Source of the DNA: Methylomarinum vadi
GTDB taxonomy: Bacteria > Pseudomonadota > Gammaproteobacteria > Methylococcales > Methylomonadaceae
NCBI RefSeq assembly: GCF_000733935.1
Contig: NZ_JPON01000001.1
Coordinates: 1,906,501 to 1,970,500 of the forward strand
Direction of reading: 5' to 3'
DNA length: 64,000 bases
A program made the translations under genes and the position numbers. Below, piece after piece: positions 1 to 64,000 of this stretch. Within the stretch, counting starts at the first letter, position 1. Each line of letters starts with the position of its first letter. The notes under the pieces were generated by a model, which saw only the letters and a program-made list of their open reading frames with translations, was not told where the DNA came from and made no database searches.

Positions 1-2
1 AC

Positions 3-263
3 GGCGTGGGACAATTGTCCTGGCTCAGCGATAGACTCGGCATCGATGAATTTGAGTTCGAAGAAGGCGATACGATCGAAGACAGTGCCATCAGACTAGG
101 AGAATATATAAATCCGGATCTGTATCTCGGCGTCACGATGGGCCTGTTCTCGAACAAATACGCGGCCGATGTCCGCTACCGCCTGAGCAAACATTTCAGC
201 ATCAATACCAGCGCCGGAGAAACCCAGCGCATCGATTTGAAGTATCATTTGGAAACCGAATAA
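3..263 (+). CDS. tamB: TamB C-terminal fragment (translocation and assembly module), 5' end outside window
   Basis: The frame is open from the window edge to a stop at 263, giving about 86 residues. They read like the extreme C terminus of TamB (DUF490 family): a GQLSWLSDRLGIDEFEF segment, then alternating beta strands ending in a YRLS..FSINTSAG..QRIDLKYHLE pattern. TamB is an inner-membrane-anchored, periplasm-spanning beta-taco protein. With the Omp85 protein TamA it helps insert outer-membrane proteins and move phospholipid. The GTG at 6 is only an internal valine codon; the true start lies upstream of the window. mltF follows 21 bp downstream. Assignment rests on recalled family motifs. 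Confidence 0.85.
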   Translation, partial: GVGQLSWLSDRLGIDEFEFEEGDTIEDSAIRLGEYINPDLYLGVTMGLFSNKYAADVRYRLSKHFSINTSAGETQRIDLKYHLETE

Positions 264-284
264 CCTTTCTCGACACTGTGGATC

Positions 285-1637
285 ATGATGCATCGAACAC
301 ATTTGATATTCGTTTGGGTTTTTCTGCTTTGTTTCGGCCTGTTCGGCTGCGGTGAAAAAGACCCGGTACTGCAAGACATACGCCAACAAGAACGGCTGGT
401 CGTGCTGACCCGAAATGCACCCACCATTTATTATTTGGGGCCGGATGATGCCCCGGCCGGCTTCGAATACGACCTAAGCAAGGCGCTGGCCGATTCACTG
501 GGCGTCAAAGTCGAATACAAGCTCTACGACACTATCGAGGAAATCCTTCGCGCGATCCAGAACAGCGAAGGCCATATCGCCGCCGCGGGCCTGACACGGA
601 CCGAACTCCGCAGCGAAAACTATGTGTTCGGCCCTCCCTACAAGACCATACAGCAACAGGTGGTTTGCCATCGCCGGTCACGACTGCCGGAAAATGTCGA
701 GGAACTAAAAAACCACTCCCTTCTGATTATTGCCGAAAGTAGTTATCAGGAGACGTTGAACGAATTACAACGACAGCATCCCGCTTTAAACTGGGAAACC
801 ACGAACGACCTTTCCACCGAACAGGTATTGGAAAAAGTGGCTGAGCGACAAGTCGACTGTACCGTGGTTGATTCCAACATCGTTTCGCTGAACCGGCGCT
901 ATTATCCGGAATTGGTGGTCGCCTTTGCGCTGTCGGAACCGCAGGAACTGGCCTGGCTATTGCCGAACGATAGCGGTCAATTCAAGCAATACGTCGCCGA
1001 CTGGTTCGAACAAATCGAAGACAATTCCATGCTCGATGTCATCAACGAACGCTATTACGGCTACGCCGATATCTTCGATTATTATGACAACCACGTCTAT
1101 CAGCGACGCATCGAGAAAAGGCTCCCTAAATATCGACGCTATTTCCAACAGATAGCCGATTATTATCAACTGCCTTGGACACTGCTTGCCGCCCAGGCTT
1201 ATCAGGAATCGGGCTGGAATCCCGACGCACGCAGTCCCACCGGGGGCAGGGGCATGATGATGCTGACCAAGAATACCGCTCAAGCGATGGGCGTCGAGGA
1301 TCGCGCCGACCCGCTGCAGAGCATCCGCGGCGGCGCCCGCTATTTGGACCGCATGCTGCGGAAAATGCCGGAGCAAATCGATGACGACGACAAAATTTGG
1401 TTCGCGCTGGCGGCCTACAATATAGGCTACGCCCATCTGCAGGACGCCAGACAATTGGCAGAAAAATTGGGCAAAAATCCGAATGTCTGGAACGACATGA
1501 AACAGGTATTGCCGTTACTCAGTCAAAAAACGCATTACAAACATCTTAAGCACGGTTACGCCAGGGGCACCGAGCCGGTCCGCTATATCGACCGGATACG
1601 CTATTACCAGGATGTATTGGTCAATGCACTCAAATGA
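285..1637 (+). CDS. mltF: Membrane-bound lytic murein transglycosylase F
   Basis: The protein has 450 aa with MltF architecture. A lipoprotein signal comes first (hydrophobic stretch ending LFGC near residue 22). A periplasmic solute-binding-protein-like regulatory domain follows (about 40-265), and then a lysozyme-like SLT domain (about 285-430). The catalytic glutamate is E308 in AYQESGWNPDARSPTGGRG, followed by MMMLT and a later AAYNIGYAH. The enzyme cleaves peptidoglycan glycan strands non-hydrolytically, forming 1,6-anhydromuramyl ends at the outer membrane. The usual SPTGVRG motif reads SPTGGRG here, a small variation. A second ATG directly follows the first, so the start could be 3 bp later. 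A DUF2937 gene lies 21 bp downstream and is probably co-transcribed. Confidence 0.95.
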   Translation: MMHRTHLIFVWVFLLCFGLFGCGEKDPVLQDIRQQERLVVLTRNAPTIYYLGPDDAPAGFEYDLSKALADSLGVKVEYKLYDTIEEILRAIQNSEGHIAAAGLTRTELRSENYVFGPPYKTIQQQVVCHRRSRLPENVEELKNHSLLIIAESSYQETLNELQRQHPALNWETTNDLSTEQVLEKVAERQVDCTVVDSNIVSLNRRYYPELVVAFALSEPQELAWLLPNDSGQFKQYVADWFEQIEDNSMLDVINERYYGYADIFDYYDNHVYQRRIEKRLPKYRRYFQQIADYYQLPWTLLAAQAYQESGWNPDARSPTGGRGMMMLTKNTAQAMGVEDRADPLQSIRGGARYLDRMLRKMPEQIDDDDKIWFALAAYNIGYAHLQDARQLAEKLGKNPNVWNDMKQVLPLLSQKTHYKHLKHGYARGTEPVRYIDRIRYYQDVLVNALK

Positions 1638-1658
1638 AACTATTCACCTGACGCCGCC

Positions 1659-2207
1659 ATGTTCCTGTTCCGTTCGCTTCTGCAATTGCTGGACAAGCTG
1701 CTATTCGCCGCGCTGCTGGTTATGGGCATGCAGATTCCCGCCTTGGTGCTGCAATATCAACAAATTCTCGCGGCCCACTACCGGGAGGCACAACAGCAGT
1801 TACAACAATATCAAACCCTCGCCGACCGCTATTATGGCGGCGACCTCGAGCAATTACTCGACGTCCATAGAAGCAATAACGTGGCGGCCATCCGCGCCGA
1901 AGCCGACATCCTCGAGCGCCTGCTGCAACGAAATATTTACCTGAAGTCCCAATTGAACGCCTTAACGAACAAGCATTTGTATCAACAATTGCTACACTTA
2001 ATGAAACACCCGGATCTGGCAATCGCCGAAGAAGTGTACCGGGGTTATAACCCGTCCGTTCCTTTGACTTCGGATGCGCTCATCGCCGGCCTGACTTTGG
2101 CTATGATTATGAACGTTGCCCTGCACATCGTTTTATTCGTCATATCACGAATAATGGGGCCCAAACGTCTCGGGCATGATTCAACCCGGAATAACTATAC
2201 CGGTTAA
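1659..2207 (+). CDS. DUF2937 family membrane protein
   Basis: The protein has 182 aa. An N-terminal membrane segment (about 8-32, LLFAALLVMGMQIPALVLQY) and a C-terminal one (about 140-165) flank a helical, glutamine-rich middle part with likely coiled coil (HYREAQQQLQQYQTLADRYY). The pattern 'ADRYYGGDLEQLL' and a final 'GYNPSVPLTSDALIAGL' before the last membrane helix agree with what I recall of DUF2937 proteins. Their function is unknown. The central part probably lies in the periplasm. The gene starts 21 bp after mltF and likely shares its transcript. Confidence 0.75.
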   Translation: MFLFRSLLQLLDKLLFAALLVMGMQIPALVLQYQQILAAHYREAQQQLQQYQTLADRYYGGDLEQLLDVHRSNNVAAIRAEADILERLLQRNIYLKSQLNALTNKHLYQQLLHLMKHPDLAIAEEVYRGYNPSVPLTSDALIAGLTLAMIMNVALHIVLFVISRIMGPKRLGHDSTRNNYTG

Positions 2208-2295
2208 GCTTGGATACAAGGTTTACACTGTCAAAGAGTTGTATCCAAATTATAGTCGTGGTGAATTGATAAAAAATAAAATAACTTGTTGATTT

Positions 2296-2940
2296 ATGCT
2301 TCTGCTGACTGATGAAAAAATAATATCCGGCAAGCAATGTTCTTCTGAATTCATTCATCAAAGATCATCGATCCGATATATTAGAAATGACCTAAAGACT
2401 TATTTAACAAAATATAGCCTGTTTAACGCCGCCCCCATCAAAACAAAACTTATCGATATTAGTTCCGGAGGCCTTAAACTTGCCAGTTCGAAGAAGCTAC
2501 GCGTCAATAAAAAAGTCTGTGTCAATATTTGTTTTTTAGATGGTTATAAATTTGAAATCAACTCGAAAATAGTTCGTATCAAAGAAAAACATTTATTTCT
2601 CTACGACCTCGAATTCAATACGCTTAACGACTACATTAACAGCCAACACTCAACTTTCAGCAGAGTATATATGCGCGTTGCCGGCAATCGTTTCAAAACC
2701 AAATACCGCAACATCACTTTTAATGGCGTCCAAATATTGACTTACCAAGAAATCAATAAAAAAGAAAAAATAACCTTGGTCTTCGAATTTCGTAATGGAG
2801 AAACGATAGAAAGAAACGCCAAATTAAAGCATTTTCAAAAAATCACCAAATACCATTACGGAATAAAATTCGATAAAATGAATCAACTGTTAGGTAACTA
2901 TTTACTTAAAACTCAGAAGTCGTTAGTTTTTGCGAAATGA
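2296..2940 (+). CDS. PilZ-like domain protein (putative c-di-GMP effector)
   Basis: The protein has 214 aa. The N-terminal half carries a PilZ-like signature: RSSIRYIRND (RxxxR-type) near residues 24-33, then IDISSGGLKLAS (DxSxxG-type) near 54-65. These are the two conserved c-di-GMP contact motifs of PilZ domains. The C-terminal half contains a second strand-rich segment (RNITFNGVQI, then YHYGIKF) that may be a degenerate second PilZ-like barrel. The coding sequence is AT-rich and lysine/asparagine-rich by eye compared with its neighbours, which may mean horizontal transfer. No clear ribosome binding site precedes the chosen ATG, so the start is uncertain. Confidence 0.7.
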   Translation: MLLLTDEKIISGKQCSSEFIHQRSSIRYIRNDLKTYLTKYSLFNAAPIKTKLIDISSGGLKLASSKKLRVNKKVCVNICFLDGYKFEINSKIVRIKEKHLFLYDLEFNTLNDYINSQHSTFSRVYMRVAGNRFKTKYRNITFNGVQILTYQEINKKEKITLVFEFRNGETIERNAKLKHFQKITKYHYGIKFDKMNQLLGNYLLKTQKSLVFAK

Positions 2941-2998
2941 GTGAGATTTCCAGCTATCGATAAATTTTCATAAACAGCTTAAGCCGGCCAATTGCGGA

Positions 2999-3388
2999 TG
3001 GCTTCGGTCTCAGGCAGCCTCTAAATCCGCTGCGCGCGGTTTCCATCTCGCCAGGTTACCTATCGTGGTAAATGATGAATTGCCACGTTCCTTCGCCGAA
3101 TACGTGCATCGGATCGGCCGTTCCGTCAAAGCGGGTTGGACGGCACTCCCGCTGTCTTTTATTCCCAGTGAAGAAAACGATGCGCGGCGTCAAATTGAGA
3201 AACTGATCGGTGTTACAATTGCCGGAGGACGGGGTATGGGATGCAACGCGATCGAAAATAGCGGCTGGGGTGCCATGGCCAGAAATGATGTGCTTGGGAA
3301 TAGATCGGTATTTTATAGCTTCAAGGAAAAGCCTTTTTCCTTAACCAACTGGAGAACCCCAGAAGGCGTTGAATATGCGCTTCCCTAG
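2999..3388 (+). pseudogene. DEAD-box RNA helicase C-terminal remnant (RhlE-like)
   Basis: The frame 3023-3235 translates to SAARGFHLARLPIVVNDELP, then RSFAEYVHRIGRSVKAGW, then a stretch ending IEKLIGVTI. These match helicase motifs V (AARG...LP.VVN..LP) and VI (YVHRIGRTGRAG) and the following strand of DEAD-box helicases. Only about 70 residues of the second RecA-like domain remain. The core domain with Walker A and DEAD is absent, and GRTGRAG has decayed to GRSVKAG. Downstream of the helicase match the frame runs on to 3388 in sequence I do not recognise. The fragment begins just after AGGCAGCCTCTA at 3012-3023. The same 12 bases, reverse-complemented, form one end of the palindromic element at 42726-42827, so a mobile-element-linked deletion is possible. 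Confidence 0.65.
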
Positions 3389-3505
3389 CTTTCCCAGGCC
3401 CCGTCTCATTTCTGGATTCGCCGGGTCATGAGCAAAGGATATTAAACTCCGCAGGGAAGCGGAGACGCCCGCACCGATAATAACCTCTGACTCGAGGAAG
3501 ATGTG

Positions 3506-4090
3506 ATGAACAGTTTCCAGCCGCATAAAAATGACGCGCTGATCGTCGTCGACCTGCAGCGTGATTTTGTTACAGGGGGGGCATTGGCGGTGTCCGGTGG
3601 CGATGAGATCGTAAAAATAGCCGAAAGCTATATCGCGCTATTTCTTGATGCCGGTTGCAGCGTCTTCGCCACGCGCGACTGGCATCCTCAAGATCATTGT
3701 TCCTTTACCGGGCAAGGCGGGCCGTGGCCGCCGCATTGTATCGCGGGCACGGCCGGCGCTGAATTCGTCTTTGAATCACACGTTCCCGGCGAGGTCGTAG
3801 TGATCGATGCCGGGGTGGACAAGCAAAGCGAAGGGTATTCCGGTTTCGAGAATACCGACCTCAACGACCGTTTACGCACACTCGGGGTGACTCGCCTGTT
3901 CGTCTGCGGACTCGCGACCGACTATTGCGTCTATCATACCGTGATGGACGCGGTCGGGTTCGGCTACCGGGTCGTGCTTCTCCAAGATGCGATCGCCGCC
4001 GTCGACCTTGAACCGGATGACGGACAAAAGGCGATCGACGAGATGAAACGGCGAGGCGTCCGCTTGATGACCAGGCATGGCTTTTCGTGA
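3506..4090 (+). CDS. pncA: Nicotinamidase (nicotinamide deamidase)
   Basis: This 194-aa isochorismatase-fold enzyme hydrolyses nicotinamide to nicotinate and ammonia in the NAD salvage pathway. The catalytic aspartate is D16 in VVDLQRDF. The metal-binding motif is DWHPQDHCSF, the lysine region is DKQSEGYSGF, and the nucleophilic cysteine is in GLATDYCV. Length is normal for bacterial PncA. A GTG lies directly before the chosen ATG, but the GAGGAAG ribosome binding site at 3493-3499 is better spaced for ATG 3506. The stop overlaps the start of the downstream phosphoribosyltransferase by one base, so the two are translationally coupled and form a complete nicotinamide-to-NaMN route. Confidence 0.95.
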   Translation: MNSFQPHKNDALIVVDLQRDFVTGGALAVSGGDEIVKIAESYIALFLDAGCSVFATRDWHPQDHCSFTGQGGPWPPHCIAGTAGAEFVFESHVPGEVVVIDAGVDKQSEGYSGFENTDLNDRLRTLGVTRLFVCGLATDYCVYHTVMDAVGFGYRVVLLQDAIAAVDLEPDDGQKAIDEMKRRGVRLMTRHGFS

Positions 4091-5439
4091 TGAACGGCAA
4101 CAGCGCGCTCCTGACCGATCTGTATCAGCTGACCATGTTGCAAGGCTATTTTCATGAGCGAATGTACGCTCCGGCCACCTTCGAACTGTTTGTACGCAAG
4201 CTTCCGCCACACCGTAATTTCCTCGTCGCCGCGGGGCTCGAACAGTTGCTCGATTTTCTCGAAGGTTTCTGTTTCAGCGATGACGAATGCGACTGGCTTG
4301 CATCCTGCGGCCGTTTCGATAGCGAGTTCATCAATTATCTCAGATCGCTGCGCTTCACCGGCGAGATCGACGCGATGCCCGAAGGTACCCTGTTTTTTCC
4401 CGACGAACCGATTCTGCGCGTGACAGCGCCGTTGCCGGAAGCCCAAATCATCGAGACACGAGTGATCAATCTGCTGCAATTCCAATCCATGATTGCGTCC
4501 AAGGCGGTCCGTTCGATGCTGGCGGCGCCGGATCGTCTGCTGGTGGATTTCGGGTTGCGGCGCGCCCATGGCGCCGAAGCCGGACTGTTGGCGGCGCGCG
4601 CCGCTTATATCGCCGGCTTCGGCGGCAGTTCCAATGTACTCGCATGCCGGGCATTCGGTATTCCGATGTCCGGCACCATGGCTCACTCCTTCGTCATGGC
4701 CCATGACGACGAGGGCATGGCGTTTGAGCATTTCGCCCGCAGCCAGCCGGACAACATAGTGCTTCTGGTCGATACCTACGATACCGAAAAAGGCGCAAGC
4801 GAAGTGGTTCGCCTGGCCCCAAAGCTCGAGATGGAAGGCATAGCGATCGAAGCCGTCCGTCTGGACAGTGGTGATCTGGGTGCGCTCGCTTTCCGGGTTC
4901 GCGAGATTCTCGATGCGGGCGGCTTGCAATCGACGCGTATCTTCGCCAGCGGCGACCTCGACGAATATGTGTTGGCTAACCTAGTCAAGGACGGTGCTCC
5001 GATAGACGGCTTTGGCATTGGCACGCGCATGATTACTTCTGCCGACCATCCCTATCTCAATTGCGCCTATAAGCTGGAAGAGTACGCCGGCATTCCGCGC
5101 CGAAAATATTCCGATGGCAAAGCTACCTGGCCCGGCCGAAAACAGGTGTATCGCCGGCGCGGTGCCGACAGCAGGATGCTGCACGACATCTTGACTCTGG
5201 AACAGGACCGGCAAAAAGGCGAGGCATTGCTCATACCAGTCATGCGCAACGGACAGCGTACGGAGCCGGCGGAATCTCTCGAGCAAATCCGGACGAGGCT
5301 TAAGATGCAATTACAATGGCTTCCGCCTGAGTATTGCAAGCTGAAACAAGCGAAAACGCCTTACCGAGTAGCGATTTCCGAGGTTTTGCAAAACCTGGCA
5401 ACGACCATGAAGGAAGCGCATTATCATAATGAGGCGTAA
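4090..5439 (+). CDS. pncB: Nicotinate phosphoribosyltransferase
   Basis: The protein has 449 aa. It makes nicotinate mononucleotide from nicotinate and PRPP with ATP hydrolysis, the step after PncA in the Preiss-Handler pathway. Visible hallmarks: the N-terminal LLTDLYQLTMLQGYF, the catalytic-histidine region GTMAHSFVMAHDDE, the phosphate-binding VRLDSGDLG, and FGIGTRM near residue 315. This is the longer bacterial NAPRTase type. The ATG at 4090 overlaps the pncA TGA by one base (TGATG), indicating coupled translation. The in-frame GTG at 4087 lies inside pncA and is less likely as start. No terminator is obvious directly downstream. Confidence 0.95.
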   Translation: MNGNSALLTDLYQLTMLQGYFHERMYAPATFELFVRKLPPHRNFLVAAGLEQLLDFLEGFCFSDDECDWLASCGRFDSEFINYLRSLRFTGEIDAMPEGTLFFPDEPILRVTAPLPEAQIIETRVINLLQFQSMIASKAVRSMLAAPDRLLVDFGLRRAHGAEAGLLAARAAYIAGFGGSSNVLACRAFGIPMSGTMAHSFVMAHDDEGMAFEHFARSQPDNIVLLVDTYDTEKGASEVVRLAPKLEMEGIAIEAVRLDSGDLGALAFRVREILDAGGLQSTRIFASGDLDEYVLANLVKDGAPIDGFGIGTRMITSADHPYLNCAYKLEEYAGIPRRKYSDGKATWPGRKQVYRRRGADSRMLHDILTLEQDRQKGEALLIPVMRNGQRTEPAESLEQIRTRLKMQLQWLPPEYCKLKQAKTPYRVAISEVLQNLATTMKEAHYHNEA

Positions 5440-5830
5440 CGGCGCCGGCAATTGAGTTACCACGGTCGGCACGTATTCGTATGCCCGGCTTGGCCGGATG
5501 AACTTATAGATTATTCTTTTGACATCTGAACATCTGGCAATGATTCTCTAAATATCAGCCGCAGGCTACCTTGACCAGTTTGCCCCTTAGTAACTATTCG
5601 GCCTGGCATCAAGAAAATATTTCCTTGCCTATCAGTTGCTTGCGGAAAAAGCGTCTACAACAAGGTGGAATTTCGCTCTGACCGCCAAGAAAACCGGAAA
5701 TGTAGAAAATGCAGGAGCTGTCAGTTGCCGCCGCACAGGGATGTGCAAGTGCAGCGCGAAGCAGGAGCTGTAAGCTGCCGCCGCACAGGGATATACAAGT
5801 GCACCATTCTATGGGATTACTCCGGACAAT
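5440..5830. other. Gene-free stretch between pncB and the tRNA-Leu terminator
   Basis: About 390 bp with no open frame that I can support. Its only clear structure is the pair of 43-bp direct repeats listed separately. Short islands look like decayed coding sequence but I could not assign them. Confidence 0.6.
5711..5803. repeat. Two 43-bp direct repeats with exact 50-bp period
   Basis: Unit 1 spans 5711-5753 and unit 2 spans 5761-5803. Both begin GCAGGAGCTG and share GCCGCCGCACAGGGAT, then CAAGTGCA. They differ at about four positions. There are only two copies, with no array-like spacer diversity, so this is not CRISPR. It could be a fragment of a larger dispersed intergenic repeat. Confidence 0.75.
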
Positions 5831-5865
5831 AAAAAAGCCCAGAGTCTCGTAAACTCTGGGCTTTT
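5831..5865 (-). terminator. Rho-independent terminator of the secG-tRNA-Leu transcript
   Basis: AAGCCCAGAGT pairs with ACTCTGGGCTT around a short loop. Read on the minus strand, the stem is followed by a run of six Ts. It sits 33 bp beyond the CCA end of the tRNA-Leu gene and fits as the end of the minus-strand operon. Confidence 0.85.
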
Positions 5866-5897
5866 CGGATGCCTATGGATCACACAGGACTTGTAAT

Positions 5898-5982
5898 TGG
5901 TGCCGATGGCCGGACTTGAACCGGCACGACCGAAGTCACCACCCCCTCAAGATGGCGTGTCTACCAATTTCACCACATCGGC
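5898..5982 (-). tRNA. leuU: tRNA-Leu (GAG anticodon)
   Basis: An 85-nt cloverleaf on the minus strand. The acceptor stem pairs GCCGATG with CATCGGC, a long variable arm is typical of leucine tRNAs, the T arm contains GGTTCAAGTCC, and CCA is encoded at the 3' end (5898-5900). The anticodon loop reads TTGAGGG inside a CCATC/GGTGG stem, giving anticodon GAG for CTC/CTT codons. It lies 10 bp after the secG stop. The same secG-tRNA-Leu(GAG) order is known from Escherichia coli (leuU). Confidence 0.95.
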
Positions 5983-5992
5983 TAGTTTAGCG

Positions 5993-6415
5993 TTACTCAG
6001 TTGTATCAGTAGCAGGCGCCTCGACGGTATCGATTGCCGGTCCGGCTGCCGGTGCATTATCAATGACTTGTTGGGGGCTGTCCTGACCAACGGGAGGCGC
6101 GTCGCTACCGCTGCCATCTACTAAAGGAACATCCTCCTTAACGTCTTCGACTGCCGGGGCATCCATCACGTCGACTTTTTCGTTTTGGTAACCGCCCAGC
6201 ATCGCCAACCCCAAGCTGCTGATAAAAAACAGTGTGGCAAAAATCGCCGTGGTTCTGGACAAAAAGGAGGCGGCGCCTTGCGCACCGAACACCGAACCGG
6301 ATGAAGCGCTGCCGAAAGCGGCCCCCGCGTCGGCTCCCTTGCCTCGCTGCATCATGACCAAACCGATGATGCCCAAGCCTAACAATACATGGATGACAAT
6401 AATAAACTGATACAT
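5993..6415 (-). CDS. secG: SecG, preprotein translocase subunit
   Basis: The protein has 140 aa. Two membrane helices (about 3-23 and 52-75) flank a glycine-rich cytoplasmic loop, RGKGADAGAAFGSASSGSVF, the hallmark of SecG. A long acidic, proline/alanine-rich tail follows (residues 80-140, PAVEDVKEDVPLVDGSGSD). SecG is part of the SecYEG channel and helps SecA-driven protein export by inverting its topology. Together with tpiA upstream and tRNA-Leu downstream it follows the common gammaproteobacterial arrangement. The acidic tail is longer than in the compact 110-aa E. coli protein. Confidence 0.95.
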   Translation of the reverse strand: MYQFIIVIHVLLGLGIIGLVMMQRGKGADAGAAFGSASSGSVFGAQGAASFLSRTTAIFATLFFISSLGLAMLGGYQNEKVDVMDAPAVEDVKEDVPLVDGSGSDAPPVGQDSPQQVIDNAPAAGPAIDTVEAPATDTTE

Positions 6416-6441
6416 AAATTTTATTTTTATATTACTACTAA

Positions 6442-7188
6442 TTAAACCGAGCGATATATGCTCAAGAAGGATTCGGCGTCTAAGGAAGCGCCGCCGATTA
6501 GTCCGCCATCGATGTCCGGCATTGCGAACAACGCCTTGGCATTGTCAGGTTTTACACTGCCGCCGTACAGGATTTGAATTTTATCGGCGATATCCTGGTT
6601 TTTTTCGGCGATAAGGCCACGAATGTATTTATGGACTTCCTGCGCTTGTTCGTCGGTAGCCGTTTTGCCTGTGCCGATTGCCCAAACCGGTTCGTAAGCA
6701 ATCACGGAATTGGCCAAAGCTTCGATTCCGGCCATATCGATAACCGCATTCAATTGCTCGTCGATCACCGCAAAGGTTTTGTCTTGTTCGCGCTCTTCCA
6801 AGGTTTCGCCGATACACAGAACGGGAACGATACCTTGCTTTTGCGCCTGGCAGAATCTTGCCGCCACGGATTGATCGGTATCGCCGTAACAGGTGCGGCG
6901 TTCGGAGTGGCCAACCAACGCGTAGGTACAACCGCAGTCTTTCAACATTGCCGCCGAAATCTCACCGGTAAAAGCGCCTTTTTCCTGGTCGGCAACATTT
7001 TGCGCGCCCAAAGCCACTGGAGTGGATTCAATAATGCCTCGCACATCGGATAAGTAGACAAATGGTACACACACCGCAATTCCTTGATCACCGGCATTCA
7101 ACCCGTCAACGATTGCTTGCGCCAATGCTTGGCTCTCGGAACGAGAACCATTCATTTTCCAATTTCCCATAACCAAAGATTGTCGCAT
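6442..7188 (-). CDS. tpiA: Triosephosphate isomerase
   Basis: This 248-aa TIM-barrel enzyme interconverts dihydroxyacetone phosphate and glyceraldehyde 3-phosphate. Visible features: the N-terminal GNWKMNGS (substrate lysine), the catalytic histidine in GHSERR, the catalytic glutamate with loop 6 in AYEPVWAIGTGKTA, and the phosphate-binding YGGSVKPDNA and GGLIGGASL near the C terminus. All key residues are intact. The start ATG follows a CTGGAGTGAG ribosome binding site. It lies 26 bp upstream of secG and about 57 bp downstream of glmM on the same strand. Confidence 0.98.
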   Translation of the reverse strand: MRQSLVMGNWKMNGSRSESQALAQAIVDGLNAGDQGIAVCVPFVYLSDVRGIIESTPVALGAQNVADQEKGAFTGEISAAMLKDCGCTYALVGHSERRTCYGDTDQSVAARFCQAQKQGIVPVLCIGETLEEREQDKTFAVIDEQLNAVIDMAGIEALANSVIAYEPVWAIGTGKTATDEQAQEVHKYIRGLIAEKNQDIADKIQILYGGSVKPDNAKALFAMPDIDGGLIGGASLDAESFLSIYRSV

Positions 7189-7244
7189 TACTCACTCCAG
7201 GCAAAAAAATAAACCCGGTATAATATATTTTAAGGCCGAGCAAA

Positions 7245-8585
7245 TCAAGCAACGATTGCCTTCTTAACATCATTGGCTAATTGCTGGGCATACTTTTCCA
7301 CATCTTCCCTGTTGGAACCTTCCACCATGACTCTGATCAACGGTTCGGTTCCGGATGCCCGCAACAACACGCGGCCGCTATCTCCCAATTTTTTCTCCAC
7401 GGCGGCAACCGCCTTCTGCACGCTATCCACCTTGTCGATATCGACCTTCCTACCGACCCTGACATTGATCAACACTTGCGGGTATTTTTCCATGCCGGAT
7501 TTCAATTCATGCAGGCTTTTACCGGTATCGCGCATTTCCGCCAAGACCTGTAATGCCGATATGATGCCATCGCCCGTGGTCGTCCGGTCGAGGCAAATGA
7601 TATGCCCGGACCCTTCCCCGCCCAGTATGCCGTTTTCCGCCGTCAGCATTTCCATGACATAACGGTCGCCGACTTTGGCGCGCAGCAATTTAACGCCTTC
7701 TTTTTGCAAGGCATGCTCCATGCCTAAATTGGTCATCAAGGTCCCCACTACCGGTCCGTTCAATTTTCCGCTCTTCAGGCGGGATTTGGCGATAATATAG
7801 ATCAGCTCGTCGCCATCGACGATTTCTCCTTTCTGATCTACCATGATCACTCTGTCGCCGTCGCCATCAAGCGCGATCCCCAAGTCGGCCCGATATTCCA
7901 GAACCTTGGCGGCCAGAATTTCAGGCTTGGTGGCTCCGCATTCGTCATTGATATTCAAGCCGTTCGGTTCGGCACCGATCGTGACGACTTCGGCGCCCAC
8001 TTCGCTGAACACATGCGGGGCAATATGGTAGGTTGCCCCATGGGCACAGTCGATAACGATGCGCATGCCTTTAAAATCGAGCTTGGTCGGCACGGTGGCT
8101 TTGCAAAATTCGATATAGCGGCCGGCAGCGTCGACAACTCTTTTCACCTTTCCCAGCTTTGAAGATTCAACCGTCGTCATCGGCGAGTCGATATATTGTT
8201 CTATCTTATATTCGACTTCATCCGGCAACTTGGTCCCTTCTACGGAAAAAAACTTAATACCGTTGTCGTAATAAGGGTTATGCGATGCGCTGATAACGAT
8301 ACCGGCTTTGGCGCGCAGAGTCCTGGTCAAATAGGCAATACCCGGCGTCGGCATCGGACCTAACATTTTGGTATCCACGCCGGCTGCGGACAAACCGGCT
8401 TCCAGAGCCGCTTCGAACATGTACCCGGATATGCGCGTGTCTTTGCCGACCAACACAAAACCATTACCTTCGTTTGCAAAAACGCGGCCGGTCGCCCAGC
8501 CCAATTTCAACATAAAATCAGGCGTAATCGGATAATCACCAACTTTTCCTCTGATACCGTCGGTTCCGAAATATTTTTTTGCCAT
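7245..8585 (-). CDS. glmM: Phosphoglucosamine mutase
   Basis: This 446-aa alpha-D-phosphohexomutase converts glucosamine 6-phosphate to glucosamine 1-phosphate for UDP-GlcNAc, and so for peptidoglycan and lipopolysaccharide. It has the N-terminal [10 protein letters not shown], the phosphoserine loop [19 protein letters not shown], the metal-binding DGDGDR, the sugar-specificity loop GGEGSGH and the C-terminal phosphate-binding [12 protein letters not shown]. Length and motifs are complete. A terminator separates it from ftsH upstream, so it likely has its own promoter in the 8586-8611 interval or depends on read-through. Confidence 0.98.
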
Positions 8586-8611
8586 TACTCAATCCCTATT
8601 TTCTTTCAGCC

Positions 8612-8641
8612 AAAAAAAAGGAGAGGCGGTGAACCTCTCCT
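8612..8641 (-). terminator. Terminator after ftsH
   Basis: On the minus strand GGAGAGG pairs with CCTCTCC around TTCACCG and is followed by eight Ts. It lies 19 bp past the ftsH stop and upstream of glmM. Confidence 0.85.
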
Positions 8642-8659
8642 TAACATTCTAGCAAAATT

Positions 8660-10582
8660 TTAATTTTGTTCCGCCGCGCCGCCGATTGGAGATCCTTTCG
8701 CATTTTTTTCCGCTTCTGACGCTTTAACGCCGCCACTAGGCGGAGTATCGTCCCAGCCCTCTGGCGTTCTGACCGGTTTTCTTTCCATCAAATCATCGAT
8801 TTGGTTTTTATCGATGGTCTCATATTTCATCAGGGCTTCGGCCATCGTATGCAAGATATCGCTGTTATCCTTCAGAATTTTCTCCGCCCGCTCGTAGTTT
8901 TTGTCGATGATGGAGCGAATTTCCTCGTCGATGGTGTGCGAGGTCTCTTCCGCGACTGTTTTATGCTGGGTAACGGAACGCCCCAAAAACACCTCGCCTT
9001 CCTCCTCGCTGTAAGCCAGGGGCCCAAGGCGTTGCGACAGCCCCCATTTGGTCACCATGTTCCTGGCCAACTCGGTGGCCCTCTCGATATCGTTGGCGGC
9101 GCCGGTTGAAACTTCCTCCCAACCAAAAATCAATTCTTCGGCAATGCGGCCGCCGTACAAACTGGAAATCATGCTGTCCAGTTTACGCTTGCTGGCGCTG
9201 TATTGGTCCGTTTCCGGCAAGAACATCGTGATGCCCAAGGCGCGGCCGCGCGGCATGATGCTGACCTTGTACACCGGATCGTGGTCGGGCACCAAGCGAC
9301 CGACGATGGCATGGCCGGCCTCGTGGTAAGCGGTCATTTTCTTTTCCTTCTCGCTCATCACCATGGACCGTCTTTCCGCGCCCATGATCAACTTATCCTT
9401 GGCTTTTTCCAGATCGGCCATGCTGACCAAGCGCTTGTTCTGGCGTGCCGCCAACAGAGCCGCTTCGTTGACCAAATTGGCCAAATCCGCGCCGGAAAAG
9501 CCCGGCGTACCCTGCGCGATATATTTGATCTGCACGTCGTCGGCTGACGGCACTTTCTTCATGTGCACTTTCAGAATCTGCTCGCGCCCTTTGACATCGG
9601 GCAAGCCGACCGTGACCTGGCGGTCGAAACGGCCGGGACGCAACAAGGCCTTATCCAGTACATCGGCGCGGTTGGTCGCCGCAATGACGATGATGCCTTC
9701 ATGCCCCTCGAAACCGTCCATTTCCACCAACAACTGGTTCAGGGTCTGCTCGCGTTCGTCGTTGCCTCCGCCGAGACCGGCGCCACGGGAACGACCCACC
9801 GCATCGATCTCATCGATAAAGATGATACATGGCGCATGTTTACGGGCTTGATCGAACATATCGCGAACGCGCGACGCACCCACGCCGACGAACATCTCGA
9901 CGAAATCGGACCCGGAAATGGTAAAGAACGGCACTTTCGCTTCGCCGGCGATGGCCCGGGCCAACAAGGTTTTACCGGTCCCCGGCGGACCCACCATCAA
10001 CGCGCCGCGCGGCACCTTGCCGCCCAGTTTTTGATATTTTGCCGGGTCTTTCAAGAAATCGACCATTTCCTCGACTTCTTCCTTGGCTTCGTCGCAGCCG
10101 GCCACGTCGGCAAAGGTGACCTTGTTCTGGTCTTGGTCCAGCATCCGCGCCTTACTTTTGCCAAATCCCATGGCACCGCCGCGACCGCCGGCTCCCCCGC
10201 CCTGCATTTGCCGCATGAAAAACACCCAAACGGCAATTAGCAACAAAATCGGACCGAAGGAAACGAAAATCTGCATCAACATCGACGGCTCTTCCGGAGG
10301 TTGCGCTTTAATTTCAACACCGTTGGCCAACAGATCGTCGACCAGGTGCGGATCATTCGGGGCAAATGTCTTGAACTGCTGACCTGTCTGCAATTTACCC
10401 TTGATCGAGTTTTCGTCGATAACGACTTCTTGTACCTGCCCTTCCTTCACCGAAGCTATAAACTGCGAATAGGACAGCGTGGCGTCGGCGCGATTCGATC
10501 TCCCGCCAAAATTATTGAATATGGACATCAAAACGACTGCAATGACAACCCATAACACTATATTTTTAATCATATCGTTCAA
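8660..10582 (-). CDS. ftsH: ATP-dependent zinc metalloprotease FtsH
   Basis: The protein has 640 aa. An N-terminal membrane helix (about 5-23), a periplasmic domain and a second membrane helix (about 105-125) are followed by an AAA+ module: Walker A GPPGTGKT, Walker [12 protein letters not shown], second region of homology [20 protein letters not shown]. The M41 protease domain has zinc-binding HEAGHAIVG. FtsH is a hexameric inner-membrane protease that degrades misfolded membrane proteins and, in enterobacteria, sigma-32 and LpxC. The start is a TTG at 10582 preceded by GGAG at 8-bp spacing; an ATG three codons later (10573) is the alternative. It follows rlmE as in E. coli. Confidence 0.98.
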
Positions 10583-10743
10583 GTTACACGCTCCGGACCG
10601 CTCTAGTCCTTACTTTAAACATATTGAATCATTGTATCAGGAAAGATTCGACCTGACGCTTTATTTGGCTATTGCCGCGCTTGTTTGCCCTGCCCGTCGA
10701 TAAATGCAATAACCCATAAGTTGGGATATAAGTCCCAATCGGA

Positions 10744-11361
10744 TTATTTAAACCCTTTGGCTAAAATATAAACTTCGTTGCTTCGCGATCGCGACGACTT
10801 GGGCTTCCTGATCACAACGCTGTGGAAATGTTTTCTGACTTCATTGATATATTCGTCGAAGCCGGCGCCTTGAAACATTTTAATCAGAAACGTCCCGCCT
10901 TTAGCTAACACGGTTAACGCAGTATCCAGCGCCAATTCTCCCAGATAGATGGCTCGCGGCTGATCCATTGCCTTGTTACCGCTCATATTGGGCGCCATAT
11001 CGGACAATAACAGATGCACCGGCTCGCCATTCAAAACGCGGTACAATTCGTCCAGCACGTCGTTTTCTCGAAAATCGCCCTGAATAAAATCGACCCCTTC
11101 GATTGGATCGATCGGCAACAAATCCAGCGCGATGATTTTGTCTTTTTTGCCGATGATCTTCCTGACATATTCCGACCATCCTCCCGGTGCTGCGCCAAGA
11201 TCGATCACATTCATACCGGGTTTTATGATTTTATCCTTCTCCTGAATCTCCATCAGCTTGAAAACGGCCCGCGAGCGGTATCCCATGGCCTGAGCTTTTT
11301 TGACATACTCATCCAGGAAATGTTCCTGCATCCATTGATTGCTACTTTTACTTCGCGCCAT
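10744..11361 (-). CDS. rlmE: 23S rRNA (uridine-2552-2'-O) methyltransferase
   Basis: This 205-aa RrmJ/FtsJ enzyme methylates the ribose of U2552 in the ribosomal A-loop using SAM. It shows the SAM-binding [15 protein letters not shown] and the K-D-K-E catalytic tetrad: a lysine in [10 protein letters not shown], the aspartate in [12 protein letters not shown], the lysine in LIKMFQGAG, and the glutamate in [10 protein letters not shown]. It is divergent from yhbY and upstream of ftsH, the same arrangement as in E. coli, where rlmE-ftsH is heat-inducible. Confidence 0.97.
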
Positions 11362-11410
11362 ATTTTTTGTAGTGTAAAATTGTTTGGTTTTTCATATTCA
11401 AGGAAGCAGA

Positions 11411-11677
11411 GTGACTCCCGCCGACAAAAAGAAACTGAAAGCCCAGGCTCACCCGTTAAAACCCGTTATTATTATCGGCCAAGCCGGTCTCACGCCGGCC
11501 GTATTGAATGAAACCGAACTGGCTCTCGACGCGCACGAATTGATTAAAGTCAAAATTCGCGCCGAACGTGAAGAACGCATGCAAATCCGCGACCGGCTTT
11601 GTTCCGAAACTGGCGCGGAACTGATACAGACGATCGGCCAAATAGTAGTGATTTACCGAAAAAATCCGGATAAATAA
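11411..11677 (+). CDS. yhbY: YhbY, CRM-domain RNA-binding protein
   Basis: This 88-aa single CRM-domain (CRS1/YhbY) protein is associated with 50S subunit assembly. The conserved LKAQAHPLKPVIIIGQAGLT (residues 9-28) is followed by ELALDAHELIKVKI, with the GxxG-type loop region of the fold. I chose the GTG at 11411, preceded by AAGGAAG at 11400-11405, because the protein then begins like known YhbY. An upstream in-frame start at 11384 would add nine unconserved residues. The gene is divergent from rlmE and ends in a bidirectional terminator shared with greA. Confidence 0.93.
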   Translation: MTPADKKKLKAQAHPLKPVIIIGQAGLTPAVLNETELALDAHELIKVKIRAEREERMQIRDRLCSETGAELIQTIGQIVVIYRKNPDK

Positions 11678-11702
11678 AAAAGGGACGCATGTCCCCTTTT
11701 TT
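11675..11702. terminator. Bidirectional terminator between yhbY and greA
   Basis: GGGAC and GTCCC form a short stem around GCAT, flanked by A-run and T-run on either side. It therefore works for plus-strand yhbY and minus-strand greA. Confidence 0.85.
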
Positions 11703-11723
11703 CCATATAGGCCGCCAACGCGG

Positions 11724-12200
11724 TCAGATATATTGAATCGACAGAATTTCGTATTCTATATCGCCGCCAGGCGCCTTGACCGTCACGACATCCTCCACTT
11801 CCTTGCCGATTAATGCGCGGGCGATCGGCGAGCCCACCGAAATACGCCCTTCCTTGATGTCGGCCTCGTCTTCGCCGACGATTTGATAGGTCACGACCTT
11901 ACCCGAATCCAAATCTTCGATTTCAACCGTCGCGCCAAAAATGACCTTGCCGTTGGCGTCCATTTTGGTCACATCGATGATGTTGGCATTGGATAGTTTC
12001 GCTTCGATTTCGGCGATACGGCCTTCGGCGAAGCTTTGTTGCTCCCTCGCGGCATGATATTCGGCATTCTCTTTCAAATCACCATGTTCACGCGCTTCGG
12101 CAATGGCGGCAATAATTCTTGGACGAACGACGGTTTTCAGTTCTTCCAATTCCGCGCGTAATTTATTTGCCCCCGTTACGGTTAAAGGCACTTTATTCAT
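11724..12200 (-). CDS. greA: Transcription elongation factor GreA
   Basis: The protein has 158 aa. The N-terminal antiparallel coiled coil includes [20 protein letters not shown]-type residues (here [20 protein letters not shown] near 40-60), whose acidic tip (D, E) reaches into the RNA polymerase secondary channel. The C-terminal FKBP-like domain contains [20 protein letters not shown]. GreA stimulates cleavage of backtracked transcripts. A GGGAG ribosome binding site precedes the ATG. Last gene of the dapB-carA-carB-greA run on the minus strand; carB ends about 50 bp upstream. Confidence 0.98.
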
Positions 12201-12250
12201 TGACTACTCCCAATTAATGTTTGCTGTGATCTATTGAAATCGAGTTCCGT

Positions 12251-15200
12251 TCACAAAGAATTATGCAAATCCTGCAGGCAATTCACGTCACCCGCGCTTA
12301 ACTCGCCCAACGCGTAACAAGCCGCTCTGGCGCCGGCCATAGTCGTGTAATAAGTCACGCGTTGCTGTAGAGCCTCCCTTCTCATGGTAAAGGAGTCGGT
12401 AATAGATTTCAGCCCCTCAGTGGTATTGACAATCAATTGGAATTGTCCGTTTTTGATCATATCCACAGTATTCGGGCGACCTTCATTGACCTTGAAGACC
12501 TCTTCGCAAGGAATACCGGCTTCCTTCAAGACTCTCGCCGTCCCGCGAGTCGCCACGATCTGATAATTTTTCTCGATCAACATTCTCGCCACCTCGGCCA
12601 CTTTCGGCTTATCGGTATCACGAATGCTCATCAGCACTTTTCCGCTGTGGCTCAAATCGATACCGGCGGCCCGCTGCGATTTGGCGAAGGCTTCGCCGAA
12701 AGTCTTGCCGACCCCCATGACCTCGCCGGTCGATTTCATTTCCGGCCCCAGCAACGGGTCGACTCCGGGGAATTTGATAAACGGAAACACCGCTTCCTTA
12801 ACCGAGTAATACGCGGGAATACGTTCCTCGGTAATTCCTTGCTCCTTCAAGGATTTCCCGGTCATGCAGCGAGCGGCGATCTTGGCCAGCGGATAACCGG
12901 TCGCCTTGGACACGAACGGCGCGGTCCGGGAAGCGCGCGGATTGACCTCCAGCACATAAATGGTTTCGCCCTGAATGGCGAACTGCGTGTTCATCAAGCC
13001 GCAAACGCCCAGGGCTTCCGCCATTTTCGCCACCTGCTCCCGCAGTTGGTCCTGGATCGCCGGCGCCAGGTCATAAGGCGGAATGGAACACGCCGAATCG
13101 CCGGAATGGACACCGGCCTGCTCGATATGTTCCATCAGCCCGCCAATCAAACAGGTTTCGCCATCGTAGATGGCGTCAACGTCCATTTCCACGGCGTCGT
13201 CCAGGAACCGGTCCAACAATACCGGCGAATCGTTCGAAACCGTCACCGCTTCTTTCATGTAACGGCGCAGGCCCTCTTCATTGGTGACGATTTCCATCGC
13301 CCTGCCGCCCAAGACATAGGATGGCCTCACCACCAGCGGATAACCCAAATCCTTGGCCGAATTGACCGCCTCCTCGACCGAGCGCGCAGTCGCATTAGGC
13401 GGCTGCAACAAGTCCAACCGCTCCAGCAATTTTTGGAACCGCTCCCGGTCTTCCGCCAGGTCGATGGAATCCGGCGAGGTGCCGATTATCGGCGCGCCGG
13501 CGGCTTCTAGCGCCCGCGCCAGCTTCAAAGGGGTCTGCCCGCCGTACTGGACGATGACGCCCTTCGGTTGTTCCAGCGTGATAATTTCCAATACGTCTTC
13601 CAACGTCAACGGCTCGAAATACAGCCGGTCGGACGTATCGAAATCGGTGGATACCGTCTCCGGGTTGCAGTTGACCATGATGGTTTCATAGCCGTCTTCA
13701 CGCAAAGCCAGGGCTGCATGCACGCAGCAATAATCGAACTCGATCCCTTGGCCGATGCGGTTCGGGCCGCCGCCCAAAATAACAATCTTTTCCCTGTCGC
13801 TAACCCGGGCTTCGCATTCTTCCTCGTAGGTGGAATACAAATAGGCCGTATCCGAGGCGAATTCGGCGGCGCAGGAATCGATCCGTTTGTAAACCGGATG
13901 GATATTTTGTTTGTGGCGCACGTTGCGTACTTCCGATTCCTTGGTGTCGAGCAACTTGGCCAGGCGGGCATCGGAAAAACCCTTGCGTTTCAGCCGCAGC
14001 AGTTCGCCCTCGGCCAGCGTCGGCAAAGTCTTGGTCGCCAGCGTTTTCTCGGTCGACACCAAATCTTCGACCTGGGACAGGAACCAAGGATCGATCTTAC
14101 AGGCTTCGTGAATATCGGCAAAACTCATGCCGCTACGGAACGCGTCGGCCAAATACCACAGCCGGCGCGGCCCTGGGTGGCGCAACTCGCGCTGGATGAT
14201 TTCCTGGGCATTTTCCTCGCCCAAGTCGGCGATTTCGTCCAGGCCGTCGACCCCGATTTCCAAACCGCGCAGCGCTTTTTGCAACGATTCCTGGAAGGTG
14301 CGGCCTATCGCCATCACCTCGCCGACCGATTTCATTTGCGTGGTCAAGCGGTCATCGGCCTGCGGGAATTTTTCGAAAGCGAAACGCGGCACCTTGGTGA
14401 CCACATAATCGATGGACGGCTCGAACGAGGCCGGCGTCTTTCCGCCGGTAATTTCATTCCGCAGTTCATCCAGCGTGTAACCGACCGCCAGTTTCGCCGC
14501 CACCTTGGCGATCGGAAAACCAGTGGCCTTCGAGGCCAAGGCCGAGGAACGGGATACCCGCGGATTCATTTCGATCACCACCAAGCGGCCGTCTTCCGGA
14601 TTGATCGCCACCTGCACGTTGGAACCGCCGGTATCGACGCCGATTTCCCGCAGCACGTCGATGGATAGATTCCGCAGGATCTGATACTCCTTGTCGGTCA
14701 GGGTCTGTGCCGGCGCGACGGTAATCGAATCGCCGGTATGCACCCCCATCGGATCGAAGTTCTCGATCGAACAGACGATGATGCAATTGTCCTTGGAGTC
14801 GCGCACGACCTCCATCTCGAATTCCTTCCATCCCAGCACCGATTCTTCGATCAGCAATTCATTGGTCGGCGACAAATACAGGCCGCGTTCGCAGATTTCG
14901 ATGAATTCTTCGCGGTTATAAGCAATTCCGCCGCCGCTGCCGCCCATCGTGAAAGAAGGGCGAATAATGGTCGGATAACCCACTTGCTCTTGCGCGGCGA
15001 ATGCTTCCTCCATGGAATGGGCGACCCGGGATTTGGCCACCTGGTAACCGATCTTACGCATCGCCTGGTTGAACAAATCACGGTCTTCCGCTTTTCTGAT
15101 CGCCTCCTTGCTGGCGCCGATCATCTCGACGCCGTATTTTTCCAGCACGCCGTGGGCATCGAGATCCAATGCGCAATTCAACGCGGTCTGCCCGCCCATG

Positions 15201-15466
15201 GTCGGCAGAACGGCGTCAGGACGCTCTTTTTCGATGATTTTCTCGACCGTTTGCCAATCGATCGGCTCGATATAAATGGCATCGGCCATGTCCGGATCGG
15301 TCATGATCGTCGCCGGATTGGAGTTCACCAAAATGACGCGGTAACCTTCCTCGCGCAGCGCCTTACAGGCTTGCGTGCCGGAATAATCGAATTCACAAGC
15401 CTGGCCGATAACGATGGGACCGGCGCCCAATATTAAAATGGATTGTATGTCAGTTCTTTTTGGCAT
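12251..15466 (-). CDS. carB: Carbamoyl-phosphate synthase large subunit
   Basis: The protein has 1071 aa, full length for CarB. Two homologous ATP-grasp halves are visible: the first begins [20 protein letters not shown], the second [20 protein letters not shown] (near residue 560). An oligomerisation domain lies between them and an MGS-like allosteric domain at the C terminus. It joins bicarbonate, ATP and glutamine-derived ammonia into carbamoyl phosphate for arginine and pyrimidines. The ammonia comes from CarA, encoded 26 bp upstream. Confidence 0.98.
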
Positions 15467-15492
15467 TTTTGGATTAACTTTATTCAGCTAAA

Positions 15493-16623
15493 TTATTGGG
15501 CGGCTTGATTCATCATGGCGATAAAATCATCGAACAGGGATTCCACGTCGTGTGGTCCCGGACTGGCTTCTGGATGCCCCTGAAAACTCATCGCCGGACA
15601 ATCGGTCCGCTCGATGCCCTGCAAGCTGCCATCGAATAAAGAATGGTAGGTTGCCTTGACATAGCCCGGCAACGACTCCTCATCCACCGCGAAACCATGA
15701 TTTTGACTACTGATCATGACTCTTCCGCTCGCTTTCTCCTGAACCGGATGGTTGGCGCCGTGGTGGCCGAATTTCATTTTTACCGTTTTAGCGCCGCTGG
15801 CCAATGCCAACAGTTGATGGCCCAGGCAAATTCCAAACACCGGAACCTTCTTATCGAGAATCGTTTTAATCGCCTCGATCGCATACGTGCAAGGCTCGGG
15901 ATCGCCGGGGCCGTTGGATAAAAACACCCCGTCCGGATTCATCGCCAAAACCTCTTCGGCCGCCGTCGTCGCCGGCACGACGGTAACCTTGCAGCCGCGA
16001 TTGGCCAACAGGCGCAGAATATTGCGCTTGACTCCAAAATCATAAGCCACGACATGCTTGTTCAGGTTTTCCGCCTCGGCATGGCCTTTCCCCAAGCGCC
16101 AAACATCTTCGCGCCAAACATACTGTTCGGAAGTCGTCACTTCCTTGGCCAAATCCATGCCTTTTAACCCGGCAAAGCCGTCGATCGCTTTCAAAGCCTG
16201 TTCGCTGTCGACCGTTTCTCCGGCCATCACGCAACCCCGCTGCGCCCCCTTGTCGCGCAAAATACGGGTTAACTTACGGGTATCGATATCGGCAATCGCG
16301 ACGACATTATTGTCGCGCAAATAGTCGCTCAAGGTTTTTTCCGAACGCCAGTTACTGGAAAACATCGGCACGTCACGAACTACCAGGCCGCTGGCATAGA
16401 CCGCCGCGGACTCGTTATCCTCGGCATTGGTGCCGACATTACCGATGTGTGGATAGGTGAGCGTCACAATTTGCCGGGCATAGGAAGGATCACTGAGGAT
16501 TTCCTGGTACCCTGTGAGTGAAGTATTAAAAACCACTTCTCCAACGGAACAGCCGTCGGCACCAATCGACACGCCATTGAAGACCGTTCCGTCTTCCAAT
16601 ACCAGCAATGCAGGTTTGTTCAA
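15493..16623 (-). CDS. carA: Carbamoyl-phosphate synthase small subunit (glutaminase)
   Basis: The protein has 376 aa. The N-terminal CPSase domain ([20 protein letters not shown]) precedes a class I glutamine amidotransferase domain with nucleophile cysteine in [13 protein letters not shown] and the His-Glu pair in [14 protein letters not shown]. It delivers ammonia to CarB. I place the start at the TTG on 16623-16621: AAGGTGG lies six bases upstream, and the protein then starts at the conserved [11 protein letters not shown]. An upstream in-frame start at 16662 would add 13 unconserved residues. TTG starts are unusual and could lower expression. A hairpin in the leader is listed separately. 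Confidence 0.96.
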
Positions 16624-16647
16624 GATTAGCCACCTTAAAATGTGCAA

Positions 16648-16678
16648 AACGGGATAAACCACGCAGGCCTATCCCGTT
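16648..16678 (-). promoter_or_regulatory. Leader hairpin upstream of carA (possible attenuator)
   Basis: AACGGGATA and TATCCCGTT form a perfect 9-bp stem with a 13-nt loop, 25 bp before the carA TTG. A T-rich run precedes it on the minus strand, and only a weak T-run follows. Pyrimidine-sensitive attenuation is known for some pyrimidine genes, but this assignment is a guess from position. Confidence 0.35.
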
Positions 16679-16814
16679 GTTTAAGACAAAAAATAAGGGT
16701 AATTCTACGAAATTATGACCAGGAATTCATTAACAATTTGCCGACATTCAAAAGGCCAAGAGCAATCCGACACGCCAATCGAACGGATTATCGGCCACAA
16801 ACTCCGCTAGACGC

Positions 16815-18766
<1,952 letters not shown>

Positions 18767-18824
18767 AACGTAAATAACCGCCAACAAGCGCGGCGGTATT
18801 TTGAATCCTGTTTAAAGGAAAGAA

Positions 18825-18848
18825 AGGGGCTGTATGATACCAGCCCCT
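18825..18848 (-). terminator. Hairpin between dnaK and dnaJ
   Basis: On the minus strand GGGGCTG pairs with CAGCCCC and is followed by TTTCTTT. It lies 13 bp after the dnaK stop. It could be a partial terminator or an RNA processing site that lowers dnaJ relative to dnaK. Confidence 0.6.
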
Positions 18849-18860
18849 GCTTGGAACAAC

Positions 18861-20792
18861 TTATTTTTTATCGTCTTTGACTTCTTCGAACTCGGCATCG
18901 ACGACACCGTCGTCGGCGGCACTTTCTTGCTGTGCCTGGCCGGCATCGCCTTGCGCGGTGCCCTCGGCGCCTCCTTTTTGCGCATAGACGCGTTCGGCCA
19001 ATTTGCCGGACAACTCGGTCAATGCCGCTGTTTTCGCGTCGATCGCTTCTTTATCGTTGCCTTTGATGGCTTCCTTCAGCTCATTGATAGCGGTCTCGAT
19101 CGACGATTTCTCGTCCGCCGCGACTTGGTCGCCCAATTCATGCATGGATTTTTCCGTGGCATGAATCATGCTTTCCGCCGTATTGCGCGCCGCGACCAAC
19201 TCGGTCACTTTTTTATCCTCGTCGGCATGCGCCTCGGCGTCTTTGACCATACGTTCGACCTCATCGTCGGACAAGCCGCTGGACGCCTTGATGACGATGG
19301 ACTGTTGTTTGCCGGTCGCCTTGTCTTTCGCCGACACATTCAAAATACCGTTGGCATCGATATCGAACGACACCTCGATCTGAGGCACGCCGCGCGGCGC
19401 CGGCGGAATGTCGGTCAAATCGAAACGGCCCAACGACTTGTTGCCGGCCGCCACTTCCCGTTCGCCTTGCAAGACATGAACCGTCACGGCGGTCTGATTG
19501 TCTTCGGCCGTCGAGAAAACCTGCGAAGCATTGGTCGGAATCGTGGTATTTTTCTCGATCAGTTTGGTCATCACGCCGCCCAGGGTTTCGATACCCAAAG
19601 ACAACGGCGTTACGTCCAACAACAACACGTCCTTAACGTCGCCGCCCAAAACGCCGGCTTGAATTGCCGCGCCCAGGGCTACCGCCTCATCCGGATTCAC
19701 GTCCTTACGCGGTTCCTTGCCAAACAGTTCCTTAACGAACTGCTGAACTTTCGGCATACGGGTCTGACCGCCGACCAAAATCACGTCGTTTATTTGCGAA
19801 GCCGACAGGCCGGCGTCTTTCAAGGCCAATTCGCAAGGATGCTTGGTTTTTTCGATCAAATCCTCGACCAGCGCTTCCAATTTGGCCCGCGTCAACTTGA
19901 CATTCAAGTGCTTGGGACCGGTCGCATCCGCGGTCACGTAAGGCAGATTGATATCGGTTTGAGTCGAAGACGACAATTCGATCTTGGCTTTTTCCGCCGC
20001 TTCTTTCAAACGCTGCAACGCCAATGGGTCGTTATGCAGGTCGATGCCGTTTTCCTTTTTGAATTCTTCCGCCAAATAATCGATGATACGCAGGTCGAAG
20101 TCCTCGCCGCCCAAGAAGGTATCGCCATTGGTCGCCAATACTTCGAATTGGTGCTCGCCTTCGATTTCGGCGATTTCGATGATGGAAATATCGAAGGTAC
20201 CGCCGCCCAGATCATAAACCGCGATAGTCGAGTCGCCTTTCGGTTTGTCCATACCGAAGGCCAACGCCGCCGCAGTCGGCTCGTTGATGATCCGTTTGAC
20301 ATCCAAACCGGCGATGCGCCCGGCATCTTTGGTTGCCTGGCGTTGCGAGTCGTTGAAATAAGCCGGCACCGTGATGACCGCTTCTTTGACTTCCTCGCCC
20401 AAATAGGCTTCGGCGTCTTTTTTCAGTTTCATCAGCACGCGGGCGGACACTTCCGGCGCCGCCATTTTTTTGCCGTGGCATTCAACCCAGGCATCGCCAT
20501 TTTCCGCCTCGACGATTTTATAAGGCACCATCTTGATGTCCTTTTGCACGGCCTCGTCCTTAAAACGGCGACCGATCAAACGCTTAATGGCGAACAAGGT
20601 GTTATCGGGGTTGGTTACCGCCTGACGCTTCGCCGACTGGCCCACCAACACTTCGTTATCGCCGGTAAAGGCAATGATCGAAGGTGTCGTACGGGCACCT
20701 TCGCTGTTTTCGATGACGCGCGCGGTCCCATGCTCCAGAATGGCAACACATGAGTTTGTGGTGCCCAAATCAATTCCAATTATCTTACCCAT
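18861..20792 (-). CDS. dnaK: Chaperone DnaK (Hsp70)
   Basis: This 643-aa Hsp70 has the N-terminal [14 protein letters not shown] phosphate-binding motif, [15 protein letters not shown], the ATPase motif [13 protein letters not shown], the interdomain linker DVLLLDVTP, the substrate-binding beta domain and a helical lid. The C terminus reads [14 protein letters not shown], a usual proteobacterial ending. With DnaJ and GrpE it refolds or protects proteins under heat stress. A sigma-32-like promoter overlaps the end of grpE just upstream, in addition to the one before grpE. Confidence 0.99.
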
Positions 20793-20837
20793 TGAATTCT
20801 CCAGACTTGATTAACTTAGTAATTTAAAATTAATACT

Positions 20838-20866
20838 GATATGCGGCTAAATGCTTTAAATTCAAG
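20838..20866 (-). promoter_or_regulatory. Sigma-32-like promoter before dnaK
   Basis: CTTGAA (20866-20861) is followed after 14 bases by CCGCATATC (20846-20838). The consensus is CTTGAA, 11-16 bases, CCCCATNT. The -10 part has one mismatch in its CCCC run. It overlaps the last codons of grpE. Confidence 0.6.
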
Positions 20867-21518
20867 CCTGCTCATCAATTTTTGTCTCGCCGGACGGTTT
20901 GTCTTCCGCCTTGGAGACCACTACCATGGCCGGACGAATCAAACGGCCGTTCAGCAGATAGCCTTTTTGCAAAACATTCAGCACCGTATTCGGTTCGGCA
21001 TCGGCAGACGGCATCATGCTCATCGCCTGGTGCTTTTCGGGATCGAACGGTTGCCCGACAGGATCGATCACTTCGATATTGAATTTTGCGAAGACCGCTT
21101 CGAATTGTTTCAAGGTTAATTCGCTGCCTTCGCGTAGCTTGACCACTTCCGGACTGTCTCCGTTGGCCGCCTGAATACCGAGCTCCAAACTATCCATCAC
21201 AGTCAACAACTCCTTGGCGAACTTTTCCAAGGCGAATTTATGCGCGTTTTCAAGATCGATGCGAGTCCGGCGTTTCAAATTTTCCATTTCCGCCTGCATG
21301 CGCACCATTTTTTCCCAATTCTCGGCGGCCTTTTTTTCCGCCGCGGCCAGTTGCTTTTGCAATTCTTCAACGGTCAGCTCCGGTTGCTCCACGACTTCCG
21401 GCGCCGCCTCGCTTTCTGGCGCCTCGTCATTTTCACCGGCTTGTTCAAGCACTTCTTCGCCCAGTTCGTTGTCTGGCTTAGGTTCTTGAATTTCAGGCTT
21501 ATCCTGCTCGTTACTCAT
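20862..21518 (-). CDS. grpE: GrpE, DnaK nucleotide exchange factor
   Basis: The protein has 218 aa. An acidic, disordered N terminus (about 1-45) is followed by a long coiled coil (ELQKQLAAAEKKAAENWEKM onward), the helix with ENLKRRTRIDLENAHKFALEKF, and a C-terminal beta wing including EVIDPVGQPFDPEKHQAMS and VLQKGYLLNGRLIRPAMVVV. It is the thermosensor and ADP-release factor for DnaK. It sits between hrcA and dnaK, with a near-consensus sigma-32 promoter directly upstream. Confidence 0.97.
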   Translation of the reverse strand: MSNEQDKPEIQEPKPDNELGEEVLEQAGENDEAPESEAAPEVVEQPELTVEELQKQLAAAEKKAAENWEKMVRMQAEMENLKRRTRIDLENAHKFALEKFAKELLTVMDSLELGIQAANGDSPEVVKLREGSELTLKQFEAVFAKFNIEVIDPVGQPFDPEKHQAMSMMPSADAEPNTVLNVLQKGYLLNGRLIRPAMVVVSKAEDKPSGETKIDEQA

Positions 21519-21555
21519 TTATCACTCCCGAATGTTGAAATTTTTTGTGTTAGTT

Positions 21556-21584
21556 AAGATGGGGGTTTTCATTTAGGATTCAAG
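21556..21584 (-). promoter_or_regulatory. Sigma-32 heat-shock promoter before grpE
   Basis: CTTGAA (21584-21579), 14 bases, then CCCCATCTT (21564-21556) matches the sigma-32 consensus at nearly every position. It overlaps the 3' end of hrcA and lies about 40 bp before the grpE start. The grpE-dnaK-dnaJ genes are thus probably heat-inducible through sigma-32 on top of HrcA control. Confidence 0.85.
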
Positions 21585-22609
21585 GCCGCACTTAATAATT
21601 TTGCCGTCATGTCGACAAACGGAATCACTTTTTCATAAGCCATGCGGGTTGGCCCTATCACCCCTAATACCCCAACCACTTCATCGTTGACGGTATAAGA
21701 GGAAGTCACCAGACTACAGTGGTCGAAGGCCTCATAGCCGGATTCCTCGCCGATAAAAATCTGCACGCCATTGGCCGCCTGGCATTTATCCAGCAAATGA
21801 ATAACGCCGCGTTTTTGATTGAAGGCATCGAACAATTGCCGGAGTCGCTCCATATTCGACAGCTCGGAAAATTCCATCAAATTGGTCTGCCCGCTCAGCA
21901 CATAATCTTCCCGCGGCTTTTGCTCGAAGGCCTGCCTGGCCATGGCAACCGCATCTATCATGCCCTGATTCAATTTTTTTTGATCTTGTTCCAATTCCTG
22001 AATTAACGACTCCCGCACCGAAGCGACGCTTTTGCCCGCATAAACGGAATTCAGGTAATTGGCCGCCTGCTGCAATTCGGAGGCGCCGAACGCGCGGTCG
22101 GTATGAATGATTTTGTTATGGACTTCCTGGCCGTTGGTGACAAAAATGACTAGGATCCGATTATGGGATAACGATAAAAACTCGATATGATTCAGGCTGA
22201 CGACTTCGCGCCGGGGCAAGGTGACGATCCCCGCCATGCGGGTCGCATCGGACAATAATTTCGAGGCTTTTTCCAACAACACGGCCGCCTCTTCGCAGTT
22301 ATTTTCGAGCCCTTCGGCCAAGTAATCCAACAACCGCGACTCTAACGGCCTGACCGTCAACAGGGAGTCGACAAACAACCGGTAACCACGGACGGTAGGC
22401 ACCCGGCCGGCCGAAGTATGCGGGGAATGAATCAATCCCATATCCTCGAGGTCCGCCATGACATTGCGGATCGTCGCGGGACTGAGCTTCAAGTCGGAAT
22501 CTTTCGACAATACCCGCGACCCTACCGGCTGGCCGTCTTGTATATAGCGTTCGACCAACGCCTTTAACAAATGCAGCGACCTGTCGTTTAAACTATGGCC
22601 ATATTTCAC
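21569..22609 (-). CDS. hrcA: Heat-inducible transcription repressor HrcA
   Basis: The protein has 346 aa. An N-terminal winged helix-turn-helix (LLKALVERYIQDGQPVGSRV, then LSPATIRNVMADLEDMGLI) precedes a GAF-like dimerisation domain and an inserted domain. HrcA binds CIRCE operators and needs GroEL for activity. A perfect CIRCE element lies 23 bp upstream of its start, so it is autoregulated. It heads the hrcA-grpE-dnaK-dnaJ cluster. Confidence 0.97.
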   Translation of the reverse strand: MKYGHSLNDRSLHLLKALVERYIQDGQPVGSRVLSKDSDLKLSPATIRNVMADLEDMGLIHSPHTSAGRVPTVRGYRLFVDSLLTVRPLESRLLDYLAEGLENNCEEAAVLLEKASKLLSDATRMAGIVTLPRREVVSLNHIEFLSLSHNRILVIFVTNGQEVHNKIIHTDRAFGASELQQAANYLNSVYAGKSVASVRESLIQELEQDQKKLNQGMIDAVAMARQAFEQKPREDYVLSGQTNLMEFSELSNMERLRQLFDAFNQKRGVIHLLDKCQAANGVQIFIGEESGYEAFDHCSLVTSSYTVNDEVVGVLGVIGPTRMAYEKVIPFVDMTAKLLSAALNPK

Positions 22610-22631
22610 ATTGACACCTGATTTTGTCCAA

Positions 22632-22658
22632 TTAGCACTCCACCCAACAGAGTGCTAA
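22632..22658. promoter_or_regulatory. CIRCE operator
   Basis: TTAGCACTC (22632-22640), nine bases, GAGTGCTAA (22650-22658): a perfect match to the CIRCE consensus, the HrcA binding site. It overlaps the expected transcription start of the hrcA promoter on the minus strand. Confidence 0.97.
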
Positions 22659-22664
22659 TTGCAG

Positions 22665-22693
22665 AAGCTATCAATATCGCAAAATCTTGTCAA
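22665..22693 (-). promoter_or_regulatory. Sigma-70-type promoter of hrcA
   Basis: On the minus strand TTGACA (22693-22688) is followed after 17 bases by TAGCTT. CIRCE begins 6-7 bp further on, a placement that lets HrcA block initiation. The -10 box is weak. Confidence 0.5.
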
Positions 22694-22726
22694 TAAACTT
22701 ACAGATCGCTATGTAATCTTTCGCTG

Positions 22727-23362
22727 TCAGTTGCGACTGAAAAAAATATCGCCGTAATAACTTTCCGCCTGTCCACCGCCGTTATCGGTATCGGTCATGA
22801 TCGCCACGGCATCGATATACCGGATGTTTCCGCCGAACTGTTGCTTCAAGTCCTCCAGCACATTGCGTTTTTCCCGATACCAGGTCGCCAATTCGTCGTC
22901 TCGGTCGCGCAATGCGATCATCATCGCATGATCGCCGGCAAAGGCGTTCGGCCACACACTTCCTTTCTCCTGGCTGGCCGACCAGACATAGTTGATCGCC
23001 CTGGTTCGCCAAAAAGCCCAACCGCCACTCACGACGACATAAACCCGCACGGCATAATCATCGCCGGATTTTTCCCGTTCGTTCAGTTTGGCAAGTCGTT
23101 CGTCTATGCGCCAAGACCAATTCAGGTAGGGCGTCTCCAGTAGATCGATACGCTGTTTCTTATACAACCCGGAAGCCGCGGCCCGGCTTTCCGCCTTTAA
23201 CACCAAACGACCATCCAACTCCGCCAGTTGGTAATGCGTCTCTCCCGCGAAACTTTTGTTTTCCCATCCCGACAAATCTCCCGCGGAAAAGCGACCGATT
23301 TCGATGCGTTGTTCGGCCGATGCGATTGCACTTATAAACAATAAGATTATGACCCGATACAT
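22727..23362 (-). CDS. DUF3047 family secreted protein
   Basis: The protein has 211 aa. A signal peptide comes first (MYRVIILLFISAIASAEQ). The mature domain shows conserved DUF3047-type motifs: FSAGDLSGWENKSFAGETHY, LNWSWRID, DDYAVRVYVVV, INYVWS, and the final AIMTDTDNGGGQAESYYGDI. The function is unknown; the fold is predicted to be beta-sandwich-like. The ATG at 23362 has a strong GGAGG ribosome binding site. The upstream frame to 23491 lacks such support and would bury the signal peptide. Confidence 0.85.
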   Translation of the reverse strand: MYRVIILLFISAIASAEQRIEIGRFSAGDLSGWENKSFAGETHYQLAELDGRLVLKAESRAAASGLYKKQRIDLLETPYLNWSWRIDERLAKLNEREKSGDDYAVRVYVVVSGGWAFWRTRAINYVWSASQEKGSVWPNAFAGDHAMMIALRDRDDELATWYREKRNVLEDLKQQFGGNIRYIDAVAIMTDTDNGGGQAESYYGDIFFSRN

Positions 23363-23513
23363 AATGCCTCCTCCAAAGATCGAGCTTGCCGCAAAAGTCA
23401 AACGAGGACAATAGGTAACGCGTCCGACGAAGCCATGCCGCACCCACGAAAACCTTGTTTGGCGCCCGGCAGTTGCGGGATGCGTTCGCATCCGCTCGGC
23501 ACTTCCGGGTCTT

Positions 23514-24023
23514 CTAATAGTAAGAGGAATGTTTGCGCAGCGCTTTACGACGCGATTGAATGAGGGCGATGACGACGACGGCTATCAACAACGCCAGGGA
23601 AAACTCCAGCAGCACAAAGGAAGCGATCTTGAAATAGGCGAAATAAGGGTGCACGAAACGCACCAACCAACCCGCCAACTCATCGGCGATCGCCGAACAA
23701 TATACTAAAACACTGACCCAGACCTTCACCAGTGTCGGCACATCGATCATCAACATCAGATGGGTCAAGGTCAAAATCAGCATCCCCATCGCGAACAAAT
23801 GAAAATGCGTGACTTCCAACAGGCTTTGATAGCTTTTCGGCTGCGTGAAATCCTCTTCCGAACCAAGATAATAAGCGATCACCGAGTCCGCCGTCAGGTC
23901 CATTTTATGAAAATACATCATGCCATTGCTGATCCACAGCAAGAAAACGTAGCCCATGAACATCAGAACCAGGGCATTCAGCAGCATTTGACGATTTTGT
24001 TCGCCGGTTACGAAAAAACGCAT
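23514..24023 (-). CDS. Four-helix membrane protein coupled to FMN-binding protein
   Basis: The protein has 169 aa with four predicted membrane helices (about 13-33, 70-93, 98-120, 130-158). A histidine-rich piece, LEVTHFHLFAMGMLILTLTH, lies at the start of helix 2, and an HPYFAY motif lies before helix 4. The spaced histidines in membrane helices could bind heme, but that is inference. The ATG overlaps the TGA of the upstream FMN-binding gene by one base, so both products probably act together, perhaps in electron transfer across the inner membrane. I know no named family for it. Confidence 0.7.
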   Translation of the reverse strand: MRFFVTGEQNRQMLLNALVLMFMGYVFLLWISNGMMYFHKMDLTADSVIAYYLGSEEDFTQPKSYQSLLEVTHFHLFAMGMLILTLTHLMLMIDVPTLVKVWVSVLVYCSAIADELAGWLVRFVHPYFAYFKIASFVLLEFSLALLIAVVVIALIQSRRKALRKHSSYY

Positions 24024-24571
24024 CAGTTCGGTTTGCCTTTGACCAAGATTTGAAAAATCGCCATCACCTTGCGGGAAATGTTCAGCGCGGAGCGAGTGCT
24101 GAGCGTCGCGCCGGTGATGCCTTGTATATCGGCGTTGAAACTGAGCTGATCCAACTCGCGCCGATAAAGCTGTTCATACCAGCGTTGCGGCGGTTGATAT
24201 TCGGGAGGCTCGTGAAACGCCAAAGTGTGAATGGCGGTGATTTTCCCTTCCGGATTCAACACCACCAACAAGGTTTCGGGCTTGGTGCGCACGGTATGGC
24301 TCTCGATCGCCGCGTAACCGAGCACCTTGCCATCCTTTTTTCCGACATAGAACGAAAACAGCGCCGATTCCAATTTCACCCGCGCCAGCTTTTCGATTTG
24401 CTCGATTTCATCGGCTTTGGGAAACAGCGACAACACTTCGACCGTCGCCTCCTTACCAAAGGCCAGCTCCATCGCCTCGTTCTTGCTGTAATAAATTTTC
24501 CCGAAACCGGGAAAAGCCAGCGACAGCAATAACAAAACGGACGCTATCTGTACGAACTTTGATCTGGGCAT
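24023..24571 (-). CDS. FMN-binding domain protein (RnfG/NqrC-like)
   Basis: The protein has 182 aa. A signal peptide or anchor (about 1-24) precedes an FMN-binding domain. The signature ITGATLSTRSALNISRKV near the C terminus matches the (S/T)GATxxT motif whose threonine carries covalent FMN in RnfG and NqrC. GYAAIESHTVRTKPETLLVVL is the usual strand region before it. It overlaps by one base with a four-helix membrane protein gene. The ATG at 24571 gives a good signal peptide, but no ribosome binding site is clear, and a TTG at 24610 is an alternative. Confidence 0.85.
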   Translation of the reverse strand: MPRSKFVQIASVLLLLSLAFPGFGKIYYSKNEAMELAFGKEATVEVLSLFPKADEIEQIEKLARVKLESALFSFYVGKKDGKVLGYAAIESHTVRTKPETLLVVLNPEGKITAIHTLAFHEPPEYQPPQRWYEQLYRRELDQLSFNADIQGITGATLSTRSALNISRKVMAIFQILVKGKPN

Positions 24572-24751
24572 TGTAGGGAGAAAAATTAAAAAGACTTTAT
24601 GATAATGCAACTTGATTGATTAACGCGAATCGAGTAGCAAGGACAGGCAAATATCAACCCGGCTTTGTAAGCTATATTTCTGAGCATTTGACAACTAAAG
24701 AAAAATAAATTTTGCGGTACTGCAACCATGAAAAGCGGCATGAGTGTTTAT

Positions 24752-25345
24752 AACTAAACAACCACCCGCTCAAGCGGGTGGGTTCCAATAACGGACTGAA
24801 AGTCCGGATACGCGTCGACTAAACGACGCGTCTTAGTCGGGCTCCAACTTGAAATTATCGTTTGGATTAGGTTCAAAGTGATGCTCCAAATATTGCTTTA
24901 TCATCTCATCAGTCATTTGCCCCACTGTGGCGCAAAAATAACCGCGGGCCCAAAAATGTCGACCCCAATATCGCTTTTTCAAGTGCGGGAACTCTTCGAA
25001 CAGATAGCTCGAAGTTCGTCCCTTGATTCGCCTCATGATTTCGCTTGGGGCCATAGTCGGCGGCGCACTCACCAATATGTGCACATGATCTTTGCTCACG
25101 ATACCTTTGATAATCCGTATCTCAAAGGCTTCGCATGTCTGCCGCACCAAGTCTCTCACTCGTTCGGCTATTTCATCCTTCAGCACTTTATAACGATACT
25201 TTGTAACCCAAACAAAATGATACTCAATTTGGTAAACCGTATGGCTGCCGTATCTATAGTCCATCGCCACCTCCTTGGGCAAATTATCGCAGCTAAAGCT
25301 GACCGGCTAAAGCCGGTGGTTTAAACCTTATGATGGATAATTAAA
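24752..25345 (-). mobile_element. IS200/IS605-type insertion sequence, copy 1 (intact)
   Basis: A 594-bp segment present twice in the window, here and at 62360-62953, with equal length and about five base differences by eye. Subterminal hairpins mark both ends: ACCCGCT/AGCGGGT near 24764-24780 and ACCGGC/GCCGGT near 25302-25317. There are no terminal inverted repeats and no target duplication, as expected for this single-stranded transposing family. The boundaries are the limits of identity between the two copies. Confidence 0.9.
24833..25264 (-). CDS. tnpA: IS200-type Y1 transposase TnpA
   Basis: This 143-aa HUH single-tyrosine transposase acts on single-stranded IS ends. The histidine pair is in SKDHVHILVSAPP and the catalytic tyrosine is in TDEMIKQYLEHHF. 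The N-terminal HTVYQIEYHFVWVTKYRYKVL is typical of the family. A strong AAGGAGGTGG ribosome binding site precedes the ATG at 25264. All residues are intact, so the copy could be active. There is no accompanying TnpB. Confidence 0.95.
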   Translation of the reverse strand: MDYRYGSHTVYQIEYHFVWVTKYRYKVLKDEIAERVRDLVRQTCEAFEIRIIKGIVSKDHVHILVSAPPTMAPSEIMRRIKGRTSSYLFEEFPHLKKRYWGRHFWARGYFCATVGQMTDEMIKQYLEHHFEPNPNDNFKLEPD

Positions 25346-25420
25346 ATCAATAAGTTATGTATCTTATGACACTACAGCCGCAAGACCGGGTTAACTTTCC
25401 GGTTCCTTCCATCTTCGTCG

Positions 25421-25527
25421 TTTCCATGCTCTGGCGTGGAAACGCCTCCAGGGACGCTTTGCGTCCCGCGCCGCAGTGCGACACAGACCGATCCCCACGG
25501 AGGAGCATGGGGACCAGAGGTGTGGAA
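25421..25527. repeat. Palindrome-rich intergenic repeat
   Basis: An imperfect inverted repeat with outer arms ATGCTCtggCGTGG and, in reverse complement, ATGCTCctcCGTGG, and an inner GGACGC/GCGTCC hairpin. I recall similar 'gctctggcgtgg...gggacgc' units as highly repeated between genes in methanotroph-like genomes. It lies 75 bp beyond IS copy 1. Confidence 0.6.
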
Positions 25528-25614
25528 GTCATTTCATACTAATATCTAAGGGTCTAGACAAAAGGCTCAAGACCGAACAGCCATTTCGAACCTTTCGTCT
25601 TTTTCGCTTTAAAT

Positions 25615-26994
25615 TTAGAAAATAAAGCCCAGACCAAGATTGAAGTCGTCCGGCAAATCTCCGCCCTCGGAATCCCAGTTGCGGTAATCCGCCTTAATCA
25701 CGACATTGGGAATCGGTTTATATTGCAAGCCCACCTGGAAGATTTCCTTATCCTTGCTCAAATCGTCCATAAAACCGGCCGGCGCACTGGCGACGGTATC
25801 GAGTTGCTCGTAACGGAAGAATGGCGCCAGGTATTGCGCGCTTTCCGGAAACAGCAGCGGGATTACGTCGTAACCGATTTCGGCATACCAACCGTAGTTT
25901 TCCTCGCCGACGGTAGAGCCGTTGGCCGCGCTCAGGACGGCCGCATCGTCGATATGTCCCCAGGATCCCAAGGCGCGAAATTCCAAGCCGCGGTATTTCA
26001 CCTGTACATGGCCTTCGTACAATTGGGTAAACGCGTCGACCTGGCGGCCGGCAAACACCTGGTTCTGCCCGGAGTTACCCAAATAAGCCGAACCGCCAAA
26101 AGTTACGCCGGGCAATTGCGCCGGCGCGTAATCGACACGACCGACGAATGCCAAATCTTCCGCCCTTGCCTGGCTACCTTTTTGCCGGCCACCGCGAATA
26201 CCTGACGAACTGAAGCCGCTTGCATCCAATCCATTAACGACATAAGTGGTATAGGTCAAGCCTGGAAGCACTTCACCAAACAAACCGACACCGATTTCCC
26301 GCCATGTGCTGGGAATGATCCTGCGTTCGACTTCCGGACGATTGTTACCGAAAAAGAACGGCGGTTCGTGAATCTGGTTAATAAAGCCCATTGGCATCAG
26401 CACCATACCGGCTCTAACATTAGCCATCGGATCGATAAAAAAATCCAGCGCCGCGAATTCGACCGATACCGAACCATTTTTGTCGGTCGAACCATGTTCG
26501 AATTCGATTTCGCTGTTAAATAGGATGTTGTCGGTAAACTTATAACCGGCATATAAAACCAATCGCTCGAAATCGGCGTTATCGTTTTTACCGGTTTCAT
26601 CATTCACGATGGCTTGATAATTGGCCTCGCCATAACCGCCGATCGATAAGCCCTTGCCAACCTGATAAACCTTCGATGCGGCAGGGCCCAAGCCGTAGGC
26701 GCTTTTATATTCGATGTCTTCGGGAATAAACATCTCGGTGCGGATTTTTTCCACTTCCTCAGCCAACACATTGGTTTTGTGATCCAGGGCCTGTACTTCA
26801 GTGTTTTTCGCGGTTTTGCTGACTTCCTCCAGCTTCTTCGTCATTTGATTGATTTGCTGCTGCTGGGCCTGAATTATTTCCCACATTTCCTCCATGGTTT
26901 GCGGTTTAGACATTTCCCCTTCCGCAGCTGAGGCCGAGCCGCCAAGAGCCGCTAACACCGCGGCGGAACAAAGTGTTCGGTTAAATCGTTTCAT
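25615..26994 (-). CDS. Outer-membrane porin with N-terminal coiled coil
   Basis: The protein has 459 aa. A signal peptide (about 1-24, ending ASA) is followed by a coiled coil (about 30-75, IIQAQQQQINQMTKKLEEVS) and then a beta barrel with alternating strands ending in the C-terminal phenylalanine (LGLGFIF). It resembles the DcaP/OprO-like porin group in which an N-terminal coiled coil trimerises the protein. The substrate is unknown. A Fur-box-like site lies about 53 bp upstream, suggesting iron-dependent expression. GGAG precedes the ATG at 26994; a TTG four codons earlier is less likely. Confidence 0.8.
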   Translation of the reverse strand: MKRFNRTLCSAAVLAALGGSASAAEGEMSKPQTMEEMWEIIQAQQQQINQMTKKLEEVSKTAKNTEVQALDHKTNVLAEEVEKIRTEMFIPEDIEYKSAYGLGPAASKVYQVGKGLSIGGYGEANYQAIVNDETGKNDNADFERLVLYAGYKFTDNILFNSEIEFEHGSTDKNGSVSVEFAALDFFIDPMANVRAGMVLMPMGFINQIHEPPFFFGNNRPEVERRIIPSTWREIGVGLFGEVLPGLTYTTYVVNGLDASGFSSSGIRGGRQKGSQARAEDLAFVGRVDYAPAQLPGVTFGGSAYLGNSGQNQVFAGRQVDAFTQLYEGHVQVKYRGLEFRALGSWGHIDDAAVLSAANGSTVGEENYGWYAEIGYDVIPLLFPESAQYLAPFFRYEQLDTVASAPAGFMDDLSKDKEIFQVGLQYKPIPNVVIKADYRNWDSEGGDLPDDFNLGLGFIF

Positions 26995-27046
26995 CTCCAA
27001 CTCCAATAAATTTTAAAGCTAGATTTTAAACCGACCCATAAACTAT

Positions 27047-27065
27047 ATGCAAATCATTCTCATAT
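27047..27065. promoter_or_regulatory. Fur-box-like operator upstream of the coiled-coil porin
   Basis: On the minus strand TGAGAATGATTTGCA matches the 7-1-7 Fur consensus TGATAATNATTATCA at 11 of 14 positions. It lies 53 bp before the porin start, in an AT-rich leader, so iron repression is plausible. Confidence 0.6.
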
Positions 27066-27399
27066 ATATTTATTGTTAACAGCTTCTCTCTGTCGTTTTT
27101 TTACAACTAATGTGACAACTTCATGAAAATCAATCAAGCGCCCGAGAAAGTTTCCCCTCGACACGAATCAACATTTCATTTGCAATGACTAAAAACATTT
27201 CCTTAAACTTAGCCTTGCGGCTGTAGCGCCATAGAATACATAACTTATTGATTTTAAAGTTAAAAAAATCATTCCACTTTTTATATTTGCAGCGCCATAA
27301 AAAATTTTTTTCTTTAATTATCGAACGCTTAAAAATATTACCCACCAAGCTGGGCAATAATTATCCAGTTTGACTACCCCGTCAAAAAACAATTTAGCG
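27066..27399. other. AT-rich gap between divergent porin genes
   Basis: About 330 bp between the Fur-like and Pho-like sites. It contains no supported gene. Its composition is markedly AT-rich, consistent with promoter DNA for the two divergent porins. Confidence 0.6.
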
Positions 27400-27432
27400 C
27401 TGTCATATTCTTGTAACAATGTTTTTTTATGC
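27400..27432 (+). promoter_or_regulatory. Pho box and -10 region before the OprO-type porin
   Basis: CTGTCAT (27400-27406), four bases, TTGTAAC (27411-27417) matches the PhoB consensus CTGTCAT-N4-CTGTCAT/C at 12 of 14 positions. A TATGCT at 27427-27432 stands nine bases further on, where a -10 box is expected in PhoB-dependent promoters. Confidence 0.75.
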
Positions 27433-27488
27433 TGTGTCCAGTTTTTACAACAAATTGATTTTTTTTAACAACATTGGGTACAAAATTG

Positions 27489-28847
27489 ATGGCAACTAAC
27501 AAAACAGCCAAAATGCTGTTACTGGGCACCGCGACGGCACTGGGCAGCTTATCCGCGCAAGCGGCGGACAAAGAGTTATTGGACATGCTGCTGCAAAACG
27601 GCGCAATCAACCAGACTCAATACGACACGCTGATCAAGAAGGAAACGCTGAGCAAAAAGGATGTCGACGACATCAAAATCAAACTGAATAAAAAAGGCTT
27701 GCAGTTTGAAACCGGCGACGGCGATTTTAAATTTGCGTTCGGCGGGCGTATTCAGGCTGATGCGACATTCCACAGTAACGACCAAGCCGTTAGCGGTGCA
27801 GCCGAAGATGGAACCGAAATCAGGCGCGGCCGTCTGCTCTTTAAAGGCCAATTCTGGAGGGATTTCAAGTTTATGTCCGAAGTCGACTTCGCCGACAACA
27901 GCACCGCCGTCAAGGACATGTTCGTAACCTATAAGGGCATCGACTGGCTGGAACTGACCGTCGGTCACCAGAAGCAACCGATCAGCATGGAATTGCAGGA
28001 AAGCTCGAACGACATCATGTTTACCGAGCGCTCACTGGTCAACTCGCTGACCGCCAACCTGTTTGACCGTGCTATCGGTATCCACGCCAAATCTTCAGGT
28101 AATGACTGGTCTGCTCAAATTGGCGCCTATGGCGAATCGATGGAACCGAACAAAAATGATCTTGACGAGGGCTATGGCATTGCATCTCGCTTGACCTATG
28201 CGCCGATCAATGAAAAGGATCAGGTTCTGCATTTGGGTACGTATGGCGGTTACCGCACCATGGACAGCAAAGGCAGCGCCCTTAGAGGTAACAAAGGCAG
28301 TGTTGAGTTGAGCTATGAAACCACTCACATGTCGAATCTTAAACTGACAAAGCTTAAGATTAACAACGCCAAAGACTTCACCATGGCCGGCTTCGAAAGC
28401 GCTTACATGTATGGCCCATTCTCTGTTCAAGGCGAATATGCGCATTTGTGGGCTGACCTGAGAGGCAATGAGCCAACTTTAGACTTCAACGCCTTCTATG
28501 TGCAAGCGGGGTGGACTTTGACCGGTGAATCCCGCACCTATAAAGGCTCCGACGGCGAATTTAAACGTCTGAAACCAGATCAGAACTTCAGCCTGAGAAA
28601 CGGCGGCTGGGGCGCGGTTGAATTGGCGGCACGTTACGATCAAAATGACCTGAATTCCGATGGCTACAATGGCGGCAGCGAAAAAGCGGTGACCGTTGCC
28701 TTGAACTGGTATCTGAACGAAAACCTGCGTCTGATGGCGGACTACCGCACGGCATTCGACATCAGCGGCTCTCCCGTCACAGCCGCTAACGGTGGAGACA
28801 TCGAAGACGTACACGCCTTCACCTTCAGAACCCAATTGGCGTTTTGA
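27489..28847 (+). CDS. oprO: Phosphate/polyphosphate-selective porin (OprO/OprP family)
   Basis: The protein has 452 aa. The signal peptide ends at about residue 26 (SAQA), followed by a short helical SHOCT-like or coiled segment (MLLQNGAINQTQYDTLIKK, then KKDVDDIKIKL). A barrel with GGRIQADATF, DGTEIRRGRLLFKGQFWRDF and EVDFADNSTAVKDMFVTYKG is characteristic of the OprO/OprP family; it ends TFRTQLAF. It takes up phosphate or pyrophosphate across the outer membrane. A Pho box upstream supports the assignment and suggests phosphate-starvation control. The ATG at 27489 is chosen over a TTG five codons earlier. Confidence 0.9.
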   Translation: MATNKTAKMLLLGTATALGSLSAQAADKELLDMLLQNGAINQTQYDTLIKKETLSKKDVDDIKIKLNKKGLQFETGDGDFKFAFGGRIQADATFHSNDQAVSGAAEDGTEIRRGRLLFKGQFWRDFKFMSEVDFADNSTAVKDMFVTYKGIDWLELTVGHQKQPISMELQESSNDIMFTERSLVNSLTANLFDRAIGIHAKSSGNDWSAQIGAYGESMEPNKNDLDEGYGIASRLTYAPINEKDQVLHLGTYGGYRTMDSKGSALRGNKGSVELSYETTHMSNLKLTKLKINNAKDFTMAGFESAYMYGPFSVQGEYAHLWADLRGNEPTLDFNAFYVQAGWTLTGESRTYKGSDGEFKRLKPDQNFSLRNGGWGAVELAARYDQNDLNSDGYNGGSEKAVTVALNWYLNENLRLMADYRTAFDISGSPVTAANGGDIEDVHAFTFRTQLAF

Positions 28848-28881
28848 TCCGAAGCTCAGTCTTCTGATTTAAGTTCGAGAA

Positions 28882-28907
28882 AGGCCGGCAATATGTCGGC
28901 CTTTTTT
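28882..28907 (+). terminator. Terminator after the OprO-type porin
   Basis: AGGCCG and CGGCCT form a stem followed by six Ts, 34 bp past the porin stop. Confidence 0.85.
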
Positions 28908-28959
28908 ATGCCATCGAACAAGCAAAACTGGTCGGGTTACGTCCGCTGTGACAACCGGC

Positions 28960-29634
28960 TTACAGAACATCGCCGTTTAAATCGACGACCATCCTGTCGC
29001 CCACCCCATGCACCATGATGCCGTGCTTGATCGGCGCGGAATAATGTTCGTGCAAATGACCGTGGAACACCTGACGGACGCCCAAGGCAACGGCCAATTC
29101 ATCGATGGCGATGAAGCCGTGGCGGTGGCTGCGCGGCGCCTCATGGGTGACCAGGATATCGGCATTAAGCCTTTTCAGGCGCTCCAATTCATCGTGCCAA
29201 ATGGCCGACTGGTATTTCAGGGATAAACCGGCTCGACGGATATTGGCGGGCTGCCGGCTTAAATAATGCTTTTTACTCCGCCACTTCGGTTGCCGCGGCG
29301 GATACCAGACACGGCCCAGAAATATACCGCTCAAGCCGGCGATTCTCAGGCCGGCGATTTCCTTGACCTTGAGGTGCAACCCATTGTCGGCGAAGGCCGA
29401 GTCGAACAGAAAACGATGCCGGTTGTAACATTCAAACTCATGATTGCCGGCAATCCACCAAATTTCGGTCAGGCCGGCAATGGGGCGCAAATAATGTTGT
29501 AACGGCTTCTCCAGGTCGTAGTCGCCCAGCATAACGACGGCCTCGGGGTGATGGGATTTGACCGCATCGATCAGCGGCGCAAAGTCGCCATGTGGATCGC
29601 CGGCAAATAAAATTCTGCGCTCGTTGGCCATCAT
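28960..29634 (-). CDS. Calcineurin-like metallophosphoesterase
   Basis: The protein has 224 aa and shows all five metallophosphatase motifs in order: GDPHGDF, VMLGDYD, AGNHEFE, VTHEAP and FHGHLHEH. The first motif reads GDPHG rather than the usual GDxHG of phosphatases, which is compatible. Substrate cannot be told; the small size and single domain suggest a nucleotide or phosphoprotein phosphodiesterase. Two consecutive ATGs open the frame and no ribosome binding site decides between them. A GIY-YIG gene lies 33 bp upstream on the same strand. Confidence 0.88.
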   Translation of the reverse strand: MMANERRILFAGDPHGDFAPLIDAVKSHHPEAVVMLGDYDLEKPLQHYLRPIAGLTEIWWIAGNHEFECYNRHRFLFDSAFADNGLHLKVKEIAGLRIAGLSGIFLGRVWYPPRQPKWRSKKHYLSRQPANIRRAGLSLKYQSAIWHDELERLKRLNADILVTHEAPRSHRHGFIAIDELAVALGVRQVFHGHLHEHYSAPIKHGIMVHGVGDRMVVDLNGDVL

Positions 29635-29667
29635 GGAATTTTCGCGTGGATGCGGTAAAGGAAGAAA

Positions 29668-29934
29668 TCACCCGGTTTGCAGCTCATTGTCTGGCGAGTC
29701 GATCAGTTGCCACTTTTCCGCCCGCTTCATCTGTTTGATTACATGTTCCCGCCTGCCGGCGGAACTGCGATCATGTTCGCCTTCCAGATAAACCAGCTTG
29801 ACCGGCTGGCGCCCGCGAAAGTATTTGGCGCCCAGTCCCTTCGCGTGTTGCTTGAAGCGGCTGCCGACATCATTGCTGATGCCGGTATACAAGCTGCCGT
29901 CGCTGCAAAGAATGATATACACGCTCCATGTCAT
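29668..29934 (-). CDS. GIY-YIG nuclease family protein (YhbQ-like)
   Basis: This 88-aa single GIY-YIG domain carries VYIILCSDGSLYTGISNDVGSRFKQH with the two core Y-x-x-G-like motifs, an arginine in SRFKQH, a helix around KYFRGRQPVKLVYLE and a C-terminal glutamate in GRREHVIKQMKRAEK. This matches the UPF0213/YhbQ type of small bacterial GIY-YIG proteins with DNA-nicking or unknown function. A GTG precedes the ATG directly. Confidence 0.9.
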   Translation of the reverse strand: MTWSVYIILCSDGSLYTGISNDVGSRFKQHAKGLGAKYFRGRQPVKLVYLEGEHDRSSAGRREHVIKQMKRAEKWQLIDSPDNELQTG

Positions 29935-29952
29935 CACTCGTCCCGGGTGAAA

Positions 29953-30234
29953 TCAGTCCTCTACCTTGCTGCGGCCGAATTTAAGATTGAACAATGCGGC
30001 GCAGGTCAAGCCGACGACAATATAGGCGTAACGCGTCAGGAAGATCAACAGGCCGCTTTGACTATGCGTCGCCGCGTCCTTGATCGGCGGCGTTACCAAC
30101 TTGGTCCACAGCAGAGCGACGATGAAATAAACCAACAGGCCGGCCACGGCCCAGGAAATCGGTTGGCGTCCGCTATTCTTGGCGGTGAAATAAAACCAAA
30201 TTGCCACCCCGGCGGCAACGATCGAACCAATCAT
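29953..30234 (-). CDS. Small membrane protein of unknown family
   Basis: The protein has 93 aa with three predicted membrane helices (about 1-18, 24-43 and 63-82) and a charged C terminus (FGRSKVED). I do not recognise the family. The ATG at 30234 has a perfect GAGGAGG ribosome binding site; the longer frame to 30342 has none. It lies 18 bp upstream of the GIY-YIG gene on the same strand and may share its transcript. Confidence 0.7.
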   Translation of the reverse strand: MIGSIVAAGVAIWFYFTAKNSGRQPISWAVAGLLVYFIVALLWTKLVTPPIKDAATHSQSGLLIFLTRYAYIVVGLTCAALFNLKFGRSKVED

Positions 30235-30851
30235 ATTTTCCTCCTCACTTATTGTTATCACGCAATCAACGGCGCGTTTATTATCCGAGTCAGATGACGA
30301 AAAAGCTAAAAGCCAACTTGAATGATACTGTTCGCGCTGCAAAATTCGCTTCTTTTGCGCTCCCTTCTCCCGGAAGATGCCGTCGTAAAAGATTGTAGGG
30401 GTAGAGCGTAGCTATACCCATCGTTTTAATTGTGTTGGGATACGCTTCGCTAACCCAACCTACAGCTTTTACGATAACCTCCGGAAAGAGAAGGTATTGA
30501 GGCGCCGAATTTTGAAGAACGACGGCTATAAAAACAAGCCGCGCCCATGCCTTCAAAAAACGTGATCAGTATATCCGCTTAACCTCCCGCCACCAAATAC
30601 GAATGCAACCGGCTTGTTTCGGTCGAATGGATATTATGCTGTTCGCACTTCGAATTTCGGCATTTATCCAAGACGGCAAAGGGGTTTTTAGCGGAGGTTT
30701 CGACAGCAGGGATGCTATCGTAAAGCCCCCAGCACCTAAATTAACGGAAAATAAATCGTAACCAATAGCCTATGGCGTTTAAGTGCTGGGTGAACGCCGT
30801 CCACTGATAGAGGCTCCTGTGCCGAAATTTCATTATCGATGAGTATATCGC
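30235..30851. other. Gene-free interval with palindromic repeats
   Basis: About 617 bp without a supported gene. It holds the 115-bp inverted repeat listed next. It also holds a hairpin with arms CCCAGCACCTAAAT and GTTTAAGTGCTGGG (about 30728-30791, 12 of 14 paired). The rest looks like dispersed intergenic repeat material. Confidence 0.6.
30370..30484. repeat. 115-bp inverted-repeat element (MITE-like)
   Basis: Left arm CCGGAAGATGCCGTCGTAAA and on to TGTAGG (30370-30399). The right arm at 30459-30484, in reverse complement, reads CCGGAGGTTATCGTAAAAGC then TGTAGG. The interior contains GGGTTAGCGAAGCG-type sequence on the minus strand. No coding capacity. Confidence 0.7.
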
Positions 30852-31295
30852 TCAAGCATCCCGGATTCTCACCGCGACGACATCGCAATTGGCATGATGC
30901 AACACGGCATTGGCGGTCGAACCCAACAACACCTGCAATCCATGCCGGCCATGCGAGCCGACGACGATTAAATCCGCCTTTAATTTATCGGCCAGCGCTA
31001 CGATTTCCTGTTTTGGATTTCCCCAGACTAACCAAGCATTTTCCTGATCGAGCTTAAACTCGTCGACAAGTTGCTTGAAGTTGGCCTTTTCGGTCTCCAA
31101 CTCCGGATTTTCGCGCCTTTCAGTTAAGGCAATGGAAGTTCCGTAAGAGGTATCCGGCATAGCGATATTATCCAGCACATGCACGACACTCAGGCGCGCG
31201 CCGTGCTGCCTGGACAACATCAATGCTTTTTCGGCCAGCGCCCGCGCCTGTTCGCTAAAATCCAGCGCCAGTAGAATATGTCGATAGAGAGACAT
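30852..31295 (-). CDS. Universal stress protein (UspA family)
   Basis: The protein has 147 aa. The N-terminal YRHILLALDFSEQARALAEKA is typical of Usp domains. The C-terminal ATP-binding signature is complete: VVGSHGRHGLQVLLGSTANAV (G-2x-G-9x-G-S/T). It therefore likely belongs to the ATP-binding UspFG/MJ0577-like class. Such proteins support survival under starvation and oxidative stress. It lies just downstream of rnhA on the same strand (8 bp gap). Confidence 0.93.
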   Translation of the reverse strand: MSLYRHILLALDFSEQARALAEKALMLSRQHGARLSVVHVLDNIAMPDTSYGTSIALTERRENPELETEKANFKQLVDEFKLDQENAWLVWGNPKQEIVALADKLKADLIVVGSHGRHGLQVLLGSTANAVLHHANCDVVAVRIRDA

Positions 31296-31303
31296 GGGTA
31301 CCC

Positions 31304-31747
31304 TTATGCCGCCTGCAGGGCATCGATGCCCTTATTCGCCAAACGATCGGCTTTGTCATTACCGGGATCGCCGGAATGCCCTTTTACCCAAATCCATTCC
31401 ACGTCATGCCGTTGCAAAGCGGCATCCAGACGACGCCATAACTCCTCGTTCTTGACCGGCTGTTTATTCGCGGTCTTCCAGCCGCGTTTTTTCCAGTTCG
31501 ACATCCATTCGGTAATCCCTTGCAAGACATATTTGGAATCGGTATGCAATTTTATTTTGCAGGGCCGGTTCAGCGCCTCCAGCCCCTTGATGGCCGCCGT
31601 CAACTCCATCCGATTGTTGGTGGTTTGAGGATCGCCGCCGAATAATTCCTTGGTTTTACCTTTATATCGCAAAACCACGCCCCAACCGCCCGGACCGGGG
31701 TTGCCCCTGCATGCGCCGTCCGTATAGATTACGACCGATTCAGTCAT
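31304..31747 (-). CDS. rnhA: Ribonuclease HI
   Basis: The protein has 147 aa. It cleaves RNA in RNA-DNA hybrids. The catalytic D-E-D-D residues are all visible: D in [18 protein letters not shown] in [15 protein letters not shown] in [12 protein letters not shown] in [13 protein letters not shown] chose the ATG at 31747 because AAGGA lies eight bases upstream. It overlaps the end of the upstream methyltransferase gene by 8 bp, indicating translational coupling. The yafS-rnhA order is also found in E. coli. Confidence 0.97.
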
Positions 31748-32462
31748 CTGTCTCATCCTTCTTTAGTGAAAATTTCATGCCGTTGATTGCCGCGGCAAAA
31801 CGCGACTTTTGCGTAATAGTGGAGCCCACCGGAATCAGCTTGTAACGCCGTTTCACCGCTTTTAAACCATAAGCTATGGCAAAAAGGGAGCGGAAATTAG
31901 GCTGAAAACCGCCCGTTCTGATCTTGAAGGTGTCGACATAAAACTCGGCCGTGGACAACACCTCGAAATTCATCAATTTCAGCCAGTCAACAACCCTGCT
32001 CCGGCTAATAAAATGGCTCACCCATGAATCGGCCAACTTTTTGTCCAACAAATATTGATACCGTACCGAAAAACTTAATGGATTGAAATTGAGGATAATG
32101 ATTTCGCCCCCCGGTTTCAGCACTCGTTCGATTTCCCTGATCGTTCGAAAACGGTGCTTATCGAATTCCAGCATATGAGGCAGGATGATCAAATCCACCG
32201 ATTCGGTCTGTATCGGCAGCGTATAGGCTTTGCCCTTGACCTGCAAAGCCTTGTCATTACCCAGCGCATCGAGGTCCAGGATGCAATAATTCCGATACAG
32301 GGAGCAATCGATAAAATCCTCTTCCCAGCCCAGGCCGCCAATTTGCAACTGTTGTTGCTTACAGCTGACGGTGATAGAGCGCTTTAAAAATTGCCCCTCC
32401 ATCGTTTGCAATAGTTTCCCTCGTGGCGACTGATACAACGCAAACAGAAATTTTCTTTTCAT
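31740..32462 (-). CDS. yafS: Class I SAM-dependent methyltransferase (YafS-like)
   Basis: The protein has 240 aa. A methyltransferase type 11 core is visible: [10 protein letters not shown] (degenerate motif I), [20 protein letters not shown] (motif IV region), then [22 protein letters not shown]. Motif I lacks the usual GxGxG glycines, so SAM binding may be altered. Position next to rnhA and divergent from mltD mirrors the yafS locus of E. coli. The substrate is unknown. The 3' end overlaps rnhA by 8 bp. Confidence 0.85.
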
Positions 32463-32558
32463 TCAGATAACACTCAGAATTCTTGCAACCTAGGAGAATC
32501 AATGGAAAACAGGCTATAATTAAAGCATCTTAGCAACTGTAATGTGATTAGCTCAATA

Positions 32559-33974
32559 ATGACAGGCTTTATTTCTCCGACTCGCTTCGTATTTCTTTCG
32601 TTCATTATATTAGTGAGCGGTTGCGCGCAACAATCCCCTTCGCATATCGCTATCAGTGAAATGCCGCCAACCCTGCAATCTCCTTACGAGCGATTGCACC
32701 CCGCTAAACCGGCCAAACGCTACGAGCCCGCAAACGATTTAGTGGCCGCCATCAAAAAAGCGCAACATGATACGGTTTGGGAGCGTCTAGTGGCACTCTA
32801 TTCACTCCCCACCATCGACAACGAGCGAGTCGAAAGACAATTACAGTGGTATTTAAGCCATCCGGAATATATCGAACGTATCCAACAACGGGCCGAGCCT
32901 TATTTATATTTCATTCTGGACGAGGTGGAAGCGAAAAAAATCCCCGGAGAAATGGCGCTGTTGCCGGCGGTGGAAAGTGCGTTCAGGCCCACGGCTTATT
33001 CTTCCAGCCACGCGTCTGGCCTGTGGCAATTCATTCCGTCGACCGGGCGCTTATTCGGTCTGAAGCAAAACTGGTGGTACGACGGCCGCCGCGATATCAT
33101 TGCCTCGACCCGGGCCGCTACCCGCTACTTAAAAGAGCTTAGCGAGGAATTCGATAACGATTGGCTTTTGGCGCTGGCTTCCTACAATGCCGGCAAGGGC
33201 AATATCCGCAAGGCCATCGATCACAACAAAGCGCAACAGCGAAACACCGACTACTGGTCATTGAATCTACGCCGGGAAACCATGGACTATGTCCCGCGCC
33301 TGTTGGCCATCGCCAAAATCTTTGCCGATCCGGACCAATACGACATCGCCTTGCACGATATTCCTAACCAACCCTATTTCGAGGTGGTGAATATCAAGTC
33401 CCAATTGGACCTGAGTAAAGCCGTGGAAATGGCGCAGACGCCGATCGACGATTTCCTGGTTCTGAATCCGGCCTTTAACCGTTGGAGCACCGATCCCGAT
33501 GGCCCCCATCGTTTGCTGATTCCAGTGGACAAGGCCGACCAGTTCAAGCAAAAGCTGGACAGTTTGCCAGAAAAAGAGCGCATGAAATGGGTGCGTCACA
33601 AAATACAACCGGGCGAAAATCTCAGCATCATCGCCCAAAAACACAACTCCAGCATTCCCGCCATCAAAACCAGCAACCACCTGAGCAGCAATAGGATCAG
33701 GGCCGGCAAATATTTATTGATTCCGGTGTCGCAACGAGGGCTGAACAGCCGCCCCTTCTCTAAGAAGCAAAATAGCGGCCGGCTGGTTTACACGGTTAAA
33801 AAAGGCGATACGTTCTGGCAAATTGCCCGCAAATTCTCCGTCAGCAGCAAGGATCTCGCGCGTTGGAACCAGCTCTCTCTGAACAAACCCTTGTATCCGG
33901 GACAAAAGCTGATCATTAAACAAACAAGCGCAGCCGCAATCGCGGCCGGCCGTACATTGCCCTTGGGCGGTTAA
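32559..33974 (+). CDS. mltD: Membrane-bound lytic murein transglycosylase D with LysM repeats
   Basis: The protein has 471 aa. A lipoprotein signal comes first (FIILVSGC). The SLT domain has catalytic E139 in LPAVESAFRPTAYSSSHASG, followed by LWQFIPSTGRLFGL and ALASYNAGKGN. Two LysM modules follow (HKIQPGENLSIIAQKHN, then YTVKKGDTFWQIARKFSVS), which bind peptidoglycan. It is the second of three lytic transglycosylases in the window. No clear ribosome binding site is seen; a GTG five codons earlier (32544) is possible. It is divergent from the yafS-like gene. Confidence 0.95.
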   Translation: MTGFISPTRFVFLSFIILVSGCAQQSPSHIAISEMPPTLQSPYERLHPAKPAKRYEPANDLVAAIKKAQHDTVWERLVALYSLPTIDNERVERQLQWYLSHPEYIERIQQRAEPYLYFILDEVEAKKIPGEMALLPAVESAFRPTAYSSSHASGLWQFIPSTGRLFGLKQNWWYDGRRDIIASTRAATRYLKELSEEFDNDWLLALASYNAGKGNIRKAIDHNKAQQRNTDYWSLNLRRETMDYVPRLLAIAKIFADPDQYDIALHDIPNQPYFEVVNIKSQLDLSKAVEMAQTPIDDFLVLNPAFNRWSTDPDGPHRLLIPVDKADQFKQKLDSLPEKERMKWVRHKIQPGENLSIIAQKHNSSIPAIKTSNHLSSNRIRAGKYLLIPVSQRGLNSRPFSKKQNSGRLVYTVKKGDTFWQIARKFSVSSKDLARWNQLSLNKPLYPGQKLIIKQTSAAAIAAGRTLPLGG

Positions 33975-33990
33975 TCGATTCGGTATTTTT

Positions 33991-35118
33991 TCAAAACCCG
34001 CCCGCCGCGAAAGAACCTATTTTAAGCTTGCCCTGCCCGGTCCTCGGAATGGTTGAGCTGGGATGGCGATATTGAGAGTCGGGCAGCAAGGCTTCCGGTA
34101 ACGACACGCCATTACCGGCATCCAGCGACGACAAGCATCCGATAACATGGGCGTCCGAACCGCCGCATAATGGCCATTGCCGATTACCAAGCGGGCGCGC
34201 CAGGCCAAAAGCCAATTTACCCTGCCCCATGACCAGATTATTCGCGATTAAGACGTTATGGCGGGTATGGTTATTGACGAAAAACCCGCCTTCCGGGTAG
34301 CGGTTGACGAAACTGTTATGGACGACCGCCAGCGACACCGGTTTCCCCGCGCAACCTTCGGCGCCATACGCTATCGCGCTATGATTGATGGAGCCTTCGC
34401 CTTGCAACAAAACATTACCGATGACCAGCGCGTCTCCGCAATTTGGCAGATCGATTGCATAGCTGGATTGCCCGTCCGCCCCATCGGATAGAAAATTGTA
34501 GAGAATCTCCGACCTCCTCGCCCGGCTTTTGACGTGATGGCCGCCGTCGGAGTGATGCACGTAATTGCCCCTAAAAATGAAATGCTCGACATCACCGACA
34601 TAGACGCCATGGGCAAAGGTCCCCTTTCTATGCTGATAGGCGAATTCCGAATTCAATACCGACAGGGTACCGGCCAGCTTCCCCGTCAAGATGCCGAATT
34701 CGTTGTGGTGAAAATAACAATTCTCAACGGTCAGGTTACCGCCCTCGACCCTTAAACCGGCGCCGTTCAGGTCAGGGACGTGGGCTCCTGAAAATTCGAT
34801 ATTTTCGATCCGCATATTGTCGCCGGCGATGACCCAGATCGCCTTTCTATTGGCGATCTTGTATCGTTCGCCGATATGCAGGCGCGGCCGCTGGCCGACG
34901 CCGCGTATGGTTAAATTGTCGGTGCGCCAAACCGCCTCGTCGTTAAGATAGGTAGCGGATAATATCTCCACGACATCGCCGGAAACGACCCGGTTAACCA
35001 ATTCGCTCGGCCGTTGAAAGCGCTCATTCGGCCCTACCCTATAGACCTTGCCGAATACCGCGGAAGAGCACAAAGGCAGCAGTAAAACCAAAGATACCAG
35101 CGTGTTCTTTACCCGCAT
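33991..35118 (-). CDS. Secreted right-handed parallel beta-helix protein
   Basis: The protein has 375 aa. A signal peptide (about 1-23) precedes repeated beta-helix rungs with I/V-x-N-x-x-F patterns (IENIEFSGA, VENCYFHHNEF, VLNSEFAYQ, FRGNYVHHSDGG, VIGNVLLQG, VVHNSFVNR, IANNLVMGQ). This is the NosD/pectate-lyase-like fold found in polysaccharide lyases and epimerases. No catalytic residues could be assigned; the histidine-rich loops HHSDGGHHVKS may be functional. It lies 37 bp after a DUF2780 gene on the same strand. Confidence 0.8.
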   Translation of the reverse strand: MRVKNTLVSLVLLLPLCSSAVFGKVYRVGPNERFQRPSELVNRVVSGDVVEILSATYLNDEAVWRTDNLTIRGVGQRPRLHIGERYKIANRKAIWVIAGDNMRIENIEFSGAHVPDLNGAGLRVEGGNLTVENCYFHHNEFGILTGKLAGTLSVLNSEFAYQHRKGTFAHGVYVGDVEHFIFRGNYVHHSDGGHHVKSRARRSEILYNFLSDGADGQSSYAIDLPNCGDALVIGNVLLQGEGSINHSAIAYGAEGCAGKPVSLAVVHNSFVNRYPEGGFFVNNHTRHNVLIANNLVMGQGKLAFGLARPLGNRQWPLCGGSDAHVIGCLSSLDAGNGVSLPEALLPDSQYRHPSSTIPRTGQGKLKIGSFAAGGF

Positions 35119-35155
35119 GGCTTCACCACCAACGTCCGGTTGCGCCGAATAAAAA

Positions 35156-35752
35156 TTAAGAACCGGTCAGGGCGATTTGCAACAGATTCGCCAATTCCGG
35201 CCCACTTTGCTGTTTGATATAGTCGACCACTATCGGCGTAAATTGGGAAATCATGCCTTGCGACAAATCCAATTGCTGAAACGCCGAAATCAACGACGCG
35301 GCACTGCCGACCGCGCTGTCCTTACCCACGACCGTGGCCAAGCCGCCGGCCAGACTATCGACCGAGGAGGGTTGCTGGGGCGCGGCCGCGAGCAGTGCAT
35401 CCATGCCCGGCACGGCTTGCCGCACTTGCCCGAAGGCGCTATCCGTCATGCGCTGCTTGGCGACCTGAAACAGGGCACCGGCGCCGCCCTCGGCCTGCGC
35501 CTGGGAAACGCCGAGACGATTCATCAAAATGCCCGTCAGGCTCTGTTGCGCCGTCGGCAGGGATTGGGTCGCCGCGGCACCGGTCTGCACGGCCTGATTG
35601 ACCTTATCGACCGTTTGCGCCCCTTGCTGCACGGTCTCCGCCGCTTCCTCCGTGCCCGTCAAGAAATCCAGCCAGCCCGCTTGAGCGGACGCGCTCATGA
35701 CCAAAGCGACGGTGAACGACGAACAAAACAATAACGATGATTTGATTTTCAT
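35156..35752 (-). CDS. DUF2780 family secreted protein
   Basis: The protein has 198 aa. The signal peptide ends at SAQA (about residue 25), followed by GWLDFL and a small helical domain with repeated SLTGILMNRLGVSQAQAEGG, then GGAGALFQVAKQRM. This pattern fits DUF2780 (VcgC/VcgE-like) proteins, a family of unknown function. Its ATG overlaps the TGA of the yejF-like gene by four bases (ATGA), so it is translationally coupled to the peptide ABC transporter, an association worth noting. Confidence 0.8.
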   Translation of the reverse strand: MKIKSSLLFCSSFTVALVMSASAQAGWLDFLTGTEEAAETVQQGAQTVDKVNQAVQTGAAATQSLPTAQQSLTGILMNRLGVSQAQAEGGAGALFQVAKQRMTDSAFGQVRQAVPGMDALLAAAPQQPSSVDSLAGGLATVVGKDSAVGSAASLISAFQQLDLSQGMISQFTPIVVDYIKQQSGPELANLLQIALTGS

Positions 35753-37356
35753 GATTGACTCCTACTGAGACGAGGTACCGCGTTTAACAATTTTTGTGTG
35801 TATTCGTGGGCAGGCCGCGTCAGCACCTGCTCCACTCCGCCCTGTTCGACGATCTTCCCTTGATACATGACGGCGACTTCATCGGCGATTTCGGCCACGA
35901 CTGCCAAGTCGTGGGTGATGAACAAATAACTCAATCCCTGCTGTCGCTGCAGCGACTTCAAGAGTTCGATAATCTGCGCCTGCACCGACACATCCAATGC
36001 GCTGGTGGGCTCGTCGCAAACGATCAGTTCCGGCTCCACCGCCAACGCCCGGGCGATGCAAATCCGTTGCCGCTGTCCACCGGAAAACTCGTGCGGATAG
36101 CGCAACGCCGAATCCTCCGGCAAATCGACCTGACGCAGCAGCATAGCGACCCGTTCCTGACTTTCCGCTGAACCGATGCGCGGATGCAATGCCCTGATAC
36201 CCTCGGCGATGATATCGCCGACCAGCATGCGCGGATTCATCGACGCGAACGGGTCCTGGAAAATGATTTGCATCGCCGCCCGTTGCCGGCGCAACGCTTC
36301 GCCCCGCAAGGCGGTCAAATCTTTGCCGTTGAACGTCACCTGCCCGGCCATGGTCGGCGTCAGGTTCAACAACGCCTTGCCCAGCGTGGTTTTGCCGCAC
36401 CCCGACTCGCCCACCAGCGCCAACGTCTTGCCTTTTTGCAGTTGAAAACTGACGCCGTCGACGGCTCTGACGTGATCGACCACCCGTTTGAACACACCCT
36501 TTCTGATCGGATAATAAACCTTGAAATCCGTCACTTGCAATAAAGCTTTTCCTTCATGCGCTTTCTTGCCGCGGCAACTGTCCATATCCGGCAGCGCATC
36601 CAGCAATCTCAGGCTGTAAGGATGATTGGCCTGTTGAAAGAATATCTGCGTCGCGGCCGTTTCCACGATCCGGCCGTTTTGCATCACGGCGATACGGTCG
36701 GCCATGCTCGCGACCAGTGCCAAGTCATGACTGATCAGCCACAGCGCCATACCGTTGCGGCGTTGAATATTCTTCAATAAATCCAGTATCTGCTGCTGTA
36801 TCGTCACATCCAGCGCCGTGGTCGGTTCGTCGGCGATCAACAAATCGGGTTGGCCGGCCAGGGCTATCGCAATCATCACCCGTTGCCGCTGGCCGCCGGA
36901 TAATTGATGGGGATATTCGTTGACGCGACGCTGAGGTTCCGGTATCTCCACCTGTTCCAACAAGCGCAGGACGCGGGCCCGGATTTCCTTCTTCCGATAA
37001 TTAAAATGTATCCTCATCACTTCGGCAATCTGCTCGCCGACGGTCATGACCGGATTCAACGACGACATCGGGTCCTGAAAAATCAAGGCGATGCGCTTGC
37101 CGCGGACCTGGCAGAATTCGATTTCCGGTATCGACAACAGGTTCTCGTCCTGCAAGTTGATCGACGAGGCATGCAGGCGCGCGCCATTGGGCAACAGCCG
37201 CAACACCGACAGGGCGGTTATCGATTTGCCGGAGCCTGATTCGCCGACCAATGCGAAGGTCTCCCCTTGGTTGATAGTAAAACTGACCTGGTCGACAACG
37301 ACATTCTGTTTGAACGATACGCTAAGATCGTTCACGCTCAGCACCGGCTCAGCCAT
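35749..37356 (-). CDS. yejF: Peptide ABC transporter, fused double ATPase (YejF-like)
   Basis: The protein has 535 aa with two ABC ATPase domains in one chain. Domain 1: Walker A GESGSGKS, signature LSGGQRQR, Walker [13 protein letters not shown]. Domain 2: [28 protein letters not shown]. It powers import through the YejB/YejE permeases. The ATG at 37356 overlaps the end of the yejE-like gene by 8 bp. A longer frame to 37476 lies inside yejE and is rejected. The stop overlaps the DUF2780 start. Confidence 0.95.
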
Positions 37357-38692
37357 GTTCGGCCCTCCGTGGATCGAAAGCGTTACGAACCGCATCGGCA
37401 AACAAATTGGCGGCCAACACCAGGGTAAACATGAATAAAAACGCCGCCAGCAACGACCACCAGACCACCGGATCACGCGCCATTTCCAGACGCGCGCCGT
37501 TAATCATGTTGCCCCAACTGTAGGTGGTCGGATCGACCCCGATATTGATATAAGACAGTACCGCCTCCGCCAGCACCAATGAACTGAAATCCAGCACCAC
37601 CGAAATCAATACGATATGCATGACATTGGGCAGGATATGGCGAAACAGTATCATCGTCCGAGTCACGCCCAGCGCCTGGGCCGCCTGCACATATTCCATC
37701 TCGCGCAGCTTCAGCGTTTCCGCTCGTAGCATCCGGCATAAACCGGTCCAGTTGGTGACGCCGAGAATCATGCACAAGAACAGCAAACGCATGTCGGCGC
37801 GCAACAACAGACTATTGAACTGTTCCGGATGGTTGGCCATATAGACCTGCACCATCAATATCGATGCCGCGATCAATAGCACGCTGGGAATCGAGTTCAA
37901 GGTGGTATAGACGTATTGGATGACATCGTCGACCCAACCGCGAAAATACCCGGCCATGATGCCGAACAAGATCGCCAGGGGCAGCATGATCATGGTCGTC
38001 AACGTGCCGATCACCAGGCCGGTGCGGATGCTTTTGATCGCCTGGTAAAACACATCCTCGCCGACCTTATCGGTACCCAGAACATGGTAAAAAGCCGACA
38101 AATAAACCAAGGTATAAAAGCTCGTCACTATGATGAACAATGTCGCCAACACCGCCTTAGTGGTTCCGTGCACCCATAAATGGCGATGCCGGTCCTTGTA
38201 GAAACTCCATAGCAACAATAGAAAAAACAACATCAGCGCCGCTCCCTTGCTGAAGCCGATAAATGCCTTCAAAGCGATATCGCCGGCCAATTGCTCTTCC
38301 GGCCGGTCCAAATGGGCCCCGCCGTATTTCAATCGAGGATAACCCCAAAATTTGCTGCCGTCGGCCATCATGATGTTTTCTTTACTATATTGATAAGCCG
38401 AAAACGGAGCGGAATAGGTTTTTTCGCTGTTTTCCTGTATCGGCCTGGCGAGATAATCCAGCACGCTGATGACATCGTTAAGATGGCTGCCCTCATCCTT
38501 GAAATGAATCGAATCGAGCAAACCGATTAACAAAAAAAACAGCAATACGACCAGCGATACCATACCGCTTTTACTGTGGGCGATTTTCTTCAACGGTCTG
38601 CGCATATGCGGTTTGCGGCCCATATAGGCCACCATGCCCGACAATGTCAGAACCAGGAGGAACAATAATGCGTCGGTCCATAGCACAATCAT
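37349..38692 (-). CDS. yejE: Peptide ABC transporter permease (YejE-like)
   Basis: The protein has 447 aa. The first membrane helix lies at the N terminus, another follows the linker (MVSLVVLLFFLLIGLLDSI), and a periplasmic insert of roughly 80 residues carries WGYPRLKYGGAHLDRPEEQLAG. A classic permease core follows with the EAA loop (LKLREMEYVQAAQALGVTRT, then ILFRHILPN). It is longer than E. coli YejE because of the insert and extra helices. It starts with a one-base overlap with the yejB-like stop (TAATG). Confidence 0.92.
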   Translation of the reverse strand: MIVLWTDALLFLLVLTLSGMVAYMGRKPHMRRPLKKIAHSKSGMVSLVVLLFFLLIGLLDSIHFKDEGSHLNDVISVLDYLARPIQENSEKTYSAPFSAYQYSKENIMMADGSKFWGYPRLKYGGAHLDRPEEQLAGDIALKAFIGFSKGAALMLFFLLLLWSFYKDRHRHLWVHGTTKAVLATLFIIVTSFYTLVYLSAFYHVLGTDKVGEDVFYQAIKSIRTGLVIGTLTTMIMLPLAILFGIMAGYFRGWVDDVIQYVYTTLNSIPSVLLIAASILMVQVYMANHPEQFNSLLLRADMRLLFLCMILGVTNWTGLCRMLRAETLKLREMEYVQAAQALGVTRTMILFRHILPNVMHIVLISVVLDFSSLVLAEAVLSYINIGVDPTTYSWGNMINGARLEMARDPVVWWSLLAAFLFMFTLVLAANLFADAVRNAFDPRRAEHG

Positions 38693-39669
38693 TACGACAA
38701 CCTGACTCGCGGATCAACAAGGGTATAGGAAATGTCAGTCAACAGCAGCCCTAGTATATAGAGGGCGGAACCGAGGAAAACCATGGAGCGGACAATCGCG
38801 AAATCCTGCCGGTTGATCGCATCGATCGTATAGCTGCCCAAACCCGGTATGCTGAAAAACGACTCCATGATCAGACTGCCCATAAACAGCAAGGGCAGAA
38901 TCACGACAACGCCGGTCAGAATGGGAATCATCGCATTGTTGAGCACATGCTTGAACAATACCCGCGGCTCGCTCAACCCCTTCGCCCGCGCGGTACGCAC
39001 GTAGTCCTTTTCCACTTCCTCGAGAAACAGCGTGCGATACCAGCGCGCACCGGAACCGATGCCGGCGATAACGCTGATCAGCACCGGCAATATCAGAAAC
39101 TTGATCGCCTCCAGACCGGTATCGTAACCGGAGATCGGCACCAGTTTCAGCAGCTTACCGATCAGGAATTGACCGCCGATGATATAAAACAGGGAGGATA
39201 TCGACATCAGGATCACGCACAACACGATACTGCCGAATTCCAAATAAGTACTGCGGAACAACACCATCAGCAAGGCAACGGTAATATTGACCATCAACCC
39301 CACCAGCAACGACGGTATGGCCAGAGCCAAACTGGGCCACATGCGCTGGCCGATATCGGCACCGATATTGCGGCCGCTGTCGGAGATGCCGAAATCGAAT
39401 AAAAACAGCCCCACCGATTTACGGTAAAAAATGGTGTCGGTGATCCTTTCCAGGCCGCTTTTCGCATCATTCCACAGCAACGGCCGGTCGTAACCGTGTT
39501 GGTGCTTCCAGTTTTGTACCGCTTGCTCGGTAACATGTTTCTGCCCCAATTGCATCCGCGCCATGTCGTCGGGACTGTTGACGACGAAGAACAGCACGAA
39601 GGTCAACACGTTGACCCCTAACAACAACGGCACGGCATAAAGGCATCGCCGGATAATGTAATGAATCAT
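38692..39669 (-). CDS. yejB: Peptide ABC transporter permease (YejB-like)
   Basis: The protein has 325 aa. The N-terminal YIIRRCLYAVPLLLGVNVLTFVLFF is typical of the DppB/OppB/YejB permeases. There are about six membrane helices and the EAA motif (YVRTARAKGLSEPRVLFKHV, then LNNAMIP). The ATG at 39669 overlaps the yejA-like stop by four bases. A longer frame to 39777 would read through the upstream gene and is unlikely. It forms the import channel with the YejE-like partner. Confidence 0.94.
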   Translation of the reverse strand: MIHYIIRRCLYAVPLLLGVNVLTFVLFFVVNSPDDMARMQLGQKHVTEQAVQNWKHQHGYDRPLLWNDAKSGLERITDTIFYRKSVGLFLFDFGISDSGRNIGADIGQRMWPSLALAIPSLLVGLMVNITVALLMVLFRSTYLEFGSIVLCVILMSISSLFYIIGGQFLIGKLLKLVPISGYDTGLEAIKFLILPVLISVIAGIGSGARWYRTLFLEEVEKDYVRTARAKGLSEPRVLFKHVLNNAMIPILTGVVVILPLLFMGSLIMESFFSIPGLGSYTIDAINRQDFAIVRSMVFLGSALYILGLLLTDISYTLVDPRVRLS

Positions 39670-41834
39670 TGCAGACGCTCCCGTAAGCGGCGGCGGTAAG
39701 CGACCAGCGCGGGGAAGATCAACGACACGATCACTACCGCCACGATGATCAGAGGGCCGAATTCGGCATGATTCCACTGTTTCCTTTTCTGCAATCTTTC
39801 CTCCGCGTCGATGCGGGTGTATTTCAATCGATTATTGGCCATGAGGTTGGGTTTAATGTTCTTATACCAGCTGTGATAAAGCGCGAAATCCTTGGGATAC
39901 AATCCGAATACCCAGGGCGCGTCATGGCGCAGTATTTCCTGCATTTTCTGAATGATGCGATAACGAACCGGGCCATCGTCCATATTGCGCATTTTTTCGA
40001 ACAATCGGTCGTATTTATCGTTGTGGTAATTGACCGCATTTTCCCCGCCATGTTTCACCTTGCCGTTCGGACCATACAATAAAAAGAAAAAATTCTCCGG
40101 ATCGGGATAATCGGCGTTCCATCCCCACAGGAACAATTGGCCGTCGCCGTTACGCATCTTCTCCTGAAAACGGTTGTAGTCGGTTGCCCTGATAATCAAC
40201 TTAATACCCAATTTCTCGAATTGTTTTCTGAACCAGTTCATGCGGGGGCGGTCGTCGACGCTGACCGAGGTCGTGTCGAAATACAACACCAGTGCCTCGC
40301 CGGTTTGCGGATCGACTCCCATCGGATAACCGGCTTCCTCCATCAATTGCCGCGCTACGATAATCCCCTTGCGTTTAGCCTGGCCTTCGACCCATTCATA
40401 GACATAGGGATTCATACCCGCTTGACCGGATTCATAGCCGTAAATACCCGGAGGCAATACGCCTTGAGCCGCCAGGCCGCGGCCATTCATGAAAATGGCG
40501 ATATATTCCTCGTAATCGATGGCGATGGAGATGGCCAGTCGTAACTTGCGCGCCCGTTCGGAATCTCCGCCGATCACTTGGTCGAGCATGTTGAATCCCA
40601 TGTAAAATATCGATGTCGTCACCGCCGTTTGCAATTGAATGCCTTTTTTCAACATGGCCGGCGTCAGTTTCGCATCGCTGCCGCCGGTAAACTGAACGGC
40701 CTGGTCGAAACTATCCGATGAAATCCCGGAGGCATCGTAGTAGCCTTGCAAGAACTTGTTCCAATACGGGATCGTTTCCTTTTCCAGCATGAACATGACT
40801 TTTTCGATAAAAGGCAGTTTTTTGCCGGCATCGTCCAACAATCCGCTATCTTTATCGAATTCCTCGCCTTCGGCAGGGTAAAACTCATCATGGAAATTGG
40901 GGTTTCTGCGCAGCACCATGCGCCGGTTGGGATTGTTTTCCTCTAGAAAATACGGTCCGGTCCCGATCGGATACCAATCGAGCGTGATATTTTTTTTCTT
41001 CAACCCGGACTGTTGATAAAACACATCGGCTTCCCAGGGCATCGGCGCAAAAAAAGGCATCGCCAGCCAAAACCTGAACTGCGGATATTTGCCCTTGATT
41101 CGGACTTTGTAGCGATAACGGTCCAACGCTTCGACGCCGCTAATCGGATAATTCTTCAAGTCCACCAAACCAACTTGGGCAACCTGGCGGGAAAATTCGG
41201 CAAACCCCTCGATGTGCTGCTTCATGATTTCGGCAATGGGCGACTGCACCTTGGGATGAGCCAGGCGTTTAATCTGATAAACATAGTCTTCCGCCGTCAA
41301 TTCCCTGCTAGCATGGATTGAAAAATCGCTAAGCTTTTCGATCCGGGCGATTTGCGTGTTGGTGAGATCATGGTACAGGTATCGCCCTTCTTCATTTTGG
41401 CTGAATGCGGGGTGGGGTTGGTACATGATACCGGGCGAAATTTCTATGACATAATCGCTGTAGGCGATATCGGCAGCGGAAAACCCCTTCGCAAGTCGCC
41501 TTCCCCGTTGATCGTAATAGTAAATTCGCGGCATGCTCTTCGCCGTCAATGGCACCAATTGATAAGGCCTTTTCAAGTAGTGATATTGATAAGGCGGTTC
41601 GTAAATCTGAGCAATAAAGCTGTATTCGTTAGAACTGTAGGCCTTGGCGGGGTCCAAATGCTTGGGCCTTTCGGAAAAATATGAATACAAGATATTAGCG
41701 CTTTCATCTTTTTCCCGGTAGGGATTATTCAACTGCGATAGATTGCAACCGTAGACTAGCGTTGCCAAGACGACAAAAACCGAGATTCTGCTGATTTTCA
41801 CTGACAAAATACTGGACATCATTAATGGGGTCAT
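39666..41834 (-). CDS. yejA: Peptide-binding protein of ABC transporter (YejA-like), membrane anchored
   Basis: This 722-aa family 5 extracellular solute-binding protein has a lipoprotein signal at its start (LATLVYGC). It then shows domain motifs such as TLDWYPIGTGPYFLEENNP, RRNPNFHDEFYP and DSFDQAVQFTGG. Unusually it also carries a C-terminal membrane helix (about 688-712, LIIVAVVIVSLIFPALVAY) followed by basic residues, so it may be held at the inner membrane at both ends. YejA-type proteins take up oligopeptides, including microcin C in E. coli. First gene of the yejABEF-like operon; the start is uncertain among three close ATGs. Confidence 0.9.
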   Translation of the reverse strand: MTPLMMSSILSVKISRISVFVVLATLVYGCNLSQLNNPYREKDESANILYSYFSERPKHLDPAKAYSSNEYSFIAQIYEPPYQYHYLKRPYQLVPLTAKSMPRIYYYDQRGRRLAKGFSAADIAYSDYVIEISPGIMYQPHPAFSQNEEGRYLYHDLTNTQIARIEKLSDFSIHASRELTAEDYVYQIKRLAHPKVQSPIAEIMKQHIEGFAEFSRQVAQVGLVDLKNYPISGVEALDRYRYKVRIKGKYPQFRFWLAMPFFAPMPWEADVFYQQSGLKKKNITLDWYPIGTGPYFLEENNPNRRMVLRRNPNFHDEFYPAEGEEFDKDSGLLDDAGKKLPFIEKVMFMLEKETIPYWNKFLQGYYDASGISSDSFDQAVQFTGGSDAKLTPAMLKKGIQLQTAVTTSIFYMGFNMLDQVIGGDSERARKLRLAISIAIDYEEYIAIFMNGRGLAAQGVLPPGIYGYESGQAGMNPYVYEWVEGQAKRKGIIVARQLMEEAGYPMGVDPQTGEALVLYFDTTSVSVDDRPRMNWFRKQFEKLGIKLIIRATDYNRFQEKMRNGDGQLFLWGWNADYPDPENFFFLLYGPNGKVKHGGENAVNYHNDKYDRLFEKMRNMDDGPVRYRIIQKMQEILRHDAPWVFGLYPKDFALYHSWYKNIKPNLMANNRLKYTRIDAEERLQKRKQWNHAEFGPLIIVAVVIVSLIFPALVAYRRRLRERLQ

Positions 41835-41880
41835 AGATACTGGCGCCTATTCTAAACAATAAATTCTATGGGAGATACTA

Positions 41881-42663
41881 ATGGGTTTTATGCAGGGCAA
41901 ACGTGTCTTGATAGTCGGCTTGGCCAGTAATCGTTCCATCGCCTGGGGCATCGCCCAAGCCATGCATCGTGAAGGCGCCGAATTGGCGTTTACCTTCCAA
42001 AACGAGAAACTGCAAAGCCGCGTCGAAGAGATGGCCGCAGAATGCGATTCCAACATTACTGTCGAACTGGATGTCAGCAGCGATGAACAAATCGCCAATG
42101 TCTTCGCCGAACTGAGCAATCACTGGGACGGCCTGGATTGTATCGTCCATTCGGTCGCTTTTGCTCCGCGCGATGCGCTGGACGGCGATTATGTCGACGC
42201 GACCACCCGTGAGAATTTTGCCACCGCCCACGACATCAGCTCATATAGTTTCACCGCGTTGGCCAAAGCCGGGCGGGAAATGATGAAAGGCCGTAATGGC
42301 TCTTTGCTGACCTTGAGCTATCTGGGCGCGGAAAGAGCGATACCCAATTACAATGTCATGGGGGTCGCCAAGGCCAGCCTGGAAGCCAATGTCCGTTACA
42401 TGGCCGCCGCGTTGGGACCGGAAGGTATTCGCGTCAACGCGGTCTCGGCCGGCCCGATCAGAACGCTGGCCGCTTCCGGCATCAACAACTTCAAGTCCAT
42501 GCTGAGCAAAGCGGCCGACACCGCCCCATTGAGAAGAAATGTCTCCATCGACGAAGTCGGCAACGTCGCGGCCTTTCTCTGCTCCGACTTGGCCTCCGGC
42601 GTGACCGGCGAGATCACTTATGTCGATTGCGGCTACAACATCGCCGGATTGGCGGCGGGTTAA
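41881..42663 (+). CDS. fabI: Enoyl-[acyl-carrier-protein] reductase (NADH)
   Basis: This 260-aa short-chain dehydrogenase fold enzyme reduces enoyl-ACP in each round of fatty acid elongation. Visible: the NAD-binding [17 protein letters not shown], the FabI signature [20 protein letters not shown] with the Y-x6-K pair, and the substrate-loop region [14 protein letters not shown]. This is the triclosan-sensitive FabI type. A GGGAG ribosome binding site lies before the ATG. It is divergent from the yejA-like gene with 46 bp between them. Confidence 0.97.
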
Positions 42664-43169
42664 TCTCGAAAAATCATGCCCTAAAGCGACGAATTATTCG
42701 TTATACCCTCCCTTTCATCTTATTGAGGCAGTCTCTAGTAATTCAAAATTTGGCTATTTTGATGTGTGTAAGTTATTGAAAATGTAGAACAGCCAAATTC
42801 GCATAACGTTATTTCTAGAGGCTGCCTTGAAATATTCGCTGACTAGAATGTCACACGCGCGGAACTCCATTTCAGCGACGAGGTCTTACCGACGGCGGCT
42901 TTCATAGCTGCCGTTTTATTGTAGGGAACAAGCAAATGTTCTCGATTAAGGGAGCTGACTTCCACTCCGATCGTCGATTCATTGCGCAACTGGTGCAGGC
43001 GTAATCTGGCTATCGGCTTGAGATCTTGACGAATTCCGTTAAAAGGCTCACAGATTAAGGTTAATCAGACCGCCTAACTCCAGCGGAATAGTGCTTGTTA
43101 CACCCGGTTCGCAGAAATTTCATACCTAAATCATTATGCTTTTATTTATCACTTTCAAGGAGAACAAAA
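42664..43169. other. Gene-free interval after fabI
   Basis: About 506 bp. It holds the 102-bp palindromic element listed next. Sequence at 42850-43080 reads on the minus strand like scraps of decayed coding sequence (for instance a frame giving KTAAMKAAVGKTSSLKW), which I cannot assign. Nothing else is supported. Confidence 0.5.
42726..42827. repeat. 102-bp palindromic element (MITE-like)
   Basis: Outer arms AGGCAGTCTCTAGTAAT and, in reverse complement at the right end, AGGCAGCCTCTAGAAAT. Inner arms AATTTGGCT and AGCCAAATT. No coding capacity. The end sequence AGGCAGCCTCTA also occurs at 3012-3023, at the edge of the helicase remnant. Confidence 0.7.
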
Positions 43170-43361
43170 ATGAATAATTTGGCAATCGCAAGAATGACAT
43201 TCATAGAAATGCTTAACGAGGAATTCCTGTCCAATACTGGGTACGGTGCCTATGCCTATCTATCGACATGTGATGGCGTGAATTTATTCGAGCGTTTTAT
43301 CGAGCAATCCGAACCGGCGGATGTCTTCATTAAAGCATTTTTCAAACGGTACTACGGTTAA
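43170..43361 (+). CDS. Small protein of 63 aa, no recognised family
   Basis: An ATG at 43170 is preceded by AAGGAG at 43157-43162, a good ribosome binding site. The product is soluble, mildly acidic and aromatic-rich (TGYGAYAYLSTCDGVNLFERF, with a KRYYG end). It has one cysteine and no signal or membrane segment. I recognise no family. It stands alone between repeat material and a convergent zinc-ribbon gene, so it could be a genuine orphan gene. Confidence 0.45.
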   Translation: MNNLAIARMTFIEMLNEEFLSNTGYGAYAYLSTCDGVNLFERFIEQSEPADVFIKAFFKRYYG

Positions 43362-43490
43362 ACTTGCGTAAGTTTTTCTCCCCAAAATCGCCCGAAATCC
43401 TGCTCGAACCGCTTATTGTGTTGATTGCAGCGGTCCGAGCACTCAATCCTCTTAACAGCCTTCATAGACATGTAAGAGCCCGGCACTCTT

Positions 43491-44165
43491 TCAAGAATGA
43501 AATTGAGTTTTTGCTCCGCAGTATTGACAATAGTTTTGCCCGGCCGCTATTTCTTTGCCGCATGCGCTGCAACTTAGCGTTTCGGGGCGTTTATGCCCGC
43601 ACCGGCTACAATAATTGGCATCCTTGGACATTTCGGCGCCGCAATGCTTGCAGGTCATATGTCGATCTGGCTGCCTAAACAATAACCTGGCGAAAGACAC
43701 GGTCTTACCGGCCGCATCGACAAGATACCCCGCATTCCGGTGTGCCACCCATACCAGCCAAACGCTGACAGAAACTATCAGTACAACAGCCACACTATAG
43801 TAGACTGTCCTGCCGGTTGTTCCGACGAAAGGATCGATGAGTCGCCAAAGTAAAGCCTGTCCGAGGATGGCGATAATGAGTATGGCAATTGGCTCTGCTG
43901 TCGCTTTGAAAAAAGCAAAGACCCCGCCTTTATCGGGCATTGCCTCTCCCGCATAGCGAACAAAATAGAAAAACAAAACCAGCGCGGCCGCTTCGCTACA
44001 CAACCGCACGACTTCCCCAGCCATTAAAGCTTTGAACAATTCAAGCTGGCTCATCACCGGCACCAATGCGATTAAATGGCCAAGCAGCAATACCGATAGC
44101 ATCGCAATAAGCCATTGCGCCGCGCGATAACATTTATTGCTTGTTTGATCGGCCAATGAATTCAT
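43491..44165 (-). CDS. Membrane protein with C-terminal double zinc ribbon
   Basis: The protein has 224 aa. Four predicted membrane helices (about 16-40, 55-72, 90-110, 121-142) are followed by two CxxC-CxxC zinc ribbons: TCKHCGAEMSKDANYCSRCG and SCSACGKEIAAGQNYCQYCG. The ribbons face the cytoplasm by the positive-inside rule and may bind partner proteins or nucleic acid. I know no named family. A GGGGAGG ribosome binding site precedes the ATG. Confidence 0.8.
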   Translation of the reverse strand: MNSLADQTSNKCYRAAQWLIAMLSVLLLGHLIALVPVMSQLELFKALMAGEVVRLCSEAAALVLFFYFVRYAGEAMPDKGGVFAFFKATAEPIAILIIAILGQALLWRLIDPFVGTTGRTVYYSVAVVLIVSVSVWLVWVAHRNAGYLVDAAGKTVSFARLLFRQPDRHMTCKHCGAEMSKDANYCSRCGHKRPETLSCSACGKEIAAGQNYCQYCGAKTQFHS

Positions 44166-44398
44166 GACGGCCTCCCCTCTTTAGCGAAAGACACAGGCAT
44201 GATGCGCCCGCAAAATTATTATTGCAACAATAGTAAAGCGCTTAATCAATGCCTCAGCATTTGAAGGTTATCGAATCCGATTTTTTCGAGTTGTTGGAAC
44301 AAAAATAGTGAGCACTAGGAATTCAATGCAAAAATAACCCTGAACTTTATTCATTTTACTCTTGCCGAAGAGATGACAGGCTCGCCAGGAGAATGCCC

Positions 44399-47300
44399 AT
44401 GCACTCAGAAAAACTGACTGCGCTACGCCATGCCATCAATACCTCTTATCTTGCCGAGGAAACAGCCGTCAGCGAACGTTTGGCCTCCAATCTAGTCTTT
44501 TACCGTCCCGCCGATGTCGGTATCGCTGCCGGGAAGCTAGTCACGGCGATAAGATCCAACAAAGACCAGAAATCGCTGCTCGACAGCTTTCTGCATGAAT
44601 ACCGGCTCGATTCTGCCGAAGGCGTGGTCTTGATGAGTATCGCCGAGGCCCTGCTGCGCATCCCCGACCGAGAAACCCAGGACCTGTTACTGCAGGACAA
44701 GTTAACGGCGAACTTGTGGGAAGAGAGCGACGACAACCCTCATTCACTGTTGATCAGTCTCTCCCATCATGCCCTGCAATTGGCGGGCGCAGTCGAACAG
44801 CAATTGACCAATCCCGGCAAAGTTTATCGTCACGTATTATCTCGTCTGGGCGCGCCATTGATCCGAAATGCCGTAAAACGCGCCATGCAGCTGATGGCCT
44901 ACCAGTTCGTCATCGCCGAAAGAATCGACAGCGCCCTGGCGCACTGCGACGAACGTTATCGCTACTCCTTCGACATGCTCGGCGAGGCGGCCATTACGGC
45001 GGACCATGCGGAACGCTACTTTGCAGCTTATCGCGCCGCCATCGAAACCTTGGCCGAAAAAGCCCGACACGACGACATCTTTGCCAACCCGGGCATCTCG
45101 GTCAAACTGTCCGCGCTGTATCCCCGTTACGAACCGTTGCAACATCGGCAGGCCGAACCGCGGCTGAGCGAACGATTGCTGGAATTGGCCCGCTTGGCCC
45201 GGACCGCCAATATAGGCTTGACGCTGGACGCGGAGGAATCGGAACGGCTGGACATGTCGCTGAATATCTTTCAGGCCCTGTTTATCCATCCGGAACTACA
45301 AGGCTGGCACGGTCTCGGCCTGGCCGTGCAAGCCTATCAAAAAAGGGCTTATCCGCTGATCGAATGGTTGGCGGCGCTGGCCGAATCGGAACGTAAGCGG
45401 ATTCCGCTGCGGCTGGTCAAGGGCGCTTACTGGGACAGCGAGATCAAACGCGCTCAGGAAAACGGACTCAGCGGTTATCCCGTGTTCTCCCACAAGTCGG
45501 CCACCGATATTTCCTATCTGGCCTGCGCCGAACTCATTTTGCGCCACGGCGACGCGTTCTATCCCCAATTCGCGACCCATAATGCCCATACCGTATGCGC
45601 CATTCGCCAACTGGCTGGCGCTCGGGAATTCGAATTCCAGCGCCTGCACGGCATGGGAGAAAGCCTGTATCGCCAATTAATGGAGACCGAACAGCGTCCG
45701 CTTCACTGCCGTATTTACGCACCGGTCGGCAACTACCGCGATTTATTGCCATATCTGGTCAGGCGGCTATTGGAAAACGGCGCCAACACGTCGTTCATCA
45801 ACCAGATCGAAAATCCGCACATTCCTATAGAATCCATTATCCGCGACCCGGTCGCGGTGTATAACAGCCGCTCGCCAGAGAAACCCGAAATCGCCTTACC
45901 CAGCGCCATGTTCGGCGAACAACGCCTGAATTCGGCCGGTTTGAATCTGGCCGACCCAAGGCAATTACGAGTCATCGAACAGGAACTGGCAAAGCTGACC
46001 GAACGCCCATGGCAAGCCGCGCCGTTGGTGAACGGCGAGGAACGGGCCGGCAACGACTATACCGCGTACAGTCCGACCGATCGCCATAGCACGCTGGGAG
46101 ACGTCACCGAGGCAACTCGGGAATCGATACAGGCCGCCCTGGATTCAGCCGCCGCCGCTTTTCCCCGCTGGCGTTCGACGCCGGTCGAGGAGCGCGCCCT
46201 GGCCCTGCAAAAGACGGCCGAGCTATTGGAAAACCACCGTCTGGAACTGGTTTCGTTATGCGTCCGCGAGGGAGGCCGCACGATCAAGGATGCCTTGAAC
46301 GAAGTCCGCGAGGCGGTCGATTTTTGCCGTTATTATGCCGCCATGGCCCTCGAATGCTTCGGCCGGCCGGCGCAATTGCCTGGTCCGACTGGCGAAAAGA
46401 ACGTGTTACTGTGCCAAGGCCGCGGCGTTTTCGCCTGCATCAGCCCGTGGAATTTTCCGCTCGCCATTTTCATCGGCCAGATCACGGCGGCATTGGCCGC
46501 CGGCAACTGCGTCATCGCCAAGCCGGCCCAACAAACCCCGTTGACCGCCATGCTCTGTATCCGCCTGCTGCAGCGCGCCGGCGTTCCTGCCGATGTATTG
46601 CATTTTCTGCCCGGCGAGGGCGCGGCGATCGGCTCCGTTCTGCTCGGCGATCCGCGCATCGTTGGCGTGGCGTTTACCGGTTCGACGGCCACGGCCGCAA
46701 TCATCAACCGGCAATTGGCCAAGGACAATCCCGCCATCGTGCCATTGATCGCCGAAACCGGCGGCCAGAATGTCATGATCGCCGACAGTTCGGCCCATTG
46801 CGAACAATTGGTGCAGGATGCCGTCGTTTCCGCCTTCAACAGCGCCGGTCAACGCTGTTCCGCGCTGCGCGTGTTATATGTGCAACAGGATATCGCCGAC
46901 AGGGTCGTCGACATGCTCAGCGGGGCGATGCAACAACTCAGAATCGGCGATCCCAACGATTATGCTACCGACATAGGCCCGGTCATCGACCGGCAAGCGG
47001 CCGATCGACTCGAACAGCACGTCGCACGCATGCGTAGGGAAGCCAAGATTTTGTTACAAATTGACTTGCCTGATTCCTGTACCAAAGGCAGTTTTTTTCC
47101 GCCGACGCTGATTGAGTTGTCCTCGCTGAAACAGCTCCACGAGGAGGTATTCGGCCCGATACTGCATATCATCCGCTTTCGTTCGAGAGAACTGGAACGG
47201 ATCGTCGAGGATGTCAACCGATGCGGTTATGGCCTGACCTTGGGCATACAAAGCCGGATCCAGCGAACCATCGACACGATTCAAACTCGGGCGCGGGTCG

Positions 47301-47497
47301 GCAACATCTACGTCAACCGCAACATGATCGGCGCCGTGGTCGGCGTACAACCCTTCGGCGGCATGGGGCTGTCCGGCACGGGACCGAAAGGCGGCGGCCC
47401 CCATTATCTGCAGCGTTTCGCCGTGGAACAGACCGTCACGGTCAATAGCGCAGCCCTGGGCGGCAATGTCAGTTTGTTATCGCGCCATTTATTTTGA
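44399..47497 (+). CDS. putA: Bifunctional proline dehydrogenase / P5C dehydrogenase PutA (short form)
   Basis: This 1032-aa PutA oxidises proline to glutamate in two steps with substrate channelling. The proline dehydrogenase TIM barrel lies near residues 130-440 (LRLVKGAYWDSEIK, ATHNAHTV). The aldehyde dehydrogenase lies near 510-1000, with catalytic glutamate in ETGGQNVMI and nucleophile cysteine in NSAGQRCSALR. The N terminus lacks the ribbon-helix-helix DNA-binding domain of trifunctional PutA, so it cannot self-regulate. AGGAG is seven bases before ATG 44399; an ATG two codons earlier is too close to it. The frame extends to a short C-terminal end without the longer third domain. Confidence 0.97.
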   Translation: MHSEKLTALRHAINTSYLAEETAVSERLASNLVFYRPADVGIAAGKLVTAIRSNKDQKSLLDSFLHEYRLDSAEGVVLMSIAEALLRIPDRETQDLLLQDKLTANLWEESDDNPHSLLISLSHHALQLAGAVEQQLTNPGKVYRHVLSRLGAPLIRNAVKRAMQLMAYQFVIAERIDSALAHCDERYRYSFDMLGEAAITADHAERYFAAYRAAIETLAEKARHDDIFANPGISVKLSALYPRYEPLQHRQAEPRLSERLLELARLARTANIGLTLDAEESERLDMSLNIFQALFIHPELQGWHGLGLAVQAYQKRAYPLIEWLAALAESERKRIPLRLVKGAYWDSEIKRAQENGLSGYPVFSHKSATDISYLACAELILRHGDAFYPQFATHNAHTVCAIRQLAGAREFEFQRLHGMGESLYRQLMETEQRPLHCRIYAPVGNYRDLLPYLVRRLLENGANTSFINQIENPHIPIESIIRDPVAVYNSRSPEKPEIALPSAMFGEQRLNSAGLNLADPRQLRVIEQELAKLTERPWQAAPLVNGEERAGNDYTAYSPTDRHSTLGDVTEATRESIQAALDSAAAAFPRWRSTPVEERALALQKTAELLENHRLELVSLCVREGGRTIKDALNEVREAVDFCRYYAAMALECFGRPAQLPGPTGEKNVLLCQGRGVFACISPWNFPLAIFIGQITAALAAGNCVIAKPAQQTPLTAMLCIRLLQRAGVPADVLHFLPGEGAAIGSVLLGDPRIVGVAFTGSTATAAIINRQLAKDNPAIVPLIAETGGQNVMIADSSAHCEQLVQDAVVSAFNSAGQRCSALRVLYVQQDIADRVVDMLSGAMQQLRIGDPNDYATDIGPVIDRQAADRLEQHVARMRREAKILLQIDLPDSCTKGSFFPPTLIELSSLKQLHEEVFGPILHIIRFRSRELERIVEDVNRCGYGLTLGIQSRIQRTIDTIQTRARVGNIYVNRNMIGAVVGVQPFGGMGLSGTGPKGGGPHYLQRFAVEQTVTVNSAALGGNVSLLSRHLF

Positions 47498-47614
47498 ATT
47501 AAGCGAATTGCTAACGCGCAGAAAACTTAGCGCCGATTCCGACTATGTTTCATACTTGCCATAGTCGAAACCAGAGAGACGACAATATCCACTAGGCTCA
47601 AGCCCACTACGCCC

Positions 47615-49783
47615 ATGCCCATAAACAACATCAACCCTAAACTTTGCCGCCTGCTCGCTACGGTCATATTATTATTGGCCGGGCAATTGCTTCAGGCGAA
47701 AACCATCAAGGTCCCGTTGCAAGCCGATTTTCCATTGCTCAGGCAATTGTTGGTCAACCAATTGTTCAATAACGACACGCAATCGACGGAATTATTGCAC
47801 GACCCCAGCGGTTGTAGCGAAATCGTTCTGTCCGATCCGCGATTGAGCGAAACGGACCGGCATTTACGCATCGACAGCCGTCTTCACGCGCGTTTGGCGG
47901 TCAACATGCTGAATCGTTGCATGCCGCTGATGACCTGGGATGGCTATGCCAGAGTCATCAGCGATCCGGTGATCAAGGCCGACAATCCCAGGATGGTGTA
48001 TTTGCAAGTCATCGACAGCCATCTGCTCAGTACGGACAATGAAATACTGACTTCCGGCCCCTTATGGGACCGGGCCAGAGAACATATCCATCCCCTGTTC
48101 AATCGATTCCGCCTCGACTTGACCTCGTCGCTCGATGAACTGCAACGCTTCATTCCCTTGTTCTTGCCCAAGCATTCGCAAGAACAAATACAAGCCATGC
48201 TGTCCTCGCTGCAGTTATCCGATATCCAGGTTATGGCCGATGGCATACACGGCGACCTGAATTTCACTATCGAAACTATCGCGCTGCCGGAACGTCCCGA
48301 ACGACCGCTAACGGAGCAGGAACAATTACTATGGCAACAAAAATGGCAAAGTATGGACGCTTTATTGACCCATGCCATCAAACACTATGCGGCCGCCACC
48401 GAACTCGCGGAACTCCGACAAACCTTGTTCGATATCCTCCTGGATGCCCGTTATCGCCTGGTGACGGCGCTCGCCCAGGAACAAGGAGAAGATCCCGTCA
48501 GACACTGGTTCATCCAAAGCTGGGCGCAACTGATTCCGGTACTCCATCAGATCAGCGCCGAAAACCCGCGCCATGCAACCCTAGGTTTGTTGACGCTGAT
48601 CACCGCCAGCGACGCCCTGCAAACGCTGGACAAGCTAGGCCCCACTTTCGGGCTGGATATTTCGATGGACGGTTTGCGCCGTTTGGCCAGACTGTTGAAT
48701 GAAACGCCCGGCATCGATCCGTTGCAATACGACGAAACGCTCGATCCGGAATTAATGCGCTTGTTTCGATTTCCACCCGCTAACGCTGACAACGACAGCC
48801 ATTACCGCATCAATCTCTGGCCCATCCGGGAAGCGCTTGCGGCAGTCGACCGCCCCCTGGCGGAATGGGTTGCCAAGCCCGGCGAACTAAGGCCTTATCT
48901 GAATAAAATCAAGAAATTATTACTCGCCAGCGCCGAACGCGAACTGCGCCAGGCGCAATTAACCGGTGCCCAACAAGATATTTTCAGAAAACTGGTCATG
49001 ACGACCGCCTGGCAGGAGAGCTGCTGGCGCCAATATGTCGTCGAAAACGACAAGATCGTGCCGCTGCGCTCTTCCACCGGCGACACCGGCATCATGCAGG
49101 TCAACGAGCGGGTCTGGCGGGGATTCGTCGACGTACACAAATTACGCTGGGAAGTCGCCTACAATATCCAGTCCGGCAGTCGCATTCTGCTTAATTACCT
49201 GACCCGCTACGCATTGAAACAAGGCGAGCACAAGCATCGCGGCGGCCTGGACAATCTGGCCCGGGCTTCCTATTCCGCCTATAACGGCGGACCGGGACAA
49301 GTCCGACGCTATCGCAGCAACAAAGCCCCCAAGGCACAAAGAATCATCGACCAGTCCTTCCATAAAAAATATCAGTCGGTAAAACAGGGCAAGGAACTCG
49401 CTGTCGCCGAATGCCTGGGCGGCAAAGGAGCGCACCTCCTTCTCGCTCAAGAGCGAAAAAAAACTGCGTCCCCCTCTCTTAAACATTCTCGCCCTAAAGC
49501 CAAACAACTGATTCACCGCGAAAGCTGGATAAAGCGTCAGAACAAGAATCACTTTACGCTGCAATTGGCTGTTTTCAGCTCCTATAAAGCGGCCAAATCA
49601 TTTATAAGCCAGCAAAAAATTCCCGGCAATTATGCAATTTATCGTCAACCCGGAAAAGCGCAATACGCCATTATTTACGGCCGCTATTCGAACCGGCAAA
49701 AAGCAAGCAAGGAAGGCCGGCTGTTCAAATCAAGCAAACCCTGGATAAGGCGCATCGGGGATATTCAAGTCGCATTGGAATAG
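47615..49783 (+). CDS. Periplasmic lytic transglycosylase with C-terminal SPOR domain
   Basis: The protein has 722 aa. A signal peptide (about 1-29) precedes a large helical N-terminal part of unknown family (30-440). An SLT-like catalytic domain follows (about 445-580) with E468 in TTAWQESCWRQYV, STGDTGIMQVNERVWRG and SYSAYNGGPGQVRRYR. A basic linker leads to a SPOR domain (about 645-720, FTLQLAVFSSYKAAKSF, YAIIYGRYSNRQKA). SPOR binds denuded septal glycan, pointing to a role at the division site, like RlpA- or DamX-linked enzymes. The domain combination is uncommon in my recollection. Confidence 0.8.
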   Translation: MPINNINPKLCRLLATVILLLAGQLLQAKTIKVPLQADFPLLRQLLVNQLFNNDTQSTELLHDPSGCSEIVLSDPRLSETDRHLRIDSRLHARLAVNMLNRCMPLMTWDGYARVISDPVIKADNPRMVYLQVIDSHLLSTDNEILTSGPLWDRAREHIHPLFNRFRLDLTSSLDELQRFIPLFLPKHSQEQIQAMLSSLQLSDIQVMADGIHGDLNFTIETIALPERPERPLTEQEQLLWQQKWQSMDALLTHAIKHYAAATELAELRQTLFDILLDARYRLVTALAQEQGEDPVRHWFIQSWAQLIPVLHQISAENPRHATLGLLTLITASDALQTLDKLGPTFGLDISMDGLRRLARLLNETPGIDPLQYDETLDPELMRLFRFPPANADNDSHYRINLWPIREALAAVDRPLAEWVAKPGELRPYLNKIKKLLLASAERELRQAQLTGAQQDIFRKLVMTTAWQESCWRQYVVENDKIVPLRSSTGDTGIMQVNERVWRGFVDVHKLRWEVAYNIQSGSRILLNYLTRYALKQGEHKHRGGLDNLARASYSAYNGGPGQVRRYRSNKAPKAQRIIDQSFHKKYQSVKQGKELAVAECLGGKGAHLLLAQERKKTASPSLKHSRPKAKQLIHRESWIKRQNKNHFTLQLAVFSSYKAAKSFISQQKIPGNYAIYRQPGKAQYAIIYGRYSNRQKASKEGRLFKSSKPWIRRIGDIQVALE

Positions 49784-49851
49784 ACAATTGCCGACACAGC
49801 AGGTCACCACAAGACCGCAAAGAGTCTATGCTTATAGGTAACGGCACAAAA

Positions 49852-49881
49852 CCCCATATTATGTCTTGACATAATATGGGG
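49852..49881. promoter_or_regulatory. Perfect 30-bp palindrome (operator candidate) over the -35 box
   Basis: CCCCATATTATGTC, two bases, GACATAATATGGGG: fourteen perfectly paired bases on each arm. The right arm contains the -35 hexamer of the promoter for the DUF2170-PspA cluster. No T-run follows, so it is not a terminator. It is best read as the binding site of a dimeric regulator. Confidence 0.75.
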
Positions 49882-49894
49882 CTTGTCCTATGCT
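49866..49894 (+). promoter_or_regulatory. Promoter of the PspA-flotillin-ATPase cluster
   Basis: TTGACA (49866-49871), exactly 17 bases, TATGCT (49889-49894). It lies about 30 bp before the first ATG of the cluster, with initiation expected near 49901. It would be strong unless the palindrome is occupied. Confidence 0.75.
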
Positions 49895-49923
49895 TACCTC
49901 AACCTTGGAAAGAAGGAGCCATC

Positions 49924-50343
49924 ATGAAGACTCTCATCACGCTGGACCAGCTTGCCGATGCTTTGCACGGAACTAACATCGCCGATGACTTGAGCCTGTC
50001 GACACAGATCATCGACGGCGAGGCGCCAGTATTGCAGATCTTGATAGAAAGCCGAGAGGAATTTCCTATCTACGTGACGATCGACGACAGCCAAATCCTT
50101 TGCGTCAGTTATCTATGGAAGGATCAGGAAGTCATCGCCGAGAAACGCGGCGAATTATTGGATACGTTATTAACGCTGAATCTTCCGATGCCGCTCTCCT
50201 CTTTTTCCAAGCTGGGCAACCAGTACATCATTTTCGGCGCGCTGAACGTCAATTCGGACATCGCCGACATCGTCCATGAAATCGAGGCGCTGAGCCAAAA
50301 CACCCTCGACGCGCTGGAACTGCTGGTCGACTACCTGAAATAA
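49924..50343 (+). CDS. yjfI: DUF2170 family protein (YjfI-like)
   Basis: The protein has 139 aa, soluble, alpha/beta. It opens LITLDQLADALHGTNIADDLSLS and contains SREEFPIYVTIDDSQILCVSYLWKD and LNLPMPLSSFSKLGNQYIIFGAL, features I associate with YjfI/DUF2170. In E. coli yjfI stands next to the PspA-like yjfJ, the same pairing as here. Molecular role unknown; probably a partner of the PspA protein. AAGGAG is 7 bp before ATG 49924. First gene of the cluster. Confidence 0.8.
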   Translation: MKTLITLDQLADALHGTNIADDLSLSTQIIDGEAPVLQILIESREEFPIYVTIDDSQILCVSYLWKDQEVIAEKRGELLDTLLTLNLPMPLSSFSKLGNQYIIFGALNVNSDIADIVHEIEALSQNTLDALELLVDYLK

Positions 50344-50373
50344 ATCGCAACGACAATCCCACGGAGTATCGAT

Positions 50374-51066
50374 ATGAACATATTGACCAAACTGATCACC
50401 GCCTTGCGTGGCGTCGGCAACGAGGCCGGCGAGGCCATCATCGACAGCCAGGGCATCCGCATCATGGAGCAGGAAATCCGCGATGCCCGCGAAAGCCTCG
50501 ACTACGCCAAGGAAAACCTGACCGAGGTTCTGGCCGAACAAATGGCCGCCAAGCGGGAAGTGAAAAGACTGGATCAAGACATCGCCGAACATGAAGACTA
50601 CGCGACCCAGGCACTGGATAAAAACGACGAGGCCTTGGCGCTGGAGATCTCCGGCAAAATCGCCGAGTTGACCAACCAACACGAAGCGCAAAGCGCGATG
50701 CTGGAAAACTACACGGCGCAGATCTCTTCACTGAAACAAACCATCGCTCAAACCGACCGCAACATCCAGGCCATCGAGCGGGAATTGGCCATCGTCAAGA
50801 CCACCGACAGCGTGCAAAAAGCCAACGCCGCGATCGCCGCCAAGTTTTCCGGCACCGACTCCGCCCTGCGCTCGGCCACCGAATCGCTGGAACGCATCAA
50901 GGCCAAGCAACAAAAACGCAACGACCGCATGCAGGCCGCCTTCGATCTGCAACAGGAAGAGCAAGGCGGAGACTTGCAAAGCAAACTGCAACAAGCCGGC
51001 ATCGTCACCGCAGACGCTTCGGCCGACAGTATTTTGGCTAAACTGAAAGCCAAGCGCAGTTCGTAA
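50374..51066 (+). CDS. yjfJ: PspA/IM30 family protein (YjfJ-like)
   Basis: The protein has 230 aa, almost entirely helical. NILTKLITALRGVGNEAGEAI at the N terminus could be the membrane-binding helix. Long coiled-coil helices follow (LDYAKENLTEVLAEQMAAKR, LKQTIAQTDRNIQAIERELA) and a final TADASADSILAKLKAKR helix. PspA/IM30 proteins form ESCRT-III-like rods on stressed inner membranes. It lies 30 bp after DUF2170. No pspF, pspB or pspC gene and no sigma-54 site is near, so this is not the classic Psp operon. Confidence 0.9.
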   Translation: MNILTKLITALRGVGNEAGEAIIDSQGIRIMEQEIRDARESLDYAKENLTEVLAEQMAAKREVKRLDQDIAEHEDYATQALDKNDEALALEISGKIAELTNQHEAQSAMLENYTAQISSLKQTIAQTDRNIQAIERELAIVKTTDSVQKANAAIAAKFSGTDSALRSATESLERIKAKQQKRNDRMQAAFDLQQEEQGGDLQSKLQQAGIVTADASADSILAKLKAKRSS

Positions 51067-51101
51067 GATGCGGTGAGGTACGAACCGCATCGATCAAGAA
51101 A
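51064..51101. repeat. REP unit upstream of the RAYT remnant
   Basis: GTAAGATGCGGTGAGGTACG continues to AACCGCATCGATCAAG, with stem GATGCGGT/ACCGCATC. It begins in the last codon of the PspA gene. An inverted copy lies at 51488-51528. Confidence 0.75.
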
Positions 51102-51107
51102 CAAAGA

Positions 51108-51485
51108 ATGACCGAATATCGCCGATTTAAACATCCGGGAACGATTTGGTTTTTCACGGTCAATTTAGCCGAACGACATAATAATCGACTCCTAGTTAAC
51201 CGTTTCAATTTGCTGCGCGAGTCCTTCTTATATGTGAAAAACAAACGCCCCTATCAAATAAATGCGGTGGTGATATTGCCAGAACATTCACATTGCGTTC
51301 TGACGTTACCGGAAGGCGATAACGACTTTTCCTGCCGCTGGGGATTAATCAAGGCTTATTTTTCCCGTCATATCGAAAAATGCGAAACAATCTCGAAAAG
51401 CCGGGAAAAGCGCGGCGAACGAGGAATATATCCAATGAATTGGGGAGATGGTGTCGATGTTTCCGACATCGCGGCAGGTGAATGA
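51108..51485 (+). pseudogene. REP-associated tyrosine transposase (RAYT) remnant
   Basis: The frame holds 125 residues, of which about 107 match RAYT proteins: TEYRRFKHPGTIWFFTVNLA, then LPEHSHCVLTLPEGD with an HUH-like H-x-H, RWGLIKAYFSRHIEK and SREKRGERGI. At about 51428 the match stops. The usual continuation with WQRRFWEH and the catalytic-tyrosine region is missing and replaced by unrelated residues. The gene is therefore a 3'-deleted remnant, unable to act alone. It is flanked by inverted REP units and lies within the stress cluster. Confidence 0.85.
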
Positions 51486-51487
51486 CT

Positions 51488-51528
51488 TGATCGATGCGGT
51501 TCCTGGCGTCACCGCATCCTACCTGCCC
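51488..51528. repeat. Inverted REP unit downstream of the RAYT remnant
   Basis: The reverse complement begins GTAGGATGCGGTGACGCC and continues AACCGCATCGATCAAG, nearly the same as the unit at 51064-51101 but in opposite orientation. Confidence 0.75.
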
Positions 51529-51548
51529 AAATGCATAACAAAACCCGT

Positions 51549-51619
51549 AGGATGTGCTGAACAAAGTGAAGCGCATCGTTCGCGATTGATGCGCTTCGTG
51601 TCCTCAGCGCATCTTACAT
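51549..51619. repeat. Paired REP units (BIME-like)
   Basis: GTAGGATGTGCTGAACAAAG with GCGCATC, followed by a unit that reads GTAAGATGCGCTGAGGACAC with GCGCATC in reverse complement. Two REP variants lie head to head, 30 bp before the YqiJ-type gene. They may affect mRNA processing or folding between the cluster genes. Confidence 0.7.
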
Positions 51620-51649
51620 ATTACCTCATCCGACTAAAGAGCAACCACC

Positions 51650-52258
51650 ATGGATTCCGTACTGGAACATATCGTTAGCTTTCCGACCGTGGTCTACACG
51701 GTGCCGTTGACCGTCTGCCTGATATTCTGGATCGTCGGAATCATCGGCTTGTTCGATCCCGACTTTCTCGATGTCGACATCGACGCCGATACCGGCTTCC
51801 CCGGCCTGCTGGCCACCTTCGGCCTGGCCGGCGTGCCGATCACGCTTTCCTTGAGCCTGCTATTCTTCTTCGCCTGGGCGCTGTGCCTGAGCGGCGTAAC
51901 CTGGCTGCTGCCGTTGCTGCCGATCGGTTTCATCCTGCAACTGGCGGGTATTGCCGTTCTCCTGCTCAGCTTTGTATTGGCGGTAATCATCACCGGCAAG
52001 ATCACCCGGCCGTTGAGCCGCTTGTTCGTCACCCACGAGGCGCGCAGCAACCGTTCTCTGTTGGGGCAATCTTGTGTCGTTACATCGCAGACGGTCAGCG
52101 AGGATTTCGGCCAAGCTAGAGTAGAAGACGGCGGCGCCAGCCTGGTCATCTCGGTGCGCAGCGATGGCGAAGACATGCTGAAGCATGGCGACAAGGCCCT
52201 GATCTACGACTACGAAGCCGAACAAAACGTCTACTATATTTCTAAACTGGATCAATAA
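51650..52258 (+). CDS. yqiJ: YqiJ-type membrane protein with OB-fold (NfeD-like)
   Basis: The protein has 202 aa. Three predicted membrane helices (about 15-34, 62-88, 92-118) are separated by FDPDFLDVDIDADTGFPG. A C-terminal OB-fold follows (about 140-200, RSLLGQSCVVTSQTVSEDFG, then a GDKALIYDYEAEQNVYYI end). This fits YqiJ (DUF1449), the partner of the flotillin YqiK; NfeD proteins play this role elsewhere. The ATG lies 16 bp after a REP-rich gap, with only a weak ribosome binding site. The flotillin gene begins 16 bp downstream. Confidence 0.88.
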   Translation: MDSVLEHIVSFPTVVYTVPLTVCLIFWIVGIIGLFDPDFLDVDIDADTGFPGLLATFGLAGVPITLSLSLLFFFAWALCLSGVTWLLPLLPIGFILQLAGIAVLLLSFVLAVIITGKITRPLSRLFVTHEARSNRSLLGQSCVVTSQTVSEDFGQARVEDGGASLVISVRSDGEDMLKHGDKALIYDYEAEQNVYYISKLDQ

Positions 52259-52274
52259 CTCTGGAGTCAATCCC

Positions 52275-54317
52275 ATGGAAACCGTTCTATTTATAGCCGG
52301 CGTACTGGCGGCCATCATCATCGGCGCGCTGATCGTGTTCGCGTCGATGTACCGCAAGGTCGACCAGGGCCGGGCGATGATCGTCAACACCCTGCGCGCC
52401 GAACCGAAAGTCACCTTCACCGGCAGCCTGGTGATCCCGGTGCTGCACCGCGCCGAGAAGATGGATATTTCGCTGAAAACCATCGAAATCAACCGCCGCG
52501 GCGGCGAGGGACTGATCTGTAAGGACAATATCCGTGCCGACATCGTCGTATCGTTCTTCGTCCGCGTCAACAAGACCCGCGAGGACGTGTTGAAAGTCGC
52601 CCAGGCCATCGGCTGCGACCGCGCTTCCGACCAGGCCACCGTCGAGGAATTGTTCAACGCCAAATTTTCCGAGGCCTTGAAAGCGGTCGGCAAGCAAATG
52701 GAGTTCGAGGACTTGTACCGCGAACGCAACCATTTCCGCGACGAAATCATCCGCATCATCGGCCAGGACCTGAACGGTTATGTGCTGGAAGACGCCGCGA
52801 TCGATTTTCTCGAGCAAACGCCGATGAACCAGCTCGACGAAAACAACATCCTCGACGCCCAGGGTATCCGCAAGATCACTGCGTTGACCACGGAACAGCA
52901 CGTGCATACCAACGAGCTGAAACGCGACGAGCAGATGAAGATCAAGAAAAAGGATGTCGAAACCCAGGAAATGATCCTCGAACTCGAGCGCCAGCAGGCC
53001 GACGCCGAAGCCAGACAGCGACGAGAAATCGAGTCGGTGCAGGCCCGCGAACAGGCCGAGGCCGACAAGATCAAGGCCGAGGAACACACCAAGGCCGAAC
53101 AGGCACGCATCGCCTCCGAGCAAATCATCGGCATCGACGACGAAAACAAGCAACGCGAGATCGAGGTCGCACGGAAAAACCGCGAACGAGCGATCACGAT
53201 CGAAACGGAAAAAGTCGAGCGGGTCCGCCAATTGGAAGTGATCGACCGCGAGAAGGAAGTCGAACTGCAGCGTATCGCCAAGGAAAAAGCGCTGGAGGAA
53301 CAAAAGAAGGAAATCGCCGACGTCATCCGCAGCCGCATCGCCGTGGAAAAACATGTCGCCGAGGAAGAAGAACGCATCAAGGAATTGCGCGAAGTCTCGG
53401 AAGCCGACAGACAACGCCAGGCTACCGTCATCACCGCCGAGGCCGAGGCGCAGGAAAGCCTGGTCAAACGGGTCAAGGCCGCCGAAGCCTCGGAGCAAAG
53501 CGCGCAATTTAAGGCCAAGGAAACCCTGGTGCTAGCCGATGCCGAGTTCGCCGCCGCCGAAAAACAGGCGCAAGCGAAAATCCGCCTGGCCGAAGGCATC
53601 CAGGCCGAACAGGCCGCGCAAGGCCTGGCCGAGGCCAAGGTGCTGCGCGAGCGCATGAGCGCCCAAGCCGAAGGCGACGAGGAGCAAGGCATGGCGCAAG
53701 TGCGAATCAAGGACGCCGATGCCGACTCGGAGGAAAAACAAGCGATGGTGGCGGTCAAGATCAAGGTCGCCGAGGCCGAGGCGATCGAACGCCGCGGCGC
53801 AGCCGAGGCCGAAGCAATTCGTCTGCACTTCAAGGCCGAGGCCGACGGCTTGCAGGAAAAATTCGCGGCGATGGCCAGCATGGACGAGAAAACCCGCAGC
53901 CACGAGGAATTCAGGCTGCAGATGGACAACAGCCACAACGAAACGATGGCGGCGATCGAGGCCGGCCGCGAGGCGGCGAATCTGAACGCCGAAATCTTCG
54001 CCGCAGCGGTCAAAGAGGCCAATATCGACATCGTCGGCGGCGACGGCGAGTTCTTCGATCGCTATATGCGCGCCCTGGCGGTCGGCAAATCGATAGACGG
54101 CGCCGTCAGCAAGAGCGAGTTGCTGCAAACAACCTTGGGCGAGCACCTGAGCGGCAAGCAAAACCTGATCGAGGACTTCAAGGAAATCGCCCAAAACATC
54201 GGCGCCGACGGCCTGCAAAACCTGACCGTATCGGCCTTCCTCGGTAAGCTGATGACTCAGGGCAGCGCCGAAGACAAGGCCAAGGTGCGCGCCTTGTTGG
54301 AATCGCTGTCCAAATAA
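52275..54317 (+). CDS. yqiK: Flotillin-family protein (YqiK-like)
   Basis: The protein has 680 aa. An N-terminal membrane helix (about 4-26, LFIAGVLAAIIIGALIVFA) precedes an SPFH/Band 7 domain (about 30-210, RAMIVNTLRAEPKVTFTG, ICKDNIRADIVVSFFVRVN). A very long charged coiled coil rich in alanine, glutamate and lysine follows (about 230-590), with a C-terminal helical oligomerisation part. Flotillins scaffold membrane microdomains. It is longer than E. coli YqiK (about 550 aa) because of an extended coiled coil. CTGGAG precedes the ATG. Paired with the YqiJ-type gene as in E. coli. Confidence 0.93.
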   Translation: METVLFIAGVLAAIIIGALIVFASMYRKVDQGRAMIVNTLRAEPKVTFTGSLVIPVLHRAEKMDISLKTIEINRRGGEGLICKDNIRADIVVSFFVRVNKTREDVLKVAQAIGCDRASDQATVEELFNAKFSEALKAVGKQMEFEDLYRERNHFRDEIIRIIGQDLNGYVLEDAAIDFLEQTPMNQLDENNILDAQGIRKITALTTEQHVHTNELKRDEQMKIKKKDVETQEMILELERQQADAEARQRREIESVQAREQAEADKIKAEEHTKAEQARIASEQIIGIDDENKQREIEVARKNRERAITIETEKVERVRQLEVIDREKEVELQRIAKEKALEEQKKEIADVIRSRIAVEKHVAEEEERIKELREVSEADRQRQATVITAEAEAQESLVKRVKAAEASEQSAQFKAKETLVLADAEFAAAEKQAQAKIRLAEGIQAEQAAQGLAEAKVLRERMSAQAEGDEEQGMAQVRIKDADADSEEKQAMVAVKIKVAEAEAIERRGAAEAEAIRLHFKAEADGLQEKFAAMASMDEKTRSHEEFRLQMDNSHNETMAAIEAGREAANLNAEIFAAAVKEANIDIVGGDGEFFDRYMRALAVGKSIDGAVSKSELLQTTLGEHLSGKQNLIEDFKEIAQNIGADGLQNLTVSAFLGKLMTQGSAEDKAKVRALLESLSK

Positions 54318-54385
54318 GACGCCATCCCCGGCGGACATCGTCCCGTCCGCCGGTCAACTGGAATACAACGCAAGGAAATCCATCG

Positions 54386-54934
54386 ATGAATTGCCCGAAA
54401 TGCCAAACGCCACGCCTGAAACCTACGAAATTGGCCGCCGGATTGCCAGCGGAAGGCTGCCAGGAATGTCACGGCGCGCTGGTCGCGTTGCTGACCTATC
54501 GCGACTGGCAAGAACGTCATCCGCTAGCAGCGAAATTTACCGAAGCAACAAAGCAAACCGCCGAAATCGACGACAATGATACGAAAACGGCGCTCAATTG
54601 CCCGAAATGCGGGGGCATCATGACCAAATATCGCTTCTCGGCCCAGTCGCAGCAACGTCTCGACTTGTGCGTGCGCTGCAACGAAGTCTGGCTGGACGAC
54701 GGCGAATGGAAGCTGATTCAGGCATTGTCCCTGACCGAGCAATTCACCCGTTTTTTCAACGACCGTTGGCAATTGCAGATCAAACAGGAGCACCATGCCG
54801 CATTGCAGGAAGACAAGTTCAAGACCTTATTTGGCAAAGATTATGAAGAAATCAAACGGCTGCGTGACTGGCTGGCGGGACACGCACAGCGCCGCGAAAT
54901 TCTGGACTACCTGAACCGCGAAGCCGGCCTTTAA
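54386..54934 (+). CDS. TFIIB-type zinc-ribbon protein
   Basis: The protein has 182 aa. Two zinc-ribbon motifs are visible: MNCPKCQTPRLKPTKLA with EGCQECHGA at the N terminus, and LNCPKCGGIMTKYRF with DLCVRCNEVWLDDGEWKLI. The latter is the zf-TFIIB signature (CPxCxxxM...CxxCxGxWLDxGE). The C-terminal third is helical. Such proteins are thought to be adaptors; function is unknown. It sits between the flotillin and giant-ATPase genes (68 bp after the former), with AAGGAAA upstream of the ATG. Confidence 0.85.
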   Translation: MNCPKCQTPRLKPTKLAAGLPAEGCQECHGALVALLTYRDWQERHPLAAKFTEATKQTAEIDDNDTKTALNCPKCGGIMTKYRFSAQSQQRLDLCVRCNEVWLDDGEWKLIQALSLTEQFTRFFNDRWQLQIKQEHHAALQEDKFKTLFGKDYEEIKRLRDWLAGHAQRREILDYLNREAGL

Positions 54935-55004
54935 CCGCCACCATCGTTCCCACATTTCGCTAAGGAATGAAGATTAAATAACTTAAATATTTCGGATTAT
55001 CAAC

Positions 55005-55074
55005 GGCGGGTTACGACGCGCCCAACGATAAGAGGATAAATTAAGGTTCATTGTGTAGCGCGTCTAACCCACCC
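55005..55074. repeat. Inverted repeat in the leader of the giant ATPase gene
   Basis: GGCGGGTTACGACGCGC and, in reverse complement, GGGTGGGTTAGACGCGC enclose about 36 bases. It lies 70 bp before the ATPase ATG in a 209-bp gap. It resembles dispersed intergenic palindromes and could act on mRNA or give the ATPase separate expression. Confidence 0.6.
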
Positions 55075-55143
55075 TACACGTTTTCGTAAATTTTTAAATG
55101 ATATACAAATTAATAAATTTTCATTCCTAAACACATATTCATC

Positions 55144-58100
55144 ATGGCGACAGAGCAAACTTCATCCGACATTCAACAGGCCGTCGCCGCCGGCGGCGCC
55201 TACGACGTCATTCGCAAGCGTCTGGAGCAGCAAGGCGAGCAGTTGCAGGCCAAGATCAACCGGCTCAACGAGGCCCGCGCCGCCGAATTCGGCCAAACCG
55301 AACTGAGCGTCGTCGGCCGGGTGCGGGTGCGCACCGAAAACAACTGCGTGCCGCGCGACATCGTCCGGGTCGGCAATAAATTGATTCTGTTCGGTTACAA
55401 CGTCTTCCTCGGTCTGAAGAAAGAAACCGAGGTCGGCGACGTGTTCAACCTGTACCGCCTGGTCGAAAACGGCGACGGCTTCGAGGTCGAACCTTTTAAC
55501 GACAGCGGCAGCTTCCTGAACGAAAAAAAATTCGTCGCCGATTTCAAGGAGCTGTATCAATACTATAAAGACACCCGCCTGCTGTCGCTGCACGTCGTCA
55601 ACGAACGCCTGCTGGCGGTGTTCCAGATCGGCCGCAAGCTGGAGGACGTGCGCGTGTTCCGCTGGCAGATCAGCGGCGATCAGGTCAACTACATCGACAA
55701 CCGCGGCGAGCGCGACCGCCCTACCCCGCCGCGCTTCGACTTCGAATGGACCCCGACCCGCCGCGAGGACCATGTCCAGGGCAGCCATCCGCACATCAGC
55801 ATACTCGACAAGGTGTTCGTCGAAACCATCGGCGGCGACCTGACCATCAAGGTCGAGAACAATACCGAAGACGGGCTAGGCATCTACCGCGAGCCGGTCG
55901 AGGACCAGCATCAATCCTTGGCCGATGCCGAAATCCATTACGCCGAGCTGGGATCGCTGATCCTGTTGAAGATCAAGCCTTATCGCGAGGAACATTGTCG
56001 TTATCTGGTATTCAACAGTCGCACCCAACAAGTCGACCGCATCGATGCGATCGGCCAATCCTGCGTGCAACTGCCCGAGGATCACGGCCTGGTTTTCCCC
56101 GGCGGTTATTACCTGCAAAACGGCGACAATAAGGTGTTCGACAATGCGTCGGAGGGACTACGTTTCGCCTACAGCGTCCGCTCGCCGAACGGCGAGGACG
56201 TGCTGTATGTGTTCCACGAACCGGAAGCCGGCATCAGCGCGCTATTTTCCTATAACCTGATCGACAAGACCCTGCAGAACCCGATCATCGCCCACGGCAG
56301 CTGCCTGTTCCGCGACGGCCACATGCTCGCCTTTCGCGCCGAGGACGACGAACCCACCCGGATTCATCCGATGCAGGTCTGGCAGACGCCGTATTTCCAT
56401 GAGGAATACCAACTGCAGCAGCCGGTCGGGCAATCGTTTTTCGGCAAGATCGGCAACAGCGAACTGGTGCGCGGCATCTCGGATGCATATAGCTTGGTTC
56501 ACGCGATCCACGCCCAGCAGGTCAGCACGGCCCATTACGAGGACCTGATCGCCGCCGGCCAGCGCATGTTCGACGCCTACCATTGGCTGCATGCACCCGA
56601 AGTCGAGGCGATCGGCGACGATATACAAACCCTTTGCCAGACCGCCGAACTGGTGCTGGATGAATTCGAAAAGGTCAGCAGCATCCGCAAGCAGAGCGGA
56701 CAGGCGCTGGCCGAGGCGCAAACGCGCCAGCAGCAGTTGCTCGACAACCTGTATATCGACAGCTGGCGAAAGCCGCAGGAATACGTCGACGCCCTCGACG
56801 GCCTGCGCCGGCAACTGGGCCACCTGAATACGATCAAGGAGCTGCGTTATATCGATCTGGCCGCGGTCGAAACACTGCGCCAGGAAATCGACGCCGCGCT
56901 GGACCGGGTCGGCCAGGCGACGGTCAAGTTTTTGAGCGAGGCGAGCGCGCTACAGGTCTATCACGACGCCATCGCCGACTGTCTGCAGCGCTTGGACAAG
57001 GCCCAGGCCACGATCGATATCGAACCGCTGGCCGAGCAACTGGAGCAGATGAGCGTCGCTCTGGACCTGCTCAACGAAACGCTGGCCGGCATCAAGGTCC
57101 ACGACACCCAGGTTCGCACGGCTATTCTGCAAGCGCTGTCGGAGCTGTACGGCAAGCTGAATCAGGCCAAGGCGCAGACCCGGCATAAGAGCAAGAGCTT
57201 CCGCTCCGAGGAGGCGGTCGCCGAATTCGCCGCGCAATTCAAACTGTTCTCGCAAAGCATTAACAGCGCGCTGGAAACGGTGGCGACGCCGCTGCAATGC
57301 GACGACCAACTGTCGCGCTTGTCGACCCAATTGGAAGAACTGGAAAGCCGTTTCGCCGATTTCGACGAATTTCTCGGCGACATCGTGCGCCAGCGCGAGC
57401 AACTGTTCGAAGCCTTCCAAAGCCGCAAACAGGCCTTGCTGGACGAAAGGCAGCGGCGCAGCCAGAACATCGGCACGGCGATCGAGCGCATCCTCGACAC
57501 CGTGCGCCGCCGCAGCCAAAGCTTTCAGGAAGCCGACGCCCTGAACACCTATCTGGCCTCGGACCCGATGATCCTGAAGTTGCGCCAGTTGATCGAGCAA
57601 TTGCGCGAGCTGGAAGCCAGTGTTCAGGCCGACGACGCCGAAGCCAAGTTGAAGACGATCCAAGAGCTGGCGCTGCGCTCGCTGCGCGACCGGCAGGACA
57701 TCTTCGAGGCCGACGGCAACGTCATCCGGCTGGGCAAACATCGTTTCAGCGTCAACCGGCAAAACCTCGACCTGACCCTGATCAACCGTCAGGGGCAATT
57801 GGTCTGGCATTTGATCGGCACCGATTTCTATCAGGCGGCCGACGAACCGCGCCTGAACGAACTGCGCGACTTCTGGCAACAAAGCCTGATTTCGGAAACC
57901 GAGCGGGTCTATCGCGGCGAATTCCTCGCCGCGTCGATTTTGCACAGCGCCGAGCAAAGCCGGGACGGCTTGAGCCTGGACACGCTTTACACGGCCCTGC
58001 CGGTGGAAGGCGAGCTGTTGCGGATCGTGCGCCAATACACCACACCGCGCTTTCAGGAAGGTTACGAAAAAGGCATCCACGACAGCGACGCCTGCGCGAT

Positions 58101-60345
58101 CCTGAAACTGTTGCTGCCGCTGTTGCAAAGCGTCGGCCTGCTGCGCTACACGCCGGAGCAACGGGCGCTGGCCCTGGCCTTCTGGCGTTTCGCCGGAATT
58201 GACGACGAACAAAAACAAAACTGGCAGCGCCAGGCGCAAAGCGCCGCGCGACTGCTACAATCGTTGGGCAGCCGACAGGCCCTGGAAGTATTGAGCCAGG
58301 AACTGTCTACCGCGATCGCTGAATTTCTAAAGTGGCAAGCGCTGCCGCTCGGCGAATGCGACGCGGCCGCCGAGTATTTATGCGCCGAATTGTCCGAATC
58401 GGTGACCGCCTTCGCCACCAGTCAGTCGGGCCGAAAGCTGGCCGAGCAATTGCTGGAGCACCTCGGCAACATCGGCCACCGCGCCGAATACCAGGCCGCG
58501 CTACAACATGCGCAAAGCCGATTGCCGCTGCAGTGGCGGCTGACCGAAGCCTGGCTGCAAGGCCTGCTTGAACAGAGACAGGACGATCATCTGCGACGTT
58601 TCATCCCGGAAGCGGTGATGATCGTCCTCGCCGACAACACGATCGAACGCCAACACAACACCGCGGCGCTCGATTGCACTATCGAGGAACTGATTGGCGA
58701 GCACCCGCGCATCCGCGAACGCAAGCTGACGCTCAGCGTCGACGAATTCGGCGCCCGCCTCAGCCATCACCGCGAGGTCATCTGTCCCGGCTTCCGCCAG
58801 TATCAAGATCTACGCCAAAGCCTGACCGAACGGCAACGGGCCACGCTGCATCTGGACAGTTTTCGCGCCCAGCCGTTGACCTCGTTCGTGCGCAACCAAT
58901 TGATCAACGACGTCTACCTGCCTCTGATCGGCGACAACCTGGCCAAGCAAATGGGCACGGTCGGCGACAACAAGCGCACCGACCTGATGGGGTTGCTGTT
59001 GCTGATCTCCCCGCCCGGCTACGGCAAGACCACGTTGATGGAATATGTAGCCAACCGCCTCGGCCTGATTTTCATGAAAATCAACTGTCCCTCGCTGGGC
59101 CACCAGGTGCATTCGCTGGACCCGTCGCAGGCGCCCAACGCCACCGCCGCGCAGGAGCTGGAAAAGCTCAATCTGGGCCTGGAAATGGGCAACAACGTCA
59201 TGCTCTATCTCGACGACATCCAGCATACCCATGCCGAATTTCTGCAGAAATTCATCTCGTTGTGCGACGGCTCGCGGCGCATCGAGGGGGTCTGGCGAGG
59301 ACAGAGCAAGACCTACGACCTGCGCGGCAAGAAATTCTGCGTGATCATGGCCGGCAACCCCTACACCGAATCGGGCGAGGTGTTCAAGATCCCCGACATG
59401 CTGGCCAACCGCGCCGACATCTACAATCTCGGCGACGTATTGTCCGGCAACGACGCCGTTTTCGCGCAGAGCTACCTGGAAAACAGCCTGACCTCCAACG
59501 CCGTATTGCAACCGCTGGCGATGCGCTCGATGGCCGACGTCTACCGCTTCATTCGCCTGGCGCAAGGGGAAAACATCGCCAGCAGCGATTTCGAGCATGG
59601 TTATTCCGGTTCGGAGAGCAACGAGATCGTCGCCGTGCTGAAGAACCTGCTGAAGGTCCGCGACGTCGTGCTGGCCGTCAATCAACAGTACATCGCCTCG
59701 GCGGCCCAGGACGATCGCTATCGCAGCGAACCGCCGTTCAAGCTACAGGGCAGCTACCGCAACATGAACAAGATGGCGGAAAAAATCACGGCGATTTTGA
59801 ACGAGGAGGAACTGCAGGCGATCATCAGCGACCATTACGTCGGCGAGGCGCAGACGCTGACGCGCGGCGCCGAGGAAAACCTGTTGAAGCTAAAGCAAAT
59901 TCGCGGCGTGCTATCGGACGAGGAAAGCGTGCGCTGGGAAACCATCAAAAACGAATACGCCCGCCGCAACCGGCTTGGCGACGCCGACGATCCGGCTCAA
60001 CAGTTGGTCAATCAGTTGTCCTATATCAGCGACAAACTGGCCGCGATCGGCGAACGCCTGCAATCCCCTTCCCCTATGCTCGAGCTGAACCGGGAAGTCG
60101 CCGCGCTGCGCGAGCAACTGGGCCGCAAGGACATGCAGGTCGAGGTGATCAATCATCCGCAACCCGGCGTCGACCAGGCGCTACAGAAAATGGCCGAATT
60201 GTTCGAGGTCGCCTTCATGCCGGTGTTCTCGGCGATGGAACACAAGATCAAGATGGAACACGACATCTGGGACCGGGTTAAGGAATTGAACGAGGAATTC
60301 GATGCCTTGCGCAAGAATTTGAAGGAGCGAAAAGGCGATGGATAA
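55144..60345 (+). CDS. Giant coiled-coil AAA+ ATPase (1733 aa)
   Basis: A 1733-aa protein. Residues about 1-470 are strand-rich with repeated short sheets (RVGNKLILFGYNVFL, VNERLLAVFQIGRKL, LGSLILLKIKPYREEH), possibly a beta-propeller-like or sensor region. Residues about 480-860 form long coiled coils. A mixed helical part (870-1230) follows, then an AAA+ domain: Walker A PPGYGKTT at 1290-1297 (K1295), Walker B VMLYLDDI at 1352-1359, and sensor region CVIMAGNPYTESGE near 1400. A second coiled coil closes the protein. Similar proteins are annotated 'DNA repair ATPase', for which I know no evidence of function. Context here (PspA, flotillin) suggests membrane-associated remodelling. No signal peptide is visible. 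Confidence 0.85.
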   Translation: MATEQTSSDIQQAVAAGGAYDVIRKRLEQQGEQLQAKINRLNEARAAEFGQTELSVVGRVRVRTENNCVPRDIVRVGNKLILFGYNVFLGLKKETEVGDVFNLYRLVENGDGFEVEPFNDSGSFLNEKKFVADFKELYQYYKDTRLLSLHVVNERLLAVFQIGRKLEDVRVFRWQISGDQVNYIDNRGERDRPTPPRFDFEWTPTRREDHVQGSHPHISILDKVFVETIGGDLTIKVENNTEDGLGIYREPVEDQHQSLADAEIHYAELGSLILLKIKPYREEHCRYLVFNSRTQQVDRIDAIGQSCVQLPEDHGLVFPGGYYLQNGDNKVFDNASEGLRFAYSVRSPNGEDVLYVFHEPEAGISALFSYNLIDKTLQNPIIAHGSCLFRDGHMLAFRAEDDEPTRIHPMQVWQTPYFHEEYQLQQPVGQSFFGKIGNSELVRGISDAYSLVHAIHAQQVSTAHYEDLIAAGQRMFDAYHWLHAPEVEAIGDDIQTLCQTAELVLDEFEKVSSIRKQSGQALAEAQTRQQQLLDNLYIDSWRKPQEYVDALDGLRRQLGHLNTIKELRYIDLAAVETLRQEIDAALDRVGQATVKFLSEASALQVYHDAIADCLQRLDKAQATIDIEPLAEQLEQMSVALDLLNETLAGIKVHDTQVRTAILQALSELYGKLNQAKAQTRHKSKSFRSEEAVAEFAAQFKLFSQSINSALETVATPLQCDDQLSRLSTQLEELESRFADFDEFLGDIVRQREQLFEAFQSRKQALLDERQRRSQNIGTAIERILDTVRRRSQSFQEADALNTYLASDPMILKLRQLIEQLRELEASVQADDAEAKLKTIQELALRSLRDRQDIFEADGNVIRLGKHRFSVNRQNLDLTLINRQGQLVWHLIGTDFYQAADEPRLNELRDFWQQSLISETERVYRGEFLAASILHSAEQSRDGLSLDTLYTALPVEGELLRIVRQYTTPRFQEGYEKGIHDSDACAILKLLLPLLQSVGLLRYTPEQRALALAFWRFAGIDDEQKQNWQRQAQSAARLLQSLGSRQALEVLSQELSTAIAEFLKWQALPLGECDAAAEYLCAELSESVTAFATSQSGRKLAEQLLEHLGNIGHRAEYQAALQHAQSRLPLQWRLTEAWLQGLLEQRQDDHLRRFIPEAVMIVLADNTIERQHNTAALDCTIEELIGEHPRIRERKLTLSVDEFGARLSHHREVICPGFRQYQDLRQSLTERQRATLHLDSFRAQPLTSFVRNQLINDVYLPLIGDNLAKQMGTVGDNKRTDLMGLLLLISPPGYGKTTLMEYVANRLGLIFMKINCPSLGHQVHSLDPSQAPNATAAQELEKLNLGLEMGNNVMLYLDDIQHTHAEFLQKFISLCDGSRRIEGVWRGQSKTYDLRGKKFCVIMAGNPYTESGEVFKIPDMLANRADIYNLGDVLSGNDAVFAQSYLENSLTSNAVLQPLAMRSMADVYRFIRLAQGENIASSDFEHGYSGSESNEIVAVLKNLLKVRDVVLAVNQQYIASAAQDDRYRSEPPFKLQGSYRNMNKMAEKITAILNEEELQAIISDHYVGEAQTLTRGAEENLLKLKQIRGVLSDEESVRWETIKNEYARRNRLGDADDPAQQLVNQLSYISDKLAAIGERLQSPSPMLELNREVAALREQLGRKDMQVEVINHPQPGVDQALQKMAELFEVAFMPVFSAMEHKIKMEHDIWDRVKELNEEFDALRKNLKERKGDG

Positions 60346-60650
60346 TGCGGAAATTTGAACTTCATTTGACAACCCGTCAAATGAGTCATGTGCCATAAAT
60401 ATCACGGTTCGATCCGTTGCGGCTAGTTCGATAAAAATTCTGAATGGCCGCAATTGAACGAACAACAGACAATGATAATTTAAACGTTGGAGTTATCCAT
60501 ATCTGGTTAACATGTCAAAAATGTAAGTTATCCCGTTTAGATAAATGCGGCGTCCAGTAAATTTTGTTCTCAGACTGCTATCTAGCCTGTAAGATATGCA
60601 GACCTAGATAATAACTTGGGCCGTGTAGACAACACAGGATCGACCACAAG
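60346..60650. other. Gap after the ATPase with a short perfect inverted repeat
   Basis: About 305 bp without a supported gene. CATTTGAC and GTCAAATG (60363-60383) form an 8-bp stem with a 5-nt loop, 18 bp after the ATPase stop. No T-run follows, so terminator function is unsure. The base composition turns AT-rich here. Confidence 0.5.
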
Positions 60651-61457
60651 ATGGAAGTTTTCGGAGAGAAGTGGATAGAGAGGGCGAAAAAAGTCACGGA
60701 TGTTGATTCGTGGGCTTATAACGTTATACGCAGCATAGATACTACAGGTGGCATTTATCTCAATACGCTACGTATTTGGTGTGAGCAGTTCCCTACAACA
60801 AATAAGCAAAAGAAGCCATTAAAGCAACGTATCGAGAGTTTCTCTAATGTAGATCACCTTGGCGGAGTAAATGAGCTATCGTGGTGGAAATTTCTGCTGA
60901 GTAGCAATCTTGGCGCAGAACCAGTGCCTACTACAACCAGTCCACGTCCTGATTTTAAGGTGCTTACACCGACAGAGTTCTTCATCGAAGTAACAACTCT
61001 GAATATTTCTGACAGTGAAAAGAAGAAGTTAGAAGCTGATGGAGCTGTTCCGCTTGATCACATGGAAACTCTCCGTCGCATTTTGCTCAAATCCACCAAC
61101 GACAAATGCGAACAGATCGCCTTCGCGAGTGTCGAGCGAAGGCCATGCTGTTTAGTGCTATTCGATTACACAATATGGAGTGGATATGGTACTCAGCTAT
61201 TTATGTATTTGGCGAGCTATTTACTTGGTAAGCAATGTGGGTTCCAAGATCTTCCTGTCGAGCTGTCCGCTCTTATTTACGTTGAGCGCAAAGTGATGGA
61301 TGGGCGCATTGGACTAAGTCTTGATAGGTCAGCCGTTTACTACAATCCGAACGCTGCGCACCCTCTTGCGATAGGAACATTCACAGCACTGCGGCAGTTC
61401 TGGTATCAAACTGTGGAAGTAGAACCGCAGTCTGCGAATCACTGGGTATGGTTGTGA
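60651..61457 (+). CDS. Unknown protein with weak PD-(D/E)XK-like features
   Basis: The protein has 268 aa and no recognised family. A helix with NELSWWKFLLSSNLG (E75) precedes RPDFKV (D101) and TEFFIEVTT (E113). The spacing E...PD...hhhE-x-T resembles the core of PD-(D/E)XK nucleases, but the lysine of ExK is a threonine. The rest is helical with a hydrophobic segment TQLFMYLASYLLGKQ. The composition is more AT-rich than the upstream cluster, suggesting transfer. It could be a defence-related or inactivated nuclease-like protein; this is conjecture. Confidence 0.55.
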   Translation: MEVFGEKWIERAKKVTDVDSWAYNVIRSIDTTGGIYLNTLRIWCEQFPTTNKQKKPLKQRIESFSNVDHLGGVNELSWWKFLLSSNLGAEPVPTTTSPRPDFKVLTPTEFFIEVTTLNISDSEKKKLEADGAVPLDHMETLRRILLKSTNDKCEQIAFASVERRPCCLVLFDYTIWSGYGTQLFMYLASYLLGKQCGFQDLPVELSALIYVERKVMDGRIGLSLDRSAVYYNPNAAHPLAIGTFTALRQFWYQTVEVEPQSANHWVWL

Positions 61458-61581
61458 TTTTTGCCAAGAGCTGGCCTAACCTGCGGGTCAACTTGACCGT
61501 CAAACGCTTCGCTCCTATCGTCGCAAAGCATTTGCCGTCAAGTTACCCTTGGCGATATACATCGTAGCGATAGGAGCGAAA

Positions 61582-61857
61582 ATGAGCGAATTTAACGGAG
61601 TGCACACCATAATCCTACGTTCGGACATTCCAGCGGGGGAACGAAAATTACTTTCCAAGTATTTTAAAGTCATATCGTCTGGTCAAGAAAATGATTTCTT
61701 ATATCTTGACGGTGTAAAAGTAGATGCTTCACACCACACGTACATCGAAATTGAAATAGAAAATCCAAAGAATCAGAGAGTTTTTGTACTTCGGCTTCCG
61801 CACTCTTTTGTTTTTCTTCTCGACGCTTCTGATAGTATTCATGTTGCCTTGCACTAG
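61582..61857 (+). CDS. Small protein of 91 aa, unknown (overlaps an antisense frame)
   Basis: The ATG at 61582 has AGGAG six bases upstream, a good ribosome binding site. The product (MSEFNGVHTIILRSDIPAGE onward) shows alternating strands (TYIEIEIENP) typical of a folded domain, with LPHSFVFLLDASDS near the end. I recognise no family. Its 3' part overlaps a minus-strand frame over 188 bp, so at most one of the two 3' ends may be real coding. Confidence 0.4.
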   Translation: MSEFNGVHTIILRSDIPAGERKLLSKYFKVISSGQENDFLYLDGVKVDASHHTYIEIEIENPKNQRVFVLRLPHSFVFLLDASDSIHVALH

Positions 61858-61924
61858 CTTCAATAAATTCATCTATGGTTATCCGGTCTTTGAATCCGAA
61901 GTCAGGAGCCTCTTTGTCTGCCAT
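61670..61924 (-). CDS. Small charged protein of 84 aa, unknown (overlaps a sense frame)
   Basis: The ATG at 61924 follows GAGGAAA at proper spacing. The start MADKEAPDFGFKDRITIDEF reads like a natural soluble N terminus, followed by a charged helix (YYQKRREEKQKSAEAEVQKL). It converges on and overlaps the plus-strand frame 61582-61857. The last 25 residues lie antisense to that gene and are less protein-like. Family unknown. Confidence 0.4.
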   Translation of the reverse strand: MADKEAPDFGFKDRITIDEFIEASARQHEYYQKRREEKQKSAEAEVQKLSDSLDFLFQFRCTCGVKHLLLHRQDIRNHFLDQTI

Positions 61925-62022
61925 GATAGTTTCCTCAAAAATGTATAACCACAAAATCAACTGCGATCTCCGCTACGCTCCGACGCGTTATTTGGGCGAT
62001 ATGTTCTACCCGGATTTGAAGC

Positions 62023-62430
62023 GTGAGAGGTAACGTCATCTCCTACATTGAGATGTGCCAGAAAGAAGGCACGAGCCTTCAGCGTGGCATGAATTTCCGT
62101 CTGAAAGGACACCATTCGGTCATCCTTATGTCCGTTCGCCCCAATTCCCCGTATCGTGACGAGGTGCAAGATGACGGGGCCGTGCTCATCTACGAAGGGC
62201 ATGATGAACCGAAACGCAAGGGCGTTTCAGATCCAAAATCTCTCGATCAACCTGAACGGCAACCCGGTGGCACGCTTACCGAGAACGGCAAATTTCATCA
62301 GGCTGCACAACAGTTCAAGGCTGGTAAAAAGGGCCCTGATATTGTTCAGGTCTACGAAAAACTAAACAACCACCCGCTCAAGCGGGTGGGTTCCAATAAC
62401 GGACTGAAAGTCCGGATACGCGTCGACTAA
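62023..62430 (+). pseudogene. HNH/SRA-type endonuclease N-terminal fragment cut by IS200
   Basis: About 112 residues before the IS edge (62359) read RGNVISYIEMCQKEGTSLQR, then HHSVILMSVRPNSPYRDEV, DDGAVLIYEGHDEPKRKG, PKSLDQPERQPGGTLTENG and GPDIVQVYEKL. I recall these motifs from SRA/YDG-like domains at the N terminus of bacterial HNH endonucleases that recognise modified DNA. The frame then runs into IS200 sequence and ends at 62430, so the nuclease domain is lost. The start codon is a GTG without a clear ribosome binding site. Confidence 0.65.
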
Positions 62431-62953
62431 ACGACGCGTCTTAGTCGGGCTCCATCTTGAAATTATCGTTTGGATTAGGTTCAAAGTGATGCTCCAAATA
62501 TTGCTTTATCATCTCATCAGTCATTTGCCCCACTGTGGCGCAAAAATAACCGCGGGCTCAAAAATGTCGACCCCAATATCGCTTTTTCAAGTGCGGGAAC
62601 TCTTCGAACAGATAGCTCGAAGTTCGTCCCTTGATTCGCCTCATGATTTCGCTTGGGGCCATAGTCGGCGGCGCACTCACCAAAATGTGCACATGATCTT
62701 TGCTCACGACACCTTTGATAATCCGTATCTCAAAGGCTTCGCATGTCTGCCGCACCAAGTCTCTCACTCGTTCGGCTATTTCATCCTTCAGCACTTTATA
62801 ACGATACTTCGTAACCCAAACAAAATGATACTCAATTTGGTAAACCGTATGGCTGCCGTATCTATAGTCCATCGCCACCTCCTTGGGCAAATTATCGCAG
62901 CTAAAGCTGACCGGCTAAAGCCGGTGGTTTAAACCTTATGATGGATAATTAAA
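62360..62953 (-). mobile_element. IS200/IS605-type insertion sequence, copy 2 (inactive)
   Basis: 594 bp, colinear without gaps with copy 1 at 24752-25345, about five differences by eye. Same subterminal hairpins. The left edge abuts a truncated endonuclease gene and the right edge a truncated efflux gene, which are unrelated to each other. Confidence 0.9.
62441..62872 (-). pseudogene. tnpA: IS200-type transposase with premature stop
   Basis: Same gene as copy 1 (143 codons) but the tryptophan codon TGG in GRHFWARGYF is TGA at 62560-62558. The product would end after about 104 residues, before the catalytic tyrosine in the IKQYLEHH region. The HUH motif KDHVHILV is kept. A truncated product is not expected to be active. 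Confidence 0.93.
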
Positions 62954-64000
62954 TCAAAACCGTTACTCTCGTAGCCACCGCCGAAATTAAACGAAACATT
63001 GGGAAAAAACGCGGCGCGGGCGATGCCGATTACGCGATTGGCCTCGGCCATTTCGCGCTCCATGGCGGCGATGTCCGGACGGCGCTCCAACAAACGGGCC
63101 GGCAATGTCTTAGGAACGTTGAAATCGACCAACTGCAAGCGATCGACCGGTTCTATGTGAAAACCGGCCGGCGCCCGGTTGACCAGAATCGCGAGTGCGT
63201 GTTCCGTCACTTGGCGACTGGCCTGAATTTTCAGCGCCTTGCTCTGGGTACTGGAAAGCAAATATTGGGCACGGGCAACGTCGACCGCCGAAGCGATGGC
63301 GCCTTCGAATTGGGTTTTAATAATCTCCATGGATTTTTGATAATAGGCTATCGACCGGCGATAAATAGCACTCTGGGCGTCGTAGCCGCGCAAAGTGAAA
63401 TAAGTATCGGCGATTTCCGCCTGCAGACTGAGACGGGCCAAGGCATAGTCGGCAGCACGCTGTTGGGCGCGGTAGGTTTCAGCCCGGGTCTCGTTGCGGA
63501 TCGCCGACCAGAAATCCGGCTCCCAGGAGGCGATGCCGCCGCTTGAGACGCTCGAATCGTGAATGGGGTCGTCCTCGCTACGGAACAAAGTGTGTTCCGA
63601 CGCCTTATTGTTGGAAGCGTTAAATTCCAGGCCGATTTGCGGCAGCAAGCGCGAACGCACTTTCATCATGACATCGCGGGCCTGGACGAAGCGTTCTGCG
63701 GCGGCTTGCAAATCCGGATTGGTCGCGACCGCCTCCGTTTCCAGCCGATTCAACACAGGATCGTTAAAGACTCGCCACCAATCCTTACGCAATTTATTGT
63801 CGGCCGGCTCGGCTTTGACAAAGGGACTTGTGCCCTGCCAGGAATCCGGCACGACGAATTGCGGCGGTTGATAAGACGGCGCCAAGTCGAATGCCGGACC
63901 GTTTACGCAGGCCGTCAGGGACAGCCCCAGCAACATGGCCGCGGCCAACCGCCCATACTGTACGCTGCGGCGCGCGCCAATTGCTTTGCTTGTTGCAAAC
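62929..64000 (-). pseudogene. RND-efflux outer-membrane factor (NodT/OprM family), 3'-truncated by IS200
   Basis: The frame is open to the window edge on the 5' side. An ATG-led start is not in view: residues before the lipobox (RRSVQYGRLAAAMLLGLSLT, then AC) look like the end of a lipoprotein signal, so the true start lies beyond 64000. The mature part shows DWWRVFNDPVLNRLETEA, LERRPDIAAMEREMAEANRV and GIARAAFFPN of the NodT/OprM family. After YESNGFDLI the frame enters IS200 copy 2 and stops at 62929. About the last quarter of the second half of the protein is missing, so it is probably non-functional. Confidence 0.88.

Follow-up and report, generated by a model that had tools for sequence, protein, structure and literature searches.

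A gene cluster in a 64,000-nucleotide stretch of Methylomarinum vadi DNA (the window) bears on how flotillins of bacteria and PspA proteins of the widespread YjfJ/BacB type are controlled, and on the partners of both. An earlier note, made from the letters of the window, had read this cluster as a possible membrane-remodelling system, novel in its full set of genes, in which a giant ATPase would serve PspA much as Vps4 serves ESCRT-III. The gene set is already known; what is new is a DNA switch in front of it, a likely repressor and evidence for the flotillin, over PspA, as the partner of the ATPase. Vague neighbourhood links become directly testable through a defined operator and a candidate for its repressor, both from one genome, through another operator at BacA-type operons, and through a flotillin segment that tracks exactly with the ATPase.

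The six genes that the note had named are all present on the plus strand and in the order given, a co-linearity far beyond chance. The first encodes a DUF2170 protein (YjfI or short BacA type, of the CesT/Tir-fold chaperone family; 49924..50343; PF09938, E = 9e-32). Its start is placed at 49924, where the ATG is preceded by GGAGCCATC, and not at an upstream ATG, 49876, which sits within the promoter and operator. A PspA/IM30 protein of the YjfJ/BacB type follows (50374..51066; PF04012, PspA_IM30, E = 5e-38), then a YqiJ/YuaF-like membrane protein of the short NfeD/BacC type (51650..52258). The latter has no Pfam match of its own and was assigned from its hydrophobic segments, homologues in the same place at 72 of 76 ATPase loci, and an equivalent gene on a Hymenobacter plasmid annotated as DUF1449 (YqiJ). 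A long SPFH-type flotillin with a transmembrane segment, band 7 domain and coiled coil (52275..54317; Pfam Band_7, E = 7e-13), a TFIIB-type zinc-ribbon protein (54386..54934; Pfam Zn_ribbon_TFIIB, E = 6e-10) and an AAA+ ATPase of 1733 residues (55144..60345; Pfam DUF3686, E = 1e-202; DUF7902, E = 6e-21; AAA, E = 3e-7) complete the set.

The order is uniform in strand but interrupted. Between pspA and yqiJ lies a plus-strand open reading frame, missed in the note, for a REP-associated tyrosine transposase (RAYT) remnant, truncated at its 3' end (51108..51485; NF047646, E = 2e-30), with an imperfect inverted repeat shortly after it at 51568-51597. The remnant occurs at this locus only among the 76 ATPase loci compared, and is an insertion outside the system. 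It lies in a pspA-yqiJ gap of 583 bp; a further 209 bp separate the zinc-ribbon and ATPase genes, so a single transcript is only putative at the window locus. The zinc-ribbon protein, proposed earlier as a component, proved to be an optional passenger: its gene is found at 9 of 76 loci, is placed divergently in one genome and is missing from the cluster of the nearest relative, and we rejected it as a core part. Membership of a defence system was likewise rejected, as PADLOC returned only weak coiled-coil or P-loop matches and a search for a phage homologue found none.

Ravi et al. 2024 (PMC11237479) have published the core operon of CesT/DUF2170, PspA, YqiJ, flotillin and β-propeller AAA+ genes, and the claim of novelty for the full set falls with it. 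Their operons share with the window DUF2170, PspA, a flotillin with a transmembrane, band 7 and coiled-coil architecture, a β-propeller/coiled-coil AAA+ protein and a three-transmembrane YqiJ; the window has the DUF2170-PspA dyad, the band 7 flotillin, the DUF3686 coiled-coil AAA+ gene and YqiJ in one direction, to which it adds the zinc-ribbon gene and the RAYT insertion. That study gives no operator or regulon for the CesT-PspA-flotillin-AAA+-YqiJ group, and mentions a ribbon-helix-helix (RHH) factor solely in the spermidine-synthase group, where it is the last gene (PMC11237479). A second known relative is the bac operon of Pseudomonas aeruginosa (bacABCDEF, PA3732-PA3728...; PMC10948618, PMC2587700), where BacA corresponds to DUF2170, BacB to PspA, BacC to the short NfeD/YqiJ protein and BacD, a 76-kDa SPFH protein (PaFlo3, PMC13086221), to the flotillin; by gene order BacE corresponds to the ATPase, and PA3728 is labelled 'ATPase' in PMC8190622. 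In E. coli K-12, the homologous pairs yjfIJ(K) (DUF2170-PspA) and yqiJK (YqiJ-flotillin) do lie at separate loci, as the note had stated, with no ATPase gene at either, and YqiK, at 553 residues, lacks the C-terminal segment of the long flotillin described below.

By sequence, a single promoter heads the DUF2170-PspA-YqiJ-flotillin-(zinc ribbon)-ATPase series. It is a σ70-like element, TTGACA-17 bp-TATGCT (49866..49894, plus strand), which matches the consensus at 10 of 12 positions and is identified by that match, and its -35 box is overlapped by a 30-bp palindrome, CCCCATATTATGTC-TT-GACATAATATGGGG (49852..49881), in which GACATAATATGGGG occurs twice, in inverted orientation. Within the 4.3-Mb genome GACATAWTATGGGG is matched at this operator alone, and five other genomes have the same element ahead of DUF2170/PspA. 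Related operators occupy the same position in homologous operons. Across 2.1 Mb of loci, all 19 exact GACATAWTATGTC sites lie no more than ~100 bp ahead of either the cluster's first gene or that of its YqiJ sub-operon, and in 9 of 11 genomes such sites are found nowhere else. In one genome, operator sites also precede psp (PspA-PspC), NfeD-stomatin, SPFH and DUF2170-PspA-DUF4178-RHH operons. Three of the six operator sites in genome G459 have no clear membrane-stress gene, and one of the seven in genome G067 (L133:3179), placed in a hairpin with T residues after it, is possibly a terminator.

This arrangement differs from a canonical psp operon under PspF and σ54: in place of a -24/-12 promoter there is the σ70-like element with its overlapping operator. 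A σ54 promoter has been proposed for the bac operon (PMC10948618, PMC2587700); no strict σ54-like site was found upstream of the first gene in the fetched clusters, the window's own copy (L002) included. Loci of the BacA type have another operator, TYACATGTRA, together with a DUF2170 protein that bears a fused N-terminal extension. This operator, rather than GACATAWTATG(TC or GG), is found at related Pseudomonas promoters, with P. aeruginosa itself covered through the literature. At YqiJ-flotillin-ATPase loci without PspA, palindrome and k-mer enumeration gave no common operator above shuffled sequences, a search that doubles as a negative control for both operators found. About half of the ATPase loci have no adjacent PspA and neither operator, so that operator control is limited to the DUF2170 subset.

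The protein that probably reads the operator is a tandem RHH protein of 107 residues, whose gene (genome positions 1975632-1975955) follows that of the ATPase 8.8 kb downstream. It is present in 13 of 13 operator genomes and in 0 of 14 control genomes; in an even sample of 369 genomes, 8 had both protein and motif, 5 the protein only and 4 the motif only (Fisher, 7.7e-11). The variants co-vary as well: in 6 of 6 genomes the operator variant GACATAWTATGGGG, always upstream of DUF2170/PspA, goes together with RHH variants that contain Q[I/L]AFE. Sequence searches of Pfam and the PDB were weak or misleading, with no significant match, and Foldseek alone gave no match at E < 0.001. The secondary structure nevertheless runs through β-α-α twice, that is, two RHH units, and the top seven VIA matches of the model are all RHH proteins, including TraY, single-chain Arc and AvtR (Z 6.5-7.4). 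Another candidate regulator, an XRE-HTH gene next to an NfeD operon in one genome, was dropped, since it was the RHH gene that matched the operator distribution.

We turned to the ATPase and its neighbours at the 76 loci with at least 6.5 kb of upstream sequence. Co-occurrence with the partners was kept to very different degrees: a flotillin was found at 74 loci, YqiJ at 72, PspA at 37 and DUF2170 at 32. The ATPase-flotillin pair spans Pseudomonadota, Deinococcota, Actinomycetota and Bacteroidota plasmid records; in two Methyloprofundus assemblies (L007 and L009) no flotillin lies next to the ATPase. Among 398 Pseudomonadota genomes, the ATPase occurs in 8 and the long flotillin in exactly the same 8, and another 43 encode flotillins of the YqiK type only, with 26-31% identity and an alignment that stops at about residue 480. 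The C-terminal segment of the long flotillin (residues ~462-600) was found only in ATPase-linked flotillins, in 8 of 8, as against 0 of 23 unlinked ones, E. coli YqiK included. These distributions are evidence that YqiJ and this special long flotillin, not PspA, are the constant partners of the ATPase.

They weigh directly on the idea that the AAA+ protein is a bacterial Vps4 analogue that takes apart PspA polymers. PspA does belong to the ESCRT-III superfamily and is encoded nearby in about half of the cases, in one genome where PspA is not local it still shares the operator, and ATP-dependent remodelling has been suggested for PspA-AAA+ neighbourhoods (PMC11237479). At 39 of 76 loci, however, PspA is not adjacent, so that the AAA+ gene shows no regular linkage to it, and the partner-specific segment belongs to the flotillin. 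No MIT domain was found in the ATPase by Pfam at E ≤ 0.1. The AAA core, in a moderate model (pLDDT 74, pTM 0.53), seems closer to MoxR-type NorQ/CbbQ (Z 10.3-10.6 for the best VIA matches, with rmsd 4.6-5.1 over ~222-224 aligned residues) than to Vps4 (Z 7.3). We regard a Vps4-like role as improbable.

The ATPase comprises DUF3686 at residues 34-480, matched by Pfam, for which the β-propeller fold is taken from Ravi et al. 2024 (PMC11237479), a coiled coil that includes DUF7902 (602-684), the AAA core and a variable coiled-coil tail (1626-1733). PF12458 was absent from 14 of 14 control genomes, E. coli among them. The core has a Walker A motif, PPGYGKTT (~1290-1297), a Walker B motif, LDDIQ, sensor-1 GNP, a candidate arginine finger in ANRAD and sensor-2 YRNMNK. 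An aspartate occupies the catalytic glutamate position of Walker B, so ATPase activity is not assured. RefSeq records name the protein 'DNA repair ATPase' and RuvB is among the top Foldseek matches, as would suit a repair protein beside membrane genes by chance; that match has a very low TM (0.15-0.19), VIA prefers NorQ/CbbQ, and an almost obligate association with YqiJ and a dedicated flotillin in four phyla, with an operator common to psp and SPFH operons, makes a repair role very hard to credit.

Neighbourhood conservation, the shared operator and regulator, and published data on the bac operon agree in supporting the functional link to membrane stress that the note had drawn, and with it a conserved unit tied to envelope stress. 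The bac operon is one transcript, in which loss of BacA (DUF2170) raises BacB-F 6-13.5-fold, and BacB rises on osmotic shock (PMC10948618, PMC2587700). On balance we favour an inducible envelope-stress operon. The RHH protein would repress it through the operator, and the CesT-type chaperone DUF2170, with PspA as its probable binding partner, would signal membrane stress to this repressor. Relatives of the BacA type would have the DNA-binding part fused to DUF2170 itself, which offers a specific mechanism for the derepression, so far unexplained, in bacA mutants. Upon stress the whole set would be derepressed, PspA would coat damaged membrane, and flotillin and YqiJ would form a microdomain scaffold facing the cytoplasm. 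The giant non-membrane AAA+ protein, with its MoxR-like core and its propeller and coiled-coil arms, would dock on the flotillin, probably through the special C-terminal segment, and use ATP to remodel or extract proteins there. The outcome would be an AAA+ machine linked to a flotillin, comparable to HflKC-FtsH, that works alongside PspA and not as its Vps4. Both systems pair an SPFH scaffold with a dedicated AAA+ protein; the likeness is one of analogy only, as the window ATPase has no protease domain, is not membrane-anchored and has a different AAA core.

A bolder reading, to which we give somewhat less than even chances, holds that there are two interchangeable repressor designs with different operators. 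In one, a tandem RHH protein would work with a short DUF2170 on GACATAWTATGTC, or on GACATAWTATGGGG in the lineage of the window; in the other, of the BacA type, DUF2170 would carry a fused DNA-binding extension and the operator would be TYACATGTRA. Both would share DUF2170 as the stress sensor, reading PspA occupancy, and the giant AAA+ protein would serve a distinct class of flotillins as their obligate motor, in a flotillin-AAA+ membrane machine not described before.

MoxR-type cores such as NorQ/CbbQ often activate or remodel client proteins. This would also suit a quality-control or chaperone module, in which flotillin, YqiJ and ATPase make up an unfoldase scaffold that serves the homeostasis of membrane proteins, with PspA/DUF2170 as a stress pair of its own that is merely co-regulated. 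The dyad and the triad do occur apart in many genomes, and in two genomes they stand in separate operons under one operator type. We consider such a separation unlikely and prefer the single inducible operon: at 32 of 76 loci both modules share one operon, with one operator in front.

All six cluster genes, encoding DUF2170, PspA, a YqiJ-like protein, a long flotillin, a TFIIB zinc-ribbon protein and a 1733-aa ATPase (55144..60345, plus strand), were found on one strand in the order claimed in the earlier note, with the DUF2170 start corrected to 49924. Pfam assigns DUF2170, PspA_IM30, Band_7, Zn_ribbon_TFIIB and DUF3686-DUF7902-AAA to the cluster proteins; the YqiJ-like protein has no Pfam match of its own and is the counterpart of the gene just 5' of flotillin in almost all related loci. 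Between pspA and yqiJ, which are spaced by about 20 bp in the nearest relative, lies an inserted remnant of a truncated REP-associated tyrosine transposase with an imperfect inverted repeat (51108-51597), unique to the window locus among the loci compared. The genome, one 4.3-Mb contig, carries a single ATPase copy. An ORF 3' of it in the window (60651-61457, 268 aa) had no match in Pfam and NCBIfam searches.

The full set with this ATPase had been considered novel; however, the operon class is matched exactly in Ravi et al. 2024, including the AAA+ protein with coiled coil and beta-propeller, alongside more widespread 'abbreviated' flotillin-YqiJ-AAA+ operons and another PspA operon group ended by a ribbon-helix-helix (RHH) factor, with no operator described (PMC11237479). 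The Pseudomonas aeruginosa bac operon comprises the same set, with BacA as DUF2170 and BacB as PspA; it is a single transcript by RT-PCR, and BacB-F accumulate 6-13.5-fold in a bacA mutant (PMC10948618, PMC2587700). BacC has been termed a short NfeD and BacD an SPFH protein (PMC13086221), and PA3728 carries the label 'ATPase' (PMC8190622). BacE, directly after BacD, is probably the DUF3686 ATPase, as the gene order of further Pseudomonas loci suggests. What newly merits attention in this known gene set is its control circuit and an obligate flotillin-ATPase pairing.

The ATPase is patchy among the nearest relatives, since only 2 of 61 genomes drawn, the window's own counted, have it; the closest homologue (about 70% identity) comes from a congeneric Methylococcaceae assembly. 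Across 76 loci with sufficient upstream sequence, the neighbours are flotillin (74), YqiJ (72), PspA (37), DUF2170 (32) and zinc ribbon (9), counts biased by sampling because the loci are best matches to one query, chiefly from Gammaproteobacteria. Two Methyloprofundus loci (L007, L009) have no flotillin or YqiJ within about 7-10 kb upstream of the ATPase gene. Of 398 evenly drawn Pseudomonadota genomes, 8 have a member of the ATPase family, and these same 8 encode the long flotillin; 43 others encode only YqiK-type flotillins, whose similarity to the long flotillin stops by about residue 480. A profile of flotillin residues 462-600 matches 8/8 ATPase-linked and 0/23 unlinked flotillins, E. 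coli YqiK among the latter. Taken together, the neighbour counts, genome co-occurrence and C-terminal profile identify the long flotillin as the putative dedicated partner of the ATPase, with PspA a frequent companion. The ATPase would dock on the flotillin C-terminal segment.

The flotillin-ATPase pair is found on large plasmids in several phyla (NC_009444.1, which is pQBR103; H4, H5, H10-H12), suggesting horizontal spread. Plasmid records extend it to Deinococcus, Streptomyces, Nonomuraea and Hymenobacter, the last with a complete Tir-PspA-DUF1449-flotillin-ATPase set. Beside PspA/YqiJ, several loci (L056, L057, L071, L092) and plasmid pQBR103 carry a gene for a rhomboid-like membrane protein (about 185-192 aa). 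Other recurrent, unannotated genes (about 183-190 aa; about 228 aa) lie 3' of the ATPase gene in loci of Cellvibrio and Pragia/Limnobaculum (L012, L014, L028, L033, L044).

Walker A is invariant in the AAA core, and Walker B (LDDIQ) carries Asp at the position usually occupied by Glu; the core also has sensor-1 GNP, sensor-2 YRNMNK and a candidate arginine finger in ANRAD. No clear transmembrane segment was found in the ATPase. The predicted structure of residues 1160-1733 (pLDDT 74) aligns best with NorQ/CbbQ, which are MoxR-type ATPases (Z 10.6, rmsd 4.6, 224 residues), followed by ClpB/ClpA (Z about 8) and Vps4 (Z 7.3). The earlier proposal of a Vps4-like motor is not supported: the core model aligns better with NorQ/CbbQ, no MIT domain was seen in the ATPase, and PspA is present at half as many loci as flotillin. 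The model does not favour a Vps4 role, although at this pLDDT it is too poor to argue against relatedness. The ATPase may drive ATP-dependent remodelling.

A sigma70-like promoter precedes DUF2170, and its -35 box is overlapped by a 30-bp palindrome (49852-49881). Nineteen copies of a related 13-bp palindrome, GACATAWTATGTC, were counted in 2.1 Mb of related loci, each no more than about 100 bp 5' of the leading gene of either the cluster or its YqiJ sub-operon; in 9 of 11 genomes the palindrome is confined to these positions. Pairs of copies 30-31 bp apart are frequent, one lying over the -35 and the other directly after the -10, the arrangement expected of a repressor site. Genome G067 has seven sites, which lie before YqiJ-flotillin-ATPase (with a divergent zinc-ribbon gene alongside), DUF2170-PspA-DUF4178-RHH, DUF350/spermidine-synthase genes, PspA-PspC, NfeD plus two stomatins, and a further SPFH gene, where the site may instead be a terminator hairpin. 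In G459 (L135), a MoxR-like ATPase gene is followed by a VWA-domain-like gene with an operator-like site, possibly a chance occurrence, 8 bp 5' of it.

A tandem RHH protein is present in all 13 operator genomes and in 0/14 ATPase genomes lacking the operator. In several genomes its gene is placed either between PspA and YqiJ or behind DUF4178-like genes; in the window's closest relative it overlaps the ATPase gene end (L104:11569-11898). The gene in the window's own genome, which encodes 107 aa, lies beyond the window (genome 1975632-1975955; L155:11133-11456; window coordinate about 69132-69455). It begins 8.8 kb past the ATPase, with an RND-type efflux operon and a small transposase ORF in between. 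The protein's model shows two beta-alpha-alpha units, and the top structural matches are TraY, single-chain Arc and AvtR. Among 369 evenly sampled Gammaproteobacteria, 8 had both protein and motif, 5 the protein only and 4 the motif only (Fisher 7.7e-11); the last have one copy each, a rate similar to that of the reversed control pattern. The five RHH-only genomes, the window's own among them, encode variant strands. In the variant genomes tested (these five plus G004, a relative of the window), Q[I/L]AFE is paired with a variant operator, GACATAWTATGGGG, upstream of DUF2170 or PspA every time; they include two same-genus pairs, so this covariation rests on about four lineages. Operator and RHH association lend independent regulatory support to the functional link among the cluster genes that had been put forward. 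We infer that the RHH protein represses the operon; DUF2170 would be the sensor.

In 26 loci DUF2170 is of a longer, BacA type, extended at the N terminus by a basic stretch (SSAHYQREYRxRLREQGLVKKEVWILPE). Promoters of these loci carry another palindrome, TYACATGTRA, mostly in two copies, found in 24/26 long-type (23 counted automatically, plus L058, whose start had been misplaced) versus 0/8 short-type loci. Neither operator type was found in the literature searched in the context of these operons. On the simplest reading, the DNA-binding part would reside within DUF2170 in long-type genomes and in the separate RHH protein in others; such a built-in part would fit the derepression that follows loss of bacA in P. 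aeruginosa.
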